Assembly: GCA_020851035.1 (NCBI GenBank)
Contig: JADZDM010000025.1
Span: forward strand, 186,001 to 250,000
Reading direction: 5' to 3'
Length of the DNA: 64,000 bases
Origin: Gemmatimonadaceae bacterium
GTDB taxonomy: Bacteria; Gemmatimonadota; Gemmatimonadetes; Gemmatimonadales; Gemmatimonadaceae
Shown: piece by piece, positions 1 to 64,000 of the stretch
Layout of the letters: the number at the start of each line of letters is the position of its first letter
Numbering within the stretch: the stretch's first letter is position 1
The notes under the pieces: generated by a model
What the model saw: only the letters and a program-made list of their open reading frames with translations
Database searches by the model: none
Told to the model about the DNA's origin: nothing
Made by a program: the position numbers and the translations under genes

Positions 1-86
1 TCGTCGAGGGTCTGGGCGGAATTGGGCACGGATGGGCAGACGGGGTGGCACGCCCGGAGTATTCCCCGCGGGGCCCGGCGCCCCGT

Positions 87-118
87 CGCAGCCACCGGAG
101 GATGTGCTCCGGGCTGCG
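87..118. other. Hairpin in the gene-free left end
   Basis: CGCAGC (87-92) and CCGGAG (95-100) pair with CTCCGG (107-112) and GCTGCG (113-118), leaving a 2-nt bulge and a 6-nt loop. No U-tract follows. It could be the terminator of a gene lying outside the window, but nothing here proves that. No coding region was supported anywhere in 1-607. Confidence 0.35.
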
Positions 119-188
119 AAACGGCCAGCCGTCAGGTGTTTGCTGGCGCGGTGCGGGGGGCGTGGCGACGGGTTCGGGGGACGGGGTG

Positions 189-337
189 CAAGGGGACGGG
201 GATCTCGAGTTCAAGGGGACGGGGATCTTGAACGCGAGGTCGGTTCAAGGGGACGGAGATCTCGAGGTCAAGGGGACGGGGATGTTGAGTTCAAGGGGAC
301 GGGGATGTTGAGTTCAAGGGGACGGGGATCCCTGAAG
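189..337. repeat. REP-like 23-nt tandem repeat, six copies
   Basis: Six copies of the core CAAGGGGACGGGGAT begin at 189, 212, 246, 269, 292 and 315. The spacings are 23, 34, 23, 23 and 23 nt, so one unit carries an 11-nt insertion; the copy at 246 has GGAGAT instead of GGGGAT. Each core is followed by a variable CTCGAGTT, CTTGAAC or GTTGAGTT tail. The same unit occurs as a perfect palindromic pair at 61309-61360. GGGGAC-rich repeats of this general look are known as REP sequences next to RAYT transposases in other phyla, but no RAYT gene is present here. There is no spacer diversity, so this is not a CRISPR array. Confidence 0.85.
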
Positions 338-393
338 AGAACCGTCTGAGGTGCGCCGGGTCTGGGGGCGGTGATGCGCGTCCGCTGGCGGTT

Positions 394-550
394 CTCACGG
401 AGACACGGAGCTCACGGAGGGCACGGAGGAAGGGCGAGGAAAGATTGGAACAGCTGGTTCTGCGCTGGGTGCTGCCACGCGCGCGCTGATCCTCTCAACG
501 CTCGTGCTCTTTCTCCGGGCGCTCCGTCGGCTCCGTGCCTCCGTGGGCAC
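394..550. repeat. Imperfect inverted repeat with 9-nt periodic CACGGAG arms
   Basis: The left arm (about 394-440) is a run of CACGGAG-type units about 9 nt apart. The right arm (about 504-550) is its imperfect reverse complement, with units such as CTCCGTGCCTCCGTGGGC. Between the arms GGAAC (447-451) pairs with GTTCT (457-461) across AGCTG. The layout resembles the larger elements at 4743-4951 and 60451-60654, but this copy is shorter (about 157 nt) and its small stem lies off-centre. No ORF in the element looks real. Confidence 0.65.
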
Positions 551-607
551 CACCGAGGCCCGAGCCGCACCGACCCCCGGATGCCGTGATGGCGCGCCAG
601 GCAACCG

Positions 608-2005
608 TCAGAACGGCGTCGGACTCTCGACGACGACGGCGGCGCCGGTCACGGGATGCAGGAACGCGAGGCGTTCCGCGTGCAGGAGCAACCGCTCGCC
701 CTCCGCCGGCGCCTCGCGGCCGTACAGCCGGTCGCCGACGATCGGTGCATCCAGGCCCAGCGGATGCGCCGCGTGCACGCGCAACTGGTGTGTCCGTCCG
801 GTGTGCGGCGTGAACTGCACCCGCGTGCGTCCTGCATGACGCTCCAGCACCCGCCACTCCGTCAGCGCCGGCTTGCCGGACTCGGGGTCATGGATGTGCC
901 GCGGCCGGTCATCGATGTCGAGGCGCAGCGGGAGCGCGATCTCGCCACTGTCGCCTCGTACGTCACCGTCCACCACCGCCACGTAGCGCTTGTCGATCGC
1001 ACGCAGCGAGAAGAGCCGCTGCAGCGCCGAGAACGTCGCCGCATCCTTCGCCGCCAGCAGCAACCCGGAGGTGTCGAGGTCGAGCCGGTGCACGACGATC
1101 TGGCCGGTGACGTCGGGGTACCGTGCCCGCAGTCGCGTCAGCACGCAGTCCTGCAGCCGCGCACTGCGCCCCGGCACCGACAGCAGCCCGCTCGGCTTGT
1201 CCACCACCAGCAGGTGCGCGTCCTCGTAGACCGTGCGCGGGTGCGCGGCGTCGACGGCTGCGGTGCCGAACACCGGCGGCTCGTCGGCGTGCAGCCCGCG
1301 CAGCATGTGCGCAAGGATCGGACCGCACTTCCCGTGGCACGCCGGATAGAATGATGCGGCGCGCCGATCGGCGGACTTCGGCGGTGCCCCCCACCAGAAC
1401 TCCGCCAGCGCCAGCGGATGCAGCCCGCAGGTGTACGCCTGTGCCAGCAGTTTCGGTGCCGCGCAGTCCCCGGCACCCCCCGGGGGCAGCGCGGGTGCGA
1501 ACAGGTCGCGCAGCAGCCGGAGCTCGCCGCGCGCGTTCGTGAAGCGGTAGCTCTCCTGGATGCGCGGCAGCAGGTCACGCGACCGCGCCGCCCGCGACGC
1601 ATCGAACGCCGCCACCGCCACCGGGTCTCCGCCCAGCACCACCTGTTCACGTGCCGAGGCCAGCGCCCGCATCTCGGCATCGCCAGCCACCCAGATCGCA
1701 TCGCGCTCAGCCGCATCGAATGCCGGCGGCGCCCAGCCTTCGTGGTGCCACTGGCCGGCGAGCATGCCCGAGAACGCGCGCAGGTACCCCGCTGCGCCAT
1801 CGCGTGCCTGCACCACCAGCACCCCGAACATCTTCCCGTTCCCCGGCGCGTCCAGCTGCCACTGCGCCGCGGCAGGTGATGCCAGCTGCGCCATCGTCTC
1901 CTGCGCCGCGCGACGGGCGAGCGGGTGCACCGCCGCGCGATCGAACGGGCTCGGGAAGCGTGCCGGGACGTCGGCCGGCGACGGGGCGGGGGTGAAGCGA
2001 ATCAC
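608..2005 (-). CDS. RluA-family RNA pseudouridine synthase
   Basis: Predicted pseudouridine synthase that isomerises uridine in rRNA or tRNA. The catalytic signature HRLDLDTSG is at residues 306-314, with D309 the expected nucleophile; the domain runs from about residue 255 to the C-terminus. At 465 aa it is much longer than a minimal RluA enzyme. The extra N-terminal half contains FYPACHGKCGPIL (residues 219-231, two cysteines), a segment I associate with a long RluA subfamily rather than with RluA, RluC or RluD themselves, and no S4 domain is obvious. Translation starts at GTG (2003-2005). It stands alone at the end of a leftward gene series. The exact target uridine cannot be read from the sequence. 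Confidence 0.88.
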   Translation of the reverse strand: MIRFTPAPSPADVPARFPSPFDRAAVHPLARRAAQETMAQLASPAAAQWQLDAPGNGKMFGVLVVQARDGAAGYLRAFSGMLAGQWHHEGWAPPAFDAAERDAIWVAGDAEMRALASAREQVVLGGDPVAVAAFDASRAARSRDLLPRIQESYRFTNARGELRLLRDLFAPALPPGGAGDCAAPKLLAQAYTCGLHPLALAEFWWGAPPKSADRRAASFYPACHGKCGPILAHMLRGLHADEPPVFGTAAVDAAHPRTVYEDAHLLVVDKPSGLLSVPGRSARLQDCVLTRLRARYPDVTGQIVVHRLDLDTSGLLLAAKDAATFSALQRLFSLRAIDKRYVAVVDGDVRGDSGEIALPLRLDIDDRPRHIHDPESGKPALTEWRVLERHAGRTRVQFTPHTGRTHQLRVHAAHPLGLDAPIVGDRLYGREAPAEGERLLLHAERLAFLHPVTGAAVVVESPTPF

Positions 2006-2123
2006 GGCCGAAGTCTACACGGGCCGTGGTGAGGCGTGGGAGCACCTGGACGGCGCATGCCACACGCGACGTGCCGCGCGATGCCAGCGTCGCCGCCATG
2101 GACGACGCCGCGGGGCAAACCCG

Positions 2124-2846
2124 CTACATCCCCCGCGTCAGCGCCGACGGATCCACCACCGTGATCCCCCGCGGCACCGTGAACCCGAACGCCCCCGCCG
2201 GCAGCGTCGCCACCCGGCCGATGCTCGTGAAGCGCAGCGTCCGAACCAGCCCGCTCGCCTCCGTCACCTCCAACTGCTGCAGCGCCGCACTCGCCGGCAC
2301 CACCCACAGCACCGCACGCGTGAACCCCATGTCGCTGCGCGGCACCAGCACCAGCTTCCGCAGCGCCGTGCCGCCCACGGTGGCCATGCCGCCATCCGTC
2401 ACCGTGAACTTCCGTGATGGCGACGTGAAGAACTGGCCCACGAGGTCCACGCCGCCCGGTGCATTCGCGCCCACCGGCATCTTCAGCACCTGGCCCGGTG
2501 TCGCGCTCGGCACGTACACCCAGAGCGTCCGGCCATCACTCACGATGCGGTCACCGGCAGGCTGCGTGAAGTTGATCGAGAACACCCCGGGACCGCGCTG
2601 CAGGTAGCTGCCTGCGCTGGGTGTCTCGGTCGAGGTGATCGGGTTCTGCACGCGCTGCGTGAAGTCGGCCTTGAGGCCGCGCGTGCCGGTGTACAGCGCT
2701 GCCGTGCGCTCCAGCAACGCGGCTGGCGATGGTGTGGCTGCCCGCGCACGTGCCTGCGCCGCCAGCGGAGCCGGCGCGTGTGCCAGTGTCAGTGCCCCGA
2801 TCGCGGCAAGGACGGCGCGACTGGCGACACGATGCAATCTCTTCAT
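2124..2846 (-). CDS. lolA: LolA-like outer-membrane lipoprotein carrier protein
   Basis: Periplasmic chaperone that carries lipoproteins from the inner membrane to the outer membrane. The ORF is open upstream, but ATG at 2844-2846 is chosen because it is preceded by GAGG and followed by a signal peptide (MKRLHRVASRAVLAAIGAL) ending near PLAAQA. The mature part has the LolA pattern: TAALYTGTRGLKADFTQ, then GSYLQRGPGVFSINFTQP, then GRTLWVYVP, with successive beta strands. The length of 240 aa is normal for LolA. It implies a two-membrane envelope. It lies 53 bp downstream of the DAHP synthase gene on the same strand. Confidence 0.88.
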   Translation of the reverse strand: MKRLHRVASRAVLAAIGALTLAHAPAPLAAQARARAATPSPAALLERTAALYTGTRGLKADFTQRVQNPITSTETPSAGSYLQRGPGVFSINFTQPAGDRIVSDGRTLWVYVPSATPGQVLKMPVGANAPGGVDLVGQFFTSPSRKFTVTDGGMATVGGTALRKLVLVPRSDMGFTRAVLWVVPASAALQQLEVTEASGLVRTLRFTSIGRVATLPAGAFGFTVPRGITVVDPSALTRGM

Positions 2847-2899
2847 GACGACCTCACGAGCGGGAGAGCAGGCTGGTGCAGTGACGGATGATACCCCGC

Positions 2900-3940
2900 C
2901 TATGCAACCGCCGTTCCTGCGCCCATGATCGAGCGCCCCACTGCCTCGGCGATCGGCACCAGGCTGCGCATCATGTCGTCGAACTGCGGCGGGTGCAGGC
3001 TCTGCGCCCCATCGCTCCACGCCTTGTCGGGGGACTGGTGCACCTCGACGATCACGCCGTCGGCCCCGACCGCCACCGTTGCGCGCGCCAGCGGCGGCAC
3101 GGCATCGCGGATGCCCACGCCGTGGCTCGGGTCACCGATGATCGGCAGGTGCGACAGCCGCTGGATCACCGGGATCGCGGCCAGGTCGTACACGTTGCGC
3201 GTGGCGGTGTCGAAGCTCCGGATGCCGCGCTCGCAGAGGATGACCTTCCGGTTGCCTTCCGACATGATGTACTCCGCCGCCAGCAGCCACTCGGTGATGG
3301 TGGCCGACATCCCGCGCTTCAGCAGCACCGGCACGCCCAGGCGGCCGAGGTGCTTGAGCAGCGAGAAGTTCATCATGTTGCGCGCGCCGAGCTGGATGCA
3401 GTCGGCATACTTTGCGACGAGGTCGGCCTGGCGCTCGTCCATCGCCTCGGTGATGATCGGCAGCCCCGTCTCGCTGCGCGCGAGTGCCAGGTGACGCAGC
3501 CCGTCCTCGCCCAGCCCCTGGAACGCGTAGGGCGACGTGCGCGGCTTGTAGGCGCCGCCGCGCAGCGCCACCGCGCCGGACGCCTTCACCAGCCGCGCGA
3601 TGTGGACGATCTCCTCCTCACCCTCGACGCTGCACGGCCCGGCAACGATGGGCACCTCGATGCCACCGAACACGACGCCGTTGCCGATCGACACCAGCGA
3701 CCGCTCGGGCTGCCACTCGCGTGACACCTGCTTGTACGGCTTGGAGTCGTACAGCACCTGGGCCACGCCCGACATCCCCTCGAACGCCGAGGTGTCCGCC
3801 TGGCCGTCGTCACCGGCGACCCCGATGGCGGTGCGCATGGCACCCGGCATCGGGAGCGGCTTGAAGCCCAGCTCCCTGATCGCCTCGCACACCGCCTCGA
3901 TGTCGTCGGGCGTGGCGTTCCGTTGCATCATCACCAGCAT
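2900..3940 (-). CDS. aroF: 3-deoxy-7-phosphoheptulonate (DAHP) synthase
   Basis: First enzyme of the shikimate pathway, condensing phosphoenolpyruvate and erythrose 4-phosphate. It is the 346-aa AroA/KDO8P-synthase-type (type I beta) form. An N-terminal regulatory extension starts MLVMMQRNATPDDIEAV and the TIM barrel begins near VAGPCSVEGEEE. The family motifs GGAYKPRTSPYAFQG and ADGVIVEVH and the metal-binding region near GDPSHG are all visible. The start ATG is at 3938-3940. It ends 53 bp before lolA and is preceded 12 bp upstream by the MBL hydrolase gene, so the three may be co-transcribed. Confidence 0.95.
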   Translation of the reverse strand: MLVMMQRNATPDDIEAVCEAIRELGFKPLPMPGAMRTAIGVAGDDGQADTSAFEGMSGVAQVLYDSKPYKQVSREWQPERSLVSIGNGVVFGGIEVPIVAGPCSVEGEEEIVHIARLVKASGAVALRGGAYKPRTSPYAFQGLGEDGLRHLALARSETGLPIITEAMDERQADLVAKYADCIQLGARNMMNFSLLKHLGRLGVPVLLKRGMSATITEWLLAAEYIMSEGNRKVILCERGIRSFDTATRNVYDLAAIPVIQRLSHLPIIGDPSHGVGIRDAVPPLARATVAVGADGVIVEVHQSPDKAWSDGAQSLHPPQFDDMMRSLVPIAEAVGRSIMGAGTAVA

Positions 3941-3952
3941 CGCGTGTCGTCC

Positions 3953-4711
3953 TCAGCAGTCGAGTACAAGACCGTCCGTGGCGATCACGGTCGGGCCGGT
4001 CCAGCGCGCGCCCAGCTCGGCACGCAGGTCGATCCCATCCAGCGGGGGATACATGTGCGTCACCACGAGCATGCCGGGTGCCGCCGCCGTCGCCAGCACC
4101 GCGGTCTCCGACGGCGTGAGGTGGATCGGCACCGGCATGGCGTCGGGCAGGGAGCACTCGGCCAGCAGGAGGTCGCAGCCGGCCGCCCAGGCGCCCAGCG
4201 ACGGGTCGTGGCCGGTGTCCCCGGTGTAGACCAGCCGCCTGCCGTCATGCCCGACGGAATATGCCACGCTTTCGGCCGTGTGGGGCACGCTCCGACTGGT
4301 GAGGGTCACGCCCGACCCGAGGTCGATCGGCTCCTCCAGCCCGGGCTCGAGGACCTGCAGCGGGAACCCCGGCTCGGCCAGCCACCCGCCCAGCGCCTCG
4401 GCCCAGCGGCCGAGCAGGGCCGCCGTGCCCGCCGGCCCGACGATGACCAGCGGCGCCGTCCGGGGCTCCAGGCGCGCGTGCCGCCACGCGAACACCAGCG
4501 TCGGCAGGTCACCGATGTGGTCCAGGTGCCAGTGGCTCAGCACGACGTGCGTGATGCCCCACCAGTCGATGCCGTGCCGCGCCATCGTGTGCGCCGAGCC
4601 TGGGCCGCAGTCCAGCAGGATCCGCAGGTCGCCTGCCTCGAGCAGGTACGACGCGCAGCCCCTGGTCGGTGACAGCGAGATCGTGCCGGATCCGATCACC
4701 GTCAGTCGCAT
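3953..4711 (-). CDS. MBL-fold metallo-hydrolase (RNase Z-like)
   Basis: Metallo-beta-lactamase fold hydrolase of 252 aa. The zinc motif SHWHLDH lies at residues 59-65. Further metal-ligand regions are visible at YTGDTGHDP and THMYPP, near the expected positions in the second half. The N-terminus (MRLTVIGSGT) and overall layout resemble the RNase Z/ElaC-like branch, but the protein is shorter than true RNase Z and the tRNA-binding exosite arm is not evident, so the substrate is unknown. The start ATG is at 4709-4711. It is the first gene of a leftward run with aroF and lolA, right after the 4743-4951 hairpin element. Confidence 0.8.
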   Translation of the reverse strand: MRLTVIGSGTISLSPTRGCASYLLEAGDLRILLDCGPGSAHTMARHGIDWWGITHVVLSHWHLDHIGDLPTLVFAWRHARLEPRTAPLVIVGPAGTAALLGRWAEALGGWLAEPGFPLQVLEPGLEEPIDLGSGVTLTSRSVPHTAESVAYSVGHDGRRLVYTGDTGHDPSLGAWAAGCDLLLAECSLPDAMPVPIHLTPSETAVLATAAAPGMLVVTHMYPPLDGIDLRAELGARWTGPTVIATDGLVLDC

Positions 4712-4742
4712 GTCGCCGGGCTCCGTGAGCGTTCGGGATCGT

Positions 4743-4951
4743 CAACAGGGTTCACGCGGAAACCACGGAAAACGCGGAAGCGGTCACGACACTGGCCCAC
4801 TGCATCTACACCGTGAAAAGCCGAGGAATTTCATGAACTGCGCGCCCGGTCTTGCAGTTCCTCCGAGATTGTCACTTGTGAGCGGCAACGAGTGGTGCAG
4901 AGCGTCGTGACCGCTTCCGCGTCCTCCGCGCTTTCCGCGTGAACACTGTTG
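4743..4951. repeat. 209-nt symmetric hairpin element with 9-nt periodic arms
   Basis: The arms 4743-4790 and 4904-4951 are 48-bp near-perfect inverted repeats. Within each arm the sequence steps every 9 nt (CGCGGAAAC, CACGGAAAA, CGCGGAAGC). At the exact centre GAACTGC (4835-4841) pairs with GCAGTTC (4854-4860), a 26-nt apical hairpin. It fills most of the gap between the MBL hydrolase and SMC genes. The same design with a different arm sequence occurs at 60451-60654. I know no named family for it. It could be a non-autonomous mobile repeat or a structured RNA; in the leftward direction it sits 38 nt past the smc stop codon and could also terminate transcription. Confidence 0.85.
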
Positions 4952-4989
4952 AAGCCACTCCCACCACGAGAGAAAAGCCGAGTCGAAGG

Positions 4990-7900
4990 CTAGACTGCCG
5001 CAGCCACGCTCTCGTTCGCGGCGTCCGGCACCTCGAGTGTGTTCGGGTCCGGATCGACCCCGCCGTTCTGCACCGCGTCGCCGTTGCGGTTGCGCAGGCG
5101 CACGCTCACCAGCGAGCTCACGCCCGGCTCCTGCATCGTCACGCCGTACACCGCGTCGGCCGCCTCGGTGGTGGTGCGCGGGTTGTGCGTGATGACGATG
5201 AACTGGGTCCGCTCCTTGAACTCGTTCAGCATCTTCACGTAGCGGCCCACGTTCTGGTCGTCGAGCGGGGCATCGACCTCGTCCAGCAGGCAGAACGGGC
5301 TGGGACGGGTGAGGAAGATGCCGAACAGCAGCGACAGGGCCACCAGCGCGCGCTCGCCGCTGGAGAGCAGGTGGATGCGCTGCGTCTTCTTGCCGCGCGG
5401 GCTGGCGTGGATCTCGATGTCGCAGTCCAGCGGCTGGTCGGGGTTCTCGAGCTTCAGGTCGCACTCGCCGCCGCCGAACAGCGTCTGGAAGATCTGGCGG
5501 AAGTTCTCGCGCACCTTCGCGAACGTCGCCAGGAACAGCTCGCGTGCGGTGGCGTCGATCTCCTTGATCGCCTGCAGCAGCGAGAGCTTGGCCTCGGCCA
5601 GGTCGTTGCGCTGCGCGGTGAGGAAGTCGAAGCGCTTCTGCTCCTCCTCGTGCTCCTCCACCGCCAGCGGGTTCACCGGGCCGAGCTGCTCGAGCTGCTG
5701 GCGCAGCGCCTCGTTCTCGGTGCGCAGGGCGTCGGCCTCGAGCTCCAGCGGCTCGAAACCTTCCAGCAGCTCGGCGATCGGCTTGCGCCACTCGGTCTCG
5801 AGCCGCTCACGGATGTTCTGCCGGCGCGCCTCGAGCTGGGTGTGCCGCAGCTCCGCCTGGTGCAGCTCCTCGGCCAGCAGCACCGCGTGGCGGCGCACCG
5901 CCTCCAGGGCCTCGTCGCCGCGCTGCAGCGCCACGTCGGCGGCGCGCAGTCCTTCCTCGGCCTCGATCAGGCGCGTGTCCACTTCCGAGAGCGCGAGCTG
6001 CCGTTCGTCGAGCTGCACGGTGAGCGTGGCGATCTGGTTCGCCAGCGCCTCGTCGGCGTTGGCGAGCTGCATCAGCTCATTCCGCAGCGTCTCGAGGCGC
6101 GCGGTGGCGGTGGCCTGCTCCTGCAGCAGTCGCGAGGCGCGGTCCTGCGCCACCTGCACCCGCGCCTGCGCCTGCGCGTGGGCCACCTGCGCGATGGTCC
6201 GGCCCTCACGCGTCTCCTCGAGCATCTCGTCGGCACCCGACAGGCGCTCACGTGCCGACGTGATCACGGCCTCGTGGCCGGCGAGCCCGGCGCGCAGTTC
6301 CTCCGCCCTGGCGTCGTCGTCCGCGGCACGCGCCTGCAGAGCCGCACGGCGGTCGGAGAGCTTCTCGCTCAGTCCCTGCGCCTCGTTGCGCTCCCGCTGC
6401 GCGCGGGCCGCACGACGCTCGACTTCCGCACGTGCCTCCTCGGCGCGGCGCACCTCACCCTGGGCCTGGCTGGCGGCATCGGCCGCCGCCATCACCGCCG
6501 CCTCGGCCGCCTGCAGCGTCTCGCTCACCGTCACGGCCTCGGCGCTGATGCGGGCACGGGCCGCGTCGAGCGTCTCGAGATCGTCGCGCAGCATCGCCAT
6601 CTCGGCGCGACGCTGGATCGGACCCTGCGCCGACTCGCCGCCGGGCAGGTAGATCGCGCCACGCGGGTCCACGAACCCCGTCCCGGCGCCCAGCGGCGTG
6701 ACCTGGCCGAGCAGCGCATGCACCCAGCGCTGCGCCGGTGCCGCCGCCTGCACGCGCAGTGCGAGCGAACCGGCGGCGTCGGCGCTGTCGTGCACGGCAT
6801 CCAGCGGCAGCAGGAGCACCGGGCCGGGACGTGCGCCTGCATGCCACTCGGCCACTGCCGCCGCCGCCTCGCGGTCCCGCACCACCACCGCGTGCACCGT
6901 GGCGCCGAGATACCGCTCGACGAGGATCGCCGCATCACTCTCGGCCGACAGGAAGTCCGACAGCGGCCCGAGCACCGCGCCAGGGCCGAAGCGCTCGCGT
7001 TCGCGGAGCACCGACGCGGCGCCCGGCGCGAGGCCGACACGATCGCGATCGAGCGCCTCGAGCCCGTGGATGCGGCCCTGCAGCGACGTGCGCTGGCGAT
7101 CGGCATCACCGAGCCGCGTGCGCACGTCGGCCTCGGCGCTGCGCGCCGCCTGCGCCCCGGTGCGCGCCGCCTCCAGTGCCGCCTGCGCGCGCGCCACCGT
7201 CACGCGCGCGATCTCCAGCGCCTCGTCGGCGGCGGCGCTGTCGCGCTCCACCGACGCGAGTGCGTCCGCCAGCGTCGCGATCTCCGACCCCAGCGCGCCC
7301 TCGCGGGACAGCACCTCGGCCAGCTCCCGCTCGGTGCCCTCGCGATCCAGCTCCAGCCGCCGCACCTGGTCCCGCGCATCGCGCAGCGTCTTCTCGGCCG
7401 CCTCCACCTGCTGGCGTGCCACCGACACGCTGCGGCGTGCCTCCTCCTCGGCACCGGCGCGCTCCGTGAGCAGCGCCACCGCGGCCGCCAGCTCCACCTG
7501 CAGCCGCTGCCGCTCGGTCTCGGCATCCTCGCGCTCGGCGACGACGCGCTGCCCCAGCGCCTCCCCGTCCAGCAGCTCGGCGTCGGCGCGCTCGCGGCGT
7601 GACATCGCGTTGCGCTGCCGCTCCTCGGCCACGCGCAGCTCGCGCTCCACCTGGTTCGCCTGCTCGCGCTGCACCTGTGACATGCGTGCGAGCTCCGCGC
7701 GCATCGCCTCGGCGGCCGCACGGGCGCGCTGCGCCGCCTCGCGGTCGCGCGTTGCCGACTCGGCGTTGGTGGCGGCAGCGGGGACCGCCTCGCGCAGCTC
7801 CTCGAGGCGGGCCTCGAGCTGCACCAGTTCGTCGGCCCAGCCCTCCAGCTCGCGGGCGGCGAGCGTCACGTCCACCAGGAAGCGGCGCTGCGTGAGCTCC

Positions 7901-8547
7901 ACGTTCCGCTCCGCCTTCTTGCGCTGCCGCGCCAGCGACCGCACCTGGCTCTGCACCTCCTCGATCAGGTCATCGAGGCGGGAAAGGTCCACGGTCGTCT
8001 CTTCCAGCCGCCGCTCGGTGCTCCGGCGCCGGTCGCGGTACAGGCCCACCCCAGCCGCCTCCTCGAACAGCTCGCGACGGTCGTCGGGGCGGTCACTGAG
8101 GAGTGCGTCGATCATCTTCGACTCGATCACCACCCCGCTGTCGGCACCCAGCCCCGTGCCGCGCACGAGGTCGTGGATGTCGCGCAGGCGGCACGGCGCG
8201 CGGTTCAGGAAGTAGTCGCTCTCGCCGGAACGCGACAGGCGCCTCGTGATGACCACTTCCTTGAACGCCACCGGCAGCACGCCGTCGGTGTTGTCGAAGT
8301 GCAGCGACACCTCCGCGACGTTCACCGCGCGGCGTGCCGACGAGCCCTGGAAGATCACTTCCTCCATCTTCGCGCCGCGCATCATGCGCGCACGCTGCTC
8401 ACCGAGCACCCAGCGCACGGCGTCCGACACGTTCGACTTGCCGCAGCCGTTGGGCCCGACGATCATCGTCGCGCCCGGCTCGAACAGCATCTCGGTCTGG
8501 TCTGCGAACGACTTGAAGCCGTGCAGGGTGAGCTTGGTCAGGCGCAC
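4990..8547 (-). CDS. smc: Chromosome segregation ATPase SMC
   Basis: Structural-maintenance-of-chromosomes ATPase that, with ScpA/ScpB, organises and segregates the nucleoid. At 1185 aa it has the full-length architecture. Walker A is GPNGCGKSN at residues 31-39. Two long coiled coils rich in E, R, A and Q flank a hinge of roughly residues 480-670 (contains GAVLGPLSDFLSAESDAA). The C-terminal head has the ABC signature LLSSGERALVALSL and Walker B CLLDEVDAPLDD. GTG at 8545-8547 is chosen over an upstream ATG because VRLTKLTLHGFKSFAD is the usual SMC N-terminus; GGGAGAAG lies about 9 nt upstream and the codon comes 1 nt after the stop of the preceding SPOR gene. Translational coupling with that gene is likely. 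Confidence 0.96.
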   Translation of the reverse strand: MRLTKLTLHGFKSFADQTEMLFEPGATMIVGPNGCGKSNVSDAVRWVLGEQRARMMRGAKMEEVIFQGSSARRAVNVAEVSLHFDNTDGVLPVAFKEVVITRRLSRSGESDYFLNRAPCRLRDIHDLVRGTGLGADSGVVIESKMIDALLSDRPDDRRELFEEAAGVGLYRDRRRSTERRLEETTVDLSRLDDLIEEVQSQVRSLARQRKKAERNVELTQRRFLVDVTLAARELEGWADELVQLEARLEELREAVPAAATNAESATRDREAAQRARAAAEAMRAELARMSQVQREQANQVERELRVAEERQRNAMSRRERADAELLDGEALGQRVVAEREDAETERQRLQVELAAAVALLTERAGAEEEARRSVSVARQQVEAAEKTLRDARDQVRRLELDREGTERELAEVLSREGALGSEIATLADALASVERDSAAADEALEIARVTVARAQAALEAARTGAQAARSAEADVRTRLGDADRQRTSLQGRIHGLEALDRDRVGLAPGAASVLRERERFGPGAVLGPLSDFLSAESDAAILVERYLGATVHAVVVRDREAAAAVAEWHAGARPGPVLLLPLDAVHDSADAAGSLALRVQAAAPAQRWVHALLGQVTPLGAGTGFVDPRGAIYLPGGESAQGPIQRRAEMAMLRDDLETLDAARARISAEAVTVSETLQAAEAAVMAAADAASQAQGEVRRAEEARAEVERRAARAQRERNEAQGLSEKLSDRRAALQARAADDDARAEELRAGLAGHEAVITSARERLSGADEMLEETREGRTIAQVAHAQAQARVQVAQDRASRLLQEQATATARLETLRNELMQLANADEALANQIATLTVQLDERQLALSEVDTRLIEAEEGLRAADVALQRGDEALEAVRRHAVLLAEELHQAELRHTQLEARRQNIRERLETEWRKPIAELLEGFEPLELEADALRTENEALRQQLEQLGPVNPLAVEEHEEEQKRFDFLTAQRNDLAEAKLSLLQAIKEIDATARELFLATFAKVRENFRQIFQTLFGGGECDLKLENPDQPLDCDIEIHASPRGKKTQRIHLLSSGERALVALSLLFGIFLTRPSPFCLLDEVDAPLDDQNVGRYVKMLNEFKERTQFIVITHNPRTTTEAADAVYGVTMQEPGVSSLVSVRLRNRNGDAVQNGGVDPDPNTLEVPDAANESVAAAV

Positions 8548-8548
8548 G

Positions 8549-9949
8549 TCAGAAACTTCTCCCGGTCCGGTAATAGAGCGTCGGATTGATGCCCTTGGCC
8601 ACCAGTTCACCCATCAGCGGCACGGCCTGGTCCGGTGACTCGAATGCGCCGACGAAGATCGTGGCCTTGCCGTCGGCCTGCAGCAGCGGATACGCGGCGA
8701 TCTGGCGCTGGCCGTAGCCGTTGGCGACGTTCTGCGCCGCGGCGCGTGAGATCCCCGCCTCGAGCATCAGGGCGTACGGCGTGGAGATCACGCGACCGGC
8801 GCCCGCCGCGAGCTTGCCACTGGCGCGCAGCGCGGTGAGCAGCGAGTCCGCCTGCCGCGCGCGAGTGTACGCACCGGCCTGCATCTGGAAGAAGCGCCCA
8901 CGCTCGCCCCGGATGCGGACCATCGTGACGGTGCCGGCGGGGAGGGTGAGTCCGAGGTCGGCCCAGCGCGCGAGCGCCTGCGCCTCGTCGTTCGTCGCCA
9001 CGATCACCACGCCGTACGGCGCGGCGGCGGCCGAGTCCTGCGGGTTCTCGGCGCGCGCGATGGTGGTGGTGTCGGCCGGCGGCGCCGGGATGGCGGCTTC
9101 CTGCGGCAGTTGCGCCGCGATCGCCCCCTGGGCAGCGGCCGCCGCCTCCTCACGCGTCACGGGTGCCGACGCGCCCGCGCCACCCGACATCCCGGGACGG
9201 CCCGCGATGAACCAGCCGGCGATCAGGGCGATCACGACGCCGGCGGCGATCAGCAGCTTCTTCTGCATGCCGTTGTCGTTCGCCGGGTACGGCGTGATCG
9301 GCCGCTGCTCGTCGGTGACGTGCGCCGGCAGCACCACCGGCGCCGGCGGGGGCGCCGCCGCCGACTTCGTCGGGACGTGCACGGCCGTCGGCACGACGCT
9401 CGCCGGCGCATCGATGTGTGCGAGCACGGAGTTCCGCGGCACCGAGAGCACCGACGTGGCGTCGCCCACCAGCACGACGCCGTCGAGCATCAGCGCCAGC
9501 TCGCGCAAGCCGTCGGCATCACTCGGCGCGACGAGGATCAGCAGCGCACCCACCTCGCGGAATCCCGCGGCCAGCCGGCGCCAGCGCTCGTTGCGGAGGA
9601 TGTCGGGCGTCACCACCGGTTCCGTGCCGCTCGGCATCACGAACAGCATGCCGGCGTCGTCCACCTGCCGGGCGATCTTGTTCAGCGACACGCCATACAG
9701 GAAGCTGTCCACGATGCCGTGCGCGTCATCGCCGGTGACGAGGTTCTGGAGCGGCTCGACATCGCCGACGAGGTCACCGATCGCGACGCGACGCGTCTGC
9801 GACTGGATGCGACCGATCCCGATGGCCGCATGCGCCGCCGCCACCGGATCGATGCCGGTGACGAGCACCGCGTGCACCGAATCCACGGCCGGGGCCGCAT
9901 CGGTGCCCAGCATCTCCCAGTCGAGCCCAGCAGTGGTTCCAGCAGCCAT
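8549..9949 (-). CDS. Membrane SPOR-domain protein with degenerate CpsD/ParA-like domain
   Basis: The N-terminal ~180 residues look like a ParA/CpsD-type fold (HAVLVTGIDPVAAAHAAIGI, then RVAIGDLVGDVEPL), but the P-loop lysine/serine (GKT/S) is missing, so nucleotide hydrolysis is doubtful. A transmembrane helix follows (LLIAAGVVIALIAGWFIAG). The C-terminal ~150 residues include SPOR-like repeats (RFFQMQAGAYTRARQADSLL; ATIFVGAFESPDQAVPLM), a fold that binds denuded septal peptidoglycan. It overlaps the upstream SPOR lipoprotein gene by TGATG and abuts smc downstream. A role linking the division septum to chromosome segregation is an inference from this context only. Confidence 0.7.
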   Translation of the reverse strand: MAAGTTAGLDWEMLGTDAAPAVDSVHAVLVTGIDPVAAAHAAIGIGRIQSQTRRVAIGDLVGDVEPLQNLVTGDDAHGIVDSFLYGVSLNKIARQVDDAGMLFVMPSGTEPVVTPDILRNERWRRLAAGFREVGALLILVAPSDADGLRELALMLDGVVLVGDATSVLSVPRNSVLAHIDAPASVVPTAVHVPTKSAAAPPPAPVVLPAHVTDEQRPITPYPANDNGMQKKLLIAAGVVIALIAGWFIAGRPGMSGGAGASAPVTREEAAAAAQGAIAAQLPQEAAIPAPPADTTTIARAENPQDSAAAAPYGVVIVATNDEAQALARWADLGLTLPAGTVTMVRIRGERGRFFQMQAGAYTRARQADSLLTALRASGKLAAGAGRVISTPYALMLEAGISRAAAQNVANGYGQRQIAAYPLLQADGKATIFVGAFESPDQAVPLMGELVAKGINPTLYYRTGRSF

Positions 9950-11586
9950 CAGTTCGTTCCCCCTTCGAAGACCCAGTAGTCGCGTCCGGCAGCCTGACCG
10001 GCACGCTCGGCATCCGCGCGCGACCGGAAAGGACCAAGAATAACCCTGTAGAGCGGGATCCCGTTCGTTGACGTCGCGACGACGCGCGCCCGCTCACCGT
10101 TGGCTCGGATGGCGTTGGCCAGCTGCCTGGCCGGCTGCTCCGCCTTGAGGGCGGCAAACTGCACCAGGTAGCCGCCGCGCTCACCAGGCGTTTGTGGCGC
10201 TGCGGCCGGCGCGGGCACCGCCGTAGCGGGCTCAGGTGCAGGTCGGCTGCCCTTTCCCTGGCTGTCCGCCCGGGCGGCGAGGGCAGCCCGGCGAACGGAG
10301 TCGGCGCGCGAGACCCGCCGCGTGGCGGTGTCGCGCCGGGAAGTGAGCGTGTCACCGCGTCGCGAAGCGGACTCTGCCGAGACGCGCGCGGCACGTGCCA
10401 GGGAGTCGGCGGGTCTCGCGGACCGGGTGGTGTCGGCCAGGGCGGCCGTCGCGCGCGGGGGCGGATCGCCGGCGCGCCGCCGGAAGCCGTTCCACTGCAC
10501 GGCGGTCCAGATGTCCGCCGCGCCGCCGGCAATCACGTCCTGGGGCCGGAACTCACCGGCTGACAGCACGACCACGTCGTTGCCCCGCAGGGTGGCGAGG
10601 CGGCCGTCGGGAAAGACCATCGGGAGGTCACCTCGCCACGGCGAGGCGAAGCGTCCCAGGATCTCGTCGGTGGCGATGCCGACCACCAGCACCGAGTCGG
10701 CGCTCGGGCCGTGTCGCACCAGCAGGTACCGGCCGAGGGGATCCATGCGCAGCGCGCTGGCATTCGCCGGCACCTCGATCTTCGCGATCACCTCGTCGGT
10801 GTACTTGTTGATCACCTGCACGCGGGCCTCGTCGTCGTCGAGGCCGAGCACGTAGACGCGGTCACCGCTGGGCGACGACGCGGTGGCGACGATGGAATCG
10901 CCGATCGCGATGGTGCCGAGCGGCTCAAGGTCGCGTGCCCGCACGCTGCGGAGCCGGTCAGGGCCGTCGCTGAGGTAGTAGCGGTCACCGCCGGCGGCGG
11001 AGATGAGGCGCTCGGTGCCGGTGAAGACCGCGGTGTCGACCGCGGCGGCCGCCGGCGGGCGATAGCGGCTGAGGCGCGTCTCGCCGATGCGTTGTGCGAC
11101 GATCAGGACGCCGCCATCGCGCAGGGGCTGCAGCTGTGACGGCATCGCGTCGCTGCGTACCTGCCACGGCGTCGCGTCGCTGGCGGTGAGGCGGTAGACC
11201 GAGTCCTCGTGGGTGCCGAAGATGCCGGTGCCGTCGAGACTCGCGAGTTCACCGAGGGGGCGGGGAAAGGCGCGCTCGAGCTGCCCGCTGCCGAGCGTCA
11301 GCCGCCAGGCGACGCCGGCGCTGTCGGCGAGCGCCAGGGTGCCGGCATCGATGTTGAACGCCAGTGGCTGTATGTGCGCCGGCAGGGCGGCACGCGTGCG
11401 CCAGATCACGCTGTCGAGGCGCGGATAGAGATAGGCGCGGGCGGCGCCTCCCGCGGCCGGGACACGAAGGATGATGGCGTCCGGACCGGGCGACGCGGCG
11501 GTGGCGGAGGTCGCCCCGCGATCGTCGGCGCCGGAACAGGCGGCCAGAGCCAGCAGGAGGGCGAGCAAGGGAGTGCGCACCTGCAC
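9949..11586 (-). CDS. Lipoprotein with beta-propeller-like region and C-terminal SPOR domain
   Basis: The N-terminus (about LLALLLALAACSG) is a signal peptide with lipobox, so the protein is probably an outer-membrane or periplasmic lipoprotein. Residues ~30-370 contain repeated beta-strand segments of propeller type (for example SPSGDRVYVLGLDDDEARV). A low-complexity R/A/D/S/T-rich linker follows. The last ~75 residues form a SPOR domain (GYLVQFAALKAEQPARQLA ... YRVILGPFRSRADAERAG). The start is one of two GTG codons, 11584-11586 or 11578-11580. The stop overlaps the next SPOR gene start by one base, so the two SPOR proteins are translated together. Length 545 aa. Confidence 0.75.
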   Translation of the reverse strand: MQVRTPLLALLLALAACSGADDRGATSATAASPGPDAIILRVPAAGGAARAYLYPRLDSVIWRTRAALPAHIQPLAFNIDAGTLALADSAGVAWRLTLGSGQLERAFPRPLGELASLDGTGIFGTHEDSVYRLTASDATPWQVRSDAMPSQLQPLRDGGVLIVAQRIGETRLSRYRPPAAAAVDTAVFTGTERLISAAGGDRYYLSDGPDRLRSVRARDLEPLGTIAIGDSIVATASSPSGDRVYVLGLDDDEARVQVINKYTDEVIAKIEVPANASALRMDPLGRYLLVRHGPSADSVLVVGIATDEILGRFASPWRGDLPMVFPDGRLATLRGNDVVVLSAGEFRPQDVIAGGAADIWTAVQWNGFRRRAGDPPPRATAALADTTRSARPADSLARAARVSAESASRRGDTLTSRRDTATRRVSRADSVRRAALAARADSQGKGSRPAPEPATAVPAPAAAPQTPGERGGYLVQFAALKAEQPARQLANAIRANGERARVVATSTNGIPLYRVILGPFRSRADAERAGQAAGRDYWVFEGGTN

Positions 11587-11690
11587 AAGCTAGCCGTGAC
11601 ACCGCGGCCGGAAAACGGCTTGAAATGCGACGGGCGCCCGCAGATGCGGGCGCCCGTGCGTGCCGTGTGGTGGGTCGGCCGGTCCCGGCG

Positions 11691-14600
11691 TCAGTACGAC
11701 GAGCCGAGTGACCACTGCCAGAAGCCCTTCCGTTCGGGGCGGTCCAGCGGGATGGCATAGTCCCAGCGCAGGAGCGCGAAGTTGAACAGGTTCACCCGGA
11801 TGGAATAGCCGTAGCTGCGGAGCAGGAATCGCTGCGTGTTGGCGTCGTAGTTCGCGGGCCGGGAAATGGACGCCTTCTGCCCCGCACTGAACGCGATGCC
11901 GGCGTCGTAGAAGATCGCGCCGTCCACCGGCGGCAGCTGCACCGGCAGCACGCCGAGCTCGAACCGCCGCACCAGCGGGATGCGCAACTCGGCCGAGGCC
12001 ACCGCGGCGCGCGAGCCGAGGAGCTCCGTGTTGCTGCACCCCGACGAGGCGCCGATGGTCGGCTGGCAGCCGAAGTTCAGCGCGTTCACGCGATCGTAGC
12101 CGCGCAGCCACATCAAGCCGTTCGGGTTGCCGATGTAGTTCGGGAAGAACGTCTCGTCCTTGCCGGTGCGCACCGTGCTGGTGAGGCGCGTGGCGATGGT
12201 GACGAAGTTGAAGAGGATCGGGTCGTAGCGCCGGTAGTCGGCGAGGAACTCGTGCCACTGCCGGCTGCCGAAGGTCGGTTCGTAGGCGAACCGCATGCGG
12301 CGGCCCATCAGCGGCGCGGTGTAGCCGTTGAGCGTGTTGTCGGAGACGAACGCCGCCTTCGGCTGCAGGAACGTGAGGGAGCCGAGGTTCTGGTCGCCCA
12401 CGATCTGGAACTGCGTGCTCTCGCCGAAGCTGTTGAACTGCCGCGCCACGTCGAGGATCGACCGCCCGATGTTCTGCAGGCCGAGCCCGAGCTCGAAGCG
12501 CTTGAACCGGTTCTTCGGGAGCAGCGAGGTGAAGCCGGCGTCTCGCAACACGTAGCGCGCCAGCGACTGCGTCTCCTCGTAGATGCCCGGCGAGACCTGG
12601 ACGACGCTCTGCCCGTTGAAGAAGAAGTACGGGAACTGCGAGATGGCGGCGTTGTACTGCAGCTTCCCGCCGAGGTTCGTGTAGCCCGCGTAGACGATCG
12701 CGTCCTGCAGGCGCCCGTTCACCTGCGCCGTGAAGGCGAGCCGGTTGTTGCCGAGCAGGTCGCTGAGCACCACGGTGGTGCCGCCGAAGAGCCCGCGGCC
12801 GAAGTTGTCCTGCGCGTAGCCGATGCTCGGTCGCGCCACATAGTCCGCCTCGTAGCTGACCTTGTACTTCGCGTCGCGGAACCGCGTGGGATCCGGCAGC
12901 GCCAGGTCGGCGCTGTCGAGCATGTCGTCGACCGTGAACGCGGTCGAGTCACGCTCGCCGCGCGGCGGCAGCGAGTCGGAGGTGCGGTACCCCTCCGCTC
13001 CGCGATAGACCGAGCGGCTCCCGGTGGCGGCCAGGCGCTGGCCGGCCACGATGGTCGGCGTGGAGCCGGCCGGCTTGGGAATCGGGGCGGCGCCGGGCGT
13101 GCCGGGGGTCAGGCCGATCCCCGGCAGCTGTGCCCCCGGGCGACCGATCGCGGTGCCGGGGGTCGTGCCCGGAATCGTGCCCGGAATCGTGCCCGGCTGG
13201 CCGGCCACGCCAGGCGTCATGCCGGGCGTCGTCGGCGCGCTCGGCACCGCCGTGATGGTGATCCCGTTCCCCGAGACGCTGCCGGCGGACGCGATCACCG
13301 CCGGCGCCGCCGTGGCGGGACGGTACGGCTCGTTCTTCAGCGCGCGCGGGTTGTCCACCGTCCACACCGTGTAGTCGCCCTTCTTCTCGAAGTGCACGAA
13401 GGCGAGGCGGTCGGCCGTGCGTGCCCAGGTCAGGGCAGGGCTGAACTCCGTGATGCCGGAGACGCCGCCGGCGACGTTCGTGAGCTGGTAGTGCTCGCGG
13501 TTCCCGAAGTCGTAGAGGAAGACGTTCGGGACGCCGTTGCGGTCGGTGATGTAGGCGATGCTCCGGCTGTCGGGCGCCCACTGCGGGTTGATGTTCAGGC
13601 CCGGCTGGTTGGGCAGCACGGTGACGTTGCCCGTCGCCATGTCGTACAGGCTGATCTTCCACCGGCTGAAGCGGAGCAGGTCGAAGTCGGTCTCGGCGCC
13701 GCGGTCACTCGCGAACGCGATGGTCCGGCCGTCGGGCGACACGTTCGGCATGAAGTCGCCGTAGCGGTCGTTCGTGAGCATGCGGAACCCGGTGCCGTCG
13801 ACGGCGACGATCGCCAGGTCGGTGATGCCGCCCTTGTTGGAGCTGAAGACGATGTGCGAGCCGTCCGGCGTGAACACCGGGCTCAGCACCCCGTCCACCG
13901 GGAGGTCGATGCGGCGCGTGTCACCGCCGCGCGTGCGTGTGAGGTAGAGCACGTCCTTGCCGTTCCGCTGGCCGACGTACGCCACCTGGCTGCCATCGGG
14001 CGAGAAGGCGCTCTGGCTGTAGAGCAGTCGCAGCTCTTCCGCATTCGGATTGGTGGTGCTCTTCACCAGGCGGCGGATCCGCTTGCCGGTGCGCGCATCG
14101 GCCAGCCAGAGGTCGATGAACACCTCGCCGCGCAGGTAGTTGCCGTTGGAGAGGAACACCACCTTCGAGCCGTCGTCCGAGAGGGTCGGCGCGAGGAAGA
14201 TGTTGCCGCCGCTCTTCTTCGGGTTGAGCAGGTTCTCGGCGAAGCGGCGCGGCCGGTCGAGGTTCACGACCGTCGGCAGGAACTGCTTCTGCAGCGCGTC
14301 CTTCCAGTCGTCGCCGAGTTCCTCGAGCGAGAGCCCGAGTTCGCGCTTGAACGCGCGCTCCACGCCGACATTGGGCAGCGCCTCGAGGATCTGCCCGATG
14401 ACCTGGTCACCCCAGCGCTCGCCGATGTAGCGCATCAGCGACTCCCCGAAGCGGTAGGGGAACCACTGGTCCGGGTACATCGTCATCTGCTCGATGGTCG
14501 GGATGTCGCCGTTCATGGCGGCATCCCGGAGCCACATGTCGGTGAACTTGTGGTCGGTGCCGAGCGACAGGTACTCGGCCATCCCTTCCATCATCCACAG

Positions 14601-15098
14601 CGGCGGGTTCACCGCCTGCAGGGCCTGCAGGTTCGCGCCGGCGCGGCCGCGCGAGAACACGTCGTACTGGAACTGGTGCACCATCTCGTGCGTGAGCACG
14701 TGCTCGAAGGTGCGGAAGTCACCCGTGAGCGGCAGCACGTTGCGCTGGCGCTGGGCATCGGTCACGCCGCCGGTGCCCTCGCCCAGGTCACCGAAGATGT
14801 TGTTCTGGGCGAAGTCGGTGCGGCTGGCGAAGATCACGATCGGCTTGCGCTCGCGGAACTGGTGCCCGAGGATGCGCGACAGCCGGGCGTAGGAGCGCTC
14901 GGCCATCCGGGCCGCGTCCTCCACCGCCGCCTTCTCTTCCTTGTAGTAGTGCACGCGGAAGTGCTCGGTCTCGAGCACGCGCCAGTCGAACCGGTTGTAC
15001 TGCACCTGGTTCTTGCCGAAATACCCCTGGGCGCCAGCCGACGACGCCAGGGCCAGTGTCGTGGTGATCGCCACGACCAGATTCCGCCGCATCCCCAT
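11691..15098 (-). CDS. Giant protease-like/TolB-propeller/outer-membrane barrel protein
   Basis: Exported 1135-aa protein. ATG at 15096-15098 is chosen because a signal peptide follows (MGMRRNLVVAITTTLALASSAGA); the ORF opens further upstream without better signals. Domains in order: an MA-type gluzincin-like peptidase region with HEMVHQF (an HExxH-type zinc motif); a TolB-like beta-propeller of PD40 repeats (SPDGSQVAYVG, TPDGSHIVFSS, SPDGRTIAFAS); a P/G/T-rich linker with repeated PGTIPG units; and a C-terminal BamA/TamA-like barrel ending SLGSSY. The terminal aromatic residue is typical of outer-membrane barrels. The metal motif suggests proteolysis at the surface or periplasm, but no substrate can be inferred. 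Confidence 0.75.
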   Translation of the reverse strand: MGMRRNLVVAITTTLALASSAGAQGYFGKNQVQYNRFDWRVLETEHFRVHYYKEEKAAVEDAARMAERSYARLSRILGHQFRERKPIVIFASRTDFAQNNIFGDLGEGTGGVTDAQRQRNVLPLTGDFRTFEHVLTHEMVHQFQYDVFSRGRAGANLQALQAVNPPLWMMEGMAEYLSLGTDHKFTDMWLRDAAMNGDIPTIEQMTMYPDQWFPYRFGESLMRYIGERWGDQVIGQILEALPNVGVERAFKRELGLSLEELGDDWKDALQKQFLPTVVNLDRPRRFAENLLNPKKSGGNIFLAPTLSDDGSKVVFLSNGNYLRGEVFIDLWLADARTGKRIRRLVKSTTNPNAEELRLLYSQSAFSPDGSQVAYVGQRNGKDVLYLTRTRGGDTRRIDLPVDGVLSPVFTPDGSHIVFSSNKGGITDLAIVAVDGTGFRMLTNDRYGDFMPNVSPDGRTIAFASDRGAETDFDLLRFSRWKISLYDMATGNVTVLPNQPGLNINPQWAPDSRSIAYITDRNGVPNVFLYDFGNREHYQLTNVAGGVSGITEFSPALTWARTADRLAFVHFEKKGDYTVWTVDNPRALKNEPYRPATAAPAVIASAGSVSGNGITITAVPSAPTTPGMTPGVAGQPGTIPGTIPGTTPGTAIGRPGAQLPGIGLTPGTPGAAPIPKPAGSTPTIVAGQRLAATGSRSVYRGAEGYRTSDSLPPRGERDSTAFTVDDMLDSADLALPDPTRFRDAKYKVSYEADYVARPSIGYAQDNFGRGLFGGTTVVLSDLLGNNRLAFTAQVNGRLQDAIVYAGYTNLGGKLQYNAAISQFPYFFFNGQSVVQVSPGIYEETQSLARYVLRDAGFTSLLPKNRFKRFELGLGLQNIGRSILDVARQFNSFGESTQFQIVGDQNLGSLTFLQPKAAFVSDNTLNGYTAPLMGRRMRFAYEPTFGSRQWHEFLADYRRYDPILFNFVTIATRLTSTVRTGKDETFFPNYIGNPNGLMWLRGYDRVNALNFGCQPTIGASSGCSNTELLGSRAAVASAELRIPLVRRFELGVLPVQLPPVDGAIFYDAGIAFSAGQKASISRPANYDANTQRFLLRSYGYSIRVNLFNFALLRWDYAIPLDRPERKGFWQWSLGSSY

Positions 15099-15144
15099 TC
15101 CCAGTCCTCCCGGACCCCTTGCGACTCGTTGACTCAGCGCCGAC

Positions 15145-15525
15145 TCACTCGAACGCGACCCGTTCCGCATCACTCCACAACCGCTCGAGCTGGTAGAAGT
15201 TCCGCAGCGTGGGGTGGAAGACGTGGATGACCACGTCGGTGTAGTCGAGCAGGGCCCAGCGCCCCTGCTCGACCCCCTCCGCGTGGGTCACGCGCTCGCC
15301 GCCCTCGCGCAGCGTGCGCACCACGTGGTCCGCCATGCTCCGTACGTGCGTATCCGACGTGCCGGATGCAATCACGAAGAAATCCGTCATGTCGGTGAGG
15401 CCGGCCAGGGAGAGCACCTGGATATCCGTCCCCTTGAAGTCGTTCATCAGCCGGGCTGCGCGGATCGCCAGGGCCTTCGCCTCCGCCTTGGTTGCCGCGC
15501 GGGTCGTGCGAGTCAATGCAGTCAT
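15145..15525 (-). CDS. rsfS: Ribosomal silencing factor RsfS
   Basis: RsfS (Iojap/YbeB family) binds ribosomal protein L14 and blocks subunit joining under nutrient limitation. The 126-aa product has family signatures DIQVLSLAGLTDMTDFFVIASG, of which DMTDFFVIASG is diagnostic, and EGVEQGRWALLDYTDVVIHVF. The open frame runs far upstream to 15843, but ATG at 15523-15525 matches the conserved N-terminal length; no strong ribosome-binding site precedes it. It ends 46 bp before the giant barrel gene. Confidence 0.94.
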   Translation of the reverse strand: MTALTRTTRAATKAEAKALAIRAARLMNDFKGTDIQVLSLAGLTDMTDFFVIASGTSDTHVRSMADHVVRTLREGGERVTHAEGVEQGRWALLDYTDVVIHVFHPTLRNFYQLERLWSDAERVAFE

Positions 15526-15580
15526 CGAAGAAAGGAACGGCGGGCCGGGGCCCGCCTCTTGGCACAGGGACCCGTCACCG

Positions 15581-15611
15581 GAAGCGACGGGAGCGACGGG
15601 AGCGACCGGAG
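15581..15611. repeat. Short 9-nt tandem repeat upstream of rsfS
   Basis: Three units of 9 nt (GAAGCGACG, GGAGCGACG, GGAGCGACC) run from 15581 to 15607, followed by a partial unit. They lie in the ~300-bp gene-free stretch between rplI and rsfS. No inverted partner was found nearby, unlike the larger 9-nt-periodic elements. Apart from this and the hairpin at 15735-15780 I see nothing in 15526-15824. Confidence 0.6.
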
Positions 15612-15734
15612 ATAGGTTAACCCGTCGCACCCTGAACCACACACTGGACCGGCGGGCCGGCACCGACATCGCGCTTACCATCCGGCCGATCGGTCCCGTC
15701 ACATCCGGCGTCCACCACACGGCCGGACACGCGA

Positions 15735-15780
15735 CACGGGGCGCCCCCCCCATCCGGCCTGGAAGAGGAGACGCCCCGTG
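15735..15780 (-). terminator. Hairpin after rplI
   Basis: CACGGGGCG (15735-15743) is the perfect reverse complement of CGCCCCGTG (15772-15780). It lies 45 nt beyond the rplI stop codon on the minus strand. There is no U-tract, so it is a candidate terminator or processing hairpin rather than a classical intrinsic terminator. Confidence 0.4.
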
Positions 15781-15824
15781 CCTGCCATCGATTCCCGGTC
15801 GGCAAGCCGGCCGGGCCGCCCGGC

Positions 15825-16268
15825 TCAACCCTTGATGACCCACACCTTCACTTCGGGCTTCACGTCGGCGTGCAGCTTGATGGCGACCTTGTAGACGCCG
15901 AGCGCCTTGATGGGCTCGTGCAGGTCCACGTGGCGCTTCTCCACGTTCAGGCCCTGGGCCTTCAGCTGCTCGGCGATGTCGCCGGCCGTGACCGACCCGA
16001 ACAGCTTGCCTTCCTCGCCCACGCGGGCGGCGAAGGTGATGGAGAGGTCGGCGTAGGCCTTGGCCAGCTCCTGGGCGGCCTCGACGCGGGCCGTCTCGGC
16101 GGCCACCAGCTTCGCCTTCTCCATCGAAATCCGCTTCTTGTTGCCGTCGGTGGCCGGGAGGGCCATGCCGCGGGGCAGCAGGAAGTTGCGGGCATACCCC
16201 GAGGAGACCTTCACCAGGTCCCCCGCATGACCGAGGCTGTCCACCGCTTGCCGAAGAATCACTTCCAT
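15825..16268 (-). CDS. rplI: 50S ribosomal protein L9
   Basis: L9 binds 23S rRNA through its N-terminal domain and projects from the large subunit. The 147-aa sequence begins MEVILRQAVDSLGHAGDLVKV and has the conserved GYARNFLLPRGMA, then a long connecting helix and the C-terminal domain (LFGSVTAGDIAEQL). The start ATG at 16266-16268 is preceded by a good GGAGG ribosome-binding site. It is the last gene of the rpsF-rpsR-DUF2232-rplI operon, an arrangement conserved in many phyla. Confidence 0.98.
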   Translation of the reverse strand: MEVILRQAVDSLGHAGDLVKVSSGYARNFLLPRGMALPATDGNKKRISMEKAKLVAAETARVEAAQELAKAYADLSITFAARVGEEGKLFGSVTAGDIAEQLKAQGLNVEKRHVDLHEPIKALGVYKVAIKLHADVKPEVKVWVIKG

Positions 16269-16286
16269 CAGATCACCCTCCTCGAA

Positions 16287-17309
16287 TCAGGAAACCGCTG
16301 GCCGGATCCGGCGTCGCCAGTCGGCCCAAGTATCACCCAGTCCCACCAAACCGAGTGCGATCGCGGCCCCGTCGCGCAGCAGCAGCAGCAATGCCACCCC
16401 GACGAGCAGGCCGAGCAGCGAACGCCCCGGACGAAGAAACCACGCCAGCACGGCGGCGCCACGCAGGGCGTAGAGCGCACCGAAGAACACGAGCAGGTTG
16501 ATGCCGAGTGGACGCAGCGCCTCGAGCGCCGGCAGCAGCGCCACCACCAGCCCCACGATCACGGACCAGATCCAGTGATCGTTGAACCGGAAATCCCGCA
16601 GCCGACCGATCCCCTCGCCCAGCCGCGTGCGGCTGAAGCGATGGAAGAGCGCCCACGCGATCGCCATCCCGACCAGCGTCTGGAGTGCCAGCAGGGCCGG
16701 CAGCACCAGTCGCGCCATCTGCGGCAACCCGGCCAGGCTCGTCTCGAACGCATCGAGCACCGCCACGGTCGCGCTGTCCGGCCGGCTGGCGTTCTCCCGC
16801 TCCATCCCGGTGCGGAAGAGCCGCCAGTTGTCCACCTCCGTCTTGCCCCGCACCTCGAGGGTGGACGTGACCGTCCGCTCGAAGCTGGCCGGGCCCGACG
16901 GTGTCGATGCCACCAGCACGGCCGAGAGCAGCAGCGCCGAGAGCACCGCCACCACGCCACGCACCAGGAAATGCCGTGACCGCGCTGCGAGCAGCGTGAT
17001 CCCGAGGCAGCCGGCCGCCAGCACCGTCCACCCCGTCGTGAGCATCTCGCTGCTGACCCCACCACGCAGCGCCACCCACACGACATACGTCGCCCCCGCC
17101 ACCGTCGCGATCGCCAGCGGCAGGCTGCCCCCGCGCCACCACCCCACCAACGCACACGCGGCGAGGGCAGGCAACAGCACCGACAGGGCGGATTGCACCG
17201 GCAGCAGCGTGTGTGCGATGGGCAGGTTCGCGGCGACCAGGTACCCGATCACCGCCAGCCCCAGCCACCACCAGCCACGTCGCGGCGCCGGCGTGGTGGC
17301 GTCCGTCAT
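16287..17309 (-). CDS. DUF2232 (YybS-like) membrane protein
   Basis: Integral membrane protein of 340 aa with about eight hydrophobic segments (for example WWWLGLAVIGYLVAANL, LPLAIATVAGATYVVWVAL, LLGLLVGVALLLLL). ATG at 17307-17309 is chosen; the frame runs further upstream through rpsR, where it is only a shadow. Its position between rpsR and rplI, and its size and topology, match the DUF2232/YybS family commonly encoded in this operon. The function of that family is not established. Confidence 0.75.
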   Translation of the reverse strand: MTDATTPAPRRGWWWLGLAVIGYLVAANLPIAHTLLPVQSALSVLLPALAACALVGWWRGGSLPLAIATVAGATYVVWVALRGGVSSEMLTTGWTVLAAGCLGITLLAARSRHFLVRGVVAVLSALLLSAVLVASTPSGPASFERTVTSTLEVRGKTEVDNWRLFRTGMERENASRPDSATVAVLDAFETSLAGLPQMARLVLPALLALQTLVGMAIAWALFHRFSRTRLGEGIGRLRDFRFNDHWIWSVIVGLVVALLPALEALRPLGINLLVFFGALYALRGAAVLAWFLRPGRSLLGLLVGVALLLLLRDGAAIALGLVGLGDTWADWRRRIRPAVS

Positions 17310-17316
17310 CGTCCCG

Positions 17317-17541
17317 TCAGGCCTTGCTCGAGCGGGTGTACGGCAGCAGCGCGAGGTAGCGCGCCTTCTTGATCGCCGACGCCAGCTGGCGCTGGTGACG
17401 GGCGTCCACACCGCTCAACCGGCTCGGCAGGATCTTGCCGTTCTCGGTGATGAAGCGGCTGAGGAAGCGCTCGTCCTTGTAATCCACGAAACGGATGCCT
17501 GCCTCGTTGACCGGGCTGGGCTTCTTGTTGCGGCGGGCCAT
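17317..17541 (-). CDS. rpsR: 30S ribosomal protein S18
   Basis: Small-subunit platform protein that contacts S6. The 74-aa sequence has the hallmark [19 protein letters not shown], of which [11 protein letters not shown] is diagnostic, followed by [18 protein letters not shown]. The start ATG at 17539-17541 is three bases from the end of rpsF. The usual N-terminal cysteines of zinc-type S18 are absent, so this is the zinc-independent form. Confidence 0.98.
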
Positions 17542-17544
17542 GGG

Positions 17545-17925
17545 CTAATCCTCGTCGTCGTCGTCATCGCCGGCTTCTTCAGCGCGGCGCTTGGCTTCCA
17601 GCTGCTCTTCGGTGAGCGGCGGGGCTCCCAGCTCGTGCTCATGCAGCGAGATGAGATAGCGGAGCACACCGTCGTCGAGCTTCAGTGACCGCTCGAACTC
17701 GGGCAGCTTGCCCGTCTCGGCAGTGAAGCGGGCCACGACGTAGTAGCCGGTGTCCTTCTTCTTGATCTGGTAGGCGAGCTGGCGCCGGCCCCAGAGGTCC
17801 AGCGTGGCCTCCTCGGCCAGCGACAGCAGGCCATGATGCTTGGCCAGCTTCTCGGCGATCACACCATCTTCGAGCGCACTGTCGAAGATGTAGACGGCCT
17901 CGTACGGACGCAGAATCGTCGTCAC
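17545..17925 (-). CDS. rpsF: 30S ribosomal protein S6
   Basis: S6 binds S18 and the central domain of 16S rRNA. The frame contains LRPYEAVYIFDSALED, ELGAPPLTEEQLEA and an acidic tail ending GDDDDDED. GTG at 17923-17925 is preferred: GGGAGG is about 10 nt upstream, whereas a TTG codon at 17932-17934 would directly abut that motif. It is the first gene of the S6-S18-L9 operon, whose promoter must lie between 17926 and 18107; I could not pick out a convincing -35/-10 pair there. Confidence 0.95.
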   Translation of the reverse strand: MTTILRPYEAVYIFDSALEDGVIAEKLAKHHGLLSLAEEATLDLWGRRQLAYQIKKKDTGYYVVARFTAETGKLPEFERSLKLDDGVLRYLISLHEHELGAPPLTEEQLEAKRRAEEAGDDDDDED

Positions 17926-18107
17926 GAGTGGCAATCCTCCCTGTGGTCAGAACCGCCCCCCGCGGGTTGCCGACGCAGGAGGAGGGGAATGAGGGGCGCC
18001 CCGGATCGGGGTGCCCGTTGTGCCGCACCGGCCATGTGCCTGATGCGGACCAGCCTCCAAAGCTATGCCGGCCGAGGCCGTGGTGGTACCGGGCCGGTCG
18101 AACCGGG

Positions 18108-19112
18108 TCAGTCGAACCGGAGCGCCACCTTGCCCACCGTCCCGTTCGACTCCACCAGCGCATGCGCCGTCGCGAGCTCGGCCAGCTCGAACCGGGCATC
18201 GATCCGCGGTGCCAGCCGGCCGCTCGCCAGCCACGGCAGGACGTCGCGTTCGTACGCCCCGATCACCGCCATCCGCTCGTCCAGGCCGCGGCTCCGCAGC
18301 ACGGTTCCCCGGATGGTGAGTCTGCGGCCGAGCACGGTGCGCAGGTCCATCGTCGCCTTCGACCCCGCCAGCGCGCCGATGAGCATCAGGCGCCCCCGCG
18401 GCGCCATCGCGGCCAGGCTGCCGGCCGTGTAGTCGCCGCCGACCAGGTCCACCACGACGTCGGCCCCACCGCCATCGGTCCACCCCGCCATCGCGCGCGC
18501 GATCCAGTCCCCCTCGCCAGGCTGGCACCCGTCCACCATCCCCATCACCCGGGCGGCGTCGAGCTTGGCCAGGCCACGCGCCGTGCCAAAGACCCGCGCC
18601 CCAAGCGCGGTGGCGAGCTGCACTGCCGCCAGCCCGACGCCGCTGCCGACCGCGTGCACCAGCACCGTCTCGCCGGCGCGCAGTCCGGCCTGTGTCACCA
18701 TCGCGTCGTGGGCGGTGATGAAGACCTCCGGCGCCGCGCCCGCCACCTCCCAGCTCATCCCGTCGGGCACACGCGCCACCGTCCGCGCGTCGGTCACGAG
18801 GTACTCGGCATGCGCCCCGCCCGCCACCAGCCCGCACACCCGGTCGCCCACCACGAATCCCTCCACGCCCGCGCCGCACGCGGCCACCTCGCCGGCGAAC
18901 TCCAGGCCCGGGATGTCGGCGGGGACGCCTGGCGGGGCAGGGTAGCGGCCGATGCGCTGGAGCAGGTCGGCGCGATTCACGGCCGAGGCGCGGACCCGGA
19001 CGAGAAGGTCGCCGGGCGCGGGCGCCGGGAGCGGACGCTCGAGGATCCGGAGGACGTCCGGGGCACCGGGGGCCGTGATGACGGCGGCGCGCATGACTGG
19101 GGGCAGGGACAT
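18108..19112 (-). CDS. NAD(P)H:quinone oxidoreductase (medium-chain dehydrogenase family)
   Basis: Quinone-oxidoreductase branch of the MDR superfamily, 334 aa, close to PIG3/QorA-like enzymes. The N-terminal GroES-like domain contains RVRASAVNRADLLQRIGRYP and PGLEFAGEV. The Rossmann nucleotide-binding region is at VLVHAVGSGVGLAAVQLA. The structural and catalytic zinc ligands of alcohol dehydrogenases are missing, as expected for quinone reductases. ATG at 19110-19112 is used; a second ATG six codons later is possible. It lies 57 bp upstream-strand of the phosphodiesterase stop codon and may share its transcript. Confidence 0.88.
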   Translation of the reverse strand: MSLPPVMRAAVITAPGAPDVLRILERPLPAPAPGDLLVRVRASAVNRADLLQRIGRYPAPPGVPADIPGLEFAGEVAACGAGVEGFVVGDRVCGLVAGGAHAEYLVTDARTVARVPDGMSWEVAGAAPEVFITAHDAMVTQAGLRAGETVLVHAVGSGVGLAAVQLATALGARVFGTARGLAKLDAARVMGMVDGCQPGEGDWIARAMAGWTDGGGADVVVDLVGGDYTAGSLAAMAPRGRLMLIGALAGSKATMDLRTVLGRRLTIRGTVLRSRGLDERMAVIGAYERDVLPWLASGRLAPRIDARFELAELATAHALVESNGTVGKVALRFD

Positions 19113-19169
19113 CCCGACAGTCTCGCGTGGCCGCGGCTGTCGCACCACCCCGCGTTCACTGCGCACCGA

Positions 19170-20411
19170 TCAGCGGAGCAGTGTCCGCACCGAGTCGAGC
19201 GACCCGCTCGACGCCGCCGGCAGCACACGCAGCAGGCGCGCCAAAAGCGGATAGACATGGACGTTGCTGAACGGTGCCACCACCCGCCCGCGCCGGAAGT
19301 CGGGACCGGCGCCGATGAAGAGTGCCCCCATCGACGGCACCTGCGGGTCGTAGCCGTGCGCGCCTCCCACCTTGCCCGGCACCTGCTTCGCGTTGTATTC
19401 CCGCGTGCCGATCGACCACCCCTCGTCCGCGATCGCCACGATCGGCGTCACCCGCGCGCCGGTGTTGTAGTGCAGCCGCGCCGGCAGCTCCCCCTTTCGG
19501 TACACCTGCAGGTGCGGATGTGCGTGCAGGAGCGCGCGATACACGTACTCCGCCGCGCCGGGCTTCGGGATGATGGTCGCGACGGGCGACCAGTCACCGA
19601 TGTCGAGGCTGTCGAGCGACACGTAGTCGTCGAGTGAGATGGTGCGCGACGCCTCGATCTCGGCCATGCCGTGGTCGGAGACGACGACCACGTCCACGCG
19701 GCTGCGCGCGCGGAGCCGGTCGATGCCATCGAGGATGGCGCCGACCGCGCTGTCGACGCGCGCGATGGCCGAATCGGCCTCGGGCGAGTCCGGGCCGTGG
19801 TTGTGCGCGTCGGTGTCGACGTCGCTGAAGTACACCGCGATGAGCCGAGGCGCGGCGCTGTCCGGCATCGCGAGCCACTCCAGCACCCGCGACACGCGGG
19901 CGCTGTTCGGCGTTGCGCCGTCGTAGGCGTAGTACCAGTGCGGGTGCAGGCCGCCGATCGGCGCCTCAGAGCCCGGCCAGAAGTACGTGGCCGTGCGCAG
20001 CCCCTGCCGCTCTGCCGTCACCCAGATCGGCTCGCCGCCGAACCAGCGCGCATCACGGACGGCGGGATCGTTGCCCGTCGCGAACCGGCCCAGGACGGAA
20101 TCCCGCATCACGTTGGCCGCGATGCCGTGTTCCTCGGGGTAGAGCCCCGTGACGAGGGTGTAGTGGTTCGGGAAGGTCTTCGACGGGAATGCCGGGATCA
20201 TGCGGCGGGGGCGCACGCCGCGCGCAGCCAGCGCGCGCAGGCGGCGTGCGGCCGGTCGCTGCAGGAAGTCCCAGCGGAAGCCGTCGAGTGAGATGAGGAC
20301 GACGGTGCGCGGGCGCGGCGCGGGCGCCTGTGGGCCGGGCACCGGAGTGAAGCCGGAGAGCAGCGCGGCGGCGAGAAGGAGCAGCGGCCCTGCGCGGCGG
20401 GCAGCCGTCAT
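19170..20411 (-). CDS. Exported alkaline-phosphatase-superfamily phosphodiesterase (nucleotide pyrophosphatase-like)
   Basis: Secreted enzyme of 413 aa of the ectonucleotide pyrophosphatase/phosphodiesterase type. ATG at 20409-20411 is followed by a signal peptide (RRAGPLLLLAAALLSGF). Metal and nucleophile motifs are visible: LISLDGFRWDF (metal Asp), SKTFPNHYTLVTGLYP (nucleophile Thr in KTFPNH), YFSDVDTDAHNHGP and VVVSDHGMAEI, and a late GGAHGYD. This full set supports an active two-zinc phosphodiesterase. The substrate (nucleotides, phospholipids or sugar phosphates) is not determined. Confidence 0.9.
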   Translation of the reverse strand: MTAARRAGPLLLLAAALLSGFTPVPGPQAPAPRPRTVVLISLDGFRWDFLQRPAARRLRALAARGVRPRRMIPAFPSKTFPNHYTLVTGLYPEEHGIAANVMRDSVLGRFATGNDPAVRDARWFGGEPIWVTAERQGLRTATYFWPGSEAPIGGLHPHWYYAYDGATPNSARVSRVLEWLAMPDSAAPRLIAVYFSDVDTDAHNHGPDSPEADSAIARVDSAVGAILDGIDRLRARSRVDVVVVSDHGMAEIEASRTISLDDYVSLDSLDIGDWSPVATIIPKPGAAEYVYRALLHAHPHLQVYRKGELPARLHYNTGARVTPIVAIADEGWSIGTREYNAKQVPGKVGGAHGYDPQVPSMGALFIGAGPDFRRGRVVAPFSNVHVYPLLARLLRVLPAASSGSLDSVRTLLR

Positions 20412-20561
20412 CGGTCCTGCCCGGGAGGAAACGGATGTGTGCGGTCGATCACGTCGTCGTGGGTCTGGCGGCACGGTTGGGGGTGCGGCTCCCGTGGAAG
20501 CGGCGCACGCATCCGCAAAGATATCACGGCGGCGCGCGCCGGTGTCCTCCCGCCGTGCGGG

Positions 20562-21755
20562 TCAGGCGCTGAGGCGCTCCCGGCCAGCAGGGGCGGTCGG
20601 GGTGCAGTTGCCACCGGCATCGGCCACCATCACGCCGCTCGTCGCGTGGCGCTTCGCCTGATACATCGCCCGGTCGGCCCGGTCCACCCACTGCGCCACG
20701 TCCTCGCCGACGGCGAGCTGCGCCACGCCGACCGAGGCACCGAGCGCGAACTCCATCTGCGGGCTGGGCAAGGGCAGTGCGCGGACCAGCTCCACCAGTC
20801 GCTTCGCCAGCGTCTGCGCCACGGGGAGTTCGCACCCGTTGAGGATCACCGCGAATTCGTCGCCGCCGTACCGGCAGATCACGTCCGACTGGCGCAGGAA
20901 CACCTTCCAGAGCGCACCGGCCACGCTCTGGATGGCCAGGTCGCCCACGGGGTGCCCGTAGGAATCGTTGATCACCTTCAGTTTGTTCAGGTCGATCATC
21001 AGCAGCGTCATCGGCGCCCGGCTGAGCGAGAAGAGCTGTGCGGCGCGCTGCACCATCAGGTCGAAGTGCTTGCGGTTCCCGACGCGCGTGAGCGGGTCGG
21101 TCTCGCTCTCCTTGCGTGCCTCCTCGAGCTGCCGGCCGAGCGAGTCGAGGGAGTTCGCGAGCGACTTGTACTGCCGCTGCTGCTCCTCGCGCCGCTCCTT
21201 CAGTGCACGATCGATCTCGCTGATGGCGCTCAGCACGTCGTCCTTGATGGTGCTCATCTGCGACCCGCTCACGACCTTGCGCACGAGGGTGAGCTGCGAC
21301 GCGGTGCTCGCCTCGGTGGTGTCGTCGATGCGCACCGCCTGGTGCACGGCGGAGACGCAGGTCCAGAGCGCGCTGCGCAGCTCGGAGACGAGCGATTCCA
21401 CGGACTGCTGCTCGTCGCGGCGGAGTGCGGCGACGGCGCGCACCAGCCCCTTCCAGTCACGGTCGTGGAAGCCGACCGACGCGCTGCCGTCGTCCGACTC
21501 CTCCAGCGGCATGCCGAGCGTGGCGTGGCGCTGCCAGGCGGTCATCTCGCGGGTGGTGTCGGCCGCCGGCCGGTGCGGGAGGTCGACGGGAAAGCGCGCG
21601 ATCGCACTGATCACGCCGCCGAGGGCGTCGATGACCGCGCTCACGTCGCCCGACGGCGCGGCCGGGGCCCGCGGCGGGGCGCCCGCCGGCTCGGTGTCCG
21701 GCGTGCTGTGCGCTGGGGCCGGTCGCGGCGCGGCGGCTTTTCTCTGGAAGAACAT
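20562..21755 (-). CDS. GGDEF-domain diguanylate cyclase
   Basis: Predicted c-di-GMP synthase of 397 aa. The N-terminal ~230 residues have no recognised sensor domain, but an alpha-helical segment (ALKERREEQQRQYKSLANSL) precedes the cyclase, typical of dimerising signalling helices. The GGDEF domain starts at DPLTRVGNRKHFD and carries the active-site loop RYGGDEFAVIL. An RxxD inhibitory site is not obvious. No transmembrane segment is seen, so it is probably cytosolic. ATG at 21753-21755 is chosen because GGGACG precedes it and the more upstream frame is compositionally implausible. Confidence 0.92.
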   Translation of the reverse strand: MFFQRKAAAPRPAPAHSTPDTEPAGAPPRAPAAPSGDVSAVIDALGGVISAIARFPVDLPHRPAADTTREMTAWQRHATLGMPLEESDDGSASVGFHDRDWKGLVRAVAALRRDEQQSVESLVSELRSALWTCVSAVHQAVRIDDTTEASTASQLTLVRKVVSGSQMSTIKDDVLSAISEIDRALKERREEQQRQYKSLANSLDSLGRQLEEARKESETDPLTRVGNRKHFDLMVQRAAQLFSLSRAPMTLLMIDLNKLKVINDSYGHPVGDLAIQSVAGALWKVFLRQSDVICRYGGDEFAVILNGCELPVAQTLAKRLVELVRALPLPSPQMEFALGASVGVAQLAVGEDVAQWVDRADRAMYQAKRHATSGVMVADAGGNCTPTAPAGRERLSA

Positions 21756-21849
21756 GCACGTCCCGGGTGAACAGGGGTTTCCCCAGAGCATCGGCAGGCT
21801 GTCGGGGATGCTTGAATCCCCTGCACCCGGATGGTGCGCCGGCGTCGCG

Positions 21850-23058
21850 TCAGGACGTCGCGAGGGCCCGGGATGCCTCGCGGGCACAGGCCGCCAGCAC
21901 CACCGCCCCGGTCACGATGGCCCCCTCGGCCACGTCGAAGCGCGGGGAGTGAGCCGCCGTGGGTTCCTCGCCCGGGTTGCGGGCGCCGATGCGGAGGAAA
22001 CAGCCGGGGATCCGCTCCATGTAGAAGGCGAAGTCCTCGCCCCCCATGTTGGTGATGCCGAACGGCACCACGCTGTCGTCACCGAGGGCATGGATGGCGG
22101 CGCTGCGCGCCCACGCCGCCTCGCGCGCCGGATTCACGATCGGCGGCGTGCCATGCCCGATCGTGATGCTGGCCACCACGTTGTGCGCGGCGGCGACGTC
22201 ACGCGCGATGCGGGTGACCTCGGTCACCAGTCGCGCCCTCGTGTCGGGATCCATGGCGCGGAGGGTCCCGGTCAGCTCCGCCGTCTCCGGAATCACGTTC
22301 GGTGCCACGCCGGCGTGGATGCTGCCGACGGTGCAGACGGCAGGCCGCGCGGGGTCCAGGCGCCGGGCGACGATGGTCTGGAGCGCCGTGATGACCGCCG
22401 CGGCGGCGACGATCGGGTCGTCCGCCTCCTGAGGACGCGCGCCATGTGCGCCGCGTCCGTGCAGCGTGATGGTGAACTCGTCGGCCGACGCGGCGAGCGG
22501 CCCGGCCTCGGCCACCACCTGACCCACCGTGAAGCGCCGGTCCACATGCCCACCGAAGATCGCCGACACACCGTCGAGGGCGCCGCTGGCGAGGATCGCG
22601 ATGGCGCCGGCCCCGATCTCCTCCGCCGGTTGCAGCACGAGCAGCACGTCTCCCGCCGCCGGTTCGCGCAGCAGGTCCATCGCTGCACCGATGGTCCAGG
22701 TGGCGTGGACGTCGTGCCCGCAGGCGTGCATCACGCCGGGCGTGACGGAGGCGAATGGCAGGCCCGTGGCCTCGGTGATCGGCAGCGCATCGATGTCACC
22801 GCGCAGCGCGACGACCGGCGCATGGCGGTCACGCCCGGGGAGGCGCGCGACGATCCCGGTGCCGGCCACGCGCCGGATCCCGTCCACGCCGATCGACTCG
22901 AGCGCCGCGACCAGCCGGGCGGCCGTCTCGTGCTCGGCGTTCGACAGCTCGGGATGCCGGTGCAGCGTGCGGCGGAGCGTGAGCAGCGCCGCAAGTTGCG
23001 CGTCACTGAAGCGGTCCGTGGCGCGCGCGGGGGCAAGCGGGACGTTGCCGGCGGTCAT
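21850..23058 (-). CDS. M20D amidohydrolase, candidate N-succinyl-L-amino acid desuccinylase
   Basis: Metal-dependent aminoacylase-like enzyme of 402 aa, M20D family. Typical motifs are LRRTLHRHPELSNAE, VALRGDIDALPI, MHACGHDVHATW, LVLQPAEEIGAGA and the late NMGGEDFAFYME. The family removes acyl groups from N-acyl-L-amino acids. Its gene follows the racemase and GNAT genes on the same strand (42-bp gap), which points to release of L-amino acids from N-succinyl-L-amino acids as the last step of that route. The specificity is inferred from context, not from residues. ATG at 23056-23058 is used; another lies 24 bp upstream. Confidence 0.88.
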   Translation of the reverse strand: MTAGNVPLAPARATDRFSDAQLAALLTLRRTLHRHPELSNAEHETAARLVAALESIGVDGIRRVAGTGIVARLPGRDRHAPVVALRGDIDALPITEATGLPFASVTPGVMHACGHDVHATWTIGAAMDLLREPAAGDVLLVLQPAEEIGAGAIAILASGALDGVSAIFGGHVDRRFTVGQVVAEAGPLAASADEFTITLHGRGAHGARPQEADDPIVAAAAVITALQTIVARRLDPARPAVCTVGSIHAGVAPNVIPETAELTGTLRAMDPDTRARLVTEVTRIARDVAAAHNVVASITIGHGTPPIVNPAREAAWARSAAIHALGDDSVVPFGITNMGGEDFAFYMERIPGCFLRIGARNPGEEPTAAHSPRFDVAEGAIVTGAVVLAACAREASRALATS

Positions 23059-23100
23059 GTCGGTGTGGTGGCGTGGTGACACGGCAAGCGCCGCGGCGGA

Positions 23101-24216
23101 CTACAGCGACTCCGTCCGGACCGTGAGGTCGTCGATGCGGTCGACGTCGACCTGCACGCCGATGCCCGGGCTGGTGCGCGGCACCTGCACCATGCCCTCG
23201 GCGTCCATGGTCCACTCCGGCGTGACGATGTCGCGTGCCCAGTACCGCGCACTCGGGCTCAGGTCGCCCGGCTTCTGGAAGTTGCTGAGCGACGCGAGCG
23301 CCACGTTGTACGCGCGACCGATGCCACTCTCGAGCATGCCGCCGCACCAGACCGGGATGCCGTTGGCCTCGCAGAAGTCGTGGATGGCCAGCGATTCCGC
23401 GAAGCCGCCCACCCGTCCCGGCTTGATGTTGATCAGGCGGCCGGCGCCTAGCGTGACCATGTCCTGCGCGCGCGCGAGGGAGGTGATCGACTCGTCGAGG
23501 CACACCGGCGTCTTCAGCATGCGCTGGAGCTGGCCATGCCGCACGATGTCCTCCCACGCGAGCGGTTGCTCGAACATCATCAGGTTCATCGCGTCCATCG
23601 CCACCAGCGCCTCGGCGTCGTCGAGGGTGTAGGCGTTGTTGGCATCCGCCATCAGCGGGGCGTCGGGGAAGGCCTCGCGCACGGCGCGCACGTATGCGAC
23701 GTCCTTTCCGGGCATGATCTTGAGCTTGATCTTGCGGTACCCCTCGTCGAGTGCGGCGCGCACCTTCCCGACGAGCGCCTCGGGTGAGGCCTGGATACCG
23801 AGGGAGATGCCGACCGGGATCGCGGCACGGGTGCCGCCGATGAGCCGCGCGAGCGGCGTGCCGATGCGCACCGACTCCACCCCCCACATCCCCATCTCGA
23901 CGGCGGCCTTCGCCATCAGGTGCCCGCGGAAGTCCTCCTCGAGCACGGCGAAGACGTCGCCCGGGGCGTTGAATCGGCGCCCGATGACACGGGGCGCGAT
24001 CCAGCGGCTGATGGCCAGCCAGGCGGTGTCGATCGTCTCCGAGGTGTAGTTCGGGAGGTCGTCGGCGACGCATTCGCTCCACGCGCTGGCGCCGCTGGCA
24101 TCGTGCAGCTCGAGCAGTGCGATGCGACGGTCGGTCATGGTGCCGGAGGAGATCCGGAACGGCTCGCGGAGGGGGAGCCGGATTTCGCGGAGCGTGATGC
24201 CGGTGATCTGGAGCAT
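23101..24216 (-). CDS. menC: N-succinylamino acid racemase / o-succinylbenzoate synthase (enolase superfamily)
   Basis: Enolase-superfamily enzyme of 371 aa in the NSAR/OSBS family. The capping domain opens with LPLREPFRISSGTM. Catalytic lysine motif KIKLKI (KxK), metal ligands in MADANN, FEQPLAW and CLDESI, and the second-face lysine in NIKPGRVGG are all present. Members catalyse o-succinylbenzoate synthesis for menaquinone, or racemise N-succinylamino acids, or both. No other menaquinone genes are nearby; the neighbours are a COG3375-type GNAT and an M20D amidohydrolase, the set that converts D- to L-amino acids in Geobacillus. I therefore favour racemase function; the gene symbol is the family name only. 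Confidence 0.85.
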   Translation of the reverse strand: MLQITGITLREIRLPLREPFRISSGTMTDRRIALLELHDASGASAWSECVADDLPNYTSETIDTAWLAISRWIAPRVIGRRFNAPGDVFAVLEEDFRGHLMAKAAVEMGMWGVESVRIGTPLARLIGGTRAAIPVGISLGIQASPEALVGKVRAALDEGYRKIKLKIMPGKDVAYVRAVREAFPDAPLMADANNAYTLDDAEALVAMDAMNLMMFEQPLAWEDIVRHGQLQRMLKTPVCLDESITSLARAQDMVTLGAGRLINIKPGRVGGFAESLAIHDFCEANGIPVWCGGMLESGIGRAYNVALASLSNFQKPGDLSPSARYWARDIVTPEWTMDAEGMVQVPRTSPGIGVQVDVDRIDDLTVRTESL

Positions 24217-24239
24217 GTGCGGAGGCTGGGGCGGTCGGG

Positions 24240-25067
24240 TCAGAGCGGGGCGGAGAGCACGTAGTATGGCAGCGCGCCGGCCGCGCTGCGCACGAAGCGG
24301 GTGACGCGCCAGCCGTCGTGGAGCCGGGTGAAGGCGGCACGCACGGCGATGCGCCAGGCGAGGGCGCGGTCGCTGCTGGCGGCCTGCACGACGGTGAGGT
24401 CGTCGGGGAGCGGCACGCGGAGATGCCGGGCATCCACGGTGGAGACGGCCACGGGGGTGCCGTCACGGCCGATGGTGATGGCGCTGGGGAGGCGGTCGTC
24501 GCCGTCGGCGGGCAGGCCGGCGCGGTGCGCGCCGGCGGCGTCCAGGGCCCAGTGGTAGACGAAGCGGTCGGTCGGCATGGCGCCGTGCAGCACGCTGCCG
24601 GTGTTCTCGCCGTACATGTTCTCGACGTACTCGTGCGGGGCGGCGCCGAGGTGGTTGATGTTGAAGTGTGCGTTCCGGGCGACGAGGGGGTCGGCGGTCC
24701 AGTACATGCGGGTGACGCCGAGGCGCCGGACGGTGTCGGCCTGGTGCTGCTTGAGGCGCTCGCCGAGGCCGATGCCGCGCGCCTCGGGGAGCACGGCGAG
24801 CATGTCGGACCAGTGGACGAGCTGTCCATCGCGCACGCCGGTCATGCCGAAGACGAATCCGACGAGCCGGTGGTGGGGCGTGAAGGCGCCGGCGGTGACA
24901 CCGCCGATCTTCTGGCTGACGCGGAGGATGGCGCCCGGGACGCGCTCGGCGAAGCCGTGGCCCCAGGTCTCGTCCTGGAGCGCCACGGCGGCGTCGTAGT
25001 CTTCGAGGGTGCCGAGGTCGCGGATGGTGAGGTCGGCGAGGGCGAATCCGGGGGTCGGCAGGGGCAT
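24240..25067 (-). CDS. GNAT-family acyltransferase (COG3375-like), candidate D-amino acid N-succinyltransferase
   Basis: The 275-aa product shows an acetyltransferase fold: LTIRDLGTLEDYDAAVALQDETWG at the start (LTIRDLG is characteristic), the substrate segment VHWSDMLAVLPEARGIGLGERLKQ with the acyl-CoA loop RGIGLGE, and the family-specific stretch WTADPLVARNAHFNINHLG. COG3375 proteins are typically encoded beside NSAR and M20 genes. In the characterised Geobacillus pathway the GNAT enzyme succinylates D-amino acids. ATG at 25065-25067 is used; the frame extends to 25148 but overlaps the divergent promoter. The stop codon is 23 bp before the racemase gene. Confidence 0.78.
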   Translation of the reverse strand: MPLPTPGFALADLTIRDLGTLEDYDAAVALQDETWGHGFAERVPGAILRVSQKIGGVTAGAFTPHHRLVGFVFGMTGVRDGQLVHWSDMLAVLPEARGIGLGERLKQHQADTVRRLGVTRMYWTADPLVARNAHFNINHLGAAPHEYVENMYGENTGSVLHGAMPTDRFVYHWALDAAGAHRAGLPADGDDRLPSAITIGRDGTPVAVSTVDARHLRVPLPDDLTVVQAASSDRALAWRIAVRAAFTRLHDGWRVTRFVRSAAGALPYYVLSAPL

Positions 25068-25126
25068 GCGGGGGGCGGCTCTTGCGGTGGCGGCGGCGGC
25101 GCGGTAGCGATAGGTGCGCACAAAAC

Positions 25127-25134
25127 TGTATACA
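25127..25134. promoter_or_regulatory. Candidate GntR operator in the divergent promoter region
   Basis: The perfect palindrome TGTATACA lies in an 83-bp gap between two divergent operons. It is an AT-rich island in very GC-rich DNA. TACAAT at 25131-25136 also reads as a rightward -10 box, which would place the transcript start close to the ATG at 25151, with no ribosome-binding site visible. Palindromes with a GTATAC core are common operators of GntR-family regulators, and a GntR gene is second in the rightward operon. The link is an inference. Confidence 0.5.
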
Positions 25135-25150
25135 ATCTTCCCGCCCAAGC

Positions 25151-26923
25151 ATGAGCCTCCGCCACTGCCCGCGCAAGGCCGCCCTCACCGCCGCCGCCGC
25201 CTCGATCGTCCTCGCCGCCTGCGGCCGCGGCGCCGTCGCGGGGGGCTCGGCCGGCACCACCGCCGCGGCGCCCGGATCCTACGACATCGTGATCAGCAAC
25301 GGCCACGTCGTCGACGGCACCGGCAACGCCTGGTTTGCCGGCGATGTCGGCATCCGCGGTGACCGGATCGCCACCATCGCACCGGCCGGCGCCCTCGCCC
25401 GTGCACAGGCCACCACCCGCATCGACGCGGCCGGCAAGGTCGTCGCGCCGGGCTTCATCGACATCCAGGGGCAGTCGGTCTTCCAGTTCACCGTCGGTGA
25501 CGGCCGCGTGGTCGGCAAGGTCTCGCAGGGCATCACCACCGAGATCCTCGGCGAGGGCACCACGCCGGCGCCGCTGAACGCCGCGATGGTCGCCCTGCTC
25601 GAGTCGCAGCGCGGCTCGCGCGACGACTCGCTGGCCGCGACGGCGTACGGCACCTTCACCGGCCCGCACGGCTTCGGCCGCTGGCTGGACGCGATGGAGC
25701 AACACGGCACGTCGGTGAACGTGGGCTCGTTCCTCGGGGCCGCCACCGTGCGCGTGTACGCCAAGGGCTACACGCGCGGTGACCCGTCACCCGCGGAGCT
25801 CGACACCATGCGCGCCGTCACGCGCAACGCGATGCAGGACGGTGCCTTCGGGATCGCCAGTGCACTGATCTACCCGCCGGGCAACTTCGCCACCACCGGC
25901 GAGCTGGTGGAGATGGCCAAGGCGATGGCGCCGCTCGGCGGCGTCTACATCACGCACATGCGCTCCGAGGCCGATGGCTACCTCGAGGCCATCGACGAGG
26001 TGCTGCGCATTGGCCGCGAGGGCGGGGTGCCGACCGAGATCTACCACCTGAAGGCCGGCGGCGTGCGCAACTGGCCGAAGGCCGCCCAGGCGGTGGCGAA
26101 GATCGACTCGGCGCGCGCGGCCGGCCAGGACATCGCCGCCGACATGTACCCGTACACCGCCGGCGGCACCTCGCTCTCGGCGTGCACGCCGCCCTGGGCC
26201 ACCGAGGGCGACAAGCTGCTGGACCGGCTGCGCGATCCTGCCACCCGCGCGAAGATCATCGCCGAGATGCAGGCGCCGCGGAACAGCTGGGAGAACCTCT
26301 GCGCACTCGCCACGCCGGCGGGCATCGTCACCGCGGGCTTCGAGCACCCCGACTGGAAGCAGTACGAGGGCAAGCGACTCGCCGAGATCGCCGCCGATCG
26401 CCGGACCGACTGGGCGAACACGATCGTGGACGTGCTGCTTGGCACCGAGGGGCGTGTCGGCATGCTGGTCTTCATGATGTCCGAGCCGAACGTGGAGATG
26501 CAGATGCGGCAGCCGTGGATGAAGTTCGGCACCGATGCCGACGGCCTCGATCCCGACTCCGCGAAGGGCCTGGCCCACCCGCGCTCCTACGGCACCTTCC
26601 CGCGCATCCTCGGGCACTACGTGCGCGAGCGGCGGGTGATGACGCTGGAGGAGGCGGTGCGCAAGATGACCTCCGCGGTGGCGAACCGGCTCTCGATCCG
26701 CGACCGCGGCCAGTTGCGCGAGGGCTTCCTCGCCGACGTGGTGGTCTTCGACCCGGCGACCATCATCGACAACGCCACCTACACCGACCCGCACCGGCTC
26801 TCCACCGGCGTCTCGACGGTGATCGTGAACGGGGTGCGGGTCTGGAGTGACGGAAAGCACACCGGGGCGAAGCCTGGCCGCGTGGTGCGGGGCCCCGGAC
26901 ACATTGCCGCGGTGGCGCGATGA
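25151..26923 (+). CDS. N-acyl-D-amino acid deacylase-like amidohydrolase, lipoprotein
   Basis: Amidohydrolase-superfamily protein of 590 aa close to D-aminoacylases. The N-terminus has a lipobox (SIVLAACGRG), so it is exported. The beta-sandwich begins YDIVISNGHVVDGTGNAWF. Where D-aminoacylases have an HxH metal pair after PGFID, this protein reads IQGQS (residues 105-109). A glutamate (E135) sits near the bridging-ligand position, and the two later histidines THMRSE and IYHLKAGG and the aspartate in GTDADG are kept. The beta-metal site may thus be intact and the alpha site lost. ATG at 25151 starts the operon with no evident ribosome-binding site. Its TGA overlaps the GntR ATG. Confidence 0.85.
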   Translation: MSLRHCPRKAALTAAAASIVLAACGRGAVAGGSAGTTAAAPGSYDIVISNGHVVDGTGNAWFAGDVGIRGDRIATIAPAGALARAQATTRIDAAGKVVAPGFIDIQGQSVFQFTVGDGRVVGKVSQGITTEILGEGTTPAPLNAAMVALLESQRGSRDDSLAATAYGTFTGPHGFGRWLDAMEQHGTSVNVGSFLGAATVRVYAKGYTRGDPSPAELDTMRAVTRNAMQDGAFGIASALIYPPGNFATTGELVEMAKAMAPLGGVYITHMRSEADGYLEAIDEVLRIGREGGVPTEIYHLKAGGVRNWPKAAQAVAKIDSARAAGQDIAADMYPYTAGGTSLSACTPPWATEGDKLLDRLRDPATRAKIIAEMQAPRNSWENLCALATPAGIVTAGFEHPDWKQYEGKRLAEIAADRRTDWANTIVDVLLGTEGRVGMLVFMMSEPNVEMQMRQPWMKFGTDADGLDPDSAKGLAHPRSYGTFPRILGHYVRERRVMTLEEAVRKMTSAVANRLSIRDRGQLREGFLADVVVFDPATIIDNATYTDPHRLSTGVSTVIVNGVRVWSDGKHTGAKPGRVVRGPGHIAAVAR

Positions 26924-27630
26924 AGGCCTCGCCGGCGCCGGCGGCGCGCGGCGCGCGCCCGATGGTGGTCTACCAGACGCTGCGCGCGCGGATCGTGCGC
27001 GGCCAGCTCGCGCCGGGCTCACGCATCGTGGAGACCGACGTGGCGGCGCGGCTGCAGGTCAGCCGCCCACCGGTGCGCGGCGCGCTGCAGCGGCTGCAGC
27101 AGGAAGGGTACATCGTCGACTCGCCGTCGCTGCTGCAGTCGCGCCCGATGGTGGCGCCGCTCACCCGAGAGGATGCGATGGAGCTGTTCTCGATCGTGGC
27201 CGAGATCGAGGGACTCGCGGCGCGCTGTGCGGCGCAGCTCGATGCCGGGCCCCGCGAGCGGCTCGCGACCGCACTGGCGGCACTGAACGATCGCCTCGGG
27301 AAGGCGAGCCGGGCGAAGGTGCCACGGCACGACCTGCTCTACGACCTGGATGAGCGGTTCCACCGCGCCTACGTGACCGCGGCTGCCGGCCCGCGCCTGC
27401 GGGCCCTGCATGACGTGGTGAAGCCGCAGGCCGAGCGCTACGAGCGCCTCTACGTCAGCCTGCTGTCGCGCGGGCTGGCGCCGTCGGTGGCGGAGCATGC
27501 GGCCATCATCCGTGCTATCCGCGCCGGCGATGCCGATGCCGCCCAGCGTGCCGTGCAGGCCAACTGGCGCAACGCCGCCGACCGGCTCGGGCGCGTGATC
27601 TCCTCCGTCGGCGAGCGTGGGCAATGGTGA
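26920..27630 (+). CDS. GntR-family transcriptional regulator with FCD domain
   Basis: DNA-binding regulator of 236 aa. The N-terminal winged helix is typical of GntR (VYQTLRARIVRGQLAPGSR, then VSRPPVRGALQRLQQEGYI). The C-terminal all-helical region matches an FCD effector domain (RFHRAYVTAAAGPRL, EHAAIIRAIRAGDADAA). Its ATG overlaps the stop of the D-aminoacylase-like gene (ATGA), and its own stop overlaps the start of the next gene, so the three are translationally coupled. It probably controls both divergent operons; the effector might be a D-amino acid or N-acyl-amino acid, which is an inference. Confidence 0.9.
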   Translation: MKASPAPAARGARPMVVYQTLRARIVRGQLAPGSRIVETDVAARLQVSRPPVRGALQRLQQEGYIVDSPSLLQSRPMVAPLTREDAMELFSIVAEIEGLAARCAAQLDAGPRERLATALAALNDRLGKASRAKVPRHDLLYDLDERFHRAYVTAAAGPRLRALHDVVKPQAERYERLYVSLLSRGLAPSVAEHAAIIRAIRAGDADAAQRAVQANWRNAADRLGRVISSVGERGQW

Positions 27631-29993
27631 GACGCATGGTGCGCGCTGGCGCGCTCGTCGCGATGGTGTGCGGCGTGGATGTGCTGGCGGCGCAGCGGTC
27701 CCCGGCCGTGATCCCGGCCGCTGGCAGATATGCGCCCGTGGCGACCGCGCTCAGCGCGTTCATCGAGCACGAGATGGCGGTGCAGGGAATCCCGGCGCTC
27801 TCGATTGCGCTGGTGGATGACCAGCAGGTGGTCTGGTCACGCGGGTTCGGCATGGAGGATGCTGCCGCACGCCGCCCCGCGACCGCACGGACCGTGTACC
27901 GCGTGGGGTCGGTGTCGAAGCTCTTCACCGACATCGCCGTCATGCAGCAGGTCGACGCCGGCAGGCTGGACCTCGACGCGCCGGTGCAGCGCTACCTGCC
28001 CGGGTTCACGCCGCGGAATCCGTTCGGCACGCCGGTCACGCTGCGTCACCTGATGTCGCACCATGCCGGCCTCGTACGCGAGCCGCCGGTGGGCCACTAC
28101 TTCGACGACACCGCGCCGAGCCTCGCTGCCACGGTCGCCAGCCTGAATGGCACCTCGCTGGTGGCCGCGCCCGGCACGCTGCACAAGTACTCCAACGCCG
28201 CCATCGCGGTCGTGGGATACGTGCTGGAGCACGACAGCGGCACGCCGTTCGCCGACTACCTCCAGCGGCGGGTGCTGCGCGTGCTCGGCATGGAGTCGAG
28301 TGCGTTCCGGCCGACCGCGGCCCTGTCGGCGCGTGTGCCGCAGGCCGTGATGTGGAACTACCACGACCGCCCCTTCGCGGCGCCGACCTTCCAGCTCGGC
28401 ATGGCACCGGCGGGGAGCATGTACGCCACCATGCCTGACCTGGGGCGCTTCATCAGCATGCTGTTCCGCGATGGTGCCGCGTCGCGCGGGCGGCTGCTGA
28501 AGGCCGGCACCCTCCGGCGGATGTGGGAGCCGCAGTTCGCGCCGCCCGGTGCGACGGTTGGCTCCGGGCTGGGTTTCGGCATCGGGGAGCTGGACGGCGA
28601 GCCCGTCGTCCAGCACGGCGGTGCGATCTACGGCTTTGCCACGCAGCTCACGGCCATGCCGGACGCGAAGCTCGGCGTGGCCGTGAGTGCGGCGAAGGAC
28701 GGCGTCAACGCGCTCACGGCGCGCATCGCGCGCGAGGCGCTGCGGTTGATGCGCGCGGCCCGCGCCGGCACTCCGCTGCCGTCCATCATGCAGACGACGA
28801 TCGTGCCGCCGGCGCTGCTGGAGCGGCTGCGTGGCGACTGGGGGGACGGTGACTCGCTGGTCACGATCGTGGCGCGTGACACGATGGCGAGTGTGTCCGG
28901 CAGCATGCTGGAGATGCAGCTCGGCATGCGCCACTGGCGTGGTGACACGCTGGTCGCCGACGACGGGCTCTCGTTCGGCCGCCGCCTGTGGCTGGACGGC
29001 GACGAGATGCGCCTGGGTGACCGCCGGCTCCGGCGGCGCGCGCGCACCGCCGCACTGCCGCCCGCACCGCCCGCGCACTGGACGGGACTGGTCGGGGAGT
29101 ACGGCTGGGACCACAACGTGCTCTACATCCTCGAGCGCGAGGGCCGGCTGCATGCCCTGATCGAGTGGTTCTTCGACTACCCGCTGACCGAGGTGTCACC
29201 CGATGTGTACGCATTCCCGAACTCGGGGCTGTATGCCGGCGAGCGCATCGAGTTCACCCGGGATGCCCGACGCCGCGGCACCACCGCGCGCGCGGCCGGC
29301 GTGGAGTTCGCACGCCGCCCGATCGTGGGCGAGGATGGCGGGGTGTTCCGCCTCACGCCGCTGAAGCCGGTGGCGGCACTGCAGGCCGCGGCACTCGCCG
29401 TGCAGCCGCCGTCCGAGACGGGCACCTTCCGCGCGCAGGCGCTGACGGAGCTGGTGGCGCTCGATTCCACCATCCGGCTCGACATCCGCTACGCGTCGGA
29501 CCGCAACTTCATGAGCACCCCGTTCTACAGCCAGGCGCGCGCCTTCCTGCAGCGGCCCGCCGCCGAGGCGCTGGTGCGCGCGCATCGCGCGCTGGCGCGC
29601 CAGGGCTACGGACTGCTGATCCACGACGGGTACCGGCCGTGGTACGTGACGAAGATGTTCTGGGACGGCACGCCGCCGGACAAGCACGACTTCGTGGCGG
29701 ATCCGGCGTCGGGGTCACGGCACAACCGCGGGTGTGCCGTGGACCTGACGCTGTTCGACCTGCGCACCGGCGAGCCGGTGATGATGACCGGCGGCTACGA
29801 CGAGATGTCGGACCGCTCGTATCCGCAGTACCCAGGCGGGACGTCACGCCAGCGGGCACTGCGCGAGATCCTGCGGGCCGCGATGGAAGCCGAGGGATTC
29901 AGCGTGTTCGCGGCCGAGTGGTGGCACTTCGACTACAAGGACTGGCGGTCGTACCGCATCGGCAATGCGCGGTTCGAGGATCTTTCGCGGTAG
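27624..29993 (+). CDS. Fusion of beta-lactamase-family serine hydrolase and VanX-type D-Ala-D-Ala dipeptidase
   Basis: Two enzymes in one 789-aa exported protein. Signal peptide: GALVAMVCGVDVLAAQ. Domain 1 (about 36-380) is class C beta-lactamase/DD-peptidase-like, with SVSK at 96-99, YSN at 189-191 and an HGG motif (VVQHGGAIYG). A beta-rich linker region follows (about 390-590). Domain 2 (about 595-789) is a VanX/DdpX D,D-dipeptidase: R671 in GYRPW, the zinc motif SRHNRGCAVD with H700 and D707, and E765/H768 in EWWHF. All catalytic residues of both domains are kept. Domain 1 would act on peptide or amide substrates and domain 2 would cleave D-Ala-D-Ala. The ATG overlaps the GntR stop. Degradation of D-dipeptides fits the cluster better than vancomycin resistance, because no vanH/vanA genes are seen. 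Confidence 0.88.
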   Translation: MVRRMVRAGALVAMVCGVDVLAAQRSPAVIPAAGRYAPVATALSAFIEHEMAVQGIPALSIALVDDQQVVWSRGFGMEDAAARRPATARTVYRVGSVSKLFTDIAVMQQVDAGRLDLDAPVQRYLPGFTPRNPFGTPVTLRHLMSHHAGLVREPPVGHYFDDTAPSLAATVASLNGTSLVAAPGTLHKYSNAAIAVVGYVLEHDSGTPFADYLQRRVLRVLGMESSAFRPTAALSARVPQAVMWNYHDRPFAAPTFQLGMAPAGSMYATMPDLGRFISMLFRDGAASRGRLLKAGTLRRMWEPQFAPPGATVGSGLGFGIGELDGEPVVQHGGAIYGFATQLTAMPDAKLGVAVSAAKDGVNALTARIAREALRLMRAARAGTPLPSIMQTTIVPPALLERLRGDWGDGDSLVTIVARDTMASVSGSMLEMQLGMRHWRGDTLVADDGLSFGRRLWLDGDEMRLGDRRLRRRARTAALPPAPPAHWTGLVGEYGWDHNVLYILEREGRLHALIEWFFDYPLTEVSPDVYAFPNSGLYAGERIEFTRDARRRGTTARAAGVEFARRPIVGEDGGVFRLTPLKPVAALQAAALAVQPPSETGTFRAQALTELVALDSTIRLDIRYASDRNFMSTPFYSQARAFLQRPAAEALVRAHRALARQGYGLLIHDGYRPWYVTKMFWDGTPPDKHDFVADPASGSRHNRGCAVDLTLFDLRTGEPVMMTGGYDEMSDRSYPQYPGGTSRQRALREILRAAMEAEGFSVFAAEWWHFDYKDWRSYRIGNARFEDLSR

Positions 29994-30035
29994 CCTGGAT
30001 CGGTGTCGTGCTCGGATCGGAACAGGGGTTCACGA

Positions 30036-30065
30036 ACCGCGTTGTCGAGGCCCGCAGAACGCGGT
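30036..30065. terminator. Hairpin between convergent genes
   Basis: ACCGCGTT (30036-30043) is the perfect reverse complement of AACGCGGT (30058-30065). It lies in the 85-bp gap between the stop codons of the beta-lactamase-VanX gene and the M20 peptidase gene, where a bidirectional terminator is expected. No U-tract is present. Confidence 0.45.
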
Positions 30066-30078
30066 CGTTCGAATGACG

Positions 30079-31365
30079 CTACGGGATGATGGCCGGCCGT
30101 CCGGACGACGACGACACACCGGACAGTGTCGCGACGACGAGTGCGACGTACTGCGGGCCGAGCCAGCCGTTCGGGCCGTCGGCGTAGGTCTCGGTCGTGG
30201 AGTGCGCGTCCAGGCCGCGGCCGCCGGCGCTGAGCGTGATGGCGGGGATGCCCAGCGCGATCGGCACGTTGGAGTCGGTGCTGCCGATGCCGGGCGTGAC
30301 GGGGAAGCCGAGCACCTTGCCCGCCGCCACCGCGATGCGCACGACGCGCGCGCTGTCCGGCTGGCCGCCGGCGGGGCGGAGGCCCATGGTGTCGATGGTC
30401 ACCGTGAGCGGCACCTTGCTGTTGGGCCAGCGCGCACGCTCCTCGGTCAGTGCGGCCTGCACGGCCGCCTTGAACTTCGCATCGATCTCCGCCAGCGACG
30501 CGGCACTCTCGGAGCGCATGTCGATCTCCACCGCCCCGATCGCGGGGATGCTGTTCACCGAGGTGCCGCCGCTCACCACGCTCGCGCTGAACGTGGTCTT
30601 CGGTGTGGCCGGCACGGTGAACTCCGACATCTTCGCGATCAGGCGCCCCATCGCGTGGATGGGATTGGGCATGCCGAACGCGCCGTAGCTGTGCCCGCCC
30701 GGGCCGCGGTACGAGACCTTGTATCGGTTGCTGCCGACGGCGCCGCTGGTGGCACCGAATCCGGTGCCGTCCACCGAGATGAAGTAGTCGATCTTGCCCT
30801 TCAACTCGCCGTTGAACAGCGCCCGCACGCCGCGGAGGTTGCCCGGGCCTTCCTCGCCGACGGTGCCGACGACGTAGACCATGCCCGCCGTGCGCACGCT
30901 GGCGGCGCGGAGGCCCTTCACCACGGCCAGCACGGTGGCGAGTCCGCGGCAGTCGTCACCGATGCCGGCGCCGGACAGCGTGGTGCCACGCGCCTCGGTG
31001 CTGTCACGCTTCACCGTCACGTCGGTGCCCTCGGGAAACACCGTGTCGAGGTGTGCCGAGAGCACGACGGTGGGCCCGGTGCCCGTGCCTGGCCGCTCGC
31101 CGATCACGTTGCCTTCCGCATCCATGTGCACGTTCGCGATGCCAAGCGCCTCGAGGCGTCGCTTGAACTCGGCGGCACGCACAGCCTCCTTGAACGGCGG
31201 CGCGGGGATCTGGCAAATGGACGTCTGCTGGTCGAGCGTCCATGCATTGTCGGCCCGGATGGCGGCCAGCGCATTCCGGATCGCGGCATTGCCGGACGGG
31301 ATGCTGATGGCCTGCGCCTGTGCCGCCGTGGCGAGGAGCAGCGGGAGGCAGGTCTTCCGGATCAT
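30079..31365 (-). CDS. Secreted M20-family peptidase (tripeptidase T/M20B-like)
   Basis: Metallopeptidase of 428 aa with a signal peptide (IRKTCLPLLLATAAQAQA). ATG at 31363-31365 is chosen because of it; the frame extends far upstream without such a signal. Metal-binding motifs are LSAHLDTVFP, SGAGIGDDCRGLA, VGTVGEEGPGNLRG and GSTDSNVP, and the lid/dimerisation domain starts at VSYRGPGGHSYGAF. The layout is that of M20 peptidases related to tripeptidase T. It ends against the D-amino acid cluster and could supply or finish peptides, but it is transcribed toward the cluster, not with it. Confidence 0.88.
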   Translation of the reverse strand: MIRKTCLPLLLATAAQAQAISIPSGNAAIRNALAAIRADNAWTLDQQTSICQIPAPPFKEAVRAAEFKRRLEALGIANVHMDAEGNVIGERPGTGTGPTVVLSAHLDTVFPEGTDVTVKRDSTEARGTTLSGAGIGDDCRGLATVLAVVKGLRAASVRTAGMVYVVGTVGEEGPGNLRGVRALFNGELKGKIDYFISVDGTGFGATSGAVGSNRYKVSYRGPGGHSYGAFGMPNPIHAMGRLIAKMSEFTVPATPKTTFSASVVSGGTSVNSIPAIGAVEIDMRSESAASLAEIDAKFKAAVQAALTEERARWPNSKVPLTVTIDTMGLRPAGGQPDSARVVRIAVAAGKVLGFPVTPGIGSTDSNVPIALGIPAITLSAGGRGLDAHSTTETYADGPNGWLGPQYVALVVATLSGVSSSSGRPAIIP

Positions 31366-31403
31366 GGGCGTGAGGGGCAGGGGGTGAACGACCGGCGCCG
31401 GCC

Positions 31404-31838
31404 TCAGAGACCGTGGTAGATCGCGAGGTACGCGGCGAGGCCGCCGAGCAGCGGGACGAGCAGGTAGATCGGGCGTGCCAGTACCGGGATACGATACGGC
31501 AGGATCGAGAGCAGCGCGACGATCACCCAGATGCCGATCTTCGCCCAGAGCCACCCGGGGATCCCGTTCGCCATCACCCCAAGGCGGGCGGCCTGGCCGA
31601 ATCCGCCGGCGATCACGATCAACATGCCCAGTCCGAAAACACCGGCGGTGAGGCCGCGGGTGCGCGCGGTGGCCTTGGTGCCCCCATTCGCGGCGTGGAT
31701 CGCGATCCCGCCGAGCGAGGTCATGGCGAGGAACATGCCGAGCAGGTGCAGATACTTGTAGAACGGCAGCGTCCGGAAGAACGGCAGTGCCGCCGTGGCG
31801 GCAGCGGCGGTGTCTTGCAGCATCGCGAGCAGAGTCAT
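31404..31838 (-). CDS. Small four-helix membrane protein, unknown
   Basis: Predicted 144-aa inner-membrane protein. Four hydrophobic segments are visible: YLHLLGMFLAMTSLGGIAI, AGVFGLGMLIVIAGGF, WLWAKIGIWVIVALLSIL and IYLLVPLLGGLAAYLAI. ATG at 31836-31838 is used because the upstream extension is rich in R, P and H and looks like non-coding sequence. I do not recognise the family beyond a general resemblance to small haem-copper or SirB-like membrane proteins, which is not strong enough to name it. It is 38 bp downstream-strand of the M20 peptidase start and may be its first partner. Confidence 0.6.
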   Translation of the reverse strand: MTLLAMLQDTAAAATAALPFFRTLPFYKYLHLLGMFLAMTSLGGIAIHAANGGTKATARTRGLTAGVFGLGMLIVIAGGFGQAARLGVMANGIPGWLWAKIGIWVIVALLSILPYRIPVLARPIYLLVPLLGGLAAYLAIYHGL

Positions 31839-32027
31839 GGAGTGCCCTGGGGGGTGAGCGTGCGGCAGCCTGCCTGGCGCGCGCGGGCCAGCGGCCGGCC
31901 GGTGCCGGGTCCGGGATGGACGGATGCCGGCTCGCGCACGCGTGGTGCGGTGGGCCGGCATCGGGTGTGACGGGCCAAGACTACGGTGCGGCCGGGCGGC
32001 GGGCAATCCGATTGCCGCGCCCCGGTC

Positions 32028-32052
32028 ACGGTACCAGTCCCAGTGGTGCCGT
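32028..32052 (-). terminator. Hairpin after ychF
   Basis: ACGGTACCA (32028-32036) pairs with TGGTGCCGT (32044-32052), one G-T wobble, around a 7-nt loop, 24 nt past the ychF stop codon. A second small hairpin, GGCAAT/ATTGCC (32002-32016), lies just beyond. Neither has a U-tract. Otherwise the 237-bp stretch 31839-32075 holds nothing I can identify. Confidence 0.4.
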
Positions 32053-32075
32053 CCGTGGCCGTGGTGCCGCGTTCG

Positions 32076-33176
32076 TCAGACGTTGAAGCGGAACAGCAGC
32101 ACGTCGCCGTCGTGCACGACGTACTCCTTGCCTTCCGATCGCACCGCCCCGTTCTCCTTCGCGCCCTTCCATCCCTTGAAGCGCACGAAGTCGTCGAACC
32201 CCGCGGTCTCGGCGCGGATGAAGCCCTTCTCGAAGTCGGTGTGGATCACGGCGGCGGCCTTCGGGGCGGTGTCGCCGCGGTGAATCGTCCACGCGCGCAC
32301 TTCCTGCTCGCCGGCGGTGAAGTAGGTCTGCAGCCCGAGCAGGTGATAGCCGGCGTGGATGAGGCGATCGAGCCCCGCGCTCTCGAGGCCGAGCGAGGCC
32401 AGGAACTCCTGCTTTTCCTCGGGCGCGAGCTCGGCCAGCTCGGCCTCGATGCGCGCCGAGAAGGGCACCACGTCGGCCACTTCGTCCGACGCGCCGATGG
32501 CGGCGCGCAGCGCGTCGACGTGCGCGCCGTGCCCGGTCGCGAGTTCGTCGTCGGTCACGTTCGCGGCATAGAGCACCGGCTTCACGGTGAGCAACATCAG
32601 CGGCTCGAGCAGGAGGAGTTCCTCCTTGCTCAGCCCCGCGCGGCGCACCGGCACGCCGGCCTGCAGCGTGGCGAGGGCCTTCTGCAGCGCGGGCAGCTCG
32701 GCGATGGCGTCCTTGTCACCGCTCTTCGCGATCCGCTGCTGCTTGTCGAGGCGCTTCTCGACGCTCGAGATGTCGGCGAAGCAGAGCTCGAAGTCGATCA
32801 CGTCGCGGTCGCGCACCGGGTCCACGCCGCCCATCACGTGCGTGATGTCGTCGTCGTCGAAGCAGCGGATGACGTGCACGATGGCGTCGGTCTCGCGGAT
32901 GTTGGCGAGGAACTTGTTGCCCAGGCCCTCACCCTGCGCGGCGCCCTTCACCAGGCCGGCGATGTCCACGAACTGCACGACCGCAGGCACGGTGCGCTTC
33001 GGCTGCACGACGACGGCGAGCGCGTCGAGGCGCGGGTCGGGCACCTCCACCATGCCGACGTTCGGCTCGACGGTGCAGAACGGGTAGTTCGCGGCCTCCG
33101 CCTTGGCGGCGGTGAGGGCATTGAACAGGGTGGACTTGCCGACGTTCGGGAGGCCGACGATGCCGAGCTTCAGCAC
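32076..33176 (-). CDS. ychF: Redox-regulated ribosome-binding ATPase YchF
   Basis: OBG-family P-loop protein that binds ribosomes and prefers ATP over GTP. At 366 aa it is full length. The N-terminal G domain has GLPNVGKSTLFNALT (P-loop), FVDIAGLVKGAAQGEGLGNKF, whose DIAGLVKGA is the G3 region, and NVTDDELATG in the YchF-specific G4 region. The C-terminal TGS domain is visible (GLQTYFTAGEQEVRAWTI). The start is GTG at 33174-33176. It is the last gene of the prs-rplY-pth-ychF series, a conserved order. Confidence 0.97.
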   Translation of the reverse strand: MLKLGIVGLPNVGKSTLFNALTAAKAEAANYPFCTVEPNVGMVEVPDPRLDALAVVVQPKRTVPAVVQFVDIAGLVKGAAQGEGLGNKFLANIRETDAIVHVIRCFDDDDITHVMGGVDPVRDRDVIDFELCFADISSVEKRLDKQQRIAKSGDKDAIAELPALQKALATLQAGVPVRRAGLSKEELLLLEPLMLLTVKPVLYAANVTDDELATGHGAHVDALRAAIGASDEVADVVPFSARIEAELAELAPEEKQEFLASLGLESAGLDRLIHAGYHLLGLQTYFTAGEQEVRAWTIHRGDTAPKAAAVIHTDFEKGFIRAETAGFDDFVRFKGWKGAKENGAVRSEGKEYVVHDGDVLLFRFNV

Positions 33177-33204
33177 AGGATGGATCGGAGAGGGGAAGGG
33201 ACGC

Positions 33205-33795
33205 TCACGGCGCGGTGGGCGGCGGTGGGTTGAACTTATTCATCATGGCCGTGATTCCCTCACGGACCCAGCACTCGCAGGCCTCGCCGATGCGCGGCAG
33301 TGCGGCCTCCATGAACTCCGCCTCCTCACGGCCGAACTGGCCGAGCACGAAGTCGGAGAGGTTGCCGACGCTGGCGCGCGGATGGAGCGGGGCGACGCCG
33401 ATGCGGAGGCGCGGGTAGCCGGTGGAGCCCACGTGCGCCTGCACCGACTTGAGGCCGTTGTGCCCGCCGGCACTGCCGCTGGGGCGCGTGCGCATCGCGG
33501 CGAAGGGCAGGGCCACCTCGTCCACGAGCACCAGCAGGTCTGCCGCCGGGTCCCAGCCTGGCCGGGTGAGGAACGGCTTGAGGACCTCGCCGCTGAGGTT
33601 CATGTACGTCTGCGGCTTGACCAGCTTCACGACCTCGTCGCCGACGCGGGCGGTGGCGACCATCGCCTTGCCGTCCTTCGTCCAGCCGTCGGTGTTCCAC
33701 CGGCGCGCGAGGTGGTCCAGCACCCACCAGCCGATGTTGTGCCGGGTGCGCTCGTACTCCCTGCCGGGATTGCCGAGACCGAGGAAGACTTTCAT
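33205..33795 (-). CDS. pth: Peptidyl-tRNA hydrolase
   Basis: Hydrolyses the ester bond of peptidyl-tRNAs that fall off the ribosome. The 196-aa sequence has the signatures VFLGLGNPGREYERTRHNIGW, in which GLGNPG and TRHNIG hold the catalytic His, then QTYMNLSGE, VLVDEVALPF and GSAGGHNGLKS. The start ATG at 33793-33795 follows a strong hairpin, 13 nt away. It lies between rplY and ychF as in many bacteria. Confidence 0.97.
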   Translation of the reverse strand: MKVFLGLGNPGREYERTRHNIGWWVLDHLARRWNTDGWTKDGKAMVATARVGDEVVKLVKPQTYMNLSGEVLKPFLTRPGWDPAADLLVLVDEVALPFAAMRTRPSGSAGGHNGLKSVQAHVGSTGYPRLRIGVAPLHPRASVGNLSDFVLGQFGREEAEFMEAALPRIGEACECWVREGITAMMNKFNPPPPTAP

Positions 33796-33808
33796 GCGGG
33801 GAAACGAG

Positions 33809-33846
33809 AGCGGGGCGCCATGCGAGTGATCGCAGAGCGCCCCGCT
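33809..33846 (-). promoter_or_regulatory. Strong hairpin between rplY and pth
   Basis: AGCGGGGCGC (33809-33818) and GCGCCCCGCT (33837-33846) form a perfect 10-bp stem. Inside it TGCGA (33821-33825) and TCGCA (33830-33834) form a second stem with a 4-nt loop. The structure lies in the 66-bp gap, 15 nt past the rplY stop and 13 nt before the pth start. It may limit read-through or set transcript ends between the two genes. Confidence 0.5.
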
Positions 33847-33861
33847 GTCGGACGGTGGGGC

Positions 33862-34506
33862 TTACTTGGCGTCGTCGGCCGGCTTCTTCGCGCGGAGCAC
33901 TTCGGGCTCGGCGGTCGCAGCGGCTTCGGCGGCGGCATCGGCGGCGCTGACCTTCGGCGCGGCGACTACGACGACCGAGGCATCGGCGTCGGTGAGGACC
34001 GTGATGCCGGCGGGCAGGGTGAGGTCGCGCACGTGGATCGAGTCCGCGACGTTCAGGGCCGAGATGTCGACGTCGATGTGGTTCGGGATGGCCGACGGGT
34101 CGACGCTGACCTCGAGCTCGCGGAGCGTCTGGTCGACGATGCCGCCGAACGAGCGGACGCCGATCGAGGTGCCGACGAGGACGAGGGGCACGTTGACCGT
34201 GATCTTCTCACCGGCGACCAGTTCCTGGAAGTCGATGTGGACGAGCTGCTTCTTGAACGGGTGCTTCTGGATCTCGCGGATCAGGGTGCGCGAGACCTTG
34301 CCGTCGATGCTGAGCTCCACCACGGTGGTCTCGGCGGCCACGCGCTCGAGCAGTCGCTCCAGCTCACGGGTCGGCACGGAGAGGGACATCGGCGCGCGCT
34401 TGTGGCCGTAGATGACGGCCGGCACGGAGCCGGCGCGACGCAGCGCGCGGGCAGCGCCCTTCCCGGACTCGGAGCGGAGGGTGGCAGAGAGCGTGGCAGT
34501 GGACAT
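33862..34506 (-). CDS. rplY: 50S ribosomal protein L25 (Ctc form)
   Basis: Binds 5S rRNA. The 214-aa protein is the long Ctc form: an L25 domain (STATLSATLRSESGKGAARALR, with KGAARALR typical; then VPAVIYGHKR) and the C-terminal TL5/CTC beta domain (VNVPLVLVG, DVDISALNVADSIHVRDL). It ends with an A/E-rich tail. The start ATG is at 34504-34506, 29 bp from prs. Confidence 0.96.
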   Translation of the reverse strand: MSTATLSATLRSESGKGAARALRRAGSVPAVIYGHKRAPMSLSVPTRELERLLERVAAETTVVELSIDGKVSRTLIREIQKHPFKKQLVHIDFQELVAGEKITVNVPLVLVGTSIGVRSFGGIVDQTLRELEVSVDPSAIPNHIDVDISALNVADSIHVRDLTLPAGITVLTDADASVVVVAAPKVSAADAAAEAAATAEPEVLRAKKPADDAK

Positions 34507-34535
34507 CGGCAGGACTCCTCGGGACGCGCAGCGCG

Positions 34536-35486
34536 TCAGTCAAACAGTGAGCTGACGGACTGCTCACTGTGGGTGAATCGAATGGCCTTCGACAGCAGTT
34601 CGCCCACCGACAGCACGTTCAGCTGGCGCGGGCGGCGGGTCTCGGGGATGAAGACGGAGTCGGTCACCGTCACCTCCTTGATCGGTGCATCGTCGAAGCG
34701 CTCCTTGGCAGGACCGCTCAGCAACGCATGGGTCGCACACACGTAGATGTCGGCGGCGCCGAGCGCCTTGAGCGCGCGGGCCGCCTCCGTCATCGTGCCG
34801 GCCGTGTCGATCATGTCGTCGGCGATGAGGCAGTCACGCCCCTCCACGTCCCCCACGACATTCAGCACCTCGGCCACGTTCGCCTTCGGGCGCCGCTTGT
34901 CGACGATCGCGAGCGATGCGTCGAGCCGCTTGGCGAACCCGCGGGCCATCTTGGCGGCACCGACATCCGGCGCCACCACCACCAGGTCCTTCAGGCCTTT
35001 CTTCCGGTAGTGCGCCGTGAGCACGGGCGCCGCATACAGGTGATCGACCGGCACATCGAAGAAGCCCTGCAACTGGTGCTGGTGGAAATCCAGGCCGAGC
35101 ACGCGGTCGGCGCCGGCGGTCTGGATCATGTTCGCCATCAGCTTCGCCGCGATCGCCACCCGCGGCTGGTCCTTGCGGTCCTGCCGCGCGTAGCCGAAGT
35201 AGGGCAGCACACACGTGATGCGGGTCGCGCTCGCCCGACGCGCGGCGTCGATGAGCAGCAGCATCTCGAGGATGTTGTCCGCCGGCGGGTTCGTCGACTG
35301 GATGATGAAGAGATCCGACCCGCGGATGTTCTCGTCGATCCGGACGAAGATCTCGCCGTCACTGAAACGCGTTGCCGTGGTCCGGGCGAGTTCGACGCCA
35401 AGATGGCGTGCAACCTCGTCGGCCAGCGCCGGATTGGCGGTCCCGGAAATGATCTTGGCGCCTGGCGCCAGCGGCAGCGTGTCCAT
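34536..35486 (-). CDS. prs: Ribose-phosphate pyrophosphokinase
   Basis: Makes phosphoribosyl pyrophosphate from ribose 5-phosphate and ATP. The 316-aa class I sequence includes GTANPALADEVARHLG, FSDGEIFVRIDENIRG, YFGYARQDRKDQPR, the PRPP loop DCLIADDMIDTAGTM and the flexible-loop region VVVAPDVGAAKMA. The start ATG is at 35484-35486. It sits upstream of rplY in the conserved ispE-prs-rplY-pth-ychF neighbourhood. Confidence 0.97.
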   Translation of the reverse strand: MDTLPLAPGAKIISGTANPALADEVARHLGVELARTTATRFSDGEIFVRIDENIRGSDLFIIQSTNPPADNILEMLLLIDAARRASATRITCVLPYFGYARQDRKDQPRVAIAAKLMANMIQTAGADRVLGLDFHQHQLQGFFDVPVDHLYAAPVLTAHYRKKGLKDLVVVAPDVGAAKMARGFAKRLDASLAIVDKRRPKANVAEVLNVVGDVEGRDCLIADDMIDTAGTMTEAARALKALGAADIYVCATHALLSGPAKERFDDAPIKEVTVTDSVFIPETRRPRQLNVLSVGELLSKAIRFTHSEQSVSSLFD

Positions 35487-35559
35487 ATGGCAGAGCCTCA
35501 GAACCTACCTGCCGAGGCTCGTCCATTCAAGGCTGCGGTGAAACTGGGCGTCGGCGACG

Positions 35560-36891
35560 CTACACCAGCTCGGCCGGCGACTGGCGGGCGGCCTGCGAGG
35601 CGCGCGCCACCCGGACCGCCGCCAGGGCGGCCGCGGCACTGGTGATCATGATGTCGGTCACGTCGGGAAAGCGGCCCGGGACCACGAGCTGGCCGGCCTC
35701 GTAGACGATCGCGACCAGCACCGCCGCCCGGACCCCCGGCTGCGGGGCCCCGGCCCGCTTCCGCGCCGCCAGGCATGCCCCGAGCGCCGCCCCGATCCCG
35801 GCCTTCTGCAGAACCAGGAAGACGCTCGACATGTCCTGTCGGCTGAACTGGGACATCAGGGGCACGAGCTGCCGCCAGGTGAACCCGGGGCCGCCATCGG
35901 GGTGCACTGCCCAGGCCGCCGGCACCCATGACATCAGGGCGCCGACCACCGCACACGCCACCGCCAGCTGCAGCCCGCGGTCGCTCCGGGCCGGGAAGCG
36001 ACGGCGCCAGCGCCCGACCAGTGCCAGGCCCAGCAGCAGGCCCAGGCTCACCGCCACGGCCTGCACCGGGAGGCTTCGGCTCTCGCGCTGGAGTCCGGCC
36101 ATCGCCCGGCCGTAGTACGCCCCGGCCAGCAGCAATGGGACGATCAGCAGCCAGACGGCGAGTTGCGCCCGACGCACCCGACCGGTCCGGTCACTGATCG
36201 ACACGGCCACCGCGATGCCGGCCAGGCCCCAGGCGCCAAGGTCGGTGAGCAGGGCCAGCCAGGGCACGACCAGCGGCGACTGCTGCGCCACGGCCTCCAT
36301 CCGGAGCATCGGCGTGGCGGCCCAGCCGAGCACCTGCGACGGACGGCTGGACGGGGCGAAGGCGAGGCCGGCCGCGGTGGCCAGCAGCGCCGATGCCGGC
36401 ATCCACCCCGGCACCCCCAGCGTGGTCCCGCTCCGCATGTCGGTCGTCGCCCGGCGCTCGATCAGCCAGACGCCGGCCGCCCCCACCACCGAGCCGAGGG
36501 TATTGGTCAGCACGTCGAGCACGCTCGTCTCGCGACTGGCCGAGAAGAGCTGCATCGACTCCACCGTGAGGCTGGCGAGCATGCCGAGGAACGTGGCCAT
36601 CGCGAGGTCGCGCCGGGTGGCGGGCGCGCGCGCCGTCAGCACCCACGTCACGCCCCAGCCGGCGAAGAGGGCGACGTTGCGCACCGCGTCGACGACGTTC
36701 TTGAAGTTCATCTGCGGATCGAGCGCGCGTCGCAGGCGCGCGAGCACGCGCTCCGGGTCCGGATCGAAGCCGAGGCGCATCAGCGTCGCGGTGCAGATGA
36801 TCGCGAAATACGCCAGGCGCAGCACGGTCGCGTGGCGGACGGCGATGGCCACCAGGTCGAGCCCGGGGCGCGGCGCCTGGTGCGCGGGCAT
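35560..36891 (-). CDS. VanZ-family membrane protein
   Basis: Polytopic membrane protein of 443 aa with about ten hydrophobic segments. The N-terminal half matches VanZ-like proteins: NVALFAGWGVTWVL followed by LASLTVESMQLFSASRETSVLD, where ESMQLF..R..S..D is the usual signature, and TNTLGSVVGAAGVWLIERR. A second, degenerate VanZ-like unit seems to lie at the C-terminus (YEAGQLVVPGRFPDVTD), where E.GQ..VPGR..DVTD repeats the same pattern, suggesting internal duplication. ATG at 36889-36891 is used; GTG at 36927 is an alternative. VanZ proteins are linked to teicoplanin tolerance in enterococci, but most homologues have unknown roles. Confidence 0.8.
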   Translation of the reverse strand: MPAHQAPRPGLDLVAIAVRHATVLRLAYFAIICTATLMRLGFDPDPERVLARLRRALDPQMNFKNVVDAVRNVALFAGWGVTWVLTARAPATRRDLAMATFLGMLASLTVESMQLFSASRETSVLDVLTNTLGSVVGAAGVWLIERRATTDMRSGTTLGVPGWMPASALLATAAGLAFAPSSRPSQVLGWAATPMLRMEAVAQQSPLVVPWLALLTDLGAWGLAGIAVAVSISDRTGRVRRAQLAVWLLIVPLLLAGAYYGRAMAGLQRESRSLPVQAVAVSLGLLLGLALVGRWRRRFPARSDRGLQLAVACAVVGALMSWVPAAWAVHPDGGPGFTWRQLVPLMSQFSRQDMSSVFLVLQKAGIGAALGACLAARKRAGAPQPGVRAAVLVAIVYEAGQLVVPGRFPDVTDIMITSAAAALAAVRVARASQAARQSPAELV

Positions 36892-36952
36892 GTCGGTGGT
36901 GCGCCGCGGCGCCCGCTCAGTGATCACGCAGGTGTGTGTGCTGGGACGAGGA

Positions 36953-37023
36953 TTCCCCGACGTGGATTCGAACCACGATTCACGGCTCCAAAGGCCGCTG
37001 TCCTGCCATTAGACGATCGGGGA
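36953..37023 (-). tRNA. tRNA-Gln (anticodon UUG)
   Basis: The minus strand folds as a cloverleaf: acceptor TCCCCGA (5') with TCGGGGA (3'), anticodon stem GCGGC/GCCGT with loop CTTTGGA giving anticodon TTG, and T-loop GGTTCGAATCC. CCA is not encoded. It lies 12 bp past the ispE stop codon on the same strand, so it may be co-transcribed with ispE. Confidence 0.95.
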
Positions 37024-37035
37024 CCGGGTCGAAGG

Positions 37036-37980
37036 CTAACGGAAACCGATCGGCGGCGACAAGATGCGCACCGGCGGGACGGCAGTCAGCGTCTGCGCGC
37101 GCTGGTAGCGCGTGCCGTCGCGCGCCGGCCAGGTCGCGGCCACGGCGGCGTACGCGTCAGGCTGCACATCGGTGATGGCCACGACCGTGGCCCCCGAGCC
37201 GGACATCCGCACGAGTGCCTGCGGCGCGACGGCAGACCACGCGGCGTGCACGGCCGCGATGTCGGGCCGCAATGCGAACACCGGCCCCTCGAAATCGTTC
37301 CGCGCATGGCGCTGCAGCGCGTGCCACGAATCCAGCGTGCCGGCGCCGAGGAGCATGCCGCCCGGCGGCGTGATGCGCCCGTCACTGCGTGCAGTGGCCA
37401 GCGCGTGGTAGGCGAGGGCGGTGTTGACGCCGGTGTCGAAGGTCGCCATGTGCACGGTGCGCGCGGGGAGTGGTGCCAGCGGCAGCAGGCGCTCCCCGCG
37501 GCCCCACGCCAGGGTGCAGGCCGCCTCGGTGGACAGGAACGGCACGTCGGCACCGAGGCTGGCGGCGATCGTGAGCAGCGTCGCAGTGTCGAGCGGCTCG
37601 CGGTTCAGCGCGTTCAGCGCGCGAAGCACCGCGCCGGCATCTGCGCTGCCGCCACCCAGGCCGCCACCGGTGGGGATGCGCTTGGTGATCGCGATCACGA
37701 TGCGCTGGCCAGGCGCGGGCCACGCCGCCGCTGCGCGATAGGCGGCCGCGGCACGGCAGGCGAGGTTCTCGTGGTCGGGCACGTCCACCGGCGGCGTGCA
37801 GCGGATCGCGATGCCCTCGCCCTCGCGCACCAGCACCTTCACGTCGTCGGCGAGCGAGATCCGCTGGAAGACTGTCTCGAGCTGGTGGTACCCCGACGCC
37901 TCGCGCGCGAGGATGCGCAGGTCGAGGTTCACCTTGGCCCAGGCCTCGACCTCGGCGTAGCGTGCGGTGGTGTCAGGCAT
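37036..37980 (-). CDS. ispE: 4-diphosphocytidyl-2-C-methyl-D-erythritol kinase
   Basis: GHMP kinase of the non-mevalonate isoprenoid pathway. The 314-aa protein starts with AEVEAWAKVNLDLRIL and HQLETVFQRISLADDV. The GHMP ATP-binding loop is KRIPTGGGLGGGSADAGAVL, in which PTGGGLGGGSAD is diagnostic. SLGADVPFL and the C-terminal RMSGSGATVVAI also fit. ATG at 37978-37980 is used; it overlaps the 3' end of the upstream flippase-like gene by 8 bp. The long upstream frame is a shadow. Confidence 0.96.
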   Translation of the reverse strand: MPDTTARYAEVEAWAKVNLDLRILAREASGYHQLETVFQRISLADDVKVLVREGEGIAIRCTPPVDVPDHENLACRAAAAYRAAAAWPAPGQRIVIAITKRIPTGGGLGGGSADAGAVLRALNALNREPLDTATLLTIAASLGADVPFLSTEAACTLAWGRGERLLPLAPLPARTVHMATFDTGVNTALAYHALATARSDGRITPPGGMLLGAGTLDSWHALQRHARNDFEGPVFALRPDIAAVHAAWSAVAPQALVRMSGSGATVVAITDVQPDAYAAVAATWPARDGTRYQRAQTLTAVPPVRILSPPIGFR

Positions 37981-39004
37981 CGGCCGGGGAGGGCTGCGCC
38001 GCCGTGGCGCGCATCTCGCGCAGGCTGAGGCCAAGCCGCGAGAAGTAGAAGGCGCCGAGCGCGGTGATCGGGATGAACGACAGCAGGTGGAAGCCCACCG
38101 CCCAGGTCACGGCGAGCGTCACCGGCACGCCGTAGATCTGCAGCCCCGCCTTCGCGAACGCCTCGAACGGCCCGAAGAACCCGGGGGAGGAGGGGATCGC
38201 GACGCCGACGGAGATGAGGCCCTGCAGGAAGAGCGCGGCCGAGAACGGCGCGGTGATGCCGACGGCGCGGAACGCGATCCAGAAGGCGAGGGCGTTGGTG
38301 AGCCAGTGCAGCACCGTCCAGAACACCACGCGGGCGAACCGCGACGGGCTGCGGAGCACCGCGAGGCCGTCGGTGGCGTGCTCCACGAACCGCGCCACGC
38401 GCGGCTCCCACGCGGGCCGGATGGCGCGCACGAGGCGGGCCGCGAGGCGCCGCACCGTTTCGGGGCGGAATGCCACCATGGTGGCGCCGGCGAAGGCCAC
38501 CAACAGCACCGTCACGCCCCAGGTGCCGACCAGCGCGGTGGCGGGCCGCCCGGCGATGGTGGCGCCGTCGGGAAAGCCGGGCGCGAGCATCGCGCCGAAC
38601 ATGAGTGCGAACACCACCAGCGCATCGAACACGCGGTCGAGCGCGATCGAGGCGAGGGCACTGGTGAACGAGACGCGCGGCTCCTCGCGGGTGATGGCGT
38701 AGGCGCGCGCGAGCTCGCCGGCGCGTGCGGGGAGCACGTTGTTGATCATCATCCCGATGGCCACGGCCCGCCAGGCATCGAGGAACCGCAGTCCCGGTGC
38801 GATCGGCTCGAGCAGCACCGTCCAGCGCATCGCGCGCATGGGGAAGATCGCCGTCGCCACCACCGGCGCGAGCAGGAGCAGCGCGAGATTCGCGCCGCGG
38901 AGCTGCCGGAGCAGTTCATCGGGCTTCACGTCCCGGAGCGTCCACGCCAGCAACAGCAGGGTGAGCAGCGCCCCGATCGCGGTCTGCCATCGGGTGCGGG
39001 TCAT
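37973..39004 (-). CDS. Lysylphosphatidylglycerol synthetase-type TM protein (UPF0104, flippase-like)
   Basis: Integral membrane protein of 343 aa with about eight hydrophobic segments, matching the LPG_synthase_TM/AglD-like family. Visible family regions are MRWTVLLEPIAPGLRFLDAW, MMINNVLPARAGELARAYAI (a signature of the family) and GVAIPSSPGFFGPFEAFAKAGL. Such proteins are proposed lipid flippases or glycolipid-related transporters; the MprF synthase domain is absent here. The start ATG is at 39002-39004. It overlaps ispE by 8 bp. Confidence 0.88.
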   Translation of the reverse strand: MTRTRWQTAIGALLTLLLLAWTLRDVKPDELLRQLRGANLALLLLAPVVATAIFPMRAMRWTVLLEPIAPGLRFLDAWRAVAIGMMINNVLPARAGELARAYAITREEPRVSFTSALASIALDRVFDALVVFALMFGAMLAPGFPDGATIAGRPATALVGTWGVTVLLVAFAGATMVAFRPETVRRLAARLVRAIRPAWEPRVARFVEHATDGLAVLRSPSRFARVVFWTVLHWLTNALAFWIAFRAVGITAPFSAALFLQGLISVGVAIPSSPGFFGPFEAFAKAGLQIYGVPVTLAVTWAVGFHLLSFIPITALGAFYFSRLGLSLREMRATAAQPSPADA

Positions 39005-39017
39005 CCCGGGCGACCGG

Positions 39018-40550
39018 TCAGCTCGCGCTCCCTGCGAGCTCGACGAGGTCCAGGAGTTCGTTCACCAGCTCCTCGTCGTGCGGCGCACCGGCGGTGCGGA
39101 GCTGGCCGACGATGTGCCGGGCACGCGAGAGCGCGCGCGGGCCGCGGTAGAGCAGGGCGTCGATCGGGACCACGTCGGGCTCGCCGTCGGGCGCCGGCCG
39201 CGCGGGCGGTGCACCGCCTTCGGTGACGGTGATGAGGTCCAGCGGCGTGGCATCCAGCTCGCGCACCTTCTCGAGGCTGTTGCTGAGCAGTGTGCTGAGT
39301 TCCCGTCCGCTGGGCGCCGCGGGCGTGGGACGCGCGACGGTGGGCGTCGGGAGCACGGTCGCCGACATCGTGGGCGTGCGCGGTCGCTGCGTGTACGGCG
39401 TGGGCCGCGACGTGCGCTCCGACTGCGACGCGCTGGTGAGCGGCGTGGCGGCGAGCACCACGCGGCGCAGCTCGTTGAGGCGCTGCGCGCGGAGGTGTGG
39501 CGCCAGGTCCTGCTGTGTGATCACCGAGAGGGCGCTGTCGAGCGCGCCGGCCGAGGGAGCCGGCAGCGGGGCCTGCGCCGAGAGGACAGCGTCACAGAAG
39601 CTGCGGATGTCGTCGTGCTGGTAGCTCGAGGCGATGTCGCGGAGCGAGACGAGCACTGGGCGGAATGCCGCGACCATGTCGGCACTGGCTTCCTGGATCG
39701 CGCCCTGGCGCAGCGGTGCCAGCCGGGCGCGCAGCGAGCCGACGAGCGGCGAGACGTCCGCGATGAACCGCTGCGCGAAGGTGATGGCGGGGTTCGGCGC
39801 CCGGAAGACGACGTGGTCGGCGTCGTCGGCAGGCGCGAGGGCGGCGATCGGGACGATGGGCATGTTGGCGTCGGGGTGGGCGGGCATCCCGCGCGTCGGT
39901 GTGGCCGAGGGGAGGGGCTCGACCGGACGTGCGGGGGCGCTCGTGGCCGCGATCGGCTCGGCTGCGGCGGGCACCACCGGCACCGAGGCCGGCGTCGCCA
40001 CGGCCTGATCGAGCGAGTCGAAGAAGGCGGTGACCGCGGGGTTCTTCGGCCGCGCGGCGGGCGGCGCGGGCGTGGCCGGCGCGGGCACCGGCGCTGCGTG
40101 GGACGCCGGGGCCGTGGGCGCGGAGGCGGCCGCCAGCGCTGCCGGCCCGCCGCCCTGCATCAGGGCACCCTGGCGCTCGACGTCGTCGAGCACCGCGCCG
40201 AGGCGGCCCGCGGCGGTCCGTGCACGCTGGTCATGCGACTCGCCCCAGAGGCGTGCCATCGGGATCAGCGACCGGAGCTCGGCAATGGACTCGGTCATCG
40301 CGGCGGCGAGGCCGGGCGTCCAGGCGATGCGGCCTTCGTGGAGGAGGCGCGCACCGCGCTCGAGGCCGGAGGAGGCATCGGCGAAGCTGGCGAGCCGGGC
40401 CATCACGGCACTGCCGCGGAGTCCGCGGGCCAGCTTCAGGAGCGTGGCGGAGTCGGGGCCTTGCGGCTCGTCGGTGGCCGCGAGGCGCTGCAGCCGGTCG
40501 ACGTAGTCGCTGGCTTCGAGAACGAAGAAATCGAGCAGTCCGACAGACAT
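39018..40550 (-). CDS. Degenerate Hpt-like protein with proline-rich linker
   Basis: Unrecognised 510-aa protein. The N-terminal ~110 residues resemble a histidine phosphotransfer helical bundle of CheA type: LLKLARGLRGSAVMARL aligns with the usual AHTLKGSA motif, but arginine (R42) replaces the phosphorylated histidine. A 100-residue A/P/T-rich linker follows. A second helical region (about 240-350; FAQRFIADVSPLVGSLRARL) and a C-terminal helical part (EELVNELLDLVELAG) have no named match. No catalytic or membrane domain is present, so it may be a scaffold. The start ATG is at 40548-40550; it ends 13 bp before the flippase-like gene. Confidence 0.6.
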   Translation of the reverse strand: MSVGLLDFFVLEASDYVDRLQRLAATDEPQGPDSATLLKLARGLRGSAVMARLASFADASSGLERGARLLHEGRIAWTPGLAAAMTESIAELRSLIPMARLWGESHDQRARTAAGRLGAVLDDVERQGALMQGGGPAALAAASAPTAPASHAAPVPAPATPAPPAARPKNPAVTAFFDSLDQAVATPASVPVVPAAAEPIAATSAPARPVEPLPSATPTRGMPAHPDANMPIVPIAALAPADDADHVVFRAPNPAITFAQRFIADVSPLVGSLRARLAPLRQGAIQEASADMVAAFRPVLVSLRDIASSYQHDDIRSFCDAVLSAQAPLPAPSAGALDSALSVITQQDLAPHLRAQRLNELRRVVLAATPLTSASQSERTSRPTPYTQRPRTPTMSATVLPTPTVARPTPAAPSGRELSTLLSNSLEKVRELDATPLDLITVTEGGAPPARPAPDGEPDVVPIDALLYRGPRALSRARHIVGQLRTAGAPHDEELVNELLDLVELAGSAS

Positions 40551-40655
40551 TGGATACGGGAGCGGGTGGGAGCGTATCCCGGCAGACGAGTGGCGCGCCC
40601 CGCAAGCTACATGCGGCGCGGGGCCGCCTCCAACGCCGGCGGCGGCGAGGGCGCG

Positions 40656-41429
40656 TCAGCGCGGCATTCTGGCGGCGTTCATGACGGCCCGCAACTCGTG
40701 GATCGCGCCGGCGATGCCGATGAGGATGGCCCGTCCGATCAGCGCGTGACCGATGTTCAGCTCCTCGATCGGGGAGATCGCCGCCACCGGCGCCACGTTG
40801 CTGACCGACAACCCGTGGCCCGCGTGCACAGCGAGCCCGACGGCTACACCGGTCTCGGCGGCGACGGCGAGTGCCCTGAGAGCAGTCCCGTCGTCCGGGT
40901 GGTGGGCGTAGCGCCCGGTATGGAGCTCGACGGCGGTCGCACCGGCGTCGCGTGAGGCGCGGACGACGTCCGGGTCCGGATCGATGAAGAGGGCGGATCG
41001 GATGCCGGCGGCCTCGAGGGCGGCGATCGTACGGCGGAGGCCGGCGGGGTCGCGATGGACGTCGAGGCCCCCCTCGGTGGTGATCTCCTCGCGCCGCTCC
41101 GGGACGATGGTCACCTGCTGCGGCGCGAGGCGGAGGGCGATGGCCAGCATCTCGTCGGTGCAGGCCATCTCGAGGTTGAGGTAGGAACGGACGGTGCGCG
41201 ACAGGGTCTCCACATCCGCGTCCTGGATGTGGCGCCGGTCCTCGCGCAGGTGGACCGTGATGCCGTCGGCGCCCGCGTCCTCGCACCAGCGGGCGGCCTC
41301 GACCGGGTCCGGCATGCTGCCGCGCCGCGCCTGCCGCAAGGTCGCGACATGGTCGATGTTCACATACAGCCGCTGGTAGGGTGCAGTGCGTGGTGGCTGG
41401 TCCACCCCGGGATTACCTTCGCTCGGCAT
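40656..41429 (-). CDS. pdxJ: Pyridoxine 5'-phosphate synthase
   Basis: Condenses 3-amino-2-oxopropyl phosphate with deoxyxylulose 5-phosphate to form pyridoxine 5'-phosphate. The 257-aa sequence has the diagnostic LYVNIDHVATLRQARRG, GADGITVHLREDRRHIQD, TIVPERREEITTEGGLDV (where VPE..EE.TTEGG is the signature), and HAGHGLSVSNV. ATG at 41427-41429 is used rather than a TTG two codons upstream. It is divergent from the lipoprotein gene at 41460 with only 30 bp between the starts. Confidence 0.97.
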   Translation of the reverse strand: MPSEGNPGVDQPPRTAPYQRLYVNIDHVATLRQARRGSMPDPVEAARWCEDAGADGITVHLREDRRHIQDADVETLSRTVRSYLNLEMACTDEMLAIALRLAPQQVTIVPERREEITTEGGLDVHRDPAGLRRTIAALEAAGIRSALFIDPDPDVVRASRDAGATAVELHTGRYAHHPDDGTALRALAVAAETGVAVGLAVHAGHGLSVSNVAPVAAISPIEELNIGHALIGRAILIGIAGAIHELRAVMNAARMPR

Positions 41430-41459
41430 GTTCAATCGGACTTATGGAGTGAAAACGTG

Positions 41460-41915
41460 ATGCGTCGGACGATAGTGGCACTGATGCTGGTGCTGGGAGC
41501 CTGCCGCTCGGGAGGCTCGCGCACGCCGGCCGGACAGGTGGGGGCGGATGGGCCGCGGCAGGCGGTGGCCCAGTTCATGGCCTCGATCAAGGCCGAGGAC
41601 ATCCAGGCGACCTCGATCATCTGGGGCAGCGCCAAGGGTCCGGCCCGCGAGCTGATCTCGAATCGTGGCGACCTCGAGAAGCGAATCCTGGTCATGCAGT
41701 GCAACCTGAGCCACGACAGCTACCGTATCCTCTCCGAATTGCCGGGTGACGGGGCGAAGCGGAACCTGAAGCTCGAGGTCCGGCGCGGCCAGCTCGTGGC
41801 CCAGACCACGATGACGGCCACGCCCGGGCCCAACCAGCGGTGGTACATCGAGAACACGGACCTGGCCCCGATGCGCGGTTTCTGCACCAGCCAGCCGCTG
41901 GAGCCGCGTCGCTAG
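41460..41915 (+). CDS. Hypothetical lipoprotein
   Basis: Small secreted protein of 151 aa. A lipobox signal peptide is clear (RRTIVALMLVLGACRSG). The mature part has helical and strand segments (AVAQFMASIKAEDIQATSIIW, with a single W; LKLEVRRGQLVAQTTMTA) with no family I can name; the layout recalls small NTF2-like or DUF4878-like periplasmic proteins (RQAVAQFMASIKAED resembles the opening of such folds), which is a weak guess. ATG at 41460 is chosen; a GTG directly upstream is possible. It ends 18 bp before the inverted-repeat element at 41933. Confidence 0.65.
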   Translation: MRRTIVALMLVLGACRSGGSRTPAGQVGADGPRQAVAQFMASIKAEDIQATSIIWGSAKGPARELISNRGDLEKRILVMQCNLSHDSYRILSELPGDGAKRNLKLEVRRGQLVAQTTMTATPGPNQRWYIENTDLAPMRGFCTSQPLEPRR

Positions 41916-41932
41916 GCGGGGGATCGGCAGGG

Positions 41933-42098
41933 CTAGTGGCGTGTGATCGAAGTTCCGGACGCAGTCGCCGGTCGGGGCATCCCGGCTGGCGGCGTTGAAC
42001 ATCCTCGCAATACCGCTGGTCTTGCTGCTGTGTTCGCCTGGCCATCCAGGCGCCCCATCCGGCTGTGTGCTATCCGAACTTCGATCACACGCCACTAG
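41933..42098. repeat. 166-bp MITE-like inverted-repeat element
   Basis: The ends CTAGTGGCGTGTGATCGAAG... (41933-41955) and their exact reverse complement (42076-42098) are 23-bp perfect inverted repeats. Weaker complementarity continues inward, so almost the whole element can fold on itself around a ~33-nt loop near 42001-42033. It lies between two convergent genes and supplies the TAG stop codon of the epimerase gene (42095-42097). It encodes nothing. It does not share the 9-nt periodic arms or central GAACTGC stem of the elements at 4743 and 60451. Confidence 0.8.
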
Positions 42099-42505
42099 TG
42101 TTCCGACAGTTCGATGAGGACGCCGGCGGTGCCGGCGGGATGGAGGAAGGCGATGCGCTTGCCCTCGGCACCCAGCCGGGGGACCTGATCGATGAGCCGG
42201 ATGCCGAACGTCCGGCACCGCTCGAGCGTTGCATCGAGGTCGTCGACGGAGAAACAGATGTGGTGGATGCCGGGGCCGCGCTTCGCGACGAACTTTCCGA
42301 TGGGGGAGTCGGGGCTGTCGGCCTCGAGGAGCTCCACGAGGGATTCGCCGGCGGCCACGCCGGCGATCCGGGCACCATCGGAGTCGTCGAGGGGTACCTC
42401 GGGCATGCCGAGGATGTCGCGGTAGAAGGGCAGGACCTGCTCGAGCGCCGGCACGGCAAGGCCGATGTGGGCGATACGGGTGCCGCGTGGTGCGGTATCT
42501 GTCAT
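42095..42505 (-). CDS. mce: Methylmalonyl-CoA epimerase
   Basis: VOC-fold enzyme interconverting (2R)- and (2S)-methylmalonyl-CoA in propionate metabolism. The 136-aa sequence has the family pattern RIAHIGLAVPALEQVLPFYRD, where HIGLAV holds a metal His; ESLVELLEA; GPGIHHICFSVDD; and the terminal GVLIELSEH. ATG at 42503-42505 is used. Its last codon and TAG stop lie at or within the right end of the inverted-repeat element, so that element has shaped the 3' end of the gene. It is divergent from trxA with 59 bp between the starts. Confidence 0.95.
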   Translation of the reverse strand: MTDTAPRGTRIAHIGLAVPALEQVLPFYRDILGMPEVPLDDSDGARIAGVAAGESLVELLEADSPDSPIGKFVAKRGPGIHHICFSVDDLDATLERCRTFGIRLIDQVPRLGAEGKRIAFLHPAGTAGVLIELSEH

Positions 42506-42564
42506 GATGATGAGAACTCTAGCGGGGCGGCTGCGCGATCGGTCGCCCACGACAGGTGAGAGAC

Positions 42565-42888
42565 ATGGCGAACGTGACGGCCGTCACCGACGGCGATTTC
42601 CAGAACGAGGTGCTCGACCATCAGGGCCTGGCGGTCGTGGACTTCTGGGCGGTCTGGTGCGGCCCCTGCCGCATGGTGGCGCCGATCCTCGACCAGCTGG
42701 CGACTGAATACGCCGGCAAGGTGAAGATCACCAAGCTGGACGTGGATGCCAACCAGAAGACGGCCGCGAGCTTCAACGTCCGTTCGATCCCGACACTGCT
42801 GTTCGTGAAGGATGGAAAGGTCGTGGACCAGGTCGTCGGCGCGATGCCGAAGGCGCAGCTCCAGACGTACTTCGAAAAGCACGTCTGA
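42565..42888 (+). CDS. trxA: Thioredoxin
   Basis: Protein-disulfide reductase of 107 aa. The active site is WCGPCRM in the context AVVDFWAVWCGPCRMVAP. The cis-proline motif is SIPTLLFVKDG. The start ATG at 42565 is preceded by a purine-rich GGTGAGAG. A strong hairpin ending in TTT follows the stop codon. Confidence 0.98.
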   Translation: MANVTAVTDGDFQNEVLDHQGLAVVDFWAVWCGPCRMVAPILDQLATEYAGKVKITKLDVDANQKTAASFNVRSIPTLLFVKDGKVVDQVVGAMPKAQLQTYFEKHV

Positions 42889-42912
42889 CGCGCCGTCCTC
42901 CGGGACGGTCCA

Positions 42913-42954
42913 CGCCGCGCTGCCGTTCCCCCGCGGAACGGCGGCGCGGCGTTT
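42913..42954 (+). terminator. Intrinsic terminator of trxA
   Basis: A 17-bp stem (42913-42929 with 42935-42951, one T-G wobble) with a 5-nt loop is followed by TTT. It begins 24 nt after the trxA stop and ends against the stop codon of the convergent DUF2071 gene, so it probably serves both directions. Confidence 0.8.
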
Positions 42955-43667
42955 CAGCGTAGCCGCACCGGCCGGAACACCGTCACGGGCGACCCCTCCG
43001 CCACGAAGGCCGAGTGCGGTGTGCCCGACAGCACCGCGGCGAACTCCGGCCCGTAGGTGCCGGTGAGGTCGCCGGCCAGTTCCACCGAATCGGCGGCCCA
43101 GACCCGCCACGGTGCGTGCGCCACCTGGTACTCCACGGTGCCGCCATCCCGCTGGCGGGTGTATCCCCAGTAGTGCTCGGTGATGAACTCGGCATCGGAC
43201 CCGGGTTCGAGTGGTGCGCACGGTCCGCGTGTGCGCGCGGCAACGTGGGTCCACCGTGGCCCCACGCGCCACTCGTAGCGGAGCTGCCGCGACCCGTCTC
43301 CGCCGGTGATCGCGTGACGCATCGGCAGCGCGCGGTACGGCTCGTTGTACGCGAGGCGGGCGGTCCACGCGATGGCGCGACGCGGCACCAGCTCGCTCAC
43401 GAACACGACGGCGCGTCGCACGCCGGTGGGCGTCTCGCGCCGCACGTAGAAGCGCAGGTTGACCTCGTCGAACGTGCGGTGAAACGGCACCGGGACGCCG
43501 AGCAGCCGCGTGTCCACGAAGCGGAAGCCGACCACGCTCACGAGTGCATCGCCCCGCCAGGGGTCGAGCGTCGTGCCACGTGGCACGTGGGGAAGGAGGA
43601 GGGCGGGATCGACCGCGTAGTTCACCATCAGGAGGTCGCGCCACTGCGCCGTGAGGAAGGCTCGCAT
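42954..43667 (-). CDS. DUF2071 (YqjF-like) protein
   Basis: Cytosolic protein of 237 aa matching the YqjF/DUF2071 family: FLTAQWRDLLMVNYAVDPALL near the start (AQWRDLLMVNY is the signature), then LVSVVGFRFVDTRLLGVPVP, FDEVNLRFYVRRE and EHYWGYTRQRDGGTVEY. The family is widespread and has no established function. ATG at 43665-43667 is chosen from the conserved N-terminus; the frame continues far upstream as a shadow of rsmI. Divergent from rsmI. Confidence 0.85.
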   Translation of the reverse strand: MRAFLTAQWRDLLMVNYAVDPALLLPHVPRGTTLDPWRGDALVSVVGFRFVDTRLLGVPVPFHRTFDEVNLRFYVRRETPTGVRRAVVFVSELVPRRAIAWTARLAYNEPYRALPMRHAITGGDGSRQLRYEWRVGPRWTHVAARTRGPCAPLEPGSDAEFITEHYWGYTRQRDGGTVEYQVAHAPWRVWAADSVELAGDLTGTYGPEFAAVLSGTPHSAFVAEGSPVTVFRPVRLR

Positions 43668-43781
43668 CCGGTGCGAAGCCTGTGCGCCCGCGCCCCGTTC
43701 CCCGCGCGGCGGTGCCAGCGGTGCAGCGCCACGCACCGCCGCGGTGCCACGTAGCTCTGCGCAGGTGCATCTTGTGAGTCC

Positions 43782-44603
43782 ATGACCGGCACGCTCTTCA
43801 TCGTCGCAACACCCATCGGCAACCGCGCCGACCTCACGCCGCGGGCGATATCGGTCCTGCAGGCGGCGACGCTGATCGTGGCCGAGGACACGAGGCACAG
43901 CGCGCCGCTCCTGGCGTGGGCCGGCGTCTCGACGCCGGTGCGCAGCTATCACGCGCACAACGAGGCGGAGCAGGCCCCGCGGCTGGTGGAACGGTTGGTG
44001 GCGGGGGACGACGTCGCGCTGATCAGCGATGCCGGGACCCCGCTCGTGTCGGACCCTGGCGCGCGGCTGGTGGACGCCGCGATCGCCGCCGGCGTGCCGG
44101 TGGTGCCTGTGCCCGGGGCCTCGGCGATCCTCGCCGCGCTCGTGGGCAGCGGGCTGCCGGCCACTGCCTTCACCTTCCTGGGGTTCCTGCCGCGGCCGGC
44201 CACGGAGCGGGCCGCGGCCGCGTCGGCGGCGCTGGCCCTTCCCCACACGGCCATACTCTACGAGGCCCCGCCCCGCGTCGGCGACCTCCTCGCCACGCTC
44301 GCCGCCGCCGGCGGCGGGGCGCGACGGGCGGTCGTGGCGCGGGAGCTCACCAAGCTCCACGAGGAGTTCCGTCGCGGAACGGTGTCGGAACTCGCTGCGT
44401 ACTACGAAGCGACCCCACCACGGGGTGAGGTCGTCGTGCTGATCGATGGGGCGCCCCCCGTGGTGCCGGACCAGGAGGGTGCCGCCCGGCGCGCACAGTC
44501 ACTGCGGGCCGGTGGCCAGTCGGTCCGTGACACCGTCCGTCACCTGCAGGAGGAGTTCGGCGTGTCGCGAAACGAGGCCTACAGGCTGGCGCAGGACGCA
44601 TGA
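43782..44603 (+). CDS. rsmI: 16S rRNA 2'-O-ribose C1402 methyltransferase RsmI
   Basis: SAM-dependent methyltransferase of the tetrapyrrole-methylase fold acting on the ribosomal decoding centre. The 273-aa protein has LFIVATPIGNRADLTPRAI, VAEDTRHSAPLL, YHAHNE, LISDAGTPLVSDPGARLV and VPVPGASAILAALVGSGLP, all RsmI hallmarks. The start ATG is at 43782. The stop TGA overlaps the ATG of the DUF4159 gene, so it heads a five-gene coupled operon. Confidence 0.96.
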   Translation: MTGTLFIVATPIGNRADLTPRAISVLQAATLIVAEDTRHSAPLLAWAGVSTPVRSYHAHNEAEQAPRLVERLVAGDDVALISDAGTPLVSDPGARLVDAAIAAGVPVVPVPGASAILAALVGSGLPATAFTFLGFLPRPATERAAAASAALALPHTAILYEAPPRVGDLLATLAAAGGGARRAVVARELTKLHEEFRRGTVSELAAYYEATPPRGEVVVLIDGAPPVVPDQEGAARRAQSLRAGGQSVRDTVRHLQEEFGVSRNEAYRLAQDA

Positions 44604-45316
44604 GGCGGGCCCTGTCGTTCGGCGGCGTGGTGATGGCGGCGCTGCTCGCCGGTGTGCTCGCGCGTGGCCCTGCGGCCGCGCACGCCGCGAAGGCGCCGGA
44701 TGTCGGTGCGCGTGTCCGCATCGCCCGGGTGCACTACGAGGGGGGCGGGGACTGGTACGCCAACGCGTCGAGCCTGAAGAACCTGATCCGGGCCGTGGCC
44801 GAGCGGACCTCGCTGCCGATCGACCGCGAGGAGCACGTCGTCACCTTCCGCGACCCGCAACTGGCCGACTACCAGTTCCTGCACGTCACCGGGCACGGCA
44901 CGATGACGATGCAGCCCGACGAGGTGACGCGCCTGCGCGCCTACCTGCTGCGCGGCGGCTTCATGCACGTGGACGACAACTATGGGCTCGACAGCAGCTT
45001 CCGCATCGTGGTGCGGCAGCTCTTCCCCGACCGCCCGCTGGTGGACGTGCCGCTGAACCACCCGATCTACCGGCTGGTGTACCCGTTCCCGCGGGGCGTC
45101 CCGAAGATCCACGAACATGACGCGAAGCCCGCGCGCGGCATGGGCATCTTCATCGGTGACCGGCTGGCGCTCTACTACACGTACCAGACGGACCTCGGGA
45201 ACGGCTGGGAGGACGTGGGGACCTATCCCACCGATCCGCCGGAACTGCACGAACAGGCCCTTCGCATGGGCGTGAACCTCGTCACCTACGCCGTCACCAG
45301 CCGCCTGCAGCCATGA
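44600..45316 (+). CDS. DUF4159 exported protein
   Basis: The 238-aa protein has a signal peptide (ALSFGGVVMAALLAGVLARG) and the DUF4159 pattern: RIARVHYEGGGDWYANASSL, DPQLADYQFLHVTGHGTM, LRGGFMHVDDNYGLDSSF, PLNHPIYRLVYPFP. The fold is glutamine-amidotransferase-like but the catalytic triad is not apparent. DUF4159 genes commonly accompany DUF4175 and BatA/MoxR-type genes. It overlaps rsmI and the DUF4175 gene by ATGA at both ends. Confidence 0.85.
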   Translation: MRRALSFGGVVMAALLAGVLARGPAAAHAAKAPDVGARVRIARVHYEGGGDWYANASSLKNLIRAVAERTSLPIDREEHVVTFRDPQLADYQFLHVTGHGTMTMQPDEVTRLRAYLLRGGFMHVDDNYGLDSSFRIVVRQLFPDRPLVDVPLNHPIYRLVYPFPRGVPKIHEHDAKPARGMGIFIGDRLALYYTYQTDLGNGWEDVGTYPTDPPELHEQALRMGVNLVTYAVTSRLQP

Positions 45317-48300
45317 CCGCCCCCCCGATGCCGCAGGGCGCCCTCGGCCAGCTCGAGGCGATCGTCCGCGACGAACGCAGCGCGCGGCTCGCCCTCGCCA
45401 GCCAGACGCGTCTCGCCACCACGGTGCTGCCGTTGCTCGCGGCCGGAACCGTGGGCGTGGCGGTGCTGGGCAGCGGTCGGTGGCTGGAGCTGCCCCGCGT
45501 GCTGCCGTTCGTGTTCTGGGCGGCGGGCATCGGTGCGGCGGTGTGGGCGTGGCGCCTGCGTCGCGCCGAGGACGGTCGCGTGACGACGGCGGATGCGGTG
45601 GCGGAGTCCATCGAGCAGGAGCAGCTTCTGCGACGGGGCGCGATTCGCGTCGCACAGGAAGTGGCGACGAGCGGCCCGCTGGGGGCGCATGCGGCGCTCA
45701 GCACCTCGCGAGCGCTGGCCGGCACGACGCTGCCGCGCGCGCCGCAGGCGTTCGGCGCATTGCGCGCGGTGCGGCAGCGCGCCGTGCTCTGGGCTGGCGC
45801 CGCGCTGCTGGCGCTGGTCGCCGCCGGGTTCACGTGGACCGACGGCGCCGAGGCGCTCGGCAACCCGGTCGGCGCGTGGAACGGCACGCTGCTGCCAGAG
45901 TTGGTCCTCGACGCGCCGGTGGTGGCGTTGCGCGGGAGTGCGCCGTCGATCCGCGTGACGGGGCGCGGGCGTGCGGCGGTGGCGGTGGCGATGCAGAAGA
46001 GCGATGGCACGGTGGTCACGGAGCGACTGGTGCTGCGTGACGAGGTCGGCACGCGCGTGCTGCCGGTGCTCGACGCGGACGTGGTGCTCACGGTGAGCGA
46101 TGGCCGCGCCACCTCCGCGCCGCACCGCATCCGCGTGACGGACAAGCCGTACCTGGGCGACGTGGTGGCGCAGGCGAGCTATCCGGCCTATCTCGGCCGG
46201 GTGGACGAGGACGTGGCGCTGGCCGGCGTGCTGGTGCTGCCCCGCGGCACCGTGCTCACGCTGCGTGGACACGCGTCGGTGCCACTGACGACGGTGACGC
46301 TGCGGAGTGACGAGGGCGCGAGCGTGCCCCTGACGGTCAGTGGCGACGCCGTGGATGGGCGGCTGGTGGCCGAGCGCAGTGCACGCTGGACCTGGGCGGC
46401 GCAGTCGGCGACACCACTGCAGGAGCTGCCGCCCTCGTTCGCACTCGACATCCGGGCGGACTCGGCGCCGCAGGTGCAGATCGCGAGCACGAGCGACACG
46501 CTGCTGCTGGCCGGTGCGTCGGCCACGGTGACGGTGCTGGCCAGCGACGACCACGCGCTGGCGAGCGTGATGCTCACGGTGCGGTCCGGTGAGACGGTGG
46601 TGGCGCGTCGCGAGATCATGTCGGTGCGCGGCCCCGCCTTCGAGGGCAGCGTGCCGCTGGACCTGGATGCGCTGGGGCTCCGGGGTGACGACGGCGCGCT
46701 GCGGGTGGACGTGACGGCCACGGATGCGTCACCGTGGCACCAGGTGGGACGGAGCCGCACGCTCGTGTTGCGTCGTGCCGGCGTGACAGAGCGACGCGAG
46801 CAGGCGCGCGCGACGGCGGACAGCGTGGCGGCGGGTGCCTCGTCGCTGGCGCAGCAGCAGCAGCAGCTTGCGCAGCAGACGTCGGATGCCGCACGCCGCG
46901 CCCGGGCCGGGGGGGAGAACGGGCAGCCGATGTCGTTCGATGCCCGGGAGAAGGCGTCACAGATGGCGCAGCAGCAGCGTGCACTGCAGCAGCAGGCGCA
47001 GCAGCTCCAGCAGCAGGCGAAGCAGCTCGCCGACCAGCTCAAGGGGGCCGGTGCGCTGGACTCCGCCCTGGCCGGCCGCATCGCGGAGGCGCAGCGGATG
47101 ATGCAGGAGGCGATGGCGCCGCAGATGATGCAGCGACTGCAGCAGCTCGAGCAGTCGGCGCAGCGGCTCGACCAGGCTGCCACGCGCCAGTCGCTGGACG
47201 ACCTCGCGAAGCAGCAGCAGGCCTTGCGCGAACAGCTCGAGCGCAACGCCGAGATGCTGAAGCGTGCCGCGCTGGAGGGCAGCATGGAGACGCTGCGCGA
47301 CGAGGCCCAGGACCTGTCGCGGGCGCAGCGCCAGCTGGCGGATTCATCGGGCGGCGCGACGGCGGCGCAGCGCGCGCAGCAGGCCGAGCGGCTGGCGCGG
47401 CAGAACGAGGCGCTCACGCGGCAGATCAACGACCTGACCAAGCGCCTGCGTGACAACGATGCCCAGCGCGGCGCGCAGCGCAGCGAGCAGGCGCGCCAGA
47501 ACAGCGAGGCGGCGAACCGGCAGATGCAGGAGGCGGCGCGCGACCCGCAGTCGGCGCAGCAGAGCGCCCAGCGTGCCTCGCAGTCCATGCAGCAGGCCGC
47601 GGACCAGCTGGCGCAGGCGCGGCAGGAGCAGGTGAACGACTGGAAGCGGGAGACCACGTCGGAGCTGGACCAGTCGATCCAGGAGATGATGCAGCTGAGC
47701 CAGCAGGAGCGGCAGATGGCAGACGCCGCCCAGCAGCGCGCGCAGCAGCAACAGCCGCAGGGGCAGCAGGGCCAGCAGGGCCAGCAACAACAGCAACAAC
47801 AGCAACAACAGCAACAACAGCAACAACAGGGGCAGCAGCAGCAGGGCCAGCAGGGGCAGCAGAACCCGCAGGGCCAGCCGCAACAGGGCCAGCAGGGCCA
47901 GCAGAACGCCCAGCAGCAGATGGCCGCTGAGCAGGCGACGGTGCAGAACGGCGTCCAGCAGGCGGCGCAGCGACTGCAGGAGGCGGCGCGGCGGTCGCAG
48001 CATGTGTCGCAGGGATCGCAGCGTGCGATGCAGGAGGCGCTGCAGCGGGCGCAGGAAGCCACGCAGCAGGCGCAGCGCGGGCAGCAGGGCCAGCAGAACG
48101 GCGAGCAATCGGCCGCCGCGATGCGGGATGCGGCCGCCGCAATGGAGCGTGCCGCGTCCAGCCTGGTGCGTGATCGCGAGCGGGCGAGCCGCGCGCGCTC
48201 GGCATCGGGACTGCCGGAGATGATGGAGGAGATGCAGCAGCTCGCCCGCCAGCAACAGCAGGTGAACGGGCAGGCGCAGGGCATGTCGATGATGCCTGGC

Positions 48301-48747
48301 GGCGAGTCGGGGGCCCAGGCGCAGCAGCTCGCGCAGCAGATCGCACGCCGCCAGCGGCAGATCGCGCAGCGGCTGGACGACGTGGGCACCGGCGACCAGA
48401 GTGGCCGCGCCGACGCGCTCGCGAAGGAAGCAAAGCGTCTCGCCGACGCGATGGAACGGGCCGCCAGCGATCCCGAGACGGCGGCGCGGCGTGAGCAGTT
48501 CCTGCAGCGGCTGCTGGACGCCGGTCGCACGCTGCGGCGTGAGGACCAGGAAAAGGAAGGGCCGCGCGAATCGAAGCCCGGCATCGGCACCGCGGCCTTC
48601 GCGCCGCCCGCGATCCAGGCGGTCGGCGCGCCGGCGTCGCGCGTTACGCCACCCTCGTGGGAGGAACTGCGTGGCCTGCGCGACGACGAACGCCGCGCCG
48701 TGCTGCAGTACTTCGAGCGCCTGAACAAGACCGGGGCCAAGCCGTGA
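45313..48747 (+). CDS. DUF4175-like large membrane protein with glutamine-rich coiled coil
   Basis: Protein of 1144 aa. Three N-terminal hydrophobic segments (TVLPLLAAGTVGVAVLG; LPFVFWAAGIGAAVWAW; AVLWAGAALLALVAAGF) are followed by ~300 residues of beta-sandwich-like sequence facing the periplasm. From about residue 500 to 1070 the protein is an extreme Q/A/R-rich coiled coil. It includes a 20-residue run of glutamines encoded partly by a 9-nt repeat at 47782-47829. The C-terminus ends LRGLRDDERRAVLQYFERLN. This is the layout of DUF4175 proteins. The function is unknown; the context with DUF4159 suggests an envelope complex. Confidence 0.8.
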   Translation: MTAPPMPQGALGQLEAIVRDERSARLALASQTRLATTVLPLLAAGTVGVAVLGSGRWLELPRVLPFVFWAAGIGAAVWAWRLRRAEDGRVTTADAVAESIEQEQLLRRGAIRVAQEVATSGPLGAHAALSTSRALAGTTLPRAPQAFGALRAVRQRAVLWAGAALLALVAAGFTWTDGAEALGNPVGAWNGTLLPELVLDAPVVALRGSAPSIRVTGRGRAAVAVAMQKSDGTVVTERLVLRDEVGTRVLPVLDADVVLTVSDGRATSAPHRIRVTDKPYLGDVVAQASYPAYLGRVDEDVALAGVLVLPRGTVLTLRGHASVPLTTVTLRSDEGASVPLTVSGDAVDGRLVAERSARWTWAAQSATPLQELPPSFALDIRADSAPQVQIASTSDTLLLAGASATVTVLASDDHALASVMLTVRSGETVVARREIMSVRGPAFEGSVPLDLDALGLRGDDGALRVDVTATDASPWHQVGRSRTLVLRRAGVTERREQARATADSVAAGASSLAQQQQQLAQQTSDAARRARAGGENGQPMSFDAREKASQMAQQQRALQQQAQQLQQQAKQLADQLKGAGALDSALAGRIAEAQRMMQEAMAPQMMQRLQQLEQSAQRLDQAATRQSLDDLAKQQQALREQLERNAEMLKRAALEGSMETLRDEAQDLSRAQRQLADSSGGATAAQRAQQAERLARQNEALTRQINDLTKRLRDNDAQRGAQRSEQARQNSEAANRQMQEAARDPQSAQQSAQRASQSMQQAADQLAQARQEQVNDWKRETTSELDQSIQEMMQLSQQERQMADAAQQRAQQQQPQGQQGQQGQQQQQQQQQQQQQQQQGQQQQGQQGQQNPQGQPQQGQQGQQNAQQQMAAEQATVQNGVQQAAQRLQEAARRSQHVSQGSQRAMQEALQRAQEATQQAQRGQQGQQNGEQSAAAMRDAAAAMERAASSLVRDRERASRARSASGLPEMMEEMQQLARQQQQVNGQAQGMSMMPGGESGAQAQQLAQQIARRQRQIAQRLDDVGTGDQSGRADALAKEAKRLADAMERAASDPETAARREQFLQRLLDAGRTLRREDQEKEGPRESKPGIGTAAFAPPAIQAVGAPASRVTPPSWEELRGLRDDERRAVLQYFERLNKTGAKP
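47782..47829 (+). repeat. CAGCAACAA microsatellite inside the DUF4175 gene
   Basis: Five exact 9-nt units CAGCAACAA run from 47782 to 47826, followed by a CAG. They encode Gln-Gln-Gln units in the coiled coil. Because units are multiples of three, slippage would alter length without shifting the frame. Confidence 0.9.
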
Positions 48748-50453
48748 GGAGGCACCCACCGGCGCGGCGGCAGGCGTGTGCCCTGGCGGTGACGATCCTG
48801 CTGCTGGCGGCGCCGGCGCGCGCGCAGGAGATGGGGACGAGCACCGCTGACTCGCTCGTGCTGCGTGCGCTGGACCTCGAGGAGAGCAAGCCCCGCGACG
48901 CCGCGGCGCTCTACCGGCGCGCCTTCGCCGGCGAGGCGATGGTGCCGGCGCTGCTTGGCCTGGAGCGGGTGTACACCAACCTCGGCATGGTGGACTCGCT
49001 GGTGCCGCTGGTGCGCCAGGCCATCCGCAGCGAGCCGCGCAACGGCGTGGTGCGCTCGGTGCAGCTGCGGACGCTCACGGCGCTGCAGCGCGACGACGAC
49101 CTGACGGCGGCGTTCCGTGACTGGGTGCGCGCCGTGCCGGGTGAGGCGGCGCCGTTCAAGGAGTATGCGCGCATCCTGCTCGAGGCGGGACGCTCGGCGG
49201 CGGCCGACTCGGTGCTCCAGACGGCGTCGCGGATGGTGCGCGACCCGCGCGACTTCAGCAGCGAGCTGGCGCAGGTGGCATCGGCGCAGCGGATGTGGAA
49301 CGAGGCCGCGCGCCGCTGGCGCGAGACGCTCACGCAGACGCCGCAGCTGCACCAGGCGGCCGTCTTCGCGCTGGGCACGGCGTCCTGCGCCGGCCGCGAC
49401 TCGATCCGCACGGCCCTGCTGGCGGAACCCGTGTGGCTGCCGTCGCGCCGCGTGCTGGCGTCGCTGGAGCTGATCTGGGGCCGTCCGCGACAGGCGTGGC
49501 AGGCGTTCAGCGGGTTGAAGCCCGACGCCGAGGTCCTGGCGGCGTGGAAGGAGTTCGGTGAGGACGCCGACGCGCGGGCGATGCCGGTGGCGTCGCGCGA
49601 GGCGTGGGCGGCGGTGTACGCGAAGACCAGTGATGCCGCGACGGGGTTGCGTGCCGCCGATGCGGCGCTGACCAGTGGTGAGGCGTCGAGCGCGCTGCAG
49701 CTCGCGTCGTCGGCACAGGGCCGGCTGACGCCACAGCTCGGCCTGCGTGATGCCGTGCCGCTGCGGCTGCGGGCCCTGGCGGCGCTGGGCAAGGCCACCG
49801 AGGCGCTGGCGCTGGTGGATTCCGTGCGCCCGAAGGTGGTGCCGATCCAGCTGCAGCTGCTGGAGCGGGAGCTGATGTGGGCGTGGCTGCGGGTGGGCGA
49901 CGCGACGCGGGCGCGGCCGTTCGTGGCGCGGCTCGACGAGGACGAGGCCACCGCGCTGCTGGCGATCTACGACGGGGACCTGGACCGGGCGCGCACGGCG
50001 CTGCGCAACGCGGACGCGTCCAACACGCTGCTGCTGCTGCCGCGTGCCCTGCTGTCGCGCACCTCGCTGCCGTCGTCACCGGCGCTGGGTGCGGCATTCG
50101 CGGCGCTGGCGCGGCGTGACACGGCGGAGGCGCTGACGCAGCTGCTGGGCACCGCGGCGGAGGTGGGTGATGCGGCGCCGCTGGTGCTCGCGATGTCGGC
50201 GCGGCTGCTCACGGCCAGCAGTGACGACGCCCGCGCGGTGCCGCTGTGGACGCGGATCGTGACGGACTATAGCACCAGCCCCGAGGCCCCCGAGGGGGAC
50301 CTCGAATGGGCACGCGCGGCCATCCGGGCGCGCGACGGCACCACCGCCATCACCCGACTGGAGCACCTCCTGCTGACCTATCCGACGAGCGCGCTCGCCC
50401 CGCAGGCCCGCCGCGAACTGGACGCCGCGCGTCGACTGGCGGGGACCTCGTGA
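48744..50453 (+). CDS. Exported tetratricopeptide-repeat protein
   Basis: The 569-aa protein starts at GTG (48744-48746), which overlaps the DUF4175 stop (GTGA); an earlier ATG in the frame lies inside the DUF4175 gene and is not credible. A signal peptide follows (ACALAVTILLLAAPARA). The rest is a helical array of TPR-type repeats (for example ALLGLERVYTNLGMVDSLVPL; AAPFKEYARILLEAGRSAA; RMWNEAARRWRETL; the last, ALITRLEHLLLTYPTSALAP-like, closes the array). It probably acts as a protein-interaction scaffold in the periplasm. Confidence 0.8.
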   Translation: MRRHPPARRQACALAVTILLLAAPARAQEMGTSTADSLVLRALDLEESKPRDAAALYRRAFAGEAMVPALLGLERVYTNLGMVDSLVPLVRQAIRSEPRNGVVRSVQLRTLTALQRDDDLTAAFRDWVRAVPGEAAPFKEYARILLEAGRSAAADSVLQTASRMVRDPRDFSSELAQVASAQRMWNEAARRWRETLTQTPQLHQAAVFALGTASCAGRDSIRTALLAEPVWLPSRRVLASLELIWGRPRQAWQAFSGLKPDAEVLAAWKEFGEDADARAMPVASREAWAAVYAKTSDAATGLRAADAALTSGEASSALQLASSAQGRLTPQLGLRDAVPLRLRALAALGKATEALALVDSVRPKVVPIQLQLLERELMWAWLRVGDATRARPFVARLDEDEATALLAIYDGDLDRARTALRNADASNTLLLLPRALLSRTSLPSSPALGAAFAALARRDTAEALTQLLGTAAEVGDAAPLVLAMSARLLTASSDDARAVPLWTRIVTDYSTSPEAPEGDLEWARAAIRARDGTTAITRLEHLLLTYPTSALAPQARRELDAARRLAGTS

Positions 50454-51712
50454 CCCGTCGCTGGGGCCTCACGGCGCTGCTGGCGCTGGTCACATCCGTT
50501 CCAGCGGACGCGCAGCACCTGCTGGTGGCCATGGACGACGAGCAGCGGAACCACCTCAAGGCCTACGGCCTCACGTACGCGGCGCTGCAGCGCACGGAGA
50601 AGGCGGAGTGGCTGCTGAACTACCGTGGCGGCTCGTTCCTGCTGCTCGACACGCCGGCCACGCGGCGTCGCGCCGGGATCGACGGGGTGTCGGTGACGTC
50701 GCTGGACGACAATGCGCTGGCGGCGATCCGCACCGAGATGGCGGGTGGCAACTTCGACGCCGTGCCGCTGGAACGGGCGCCGAAGGTGGCGATCTACTCG
50801 CCGCCGAGCGCGAACCCGTGGGACGACGCGGTGACAATCGCCCTCGACTACGCGGGGATCCCGTACACGAAGGTGTGGGACCCCGAGGTGATGGCGGGTG
50901 ACCTCACGAAGTACGAGTGGCTGCACCTGCACCACGAGGACTTCACGGGGCAGTACAACAAGTTCTACATCTCGTACCGCGGCAGCCCGTGGTTCATCAC
51001 GCAGGTGAACCGCACGGTGGCGCAGGCGCGGCAGCTCGGGTTCAGCAATGTGCCGGCGCTGAAGAAGGCGGTGGCGGAACGGATGCGCGCGTACGTGGAG
51101 AACGGCGGCTTCCTGTTCGCGATGTGCGGGGCCACCGAGACGCTGGAGCTGGCCATCGCCGGCGCCACGGTGGACATCTCGAGCAGCTTCGCCGACGGCA
51201 CGCCGATGGACGCCGACGCCGACCAGAAGATGGACTGGTCCCGTGCCTTCGCGGTGCAGAATGCGCACATCGAGCCCAGCCCGCTGATCAACAGCATGAG
51301 CGACATCGACGGGCACCAGGTGAACGTGCCGGGCCGCCGCCGGCCGCTGGGGACCTTCAGCCTGTTCGCGTTCTCGGCCAAGCTCGACCCGGTGCCGACC
51401 ATGCTCACGCAGGACCATCGCTCGGTGCTGCAGGACTTCTACGGCGTGACCACGAGCTTCACCAAGACGACGCTCAAGCCGGGCACGCGGGTGCTGGCGA
51501 ACGAGGATGGAATGCCGCTGGCGAAGTACATCCACGGCAGCTACGGCAAGGGTGCCTGGACCTTCCTGGGCGGGCACGATCCCGAGGACCCGCAGCACGA
51601 GGTGGGGGCCGCACCGACGGACCTGTCGCTGTACCCGTCATCGCCAGGGTACCGCCTGATCCTGAACAACGTGCTGTTCCCGGCCGCGCAGAAGAAGCCG
51701 CGCAAGACGTGA
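50450..51712 (+). CDS. AsnB-like conserved exported protein (name likely a misnomer)
   Basis: The 420-aa protein begins at GTG (50450-50452), overlapping the TPR stop codon (GTGA). A signal peptide (RRWGLTALLALVTSVPADA) precedes HLLVAMDDEQRNHLKAYGLT and EWLLNYRGGSFLL. The stretch WLHLHHEDFTGQYNKFY is strongly conserved in a Bacteroidota family annotated as asparagine synthetase B. Neither an N-terminal cysteine nucleophile nor an ATP-pyrophosphatase motif is present, so amide synthesis is unlikely; an amidotransferase-like fold (ENGGFLFAMCGATETLEL has a Cys in the loop) is more plausible. It closes the operon, which ends near a terminator at 51763. Confidence 0.75.
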   Translation: MTRRWGLTALLALVTSVPADAQHLLVAMDDEQRNHLKAYGLTYAALQRTEKAEWLLNYRGGSFLLLDTPATRRRAGIDGVSVTSLDDNALAAIRTEMAGGNFDAVPLERAPKVAIYSPPSANPWDDAVTIALDYAGIPYTKVWDPEVMAGDLTKYEWLHLHHEDFTGQYNKFYISYRGSPWFITQVNRTVAQARQLGFSNVPALKKAVAERMRAYVENGGFLFAMCGATETLELAIAGATVDISSSFADGTPMDADADQKMDWSRAFAVQNAHIEPSPLINSMSDIDGHQVNVPGRRRPLGTFSLFAFSAKLDPVPTMLTQDHRSVLQDFYGVTTSFTKTTLKPGTRVLANEDGMPLAKYIHGSYGKGAWTFLGGHDPEDPQHEVGAAPTDLSLYPSSPGYRLILNNVLFPAAQKKPRKT

Positions 51713-51762
51713 GCGGGTGAGCGGCGCCGGGGGTGATGCGGTGCTCCGGCCACTCGACGACC

Positions 51763-51793
51763 GCCCCCGCCGCGCGCGCATCGCGACGGGGGC
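51763..51793. terminator. Hairpin between convergent genes
   Basis: GCCCCCG (51763-51769) is the perfect reverse complement of CGGGGGC (51787-51793). It lies in the 114-bp gap between the stop of the AsnB-like gene and the stop of the PEP-CTERM gene. No U-tract follows in either direction. Confidence 0.4.
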
Positions 51794-51826
51794 GTGGTAC
51801 AGCGTTCCGCCTGCGTCAGCGCCGCC

Positions 51827-52474
51827 TCAGCGCACGCGGCGACGGCGTGCGACCAGCCCGACGCCGGCCAGGCCCGTACCCATGAGAACCACCGAGGCCG
51901 GCTCCGGCACGACGCTCGGACTGCCAGGCCCGCCCGGCGTGAACGTGAGGCTTGCGATCTCCACGGCCATGCCGTCGGTCACGTTGTCACCCGTCCAGCG
52001 AAACTCGATGCTGTTGGCGCCGGACTGGAAGGCCGCCTCCGTCAGGGTGACGAACGATCCCCATTGCCAGATGTTGGGGCAGGGACTGCCGCCGGCGACG
52101 GCGGCGCCGTTGATGAACATCGAGACTGGACCGTTGTCCGCGGCACACCGCAGCTGCAGCGAGAATGCGTCACCGGTGGCCAGCGTGAAGAGTGACCGGA
52201 TGGCGTAGCTGCCGCCGCCGCCCGTGCCGGTCGGGGTTGCGGCGATCCACGTGCCGCCCGGTGCGCCGCCGGTCCACTGCCCGGGCGGCGTGACGACGAT
52301 GGAGGCGGCGTTCCAGGTCGGCGTTCCCGCCAGCGGGTTGGTGGAGACCTGCCAGCGGGAATCGAGCCCGCCGGCCTGGCTCGCGCCGGTGCTCACGAGC
52401 AACTGTGCGTCAGCCGCATGCGGCATCGTGACGGCCAGTCCCGCGACCACAATCCTGCGGAAAAGCGACTTCAT
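51827..52474 (-). CDS. PEP-CTERM sorting-signal protein
   Basis: Exported 215-aa protein. The signal peptide runs about MKSLFRRIVVAGLAVTMPHAADA. The middle part is beta-rich, with G/T-rich strands (GGGGSYAIRSLFTLATGDAF; SMFINGAAVAGGSPCPN) as in a carbohydrate-binding or pilin-like sandwich. The C-terminus carries the PEP-CTERM signal: VPEPASVVLMGTGLAGVGLV, followed by ARRRR. Such signals are processed by EpsH/exosortase, which is not in this window. ATG at 52472-52474 is used. The function of the beta domain is unknown. Confidence 0.88.
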   Translation of the reverse strand: MKSLFRRIVVAGLAVTMPHAADAQLLVSTGASQAGGLDSRWQVSTNPLAGTPTWNAASIVVTPPGQWTGGAPGGTWIAATPTGTGGGGSYAIRSLFTLATGDAFSLQLRCAADNGPVSMFINGAAVAGGSPCPNIWQWGSFVTLTEAAFQSGANSIEFRWTGDNVTDGMAVEIASLTFTPGGPGSPSVVPEPASVVLMGTGLAGVGLVARRRRVR

Positions 52475-52681
52475 CGTGCACACTCCATTCGAGAGGGTGA
52501 GGGATCCCCGCGCGCGGCGTGGTGCCGGGCAGTCGGGGAACGCAGGCCGGCACCGTGGCGAGTGACGGTCCTGTCATCATCCACGCGCAGGAGCGAGCAG
52601 AATCGTCTCATCCGCCATGTCCACCCGTCCCGGCAGCGGGGGACGCGCCCGAACACGCCCGAAAGTGCGTACATTCCCGCG

Positions 52682-55270
52682 ATGACGCGCCGAGTCAGGG
52701 CCGCACGGGCGGAGGAGACACTGCCGGACTTCCGCATCGCCGCGGCCGCTGCCGGGGCGATGCGCGTCGCCATCCGGCTGGCCGGTGGCCGCGAGGTGTG
52801 CTTCGTGTGCGCGGTGGATGGCGACGGCATGCTGGTCTCGGCCCGGGCCGTGGCGCGTGGCACCGCGGCGCAGGTGCTGGCGCTTCCGAACGTCGCGCAG
52901 CGCGGTGAGATGCTGGTGCACAACCATCCCTCGGGATGGCTCGAGCCCAGCGACGCCGACCTGCACATCGCGGCCCGCCTGCACGACGACGGCATCGGCT
53001 TCGGCATCTGCGACAACGACGTCACCGACCTGTACGTCGTGACTGAGGTGCCACGGGTGGCACCCCGGGTAGTGGTGCCGGGCGCGGTGATGGAGAAAGA
53101 CTTCAGCGCCGACGGTCCACTGGCGAAGGGGTTCGCCGCGTACGAGGCCCGCGACGGGCAGCGCGACATGGCCACCACCATCGCCCGGACGTATGCCGAT
53201 GGTGGCGTGGCGTTGCTGGAGGCGGGCACCGGCGTCGGCAAGTCGATGGCGTACCTGGTGCCGGCGCTGCGCTGGGCGGCGGCCAACAAAGAGCGCACGG
53301 TCGTCAGCACCAACACCATCACGCTGCAGGAGCAACTCGTCGGCAAGGACCTGCCGCTGCTGGCCGACCTGCTCAGCGACCAGCCGGTGCGGTTCGCGTT
53401 GCTGAAGGGCTGGCGGAACTATCTCTGCCTCTCGCGCCTGGTTCAGGCGGAGGCGGGGAGTGCCTCGCTGTTCGAGGCACCGCAGCGCGAGGAACTCGCC
53501 ATGCTCTCGGCGTGGGCGCGCGTCACCGCGGACGGGTCGGTGAGCGACCTGCCCACGCCACCGCGCCCGGACGTGTGGGACGAGGTGGCCGCGGAGGGCG
53601 ACCTCTGCACGCGGCTCAAGTGCCCGCACTTCGACACCTGCTTCGTGTTCAAGGCGCGCCGGGCCGCGGCCACCGCCGACGTGGTGGTGGTGAACCACTC
53701 GCTGCTGCTCGCCGACGTGGCCGTGCGCCGCCAGTCGCAGAACTGGGCCGAGGCGGCGGTGCTGCCGGCCTATTCGCACCTCGTGGTGGACGAGGGGCAC
53801 CACCTGGAGGATGCCGCCGCGAACCACCTCGGCAGCAGCGTGTCGAACCGCGCGATCACCAAGCTGCTGAACCGGCTCGAGCGACGCGGCGGCCGCGAGC
53901 CGAAGGGGCTGCTGCCCACGCTCGAGACGCGCCTCATGGCGCGCGGTGACCTGCTCAGCGTGGCGAGCCTCGACCTGTTGCGCGCGCGCCTGCGCCCCGC
54001 GGTGGAGGTGGCACGCGGCGATGCCGGCATGCTGTTCGACCGGGTGGCCCTCTGGATGCAGGAAGGGAAGGTGGCCACAGTGCGGCTGACACCGGCGCTG
54101 CATGGCGAGGCGGTGTGGCGCGACGGGCTGGCCATCGCCCTCGGCAACCTCGTGAACGCGCTCGAGACCATCGGCGAGAACCTGCGGCTGATCCGCGAAC
54201 GCCTCGAGACCGAGGATGAACGTGACGATGCGCTGCTGCAGCTGCTCGCCGAGCTGCGCGCGGTCGGGTCGCGGACGGCGGCGCAGCGTGACGCCCTGCG
54301 TGCCACGCTCGATCCCACCGACGGTGCGCCAGGCTACGTGCGATGGGCCGAGCTGCGCGGCAACAGCGCGATGTTCACGGCGCGGGGCACCCTGGCCTCG
54401 CCCACGGTGCTGCTCTACAGCGTCCCGCTGGATCTCGCGCCGATCCTGCGCGAGGACCTGTTCGGCCGGCTGAGCAGCACCGTCGTGACCAGCGCCACGC
54501 TCACCGCCGACGCGAACTTCGGGTTCCTGATGGGGCGGCTCGGGCTGTCCGACACCGATGCGCACGTCGAGACGGCGCTGTTCCCGTCACCGTTCGACTA
54601 TCGCGCCAACGCGCTGCTGGTGGTGCCGAGTGACACGCCGGCGCCGAACGTGGACCCGGCGGGGCACCAGCGGGCTGTGGTGACGCACGTGCTGGACGTG
54701 GCGGAGGCGAGTGACGGTGGGCTGTTCGTGCTCGCGACGAGCCATCGGGACGTGAAGTCGCTGGCGAACGCGCTGCGTGAGGCGTGCATCGCCAACGGCT
54801 GGCCGCTGCTGGTGCACGGTGAGGACGGTCGCGACACGCAGCTCCGCCGCTTCCGGGAATCGGGACGGGCGATCCTCATCGGCACCGCGACGTTCTGGGA
54901 GGGGGTGGATGTGCCCGGCCATGCACTGCGCGGGCTGGTCATCACGAAGCTGCCGTTCCGCGTGCCCACCGAGCCGATGGTGGCGGCGCAGTGCGAGGCG
55001 ATCGAGTCGCGCGGCGGCGATCCCTTCATGGAGTACATGCTGCCGCACGCCACGCTGCGCCTGAAGCAGGGCGTCGGTCGCCTCATCCGCACCGCGAGTG
55101 ACCGTGGCGTGATCGTGCTGGACGACGTGCGTGTCGTGACGAAGCGGTACGGGCGCGGGGTGCTGGACGCACTGCCGCCGGCGCGGCGGGTGCTGGCGCC
55201 GTGGGCCGAGGCGGAGCGGAGCATCGCCGCGTTCTATGCCGTTCCTCCCGCCGCCGTCGGCAGTACCTGA
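52682..55270 (+). CDS. Fusion of JAB/RadC-like domain and DinG-type helicase
   Basis: The 862-aa protein joins two parts. Residues ~20-130 are a JAB/MPN (RadC-like) metal-binding domain, with HNHPSG at 80-85 and S90/D93 completing HxHx(n)SxxD. Residues ~150-850 are a DinG/XPD-type 5'-3' helicase: Walker A EAGTGVGKS, DEGHHLED as Walker B, an iron-sulphur cysteine set (NYLCLSRL and LCTRLKCPHFDTC), and later motifs GTATFWEGVDVPG and LKQGVGRLIRTASDRG, of which QGVGRLIR is the last helicase motif. Plain DinG proteins lack the N-terminal JAB domain. ATG at 52682 is used; the upstream extension is a shadow of the PEP-CTERM region. Confidence 0.88.
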   Translation: MTRRVRAARAEETLPDFRIAAAAAGAMRVAIRLAGGREVCFVCAVDGDGMLVSARAVARGTAAQVLALPNVAQRGEMLVHNHPSGWLEPSDADLHIAARLHDDGIGFGICDNDVTDLYVVTEVPRVAPRVVVPGAVMEKDFSADGPLAKGFAAYEARDGQRDMATTIARTYADGGVALLEAGTGVGKSMAYLVPALRWAAANKERTVVSTNTITLQEQLVGKDLPLLADLLSDQPVRFALLKGWRNYLCLSRLVQAEAGSASLFEAPQREELAMLSAWARVTADGSVSDLPTPPRPDVWDEVAAEGDLCTRLKCPHFDTCFVFKARRAAATADVVVVNHSLLLADVAVRRQSQNWAEAAVLPAYSHLVVDEGHHLEDAAANHLGSSVSNRAITKLLNRLERRGGREPKGLLPTLETRLMARGDLLSVASLDLLRARLRPAVEVARGDAGMLFDRVALWMQEGKVATVRLTPALHGEAVWRDGLAIALGNLVNALETIGENLRLIRERLETEDERDDALLQLLAELRAVGSRTAAQRDALRATLDPTDGAPGYVRWAELRGNSAMFTARGTLASPTVLLYSVPLDLAPILREDLFGRLSSTVVTSATLTADANFGFLMGRLGLSDTDAHVETALFPSPFDYRANALLVVPSDTPAPNVDPAGHQRAVVTHVLDVAEASDGGLFVLATSHRDVKSLANALREACIANGWPLLVHGEDGRDTQLRRFRESGRAILIGTATFWEGVDVPGHALRGLVITKLPFRVPTEPMVAAQCEAIESRGGDPFMEYMLPHATLRLKQGVGRLIRTASDRGVIVLDDVRVVTKRYGRGVLDALPPARRVLAPWAEAERSIAAFYAVPPAAVGST

Positions 55271-55306
55271 GCCTCCGCCGCCCACCCTCCTGTCCCAGAG
55301 TTGCCC

Positions 55307-55927
55307 ATGTCCCTCGAGCGCCCCGGCAAGATCGTCTGCGTCGGCCGCAACTATCGCGAGCATGCGAAGGAACTCGGCAATGCCGTGCCGTCGCAGCCGC
55401 TGCTGTTCCTGAAGCCGTCCTCGTCGATCATCCACTCCGGCGAGGCGATCGTGTCGCCGGCGCTCTCCCGCCAGGTCGAGCACGAGGGCGAGATCGGCGT
55501 CGTCATCGGCCGTCCCATCAGGCGGGCCACCGAGGCTCAGGCGCTGGCCGCGGTGCGCGGGATCGTCGCCCTGAACGACGTCACCGCCCGCGACATCCAG
55601 AAGTCCGACCCCCAATGGACCCGCGGCAAGGGGTTCGACACCTTCTGCCCGATCGGCCCGGAATGGGCCGGCATCCCCGATTTCGCCGCCCTCGAGGTGG
55701 TCTGCCGGGTCAACGGTGTCGTCCGCCAGCGGGGCACCGGGGCCGAGATGGTGTTTTCCGTGCCGGTGCTGCTGGCCTACATTTCCCAGGTCATGACGCT
55801 GGAGCCGGGGGACATCGTGGCCACCGGCACGCCGGCGGGTGTGGGCCCGCTCGCGCCCGGGGATGTGGTGGAGGTCGAAGTGGTCGGACTGAGCACCGTG
55901 TCAAACCCTGTCGTCGCCGAAAGCTGA
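55307..55927 (+). CDS. Fumarylacetoacetate hydrolase-family protein
   Basis: Hydrolase of 206 aa with the FAH C-terminal fold. Family motifs: KIVCVGRNYREHAKELG, FLKPSSSIIHSGE, EHEGEIGVVIG (metal ligands E..E.), DVTARDIQKSD, KGFDTFCPIGP and GDIVATGTPAGVGPLAPGD. It is of the short MhpD/HpcE-like type. Substrates (acylpyruvates, oxaloacetate or aromatic breakdown products) cannot be told. ATG at 55307 is chosen because it begins this conserved core. Its TGA overlaps the next ATG (TGATG). Confidence 0.92.
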   Translation: MSLERPGKIVCVGRNYREHAKELGNAVPSQPLLFLKPSSSIIHSGEAIVSPALSRQVEHEGEIGVVIGRPIRRATEAQALAAVRGIVALNDVTARDIQKSDPQWTRGKGFDTFCPIGPEWAGIPDFAALEVVCRVNGVVRQRGTGAEMVFSVPVLLAYISQVMTLEPGDIVATGTPAGVGPLAPGDVVEVEVVGLSTVSNPVVAES

Positions 55928-57111
55928 TGCCTCCCCGCTCGCGCCGGTTCGAGTCGCTCCCCGAGTACCCGCTGGCCCTGATTCCGATCAGGAAGCGGGA
56001 ACTGCTGGCGCGTGGCGTGGACGTGATCGACCTCGGTGCCGGCGATGCCGACCTCGCGCCGCCCGCCGCGGCGGTGCAGGCGCTGGCCGACGCCTCGCGC
56101 GTGCCCGCGATGAACCGCTACGGCTTCGGACTCGGCAACCCGGCCTATCGTGACGCGATCAGCGGGTGGATGGAGCGCCGGTTCGGCGTGCGGTTCAACC
56201 CCACCACCGAGATCGTGCCGTTGCTCGGGAGCAAGGAGGGGCTGTCGCACCTGGCACTCGGCTACGTGGACCGCGGTGACGTCACCATCATCCCCGAGCC
56301 CGGCTACAGCCCGTACACCGGCGGCACGCTGCTCAGCGATGGCGAGCCGTACAAGGTGGCGTTGCGTCCGGAGAACGACTTCCTGGTGGACCTGGACGCC
56401 ATCCCGGCCGACGTGCTGCGGCGCGCGCGACTGCTCTACCTGAACTACCCGAACAATCCCACCGCCGCGATTGCGCCGCCGGACTACCTGTCGCGGGTGG
56501 TGGCGCGGTGCCGCGAGCTGGACCTGCTGCTGGTGTACGACAACGCGTACTCCGAGATGGGGTTCGACGGCTACGTGCCGCCGAGCATCTTCGAGACGGA
56601 TGGTGCCCGCGACGTGGCGATCGAGTTCCACTCGCTCTCGAAGACGTACAACATGACCGGCTGGCGGTGCGGCTGGGCATGCGGGCGTCCCGATGTCATG
56701 GCGACCCTGGCCAAGATCAAGAGCTACGTGGACACCGGGCACTTCATGGCCGTGCAGCAGGCCGGTGCGGCGGCGATCGGGAGCTGGGCCGACTTCGTGC
56801 CGGGGAACACCGCGGTGTTCCAGGCGCGCCGGGACGCGGCGGTGGAGGCGTTCCGCGCGGCCGGGTTCGCCTGCGCGGTGCCGCAGGCCACGATGTACCT
56901 CTGGATCCCGCTGCCGGAGGGCATCCCGTCGGAACGTTTCGCGGAGCGGCTGCTGGAGGACGAGGGCGTGGTGGTGATGCCGGGAACCGGATTCGGTCCG
57001 GGGGGTGAAGGATTCTACCGCATCAGCTTCATCACCACGCCGGACCGGCTTCGCGAGGCGGCGGTGCGGGCTGGTCGCGTGCTCGCCTCCTTCGCTGCCC
57101 CCGTCGCATGA
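55927..57111 (+). CDS. Class I/II aminotransferase, LL-diaminopimelate aminotransferase-like
   Basis: PLP-dependent enzyme of 394 aa. Motifs: RFESLPEYPLALIPIRK, VIDLGAGDADLAPP, YGFGLGNPAYRDAI, LLGSKEGLSHLAL, EPGYSPYTGG, LLYLNYPNNPTAA, LVYDNAYSEMGFDGY and the PLP-lysine region SLSKTYNMTGWRCGW. The combination is typical of the LL-DAP aminotransferase/AspC-like group. Whether it makes LL-diaminopimelate is not determined. Its ATG overlaps the upstream stop, and its TGA overlaps the ATG of the next gene, so it is translated with both neighbours. Confidence 0.9.
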   Translation: MPPRSRRFESLPEYPLALIPIRKRELLARGVDVIDLGAGDADLAPPAAAVQALADASRVPAMNRYGFGLGNPAYRDAISGWMERRFGVRFNPTTEIVPLLGSKEGLSHLALGYVDRGDVTIIPEPGYSPYTGGTLLSDGEPYKVALRPENDFLVDLDAIPADVLRRARLLYLNYPNNPTAAIAPPDYLSRVVARCRELDLLLVYDNAYSEMGFDGYVPPSIFETDGARDVAIEFHSLSKTYNMTGWRCGWACGRPDVMATLAKIKSYVDTGHFMAVQQAGAAAIGSWADFVPGNTAVFQARRDAAVEAFRAAGFACAVPQATMYLWIPLPEGIPSERFAERLLEDEGVVVMPGTGFGPGGEGFYRISFITTPDRLREAAVRAGRVLASFAAPVA

Positions 57112-58010
57112 TCTTCTCCCGTCGCCCCCCCGAGCAGCGTTCGCCCGGCGCGATCGCCATCTCGGTCGCGCTGCACCTCGTGCTGGGGGTGGGGCTGCTG
57201 CGGGTGGTGCTCGGCCACAACGGCATCGCCGAGTGGCTGGTGGGCCCCGAGGGGCGGGCGCAGAGCGAGAGGGTGGTGGTGGTGGCCGTGACGCCGCCGC
57301 GAGGAAACTCGGCAGCGGGCGGGGCCGCGGAGAGCGCGACCATCCGGCCCAGCGTCTCGCGTGCTCCCGGGCCGCTGGTGGCCCCATCGGCCGCGCCGAC
57401 CGCGGCGCCAGATGCCGCCGGAGGCCGCGGCGGGGCGGGGGGAGGCACCGGCAACGGCTATGGCCGCGGCACCGGGTCCGGCGTTGCCCGGGGCATCGTG
57501 CCCGGGTACGACCCTCGCCTCTATCCGGGCTCGCCGGAAGCGCCGCCGCGCGAGGCGCTGACGCCGAAGGAGCGCCTGGACAGCGTGATCGCCGAGCGGT
57601 TCGCGCAGTACGAGGACAGCCTTGCCAACGCGCCGCAGAGCAATGTGACGCAGGACGGGCGTGCCGACCTCACGTTCAAGCGTGGCGGGCGGACCTACGG
57701 CTGGACGCGGAAGGGCATCGTGCTCGGCAAGTACACGCTGCCTGCGCCGCTGCTGGCGCTGCTGCCACTCAACAACATCGGTGGCAACCCGTCAGCGCTG
57801 ATGCGTGGCGAGTTCCCGACGCAGATGCGGAACCAGATCCAGGCCGGTGCCCAGGTGGCACTGAACGCCGAGACGTTCAACGAGCGGGTGAAGCGCATCC
57901 GCGAGCGCCGTGACCGCGAGCGTCGCGAGGCGCGCGAGGGGCAACCGTCCGTGCAGCAGCCGATCCAGCAGCCGATCCAGCAGGCGGCACCACCGCAGCC
58001 GGATCGCTGA
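57108..58010 (+). CDS. Hypothetical membrane-anchored protein, TonB-like layout
   Basis: Unrecognised 300-aa protein. One N-terminal transmembrane helix (AIAISVALHLVLGVGLLRVVL), with ISVALHL as in TonB-like proteins, is followed by a long A/P/G-rich linker and then a compact C-terminal part with a strand-rich stretch (DLTFKRGGRTYGWTRKGIVL) and a basic R/E-rich tail ending in a QPIQQ repeat. A TonB C-terminal domain cannot be confirmed. It overlaps the aminotransferase gene by ATGA and is back-to-back with lexA: its TGA (58008-58010) directly adjoins the stop of lexA. Confidence 0.55.
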   Translation: MIFSRRPPEQRSPGAIAISVALHLVLGVGLLRVVLGHNGIAEWLVGPEGRAQSERVVVVAVTPPRGNSAAGGAAESATIRPSVSRAPGPLVAPSAAPTAAPDAAGGRGGAGGGTGNGYGRGTGSGVARGIVPGYDPRLYPGSPEAPPREALTPKERLDSVIAERFAQYEDSLANAPQSNVTQDGRADLTFKRGGRTYGWTRKGIVLGKYTLPAPLLALLPLNNIGGNPSALMRGEFPTQMRNQIQAGAQVALNAETFNERVKRIRERRDRERREAREGQPSVQQPIQQPIQQAAPPQPDR

Positions 58011-58661
58011 TCAGGCGGCGGCTTCGGCGTCGGGGCCCTCGGCCTCGACCTGCAACTGCGCGCGGAAGATCCCGCTGACCACGCCCAGCACCGTGTGCGT
58101 GTCGCCCGCAGCGACGGTGATTGCCGGTGCCGCATCGCCCATCGCCACCAGCACCGTCTCCGCCCCGCGCTGTTCGACGGTGCGCACAGTGGCCTCATCG
58201 CCGATGCGCACGGCCACCAGGTCGCCGTCGAGGGCGGCGTAGTCGGGGTTCACGAGGACGGTGTCGTCGCGGCGGATGCCGCACCGCAGCATGCCATCGT
58301 CCACGACGCGCACGAAGAAGGCGTTGTCGCCCGGCACGAGGCGGCGGTCCACGACGATCGCGTCGCTGCGGAGTTCGGGCGTGATGGCCGGGCCGGCGGC
58401 GGAGACGCGGGCGTAGAACGGGACGGTGCGGGTGGCGCCGGCCTGTGCGCCGAGGATGCGCAGCCCTCGCGAGCGGGCCTGGTTGCGCTGGATGTAGCCC
58501 TTCCGGGCCAGGCTGCCGAGCACGTCGGACACCGTCTTGGTCGACTTGATGTCGAACTCGCGGCCGATCTCGCGGATGCTCGGCTGGTAGCTGTTGGCTG
58601 CGAGGAACTCGATGAGGTACTGGTAGACCTTCTCTTCGACCGGCGTCAGAACGTCACTCAT
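58011..58661 (-). CDS. lexA: LexA-like repressor lacking the catalytic dyad
   Basis: The 216-aa protein has a LexA winged helix (YQPSIREIGREFDIKSTKTVSD, with SIREIGREF and KGYIQRN typical) and a LexA S24 domain beginning VPFYARVSAAGPAI; the A89-G90 scissile bond is retained. However the catalytic serine of the usual GDSM motif is glycine (VVDDGM, G123) and the general-base lysine of TVKR is arginine (TVRT, R160). It should bind DNA but not cleave itself. The codons are unambiguous (GGC and CGC), and the frame is intact on both sides. ATG at 58659-58661; its ribosome-binding site GGGGAG lies in a hairpin arm. Confidence 0.85.
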   Translation of the reverse strand: MSDVLTPVEEKVYQYLIEFLAANSYQPSIREIGREFDIKSTKTVSDVLGSLARKGYIQRNQARSRGLRILGAQAGATRTVPFYARVSAAGPAITPELRSDAIVVDRRLVPGDNAFFVRVVDDGMLRCGIRRDDTVLVNPDYAALDGDLVAVRIGDEATVRTVEQRGAETVLVAMGDAAPAITVAAGDTHTVLGVVSGIFRAQLQVEAEGPDAEAAA

Positions 58662-58662
58662 G

Positions 58663-58695
58663 GGGCTCCCCTGCGATCCGGTGCGCAGGGAGCCC
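58663..58695 (-). promoter_or_regulatory. Hairpin masking the lexA ribosome-binding site
   Basis: GGGCTCC (58663-58669) and CTGCG (58671-58675) pair with CGCAG (58684-58688) and GGAGCCC (58689-58695), a 12-bp stem with one bulged base. On the minus strand the GGGGAG ribosome-binding site of lexA (immediately before ATG) lies in the second arm. Because it also lies just after the gltX stop codon, it could instead limit read-through from gltX. Confidence 0.5.
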
Positions 58696-58706
58696 GGAGG
58701 TGGGCC

Positions 58707-60155
58707 CTACGCCGTCGTCGCCAGCATGTCCAGCGTGCGCGCGAGACGCTCGAGGCACCGGTCGCGGCCGATCAGCGTGAGGACATCGAAGATGCCGGGG
58801 CTGACGGAGAGTCCGGTGACGGCGACGCGCAGCGGGGTGAAGATCCTTCCCGCGGCGAGTCCCCGCGATTCCGCGAGTGTTCGCAGGGCCGGCTCGAGCG
58901 CCTCCGCCGTCCAGGCCGGAGCGTTCACGAGTGCGTCCCGTGTCGCGGAGAGAATGTCGGCACTCTGTGCCCGATCCTTCAGCAGGGCCTTGGCGACGGC
59001 CTCGGCGTCGTACTCGACCTCGTCCAGGAGATACGGTCGTGCCTGTTTCACGATCTCCTCGACCGTGCGGGCGCGGACGCGGAGCTGGTCCACCAGGTGC
59101 GCGGTCCAGGCCGGGTCGGCCGCGAGGCGTTCCGGGGTCGCGACCTCGTGCCGGACGAGGGCGTCGGTCACGCGGGGCAGCACTTCCTCGAGCGGGCGCC
59201 GGGAGAGGTGCTGGCCGTTCATCCACTCGAGCTTCTGGGTGTCGAAGATCGCCGCCTTCTTGTGCAGGCGGTCGAGCGTGAAGTGCTGGAGCATCTCATC
59301 CGGCATCATCACCTCGAGGTCGTCGCCCGGGCTCCAGCCCAGCAGCGCGAGGAAGTTCGCCATCGCGGTGGGGAGGATGCCCTTGTACTCCCAGTCGCCC
59401 ACGGCGGCGGCATCGCGCCGCTTGCTGAGCTTCTTGCCGTCGGTGCCGTGGATCATGGGGACGTGTGCGAACTGCGGCAGTGCGGCGCCGAGCGCGTGAT
59501 AGAGCAGGATCTGCTTCGGTGTGTTGGAGATGTGGTCATCGCCGCGCATCACGATCGTGATGCCCATCGCGATGTCGTCGGAGACGACGGCGAGGTTGTA
59601 GATCGGCGTGCCGTCGGAGCGGAGGATGATGAAGTCCTCGATCTCCTTGTTCTCGAACGCAATGCGGCCGTGGACGATGTCTTCCCAGGCGGTGGTGCCG
59701 TCGGGGACACGGAAGCGGATGGTGTAGGGCTCACCGGCGGCGAGCTTCTGCGCGATCTCGGCGTCGGACCACTGGGCGAGGCGCCGGTCGAAGCGGAACG
59801 GCTCCTTGCGGCTGTCGGCCTCGGCGCGAAGGGCCTCGAGCTGGGCGACGGTGGTGAAGTCGCGGTAGGCGGTGCCGTTGGCAACGAGGCGCTCGGCGTC
59901 GGCCTTGTGTCGCTCCACGTTGGCGCCCTGGTAGACGACGTCCTCGTCCCAGTCGAGGCCGAGCCACTCGAGGCCGCGGAAGATGGCGGCGGTGCTCTCC
60001 TCGGTGCTGCGGGCCTTGTCGGTGTCCTCGATGCGGAGGAGGAACTTGCCGCCGGTCTTCCGCGCCCAGAGCCAGTTGAACAGCGCCGTCCGGGCGCCGC
60101 CGACGTGGAGGTAGCCGGTGGGGGAGGGGGCGAAGCGGAGGCGGGGCGCGGTCAT
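58707..60155 (-). CDS. gltX: Glutamyl-tRNA synthetase
   Basis: Class I aminoacyl-tRNA synthetase of 482 aa charging tRNA-Glu (and possibly tRNA-Gln in organisms that use GatCAB). The N-terminus has FAPSPTGYLHVGGARTALFN (HIGH motif as HVGG), LRIEDTD, and the KMSKS motif appears as KKLSKR within GTDGKKLSKRRDA. The alpha-helical anticodon domain follows. The start ATG is at 60153-60155. It lies downstream of tRNA-Ser on the same strand and 45 bp before lexA. Confidence 0.97.
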   Translation of the reverse strand: MTAPRLRFAPSPTGYLHVGGARTALFNWLWARKTGGKFLLRIEDTDKARSTEESTAAIFRGLEWLGLDWDEDVVYQGANVERHKADAERLVANGTAYRDFTTVAQLEALRAEADSRKEPFRFDRRLAQWSDAEIAQKLAAGEPYTIRFRVPDGTTAWEDIVHGRIAFENKEIEDFIILRSDGTPIYNLAVVSDDIAMGITIVMRGDDHISNTPKQILLYHALGAALPQFAHVPMIHGTDGKKLSKRRDAAAVGDWEYKGILPTAMANFLALLGWSPGDDLEVMMPDEMLQHFTLDRLHKKAAIFDTQKLEWMNGQHLSRRPLEEVLPRVTDALVRHEVATPERLAADPAWTAHLVDQLRVRARTVEEIVKQARPYLLDEVEYDAEAVAKALLKDRAQSADILSATRDALVNAPAWTAEALEPALRTLAESRGLAAGRIFTPLRVAVTGLSVSPGIFDVLTLIGRDRCLERLARTLDMLATTA

Positions 60156-60199
60156 GCAGGACTCGGCGGCGGGGGGCGCTCATCTGGGGGCCATATGAA

Positions 60200-60230
60200 A
60201 ACGGGCCCACCGACAGATGATGGGCCCGTT
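60200..60230 (-). terminator. Intrinsic terminator of tRNA-Ser
   Basis: AACGGGCCCA (60200-60209) is the perfect reverse complement of TGGGCCCGTT (60221-60230) with an 11-nt loop. On the minus strand the stem runs directly into a TTTT tract, 4 nt past the tRNA 3' end, so this is a classical intrinsic terminator. Confidence 0.85.
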
Positions 60231-60234
60231 GGCA

Positions 60235-60323
60235 CGGAGCGAGAGGGATTCGAACCCTCGATAGCAGTTTCCCACTATGCCGGTTTAGCAAACCGGTGCC
60301 TTCAGCCTCTCGGCCATCGCTCC
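60235..60323 (-). tRNA. tRNA-Ser (anticodon GCU)
   Basis: The minus strand folds as a type II tRNA: acceptor GGAGCGA/TCGCTCC, anticodon stem CCGGT/ACCGG with loop TTGCTAA giving anticodon GCT, a long variable arm and T-loop GGTTCGAATCC. CCA is not encoded. Length 89 nt fits serine tRNAs. Confidence 0.97.
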
Positions 60324-60450
60324 AACAGCCCCCAAACGTACCCTCGTCCGTGGGGCGGCACAACGTCCCGGCCGGCTTTCGGGCGGTTCCGGGGCCGGCC
60401 GGGCGGGGAGCGCCTGTCGGGGGCCATCATCGATGCCGTGCCTGCATCCT

Positions 60451-60654
60451 GAACGGCTGCAACGCAAAGACGCGAAGGACGCAAAGCGTCCGGCGCATGC
60501 GGCCGCCTTCCACGCGGAGCGGGGCATCGCATAGCTGTTGGAACTGCAACCGCAACCGCTGTTCCCCTCGAATGCGATGCGTCTCGTGCGCGCTGGCCGG
60601 TGCCGCGTGCTCCAATCCCTTCGCGTTCTTTGCGACTTTGCGTTGGCGCCGTTC
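60451..60654. repeat. 204-nt symmetric hairpin element with 9-nt periodic arms
   Basis: The outer arms start GAACGGC (60451) and end GCCGTTC (60654). Inside each arm units step every 9 nt (CGCAAAGA, CGCGAAGGA, CGCAAAG). Inner stems include GCATCGCAT with ATGCGATGC. At the exact centre GGAAC (60540-60544) and GTTCC (60561-60565) form the 26-nt apical hairpin, starting GGAACTGC as in the element at 4743-4951. The element lies in the 524-bp gene-free stretch 60324-60847, where I see nothing else coding. ORFs crossing it are shadows. Confidence 0.85.
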
Positions 60655-60847
60655 ACGATCCCGAACCACCGCACGAAGCTCGAGTGTGGCGCGGGGTGAT
60701 GTGTCACGGATCGCAATGCGTGCACGCTTCTTGCCCTTCGAGCATGCGTACGATGGCACGGCGACGCTTGCATGGAACATCACCGCACCTCAGTTCGCCT
60801 GATGGCGTGACGACGTGCGCTCACATTGCTGGACAGGAGACGCAAGG

Positions 60848-61240
60848 ATGACGCGATTCAACACCATGGCGCTTGCCGCCCTGCTCGCCGTTGGCACCGC
60901 CTGCAGCAACACGGCGAAGGGCGTGAAGGAAGATGCGGAGAATGCGGGCGAGAAGGCGGCCGAGACCACCGATCGCGCAGCGAATGCGACGGCCAACGCG
61001 ACCGAGAACGCCGGCGCGAGCATGGGTGCGGCGATGGAGACTGCGGACGTGAAGACGGCGCTGCTGGCCGACACGCGCATCAAGGCCACCGGCATCAACG
61101 TGGACACGAACAAGGACACGAAGACGGTGACGCTGAACGGCACGGTACCGTCGGATTCCGACCGGGTGCTGGCGGAGCAGGTGGCGAAGTCGAAGGCGCC
61201 GGAGTACACGGTGGTGAACAACCTGACGATCAAGAAGTAG
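60848..61240 (+). CDS. BON-domain lipoprotein
   Basis: Small envelope protein of 130 aa. The start ATG at 60848 is preceded by GGAGACGCAAGG. A lipobox signal peptide (TMALAALLAVGTACSN) is clear. The middle is an A/N/T/E-rich helical spacer (ETTDRAANATANATENAG). The C-terminal ~60 residues are a BON domain (DVKTALLADTRIKATGINVD, VTLNGTVPSDSDRVLAE, VVNNLTIKK), which binds phospholipid or other envelope ligands as in OsmY. A REP-like palindrome follows 69 nt downstream. Confidence 0.88.
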   Translation: MTRFNTMALAALLAVGTACSNTAKGVKEDAENAGEKAAETTDRAANATANATENAGASMGAAMETADVKTALLADTRIKATGINVDTNKDTKTVTLNGTVPSDSDRVLAEQVAKSKAPEYTVVNNLTIKK

Positions 61241-61308
61241 TCCCGACGTCGTGGCAGGTGCGTCGCCGGTTCTGGATTTCAGGGCCGGCGCCGTTCCTTG
61301 CGCGCCGG

Positions 61309-61360
61309 TTCAAGGGGACGGGGATCTTGAACTCACATTCAAGATCCCCGTCCCCTTGAA
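61309..61360. repeat. Perfect palindromic REP copy, probable bidirectional terminator
   Basis: A 23-bp perfect inverted repeat (61309-61331 with 61338-61360, 6-nt loop) consists of two opposed copies of the CAAGGGGACGGGGAT repeat seen in tandem at 189-337. It lies in the gap between the convergent BON lipoprotein and GMC oxidoreductase genes, where its very stable hairpin could terminate transcription in both directions. It ends 24 bp before the GMC stop codon. There is no U-tract. Confidence 0.85.
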
Positions 61361-61383
61361 AACGGTCCGCCTCAGCGACGACT

Positions 61384-63066
61384 TCAGAGGTTCCGCTTGT
61401 TCAACTCCGAGACCGCGAACTCCGCCGCGCGGGCCGAGAAGGCCATGTACGACAGCGACGGGTTCTGGCACGCGGCCGAGGTCATGCAGGCGCCGTCGGT
61501 GACGAACACGTTCGGCGCATCCCACACCTGGTTGTGCTTGTTGAGCACCGAGTTCGTCGGTGCCGTGCCCATGCGCGCCGTCCCCATCTCGTGGATTCCC
61601 TGGCCCATGGCATAGCCGTAGTCGAAGGTCTTCACGTCCTTCACGCCAGCGGCGCTCAGCATCTCGGCCATGTCGTGCATCATGTCGACGCGCATGTTGC
61701 GCTCATTCTCGCCGATGTCACACTCGATCGCGAGCACCGGCAGTCCCCACTTGTCCTTCCGCGTCTCGTCGAGACGCACACGGTTGGCGTGGTTCGGCAG
61801 GATCTCGCCGAACGCCGTGCCGCCGATGGTCCATTCCCCCGGCTCGGTGGCCTGGTCCTTCATGTCACCCCCGATCCCGAGTTCGCCGACCGCACGGGCC
61901 CACCCCTGCCGGCTGGCGCCCCCTTCGTAGCCGAAGCCACGCAGGTAGTTGCGCTTGTCGCCGAACAGGTTGCGGTACCGCGGGATGTAGCTCGGGTTGG
62001 GGCGCTGGCCCACCTGGATCCTGTCGAGGAACATGCCCGGCAGGCGCCCCTCGGCACCGAGCCTGAAGTGATGGTCCATCAGGTTGTGGCCGAGCTCCCC
62101 CGAACTGCTGCCGAGGCCACCCGGCCAGACCTCGGTGGCGGACCGCAGGAGCAGCCAGGTCGAGTTCAGCGTCGATGCGCAGAGGAAGATCACCTTCGCG
62201 TCGTACTCGACCGTCGCGCTGGTGAGCGCGTCGACGACACGCACGCCGGTGGCACGCCTGCGATCCTTGTCGTACACGATCTCGCTCACGATCGCGTGCG
62301 GCTTGAGCGTGAGGCGCCCGGTCCGCAGCGCCGCCGGCAGCGTGGACGACTGGGTGCTGAAGTAGGCACCGTACGGACACCCCAGCCAGCAGGCATCGCG
62401 TGACTGGCACGCGCCGCGGCCCGGCAGTGGCACGGTGAGGTTGGCGGTGCGGCTGGAGATCATGCGCCGGTTGCCCCCGTACATCCCCTTCAGCTGGCCG
62501 GCGAACCACTCCTCGGCGCAGTTGAGCGGCATCGCCGGCTGGAAGTCACCATCGGGGAGCTGCGGCAGGTTCTCGATCGACCCGGCGATGCCCGCGAACT
62601 GCTCGACGTGGCTGTACCACGGGGCCATCTCGGCGTAGCGGATGGGCCAGTCGGTGCCCACGCCTTCCTTCGCGTTCGCCTCGTAGTCCAGGTCACTCCA
62701 GCGGAAGCTGCACCGCCCCCACATCAGCGAGCGGCCGCCGACCTGGTAGCCGCGATACCAGTCGAAGCGCTTCACCTCGGTGTACGGGGCCTCCTGCTCA
62801 TTGACCCAGAAGTCGGGGTTCTTCTCGTTGCACGCGAACCGGCTGCGCTCCAGCACCGGGTGCGTCGCGCGGAGCGCGTTCGTGTTGCCGCCGCGGTGCG
62901 GGTACTCCCACGGGGCCTTGGTGGCGTTCGGATAGTCCTTGATGTGCTCCACGTTGCGTCCACGCTCGAGCAACAGCACCCGCAGCCCCCTCTCGGTCAG
63001 CTCCTTCGCCGCCCAGCCACCGGCGATGCCGGAGCCCACCACGATCGCATCCCAGGTATCCGCCAC
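61384..63066 (-). CDS. GMC-family oxidoreductase
   Basis: FAD-dependent glucose-methanol-choline dehydrogenase of 560 aa, close to the gluconate 2-dehydrogenase large-subunit type. The dinucleotide-binding motif VVGSGIAGGWAAKEL is at residues 9-23. The C-terminal signature is GQGIHEMGTARMG, and the usual second histidine is asparagine (CQNPSLSYMAF). The start is GTG at 63064-63066, with GGGGAGG 6 nt upstream; the open frame continues to 63438 but lacks such signals and contains no signal peptide. The small partner subunit usually encoded beside such proteins is not seen here. A divergent SGNH hydrolase gene starts 217 bp away. Confidence 0.92.
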   Translation of the reverse strand: MADTWDAIVVGSGIAGGWAAKELTERGLRVLLLERGRNVEHIKDYPNATKAPWEYPHRGGNTNALRATHPVLERSRFACNEKNPDFWVNEQEAPYTEVKRFDWYRGYQVGGRSLMWGRCSFRWSDLDYEANAKEGVGTDWPIRYAEMAPWYSHVEQFAGIAGSIENLPQLPDGDFQPAMPLNCAEEWFAGQLKGMYGGNRRMISSRTANLTVPLPGRGACQSRDACWLGCPYGAYFSTQSSTLPAALRTGRLTLKPHAIVSEIVYDKDRRRATGVRVVDALTSATVEYDAKVIFLCASTLNSTWLLLRSATEVWPGGLGSSSGELGHNLMDHHFRLGAEGRLPGMFLDRIQVGQRPNPSYIPRYRNLFGDKRNYLRGFGYEGGASRQGWARAVGELGIGGDMKDQATEPGEWTIGGTAFGEILPNHANRVRLDETRKDKWGLPVLAIECDIGENERNMRVDMMHDMAEMLSAAGVKDVKTFDYGYAMGQGIHEMGTARMGTAPTNSVLNKHNQVWDAPNVFVTDGACMTSAACQNPSLSYMAFSARAAEFAVSELNKRNL

Positions 63067-63283
63067 CGCATCCTCCCCTCGCAAGCCGGTTCCGATCCTG
63101 CCGTGCGGCAGGGCGGTGGGGAAGTTGGATCGCGGGCAGGAGTGGCGCCACGGCGCCCCCGGGCGTCGCCGTCCCCCGGTGGCTAGCATATGAGGCAGCA
63201 CGGCGGTCGTCGTGCCCCGCGCGACATCACCCGTCGGCGCCGATCCGGCGACGGCTGGCGTCCCCCTGCTCCCGGCCTCTCGC

Positions 63284-64000
63284 ATGCTGCCTGCCCCCGT
63301 CGCCCGCGCGCGCACCGCTGCCGCGCTGCTCCTGCTCGTCGCCTGCGGCCCGCGCGCAGGATCGCCCGACGCGGCGGCCCCGACCCCCGACACCGCCGCC
63401 ATGGCCCGCCAGCGCGCCGAGAACCTCGCCTTCCGCAACGACTACGCCAACTTCGCGCGCTACCGCGACGCGAACGCGGCCCTCGGTGCACCGGCCGCCG
63501 GCGAGCGTCGGGTGGTGTTCATGGGCAACTCGATCACCGACGGCTGGGCGCGACACTTCCCGGTGATGTTCCCCGGCAAGCCGTACGTGGGGCGCGGTAT
63601 CGGTGGCCAGACGACGCCGCAGATGCTGGTGCGCTTCCGGGCCGACGTGGTGGCGCTGAAGCCATCGGTGGTGGTGATCCTCGCCGGCACGAACGACATC
63701 GCCGGCAACACGGGCCCGTCGACGCTCGGGATGATCGAGGACAACCTCGCCGGCATGACCGAGATCGCGCAGGCGAACGGGATCCGGGTGGTGCTGTCGT
63801 CGGTGCTGCCGGTGTTCGACTACCCATGGAAGCCCGGCCTCACGCCGGCACCGAAGATCGTGGCGCTGAATGCCTGGATGAAGGCGTATGCGGCGCGCGT
63901 CGGGGCGGTGTACCTCGACTACCACACGGCGATGCGTGATGATCGCGACGGACTGCGTGCCGGCCTCGGTGACGACGGCGTGCACCCGAACGAGGCAGGC
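63284..64000 (+). CDS. SGNH/GDSL hydrolase lipoprotein (3' end beyond window)
   Basis: The 239 codons seen run in frame to the window edge. The lipobox signal peptide is RTAAALLLLVACG. SGNH blocks are complete: block I GNSITDGW with nucleophile S83; block II GIGGQT; block III GTND with N137; and block V DDGVHPNEAG with D231 and H234. This is a serine esterase or acylhydrolase, resembling the PAF-acetylhydrolase/acetylxylan esterase types. The start ATG is 63284; the upstream frame 63190 is a shadow. The last residues and stop lie outside the window. Confidence 0.88.
   Translation, partial: MLPAPVARARTAAALLLLVACGPRAGSPDAAAPTPDTAAMARQRAENLAFRNDYANFARYRDANAALGAPAAGERRVVFMGNSITDGWARHFPVMFPGKPYVGRGIGGQTTPQMLVRFRADVVALKPSVVVILAGTNDIAGNTGPSTLGMIEDNLAGMTEIAQANGIRVVLSSVLPVFDYPWKPGLTPAPKIVALNAWMKAYAARVGAVYLDYHTAMRDDRDGLRAGLGDDGVHPNEAG

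Follow-up and report, generated by a model that had tools for sequence, protein, structure and literature searches.

Gene-less hairpin repeats in a Gemmatimonadaceae genome share their arms with elements encoding GxxExxY, a putative PD-(D/E)XK nuclease

The window, that is, the whole stretch of 64,000 nt analyzed here, lies in a Gemmatimonadaceae genome of 4.97 Mb in 34 contigs (G000). It contains a hairpin in an intergenic space bounded on one side by the stop of an SMC-type ATPase gene and on the other by the start of a gene for a metallo-beta-lactamase-fold protein, and a second hairpin near its other end. The features are as follows.

3953–4711, minus strand: metallo-beta-lactamase-fold protein gene, neighbor of the first hairpin (context only)
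4742–4952, no strand: gene-less hairpin element, subfamily A, with ACGCGGAAA-type arms (from the fold, inverted-repeat detection and genome search)
4742–4793, plus strand: left arm, with the terminus TCAACA..GTTCACGCGG and 9-nt units; the same arm flanks a GxxExxY gene on contig C21
4835–4860, no strand: central 26-nt hairpin, GAACTGC/GCAGTTC, conserved across the dispersed copies
4901–4952, plus strand: right arm, 88% complementary to the left arm, with an inner edge, AGCGTCGTGACC, common to the GxxExxY-bearing element
4990–8610, minus strand: SMC-type ATPase gene, neighbor (context only), ending 38 nt from the hairpin
60446–60659, no strand: second gene-less hairpin, subfamily B, with ACGCAAAG-type arms and an GGAACTGC center, on the same plan as subfamily A
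60540–60565, no strand: central 26 nt of the second hairpin, GGAAC...GTTCC

The hairpin at 4742–4952 was the first-listed inverted repeat and the top-scoring hairpin of the whole window, with arms of 52 nt (4742–4793 and 4901–4952) that were 88% complementary and spaced 107 nt apart. Its predicted DNA fold had an energy of −68.4 kcal/mol, compared with −36.5 (SD 3.6) for shuffled sequences (z = −8.8; 0 of 200 shuffles equaled it). The symmetric 209-nt hairpin of the preliminary description is therefore real, and the two details given with it were also found: a 9-nt stepping of the arms, visible as ACGCGGAAA-CCACGGAAA-ACGCGGAAG, and a 26-nt apical hairpin at the exact center, formed by GAACTGC and GCAGTTC (4835–4841 and 4854–4860, 12 nt apart, centered at 4847.5). 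The statement that it belongs to no named family holds within the scope searched, as there was no Rfam match over the hairpin at the gathering score, the matches in the window being two tRNAs only, and no paper on it in the open-access library. Its position right after the SMC stop codon would suit a hairpin acting chiefly at the RNA level, as a terminator, mRNA stabilizer or processing site, with its spread being secondary; however, no Rfam match was found, and no T run (the trait of an intrinsic terminator) follows the stem after position 4952.

The arms of the second hairpin (60446–60503 and 60602–60659) were 58 nt long and 78% complementary, and its 26-nt center reads GGAACTGCAACCGCAACCGCTGTTCC. 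A genome search seeded with the first hairpin did not return this element, and subfamily B has dispersed relatives of its own in the genome. The two hairpins are two subfamilies of one architecture, with a common plan and the GGAACTGC center but differing arm words. The “copy at 60451–60654” mentioned previously thus exists and has the same plan and center, but it is a separate subfamily rather than a copy in primary sequence.

The genome search detected about 20 dispersed copies resembling the first hairpin, each roughly 205–220 nt in length. In the 16 copies that were aligned, conservation covered the termini ATCGTCAACA...TGTTGACGAT, the arm units of 9 nt and the center TGTAGGAACTGCG...CGCAGTTCCTACA, but not the stretch between arm and center. 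Standard pairs occupied 94.9% of the pair cells. Changes on both sides were observed in 11 of the 41 pairs, compared with 4.8 in shuffles; none of the 500 shuffles reached 11, and slid versions gave at most 6. The covariation of the arms proposed earlier is real, and complementarity is also held over the 29 fab loci described below, whereas the selection on structure read from it does not follow uniquely: the arm symmetry could be kept by structural selection or by arm-to-arm conversion, both of which fit the data.

When the window site was compared with the two other species of the genus, both also had a hairpin there, with different arm letters. Two further copies (C23:146 kb and C24:133 kb) were absent at the orthologous place in the congener G003, providing the empty sites in close relatives for which the preliminary description had asked, in comparisons whose flanks were approximately 75–90% identical and too diverged for exact junctions. 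At the orthologues of these two copies, the genome G036 had different hairpins, which were partly nested, and it had nested gene-less hairpins at the site of a gene-bearing element of G000 (L030, see below). Copies that are present in one genome and absent from another, and turnover at intergenic sites that relatives have in common, are thus seen. No target-site duplication was visible by eye in the printed copies, exact junctions being beyond the resolution of the diverged empty sites. Instead of the isolated structured element of the preliminary description, the hairpin is a dispersed repeat, polymorphic for presence, with relatives that encode GxxExxY proteins.

One of these relatives was found by the same genome search. 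Two arm matches on contig C21 (439214–439249 and 439742–439792) enclose a PF13366 gene at 439290–439640, the product of which is a GxxExxY protein (TIGR04256, E = 4.6e−37, far above the family cut-off). The left arm of this element is GGCATCGTTAACAATGTTCACGCGGAAAACGCGGAAAACGCGG and its right arm CCGCGTTCTCCGCGTGAATCCTGTTGACGATCCC; the match with the window hairpin runs through the arm and on into the adjoining inner AGCGTCGTGACC. The GxxExxY gene L030 has termini identical to those of the C21 element, TCAACAGTGTTCACGCGGA, a third gene (L028) has ACGCAAGG-type arms, and at a fourth (L029) a hairpin with CACGGAG arms lies immediately upstream of the start. No PF05635 (four-helix-bundle/23S IVS) gene was found in G000 or in the control genomes. 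As in the MITEs of insertion sequences, short gene-less hairpins share terminal inverted repeats with a gene-bearing element of the same genome; unlike in MITEs, the gene between the arms encodes a PD-(D/E)XK protein and no transposase.

Hairpins of a MITE- or REP-like type could also be moved in trans by another transposase (a RAYT or an IS enzyme), with GxxExxY as cargo between the same ends. Three Y1 transposases are encoded in G000, and MITE ends are known, in principle, to enclose cargo genes. However, every RAYT is associated with distinct repeats of its own, the hairpin arms occur in none of them, and GxxExxY lies between such arms, with varying letters, over many phyla, which is unexpected for chance cargo. 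We consider this explanation improbable, and RAYT ownership of the hairpins was rejected on the grounds that each of the three Y1 transposases is flanked by other repeats. One set of these is present in the window: 23-nt repeats, GTTCAAGGGGACGGGGATCTTGA, at 185–334 and 61284–61360, partly hairpin-forming. They also flank the RAYT-like Y1 transposase gene L212 (C25:163197–163523) and therefore look like the REPs of that RAYT. The further Y1 transposase genes L213 and L214 are accompanied by separate repeat units (GGACTCTGTCCCCTTTCTGTGCCC and CCGGTGACAGTGCACTCATTTCCG, respectively).

The gene carried by the full element clearly belongs to TIGR04256/PF13366 (PDDEXK_3), an annotated family without an assigned function; no paper found in the open-access library describes its flanking arms or cognate dispersed hairpins. 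Residues D71, E81, K83 and Q95 were invariant in 80 of 80 GxxExxY sequences, a count from which the N-terminal LGPGLLES block, used as the search bait, was left out, and the D..ExK and Q residues are intact in the C21 gene. Within the matched stretch, nine of the 80 translations were interrupted by a stop, possibly because the match ends past the true stop or because the copies have decayed. An AlphaFold model of the protein (mean pLDDT 85) weakly resembled a Spirosoma PD-(D/E)XK-type protein, Cas4 SSO0001 and lambda exonuclease (E-values 2e−3 to 3e−2, best 1.8e−3; low TM-scores), and a PDB search with the alignment A1 returned no sequence relative. GxxExxY is read here as a PD-(D/E)XK nuclease with a weak, distant likeness to Cas4 and lambda exonuclease. 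An annotation pipeline has called a GxxExxY domain where another tool called a cas4 gene (PMC8934634).

Flanking inverted arms were detected at 17 of 33 GxxExxY loci in the family of the window's genome, compared with 0 of 87 control tiles. In a wider survey of 80 GxxExxY loci from many phyla, with one genome per species, a strict arm test was positive for 40 loci and for 1 of 290 controls. These tests undercount because the right arms overlap the gene end; when an alignment score permitting this overlap was used, 61 of 79 GxxExxY genes had flanking inverted arms, compared with 2 of 430 shifted controls. Further arm-flanked GxxExxY genes were found in plasmid records of Bacteroides (CACAGAGGACGCAGAGGACACGGAGG) and Bernardetia, and in five plasmid records the gene lay on the strand of its neighbors; phage records gave no GxxExxY match. 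Eight short fragmentary GxxExxY matches, possibly decaying copies, were present on contigs 8, 18, 19, 24, 26, 32 and 35 of the genome G037.

The letters of the arms were specific to individual genomes. The word CACGCGGAAAACGCGGAA, contained in the GxxExxY arm at C21:439223, matched 47 times in G000 but not at all in 11 other genomes, two of them congeners, and a word of the hairpins beside the GxxExxY gene L201 had 321 matches in G016 and none in the remaining genomes; as the words were picked from arms of some of the tested genomes, their absence elsewhere indicates letter specificity, not a lack of hairpins. An arm word from a Sphingomonas fab locus matched 45, 15, 13, 9, 2 and 1 times in six Sphingomonadales and was absent from six genomes of the window's family. 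Its matches were largely inverted pairs about 110 nt apart, with the gene-bearing pair 426 apart, and the printed copies were clean hairpins of approximately 110–170 nt bearing the arms of the gene-bearing element. The reversed-pattern control gave 17 matches in G059, a genome with a related arm word that resembles the reversed pattern. Together, these observations give good support to a pairing between hairpin repeats and GxxExxY, of which no published account was found in the open-access library. Several results count against a nuclease-driven model: G062 has 15 copies of a word that differs from the arm of its own fab-locus gene, G004 has hairpins of about 200 nt of another sequence type and no GxxExxY gene was found there, and hairpin density in eight genomes showed no clean link with the presence of GxxExxY. 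The G004 hairpins (L235–L239) have AACTGCAACTGAACGAGAGGTCAGC-like ends and may be another class or an orphaned one.

The last of these results would be expected if host replication and repair spread the hairpins, through template switching at palindromes, slippage of 8–9-nt units and arm-to-arm conversion, with GxxExxY being a structure-specific nuclease beside the hairpins that limits them or is a passenger and mobilizes nothing. The tandem short units, nested palindromes and concerted change of the arms also fit slippage and template switching. However, 16 copies have common ends, arm units and center over about 210 nt, exact arm words recur tens to hundreds of times in a genome and are missing from its congeners, and G003 has empty sites. 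Common ends, units and center together with genome-limited exact words call for the copying of a defined unit, and we therefore regard the host-repair explanation as unlikely, albeit less so than movement by another transposase.

A fixed genomic position allowed the arms to be compared among species. At about 29 loci in Sphingomonadales and relatives (L143, L156, L166, L104 and about 25 more), an arm-flanked GxxExxY gene lies between fabD and fabG, in the fatty-acid synthesis operon, as far as the flanks were read. The 29 loci had 28 different left arms, and the left and right arms were still complementary, which indicates that the gene and its paired arms have been kept together at this place. 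At variable positions, 87% of comparisons were symmetric, compared with 55% (maximum 70%) when right arms were dealt among species, a count inflated by relatedness. In this transcribed operon, imperfect pairs leaned toward G-U over A-C (about 21 to 10, counts that are not independent), as an RNA-level role would predict, but A-C and G-U imperfections were about equally frequent in the dispersed copies, and such a role leaves unexplained why the hairpins share their ends with a nuclease gene. A primarily RNA-level function thus appears improbable. The fabD-GxxExxY-fabG locus offers a ready orthologous series with co-varying arms for biochemistry.

Some elements lie within other hairpins. L263 and L269 of Sphingomonas and L018 of G000 sit in the middle of a hairpin (flank scores of 52, 53 and 27, against a 99th percentile of 24), and L262, L005 and L006 were also centered inside other hairpins by eye, forming nested palindromes. 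Insertion at hairpin tips is plausible as a target preference, although not established.

The arrangement resembles REPIN/RAYT systems (PMC3116915) in that gene-less inverted doublets forming hairpins are dispersed, a gene in one or a few copies is framed by related repeats, and the repeat sequence is specific to the genome. It differs in the enzyme, a Y1 HUH tyrosine transposase in REPIN/RAYT and a PD-(D/E)XK protein (TIGR04256) here, and in the arms, which are 25–50 nt of 8–11-nt tandem words rather than 20–40-bp REPs tagged GTAG; no GTAG foot was found in the aligned copies, whose termini are TCAACA..GTTCACGCGG. TIRtrons, with GTAG or CGTC REPs, likewise consist of a small gene between long terminal inverted repeats, which also occur as dispersed families, but the TIRYTs they encode are tyrosine transposases, unlike GxxExxY, and the accessible text of that source mentions neither Gemmatimonadota nor a PD-(D/E)XK partner (PMC3733652).

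On the basis of the RAYT/REPIN analogy and the presence or absence of copies, the explanation that we favor, and hold to be rather probable, is a two-part REPIN/RAYT-like system with a PD-(D/E)XK nuclease in place of the tyrosine transposase, the nuclease mobilizing the hairpins. The window hairpin would be a miniature, gene-less member of this family. A full member carries one gene, GxxExxY, directly between inverted arms of repeated 8–11-nt units, and gene-less members, which keep the arms and fold into a hairpin, are spread over intergenic sites of that genome. The nuclease would recognize the arm sequence or hairpin of its own genome and cut there, and the hairpin so released would enter new sites by copying or joining, in some cases at the tip of a hairpin already present. 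The observations behind this proposal are the arms around the gene, the shared arm words and their genome specificity, the empty sites, the long-kept complementarity and the invariant active-site residues; from them, we infer an action of the nuclease on the arms, with dispersal as its result. We know of no PD-(D/E)XK nuclease that transposes DNA alone.

The evidence points to a nuclease-linked class of miniature mobile element that is undescribed in the open-access library. A broader version, which we put forward tentatively as somewhat short of an even chance, is that a new class of mobile-repeat system across many phyla has as its enzyme the single-domain Cas4-like GxxExxY, which, without a transposase, spreads hairpins by a genome-specific code of 8–11-nt arms and targets hairpin tips. 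Among the enzymes thought to underlie bacterial repeat families, HUH tyrosine transposases are the best known; if the proposal is true, a PD-(D/E)XK nuclease would join them. Arm letters that vary among genomes and match the genome's own nuclease gene also give the GxxExxY family a testable substrate and role.

Other repeats were present in the window. An inverted repeat at 41933–42098 has 58-nt arms that are 71% complementary, with a nearly perfect outer part, CTAGTGGCGTGTGATCGAAGTTC, and is unrelated to the 9-nt arms. A stretch of CAG/CAA repeats at 46842–48364 reads as a glutamine-rich, low-complexity frame. Two tandem CTCACGGAGGACACGGAG units at 394–428 constitute a third arm type and resemble the hairpin beside the GxxExxY gene L029.

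Follow-up and report, generated by a model that had tools for sequence, protein, structure and literature searches.

The six genes between positions 21850 and 29993 of the window, by which we mean the whole 64,000-nt stretch of DNA that was analysed, probably form a repressor-controlled D-amino-acid salvage unit leading from exported hydrolysis to cytosolic D-to-L inversion. The window belongs to contig C25 of a 4.97-Mb Gemmatimonadota genome in 34 contigs, whose nearest named relative is the MAG LF-bin-339 (Gemmatimonadaceae). A sequence-only reading had placed GNAT, NSAR and M20D genes leftward, facing three rightward genes across an 83-bp gap. The window ORF list and profile searches found all six ORFs on the expected strands and at the expected coordinates. 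In Pfam terms, the products contain Peptidase_M20 and M20_dimer, MR_MLE_N/C and Acetyltransf_1 on the leftward side, and Amidohydro_3, GntR with FCD, and Beta-lactamase with Peptidase_M15 on the rightward side. The gap (25068..25150) separates two facing ATG codons; start codons are the most likely choices, and the GNAT frame is open further upstream from a TTG. The rightward ORFs overlap start-on-stop (26920/26923 and 27624/27630), which supports a single rightward transcript. The grouping of the six genes exceeds chance: the core recurs in most of the fetched GNAT loci and the divergent partners occur above expectation.

By homology, context and coinheritance, the leftward operon looks like the Geobacillus-type D-to-L amino-acid inversion route. 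In Geobacillus kaustophilus, an operon of GNAT, NSAR and M20-family hydrolase genes reportedly uses succinyl-CoA to convert D- to L-amino acids irreversibly through N-succinyl intermediates. The M20D amidohydrolase of the window (21850..23082, minus strand), a candidate N-succinyl-L-amino acid desuccinylase, scored 343.7 bits against TIGR01891 (cut-off 153.75) and has YxeP (1ysj, E 3e-73) as its closest solved structure. Its HACGHD, GDIDAL and PAEE motifs are present, and its gene adjoins that of NSAR in most relatives. The putative racemase itself (23101..24216, minus strand), of the NSAR/OSBS subfamily of the enolase superfamily, scored 323.9 bits against TIGR01928 (cut-off 200.65); among proteins of solved structure, N-acyl(succinyl)amino acid racemases are the closest to it, with E values as low as 2e-95. 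Residues K164, K166, D191, E216, D241, K265 and R268 are unchanged across 13 homologues. We take these to be the KxK pair, the D/E/D metal ligands, the second catalytic Lys and, three residues after it, the second-shell Arg, which is the complete catalytic-residue set of the Geobacillus-type pathway.

The GNAT N-acyltransferase (24240..25067, minus strand, ATG start) is a candidate succinyl-CoA:D-amino acid N-succinyltransferase. It matched PF00583 above the cut-off, and a search against solved structures returned no close relative by sequence. The top PDB matches of its AlphaFold2 model (pLDDT 89.5) were GNAT N-acetyltransferases, several of them CoA-bound; most matches span ∼165–190 alignment columns, with an additional C-terminal part beyond. 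Comparison of the predicted model thereby confirms the GNAT fold. These top matches being acetyltransferases, and NSAR relatives also racemizing N-acetyl amino acids, the enzyme might transfer another acyl group, such as acetyl, in an N-acetyl-D-to-L route, and the acyl donor is unreadable from sequence. We consider this unlikely, as homology and context fit the operon reported with succinyl-CoA in Geobacillus. The occurrence of GNAT, NSAR and M20 hydrolase genes within one operon, kept in relatives, together with the family matches and the co-occurrence across the phylum described below, backs the original assignment of the trio to this route.

The NCBIfam model that NSAR matches above cut-off, TIGR01928, is menC, and the gene could accordingly encode an o-succinylbenzoate synthase (OSBS) for menaquinone, its neighbours being incidental. 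We therefore profiled 150 Gemmatimonadota genomes. MenD above its cut-off and the MqnA/MqnD family (PF02621) were mutually exclusive across the sample. GNAT was present in 86 genomes (84 at a stringent score) and a strong NSAR in 89. Within the futalosine-type set, which comprises 97 genomes in a hand-made list and 98 in the PF02621 tally, 42 of the 97 carried both genes, 1 GNAT only, 1 NSAR only and 53 neither. GNAT and NSAR thus agree in 95 of 97 genomes (p 3e-25, with related species counted as independent). Among the 46 MenD genomes, 38 carried both genes and four (G034, G096, G132 and G134) had an NSAR homologue without GNAT, the pattern expected were the enzyme also an OSBS there. The window genome carries MqnA/MqnD-family genes, and the Men/Mqn profile search did not find MenD above the family cut-off in it. 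In this futalosine-type genome, the best reading of NSAR is therefore a racemase and not a menaquinone OSBS. The profiles nearly refute the menaquinone role in the window genome, and with the gene following GNAT across the futalosine-type genomes we judge that role very improbable and set it aside. An enzyme making only o-succinylbenzoate, one of the findings that the sequence-only reading had named as fatal to itself, is likewise very unlikely here.

The first rightward gene (25151..26923, plus strand, ATG start) encodes a D-aminoacylase-like amidohydrolase with almost full-length homology to the D-aminoacylase of 1rjp/1m7j (E 1e-81). Its N-terminus, MSLRHCPRKAALTAAAASIVLAAC, predicts a lipoprotein; export of this protein, and of the fusion described below, was judged by eye from the N-terminal sequence. 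The metal site is a variant. IDIQGQ(S) replaces the HxH motif, giving QxQ and no HxH after strand 1, and GEG replaces NCG. The protein therefore departs from subtype V D-aminoacylases in that the Cys is absent with a Glu nearby, and it keeps the two His and the catalytic Asp as well as the THMRSE, YHLK and GTD motifs. Homologues at GNAT loci repeat the variant (IDIQ or IDMMDQS; GE[GAS]; YHLK or FHLK), mostly with G[TS]DA and in most cases with the HMR motif. Because they share this replacement pattern, the QxQ/Glu amidohydrolases look like a conserved subgroup and not the product of decay. In the related enzyme PpOngB, both His residues of HxH are essential, the His68 and His70 mutants being dead (PMC12017989), and N-acyl-D-amino acid activity is therefore not to be assumed for the window protein. 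With the HxH and Cys ligands replaced, the name D-aminoacylase is not secure. The proposal that the rightward genes feed the inversion route consequently stands in part: these genes recur near GNAT, but the substrate implied by that name need not carry over.

The third rightward gene (27624..29993, plus strand) encodes a predicted secreted fusion of an S12 serine hydrolase with a beta-lactamase fold, a middle domain and a VanX/DdpX-type M15D D-Ala-D-Ala dipeptidase. It matched PF00144 with 231 bits and PF01427 with 108 bits. NCBIfam cut-offs were unreached, NF007557 being matched with an E value of 3.6e-40, under its cut-off. Behind a likely signal peptide, both domains have intact motifs: SVSK96, YSN189 and HGG331 correspond to SxxK, YxN and (K/H)xG of the S12 half, and SRHNRGCAVD698, EWWHF765 and GYRPW to SxHxxGxAxD, ExxH and the substrate Arg of the VanX half. 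A catalytic domain of VanX/DdpX type also suggests glycopeptide resistance, in which VanX would destroy D-Ala-D-Ala and the other genes would be unrelated. The predicted signal peptide, however, would take the fusion out of the cytoplasm to a place where VanX does not act in resistance, VanH and VanA are missing from the six genes, and the fusion is linked to GNAT in several lineages. We regard resistance as extremely improbable, and dismissed it on the signal peptide and the lack of VanHA within the cluster.

To place the cluster among its relatives, we compared GNAT loci, 60 of them fetched and 80 named from a genome scan, with some contigs in both sets. GNAT–NSAR–M20D was the commonest core, and M20D was missing near GNAT in many relatives outside the two main families, which speaks against the salvage reading. 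The D-aminoacylase-like gene and FCD-GntR also recur beside GNAT. Of 60 loci, 8 had a divergent D-aminoacylase-like gene no more than 3 kb from GNAT, versus ∼0.45 expected; this rough comparison was counted by eye, includes one locus of the 38–40%-identity subtype and allows ten such paralogues per 4-Mb genome. A fused VanX lay within 10 kb of GNAT in 3 of 39 genomes versus ∼0.2 expected, the window genome excluded. In G006 the fusion is immediately upstream of GNAT on the same strand, in G015 it is split into two genes, and in G033 GNAT is followed by a divergent GntR and the fusion. Two further fusions occur near GNAT at the named loci L130 and L160, making five other loci in all. Other GNAT neighbours encode M19 dipeptidase, S13 carboxypeptidase, penicillin acylase, APC amino-acid permease, DAO-type oxidase and S12 enzymes. 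That recurring neighbours are D-amino-acid or wall-peptide enzymes, or a permease, counts in favour of salvage.

The exact union of six genes is rarer. In the same-genus genome G150, five genes are syntenic and the fusion is missing at that place; in G151, of the same genus, the D-aminoacylase, GntR and fusion genes follow the window order, and the contig ends at the D-aminoacylase start, before GNAT. The exact union is thus at most a genus-level feature, and its theme is phylum-wide. As a conserved unit, the union was rejected at the scale of the phylum and partly retained in the genus. The co-occurrence that the sequence-only reading had proposed across Gemmatimonadota accordingly holds strongly for the core, with the 95 of 97 agreement of GNAT and NSAR, and fails for the exact six genes, as G150 illustrates. 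These data bear also on whether the cluster instead mainly detoxifies or degrades exogenous bulky D-amino acids, the fusion being a passenger and D-Ala being handled by alanine racemase. Non-canonical D-amino acids and racemized soil protein are the bulky D-amino acids concerned. The missing fusion in G150, its location elsewhere in most GNAT genomes that have one, and the high variability of the partner hydrolases fit this alternative. We nevertheless find it doubtful: separate lineages repeatedly have the fusion close to GNAT (L064, where it is split, L068, L074, L130 and L160), and in the window it abuts the regulator gene without a gap.

Between the two hydrolase genes lies that of an FCD-type GntR regulator (26920..27630, plus strand), a candidate local repressor with a winged HTH and an FCD domain (PF00392 and PF07729, both above cut-off). 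The 83-bp gap contains an inverted repeat, AACTGTATACAATC (reverse strand GATTGTATACAGTT), at 25124..25137. A GTATAC-cored palindrome, TTGTATACAA, occurs upstream of GNAT in 15 of 16 GntR-linked loci and 3 of 21 others (Fisher p 1.3e-6), and this association of regulator and site makes it the predicted GntR operator. Among seven aligned, otherwise diverged promoters, the core TTGTATACA and a short GCAAG are invariant; a few of the GntR loci have no more than the GTATAC core with weak arms. The site sits roughly where the rightward promoter would have its −10 element, which makes repression the more likely mode of action. In the window genome, the cluster site is the sole match to ACTGTATACAAT with at most one mismatch. 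GntR is therefore probably a local regulator, and a wider regulon in this genome was rejected. The ORFs surrounding the two weaker sites, at L094 and L095, included no clear D-amino-acid genes as judged at the level of ORF calls. A literature search with most subscription journals outside its scope found no paper pairing TTGTATACAA with GntR; a single paper combined Gemmatimonadota with D-aminoacylase, on a different subject.

Taken together, the predicted features suggest the following course of salvage. The putative lipoprotein amidohydrolase and the S12–VanX fusion would act outside the cytoplasm on N-acyl-D-amino acids, the stem ends of peptidoglycan and D-containing dipeptides, and free D-amino acids from them. 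With the hydrolases predicted to be exported and the inversion enzymes cytosolic, an importer is required. The cluster of the window contains no transporter gene, and import would be by a general amino-acid permease; APC permeases are present in the clusters of several relatives. In the cytosol, GNAT would N-succinylate D-amino acids using succinyl-CoA, NSAR would interconvert the N-succinyl-D- and N-succinyl-L-forms, and M20D would irreversibly desuccinylate the L-form. GntR from the rightward operon would bind TTGTATACA(A/G) in the shared promoter until build-up of a D-amino acid or an N-succinyl-amino acid, one of which is probably its ligand, derepressed both operons. D-Ala could also be handled by an ordinary alanine racemase, and the inversion arm is for this reason more likely to serve other D-amino acids. 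The supply of D-Ala by VanX to NSAR is the weakest link of the route. The earlier proposals of a complete path leading from D-dipeptides through to L-amino acids, fed by D-Ala-D-Ala, are therefore sustained as regards the inversion trio and the complete VanX motifs, and weakened by the need for an importer and by the alternative fate of D-Ala.

The core of the cluster is known pathway chemistry, whereas other features appear undescribed: the regulated, modular way in which exported hydrolases are coupled to it, the operator, and the natural control afforded by Men and futalosine lineages. Relative to the NSAR pathway of Geobacillus kaustophilus (Sakai et al. 2006, Biochemistry 45:4455, doi 10.1021/bi060230b, as cited in PMC8762209), the Gemmatimonadota cluster shares GNAT, NSAR and an M20-family hydrolase in a single operon and adds a divergent operon, an FCD-GntR, predicted exported hydrolases and a predicted operator. 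The window amidohydrolase resembles the Alcaligenes D-aminoacylase (1m7j/1rjp) over nearly its full length and in the two His residues and the Asp that belong to the beta metal site, but has QxQ for HxH, has lost the Cys with a conserved Glu adjacent, is a predicted lipoprotein and belongs to a conserved, expanded subgroup. The active-site motifs of DdpX/VanX (M15D) are complete in the window fusion, but there the domain follows an S12 serine hydrolase, has a predicted signal peptide and scores under NCBIfam cut-offs. Similarly, NSAR shares its subfamily and catalytic residues with NSAR/OSBS-subfamily MenC, but is coinherited with GNAT and found in a futalosine-type genome. A literature search, with most subscription papers outside its scope, found no description of this cluster, in agreement with the original view that the union was undescribed.

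In the study of enzyme evolution, it is still debated whether members of the NSAR/OSBS subfamily are natural racemases or only promiscuous OSBS. With both Men and futalosine lineages, Gemmatimonadota provide a natural control: where OSBS is unneeded, the gene is kept almost only with GNAT. If the cluster works as proposed, it would indicate how these widespread bacteria may reuse the D-amino acids of dead cell walls, which make up a nitrogen pool of slow turnover, and it would offer an operator, a regulator and a set of substrates that can be tested. More broadly, and with evenly divided confidence, we propose a modular, phylum-wide regulon in which FCD-GntR and TTGTATACAA couple interchangeable exported hydrolases to inversion, NSAR having been freed from menaquinone synthesis in futalosine lineages. 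The interchangeable hydrolases include the QxQ/Glu-site amidohydrolase subgroup and the S12–VanX fusions.

The D-aminoacylase-like amidohydrolase of the window (25151-26923) has QxQ in place of the HxH motif and a Glu near the position of a lost Cys. Homologues at loci L033-L072 share these features and form a subgroup with the window protein. Homologues of the window protein are expanded in the phylum: many Gemmatimonadota genomes contain 6-8 strong matches each to it. A second M20-family peptidase, encoded convergently on the reverse strand after the six-gene cluster (30079-31554), keeps its place in both same-genus relatives (2/2).

At loci L066, L070, L072 and L173, a DAO-type FAD oxidase occurs near a GNAT gene that NSAR does not adjoin, which suggests an oxidative route as an alternative to D- to L-inversion in these genomes. 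Some genomes carry two GNAT copies (L061, L149, L158; G033, on contigs C14 and C71), one adjoining a D-aminoacylase-like or S12-VanX gene and the other accompanied by NSAR. A penicillin-acylase homologue lies close to GNAT across two phyla (L043, L046 and L110, plus L118 and L156 of the Ignavibacteriales).

In a sample of 150 Gemmatimonadota genomes, MenD (Men menaquinone route) and MqnA/MqnD-family genes (PF02621; futalosine route) were mutually exclusive, and the split largely followed family. Within this sample, Gemmatimonadota is a single phylum with a clean menaquinone-pathway swap.
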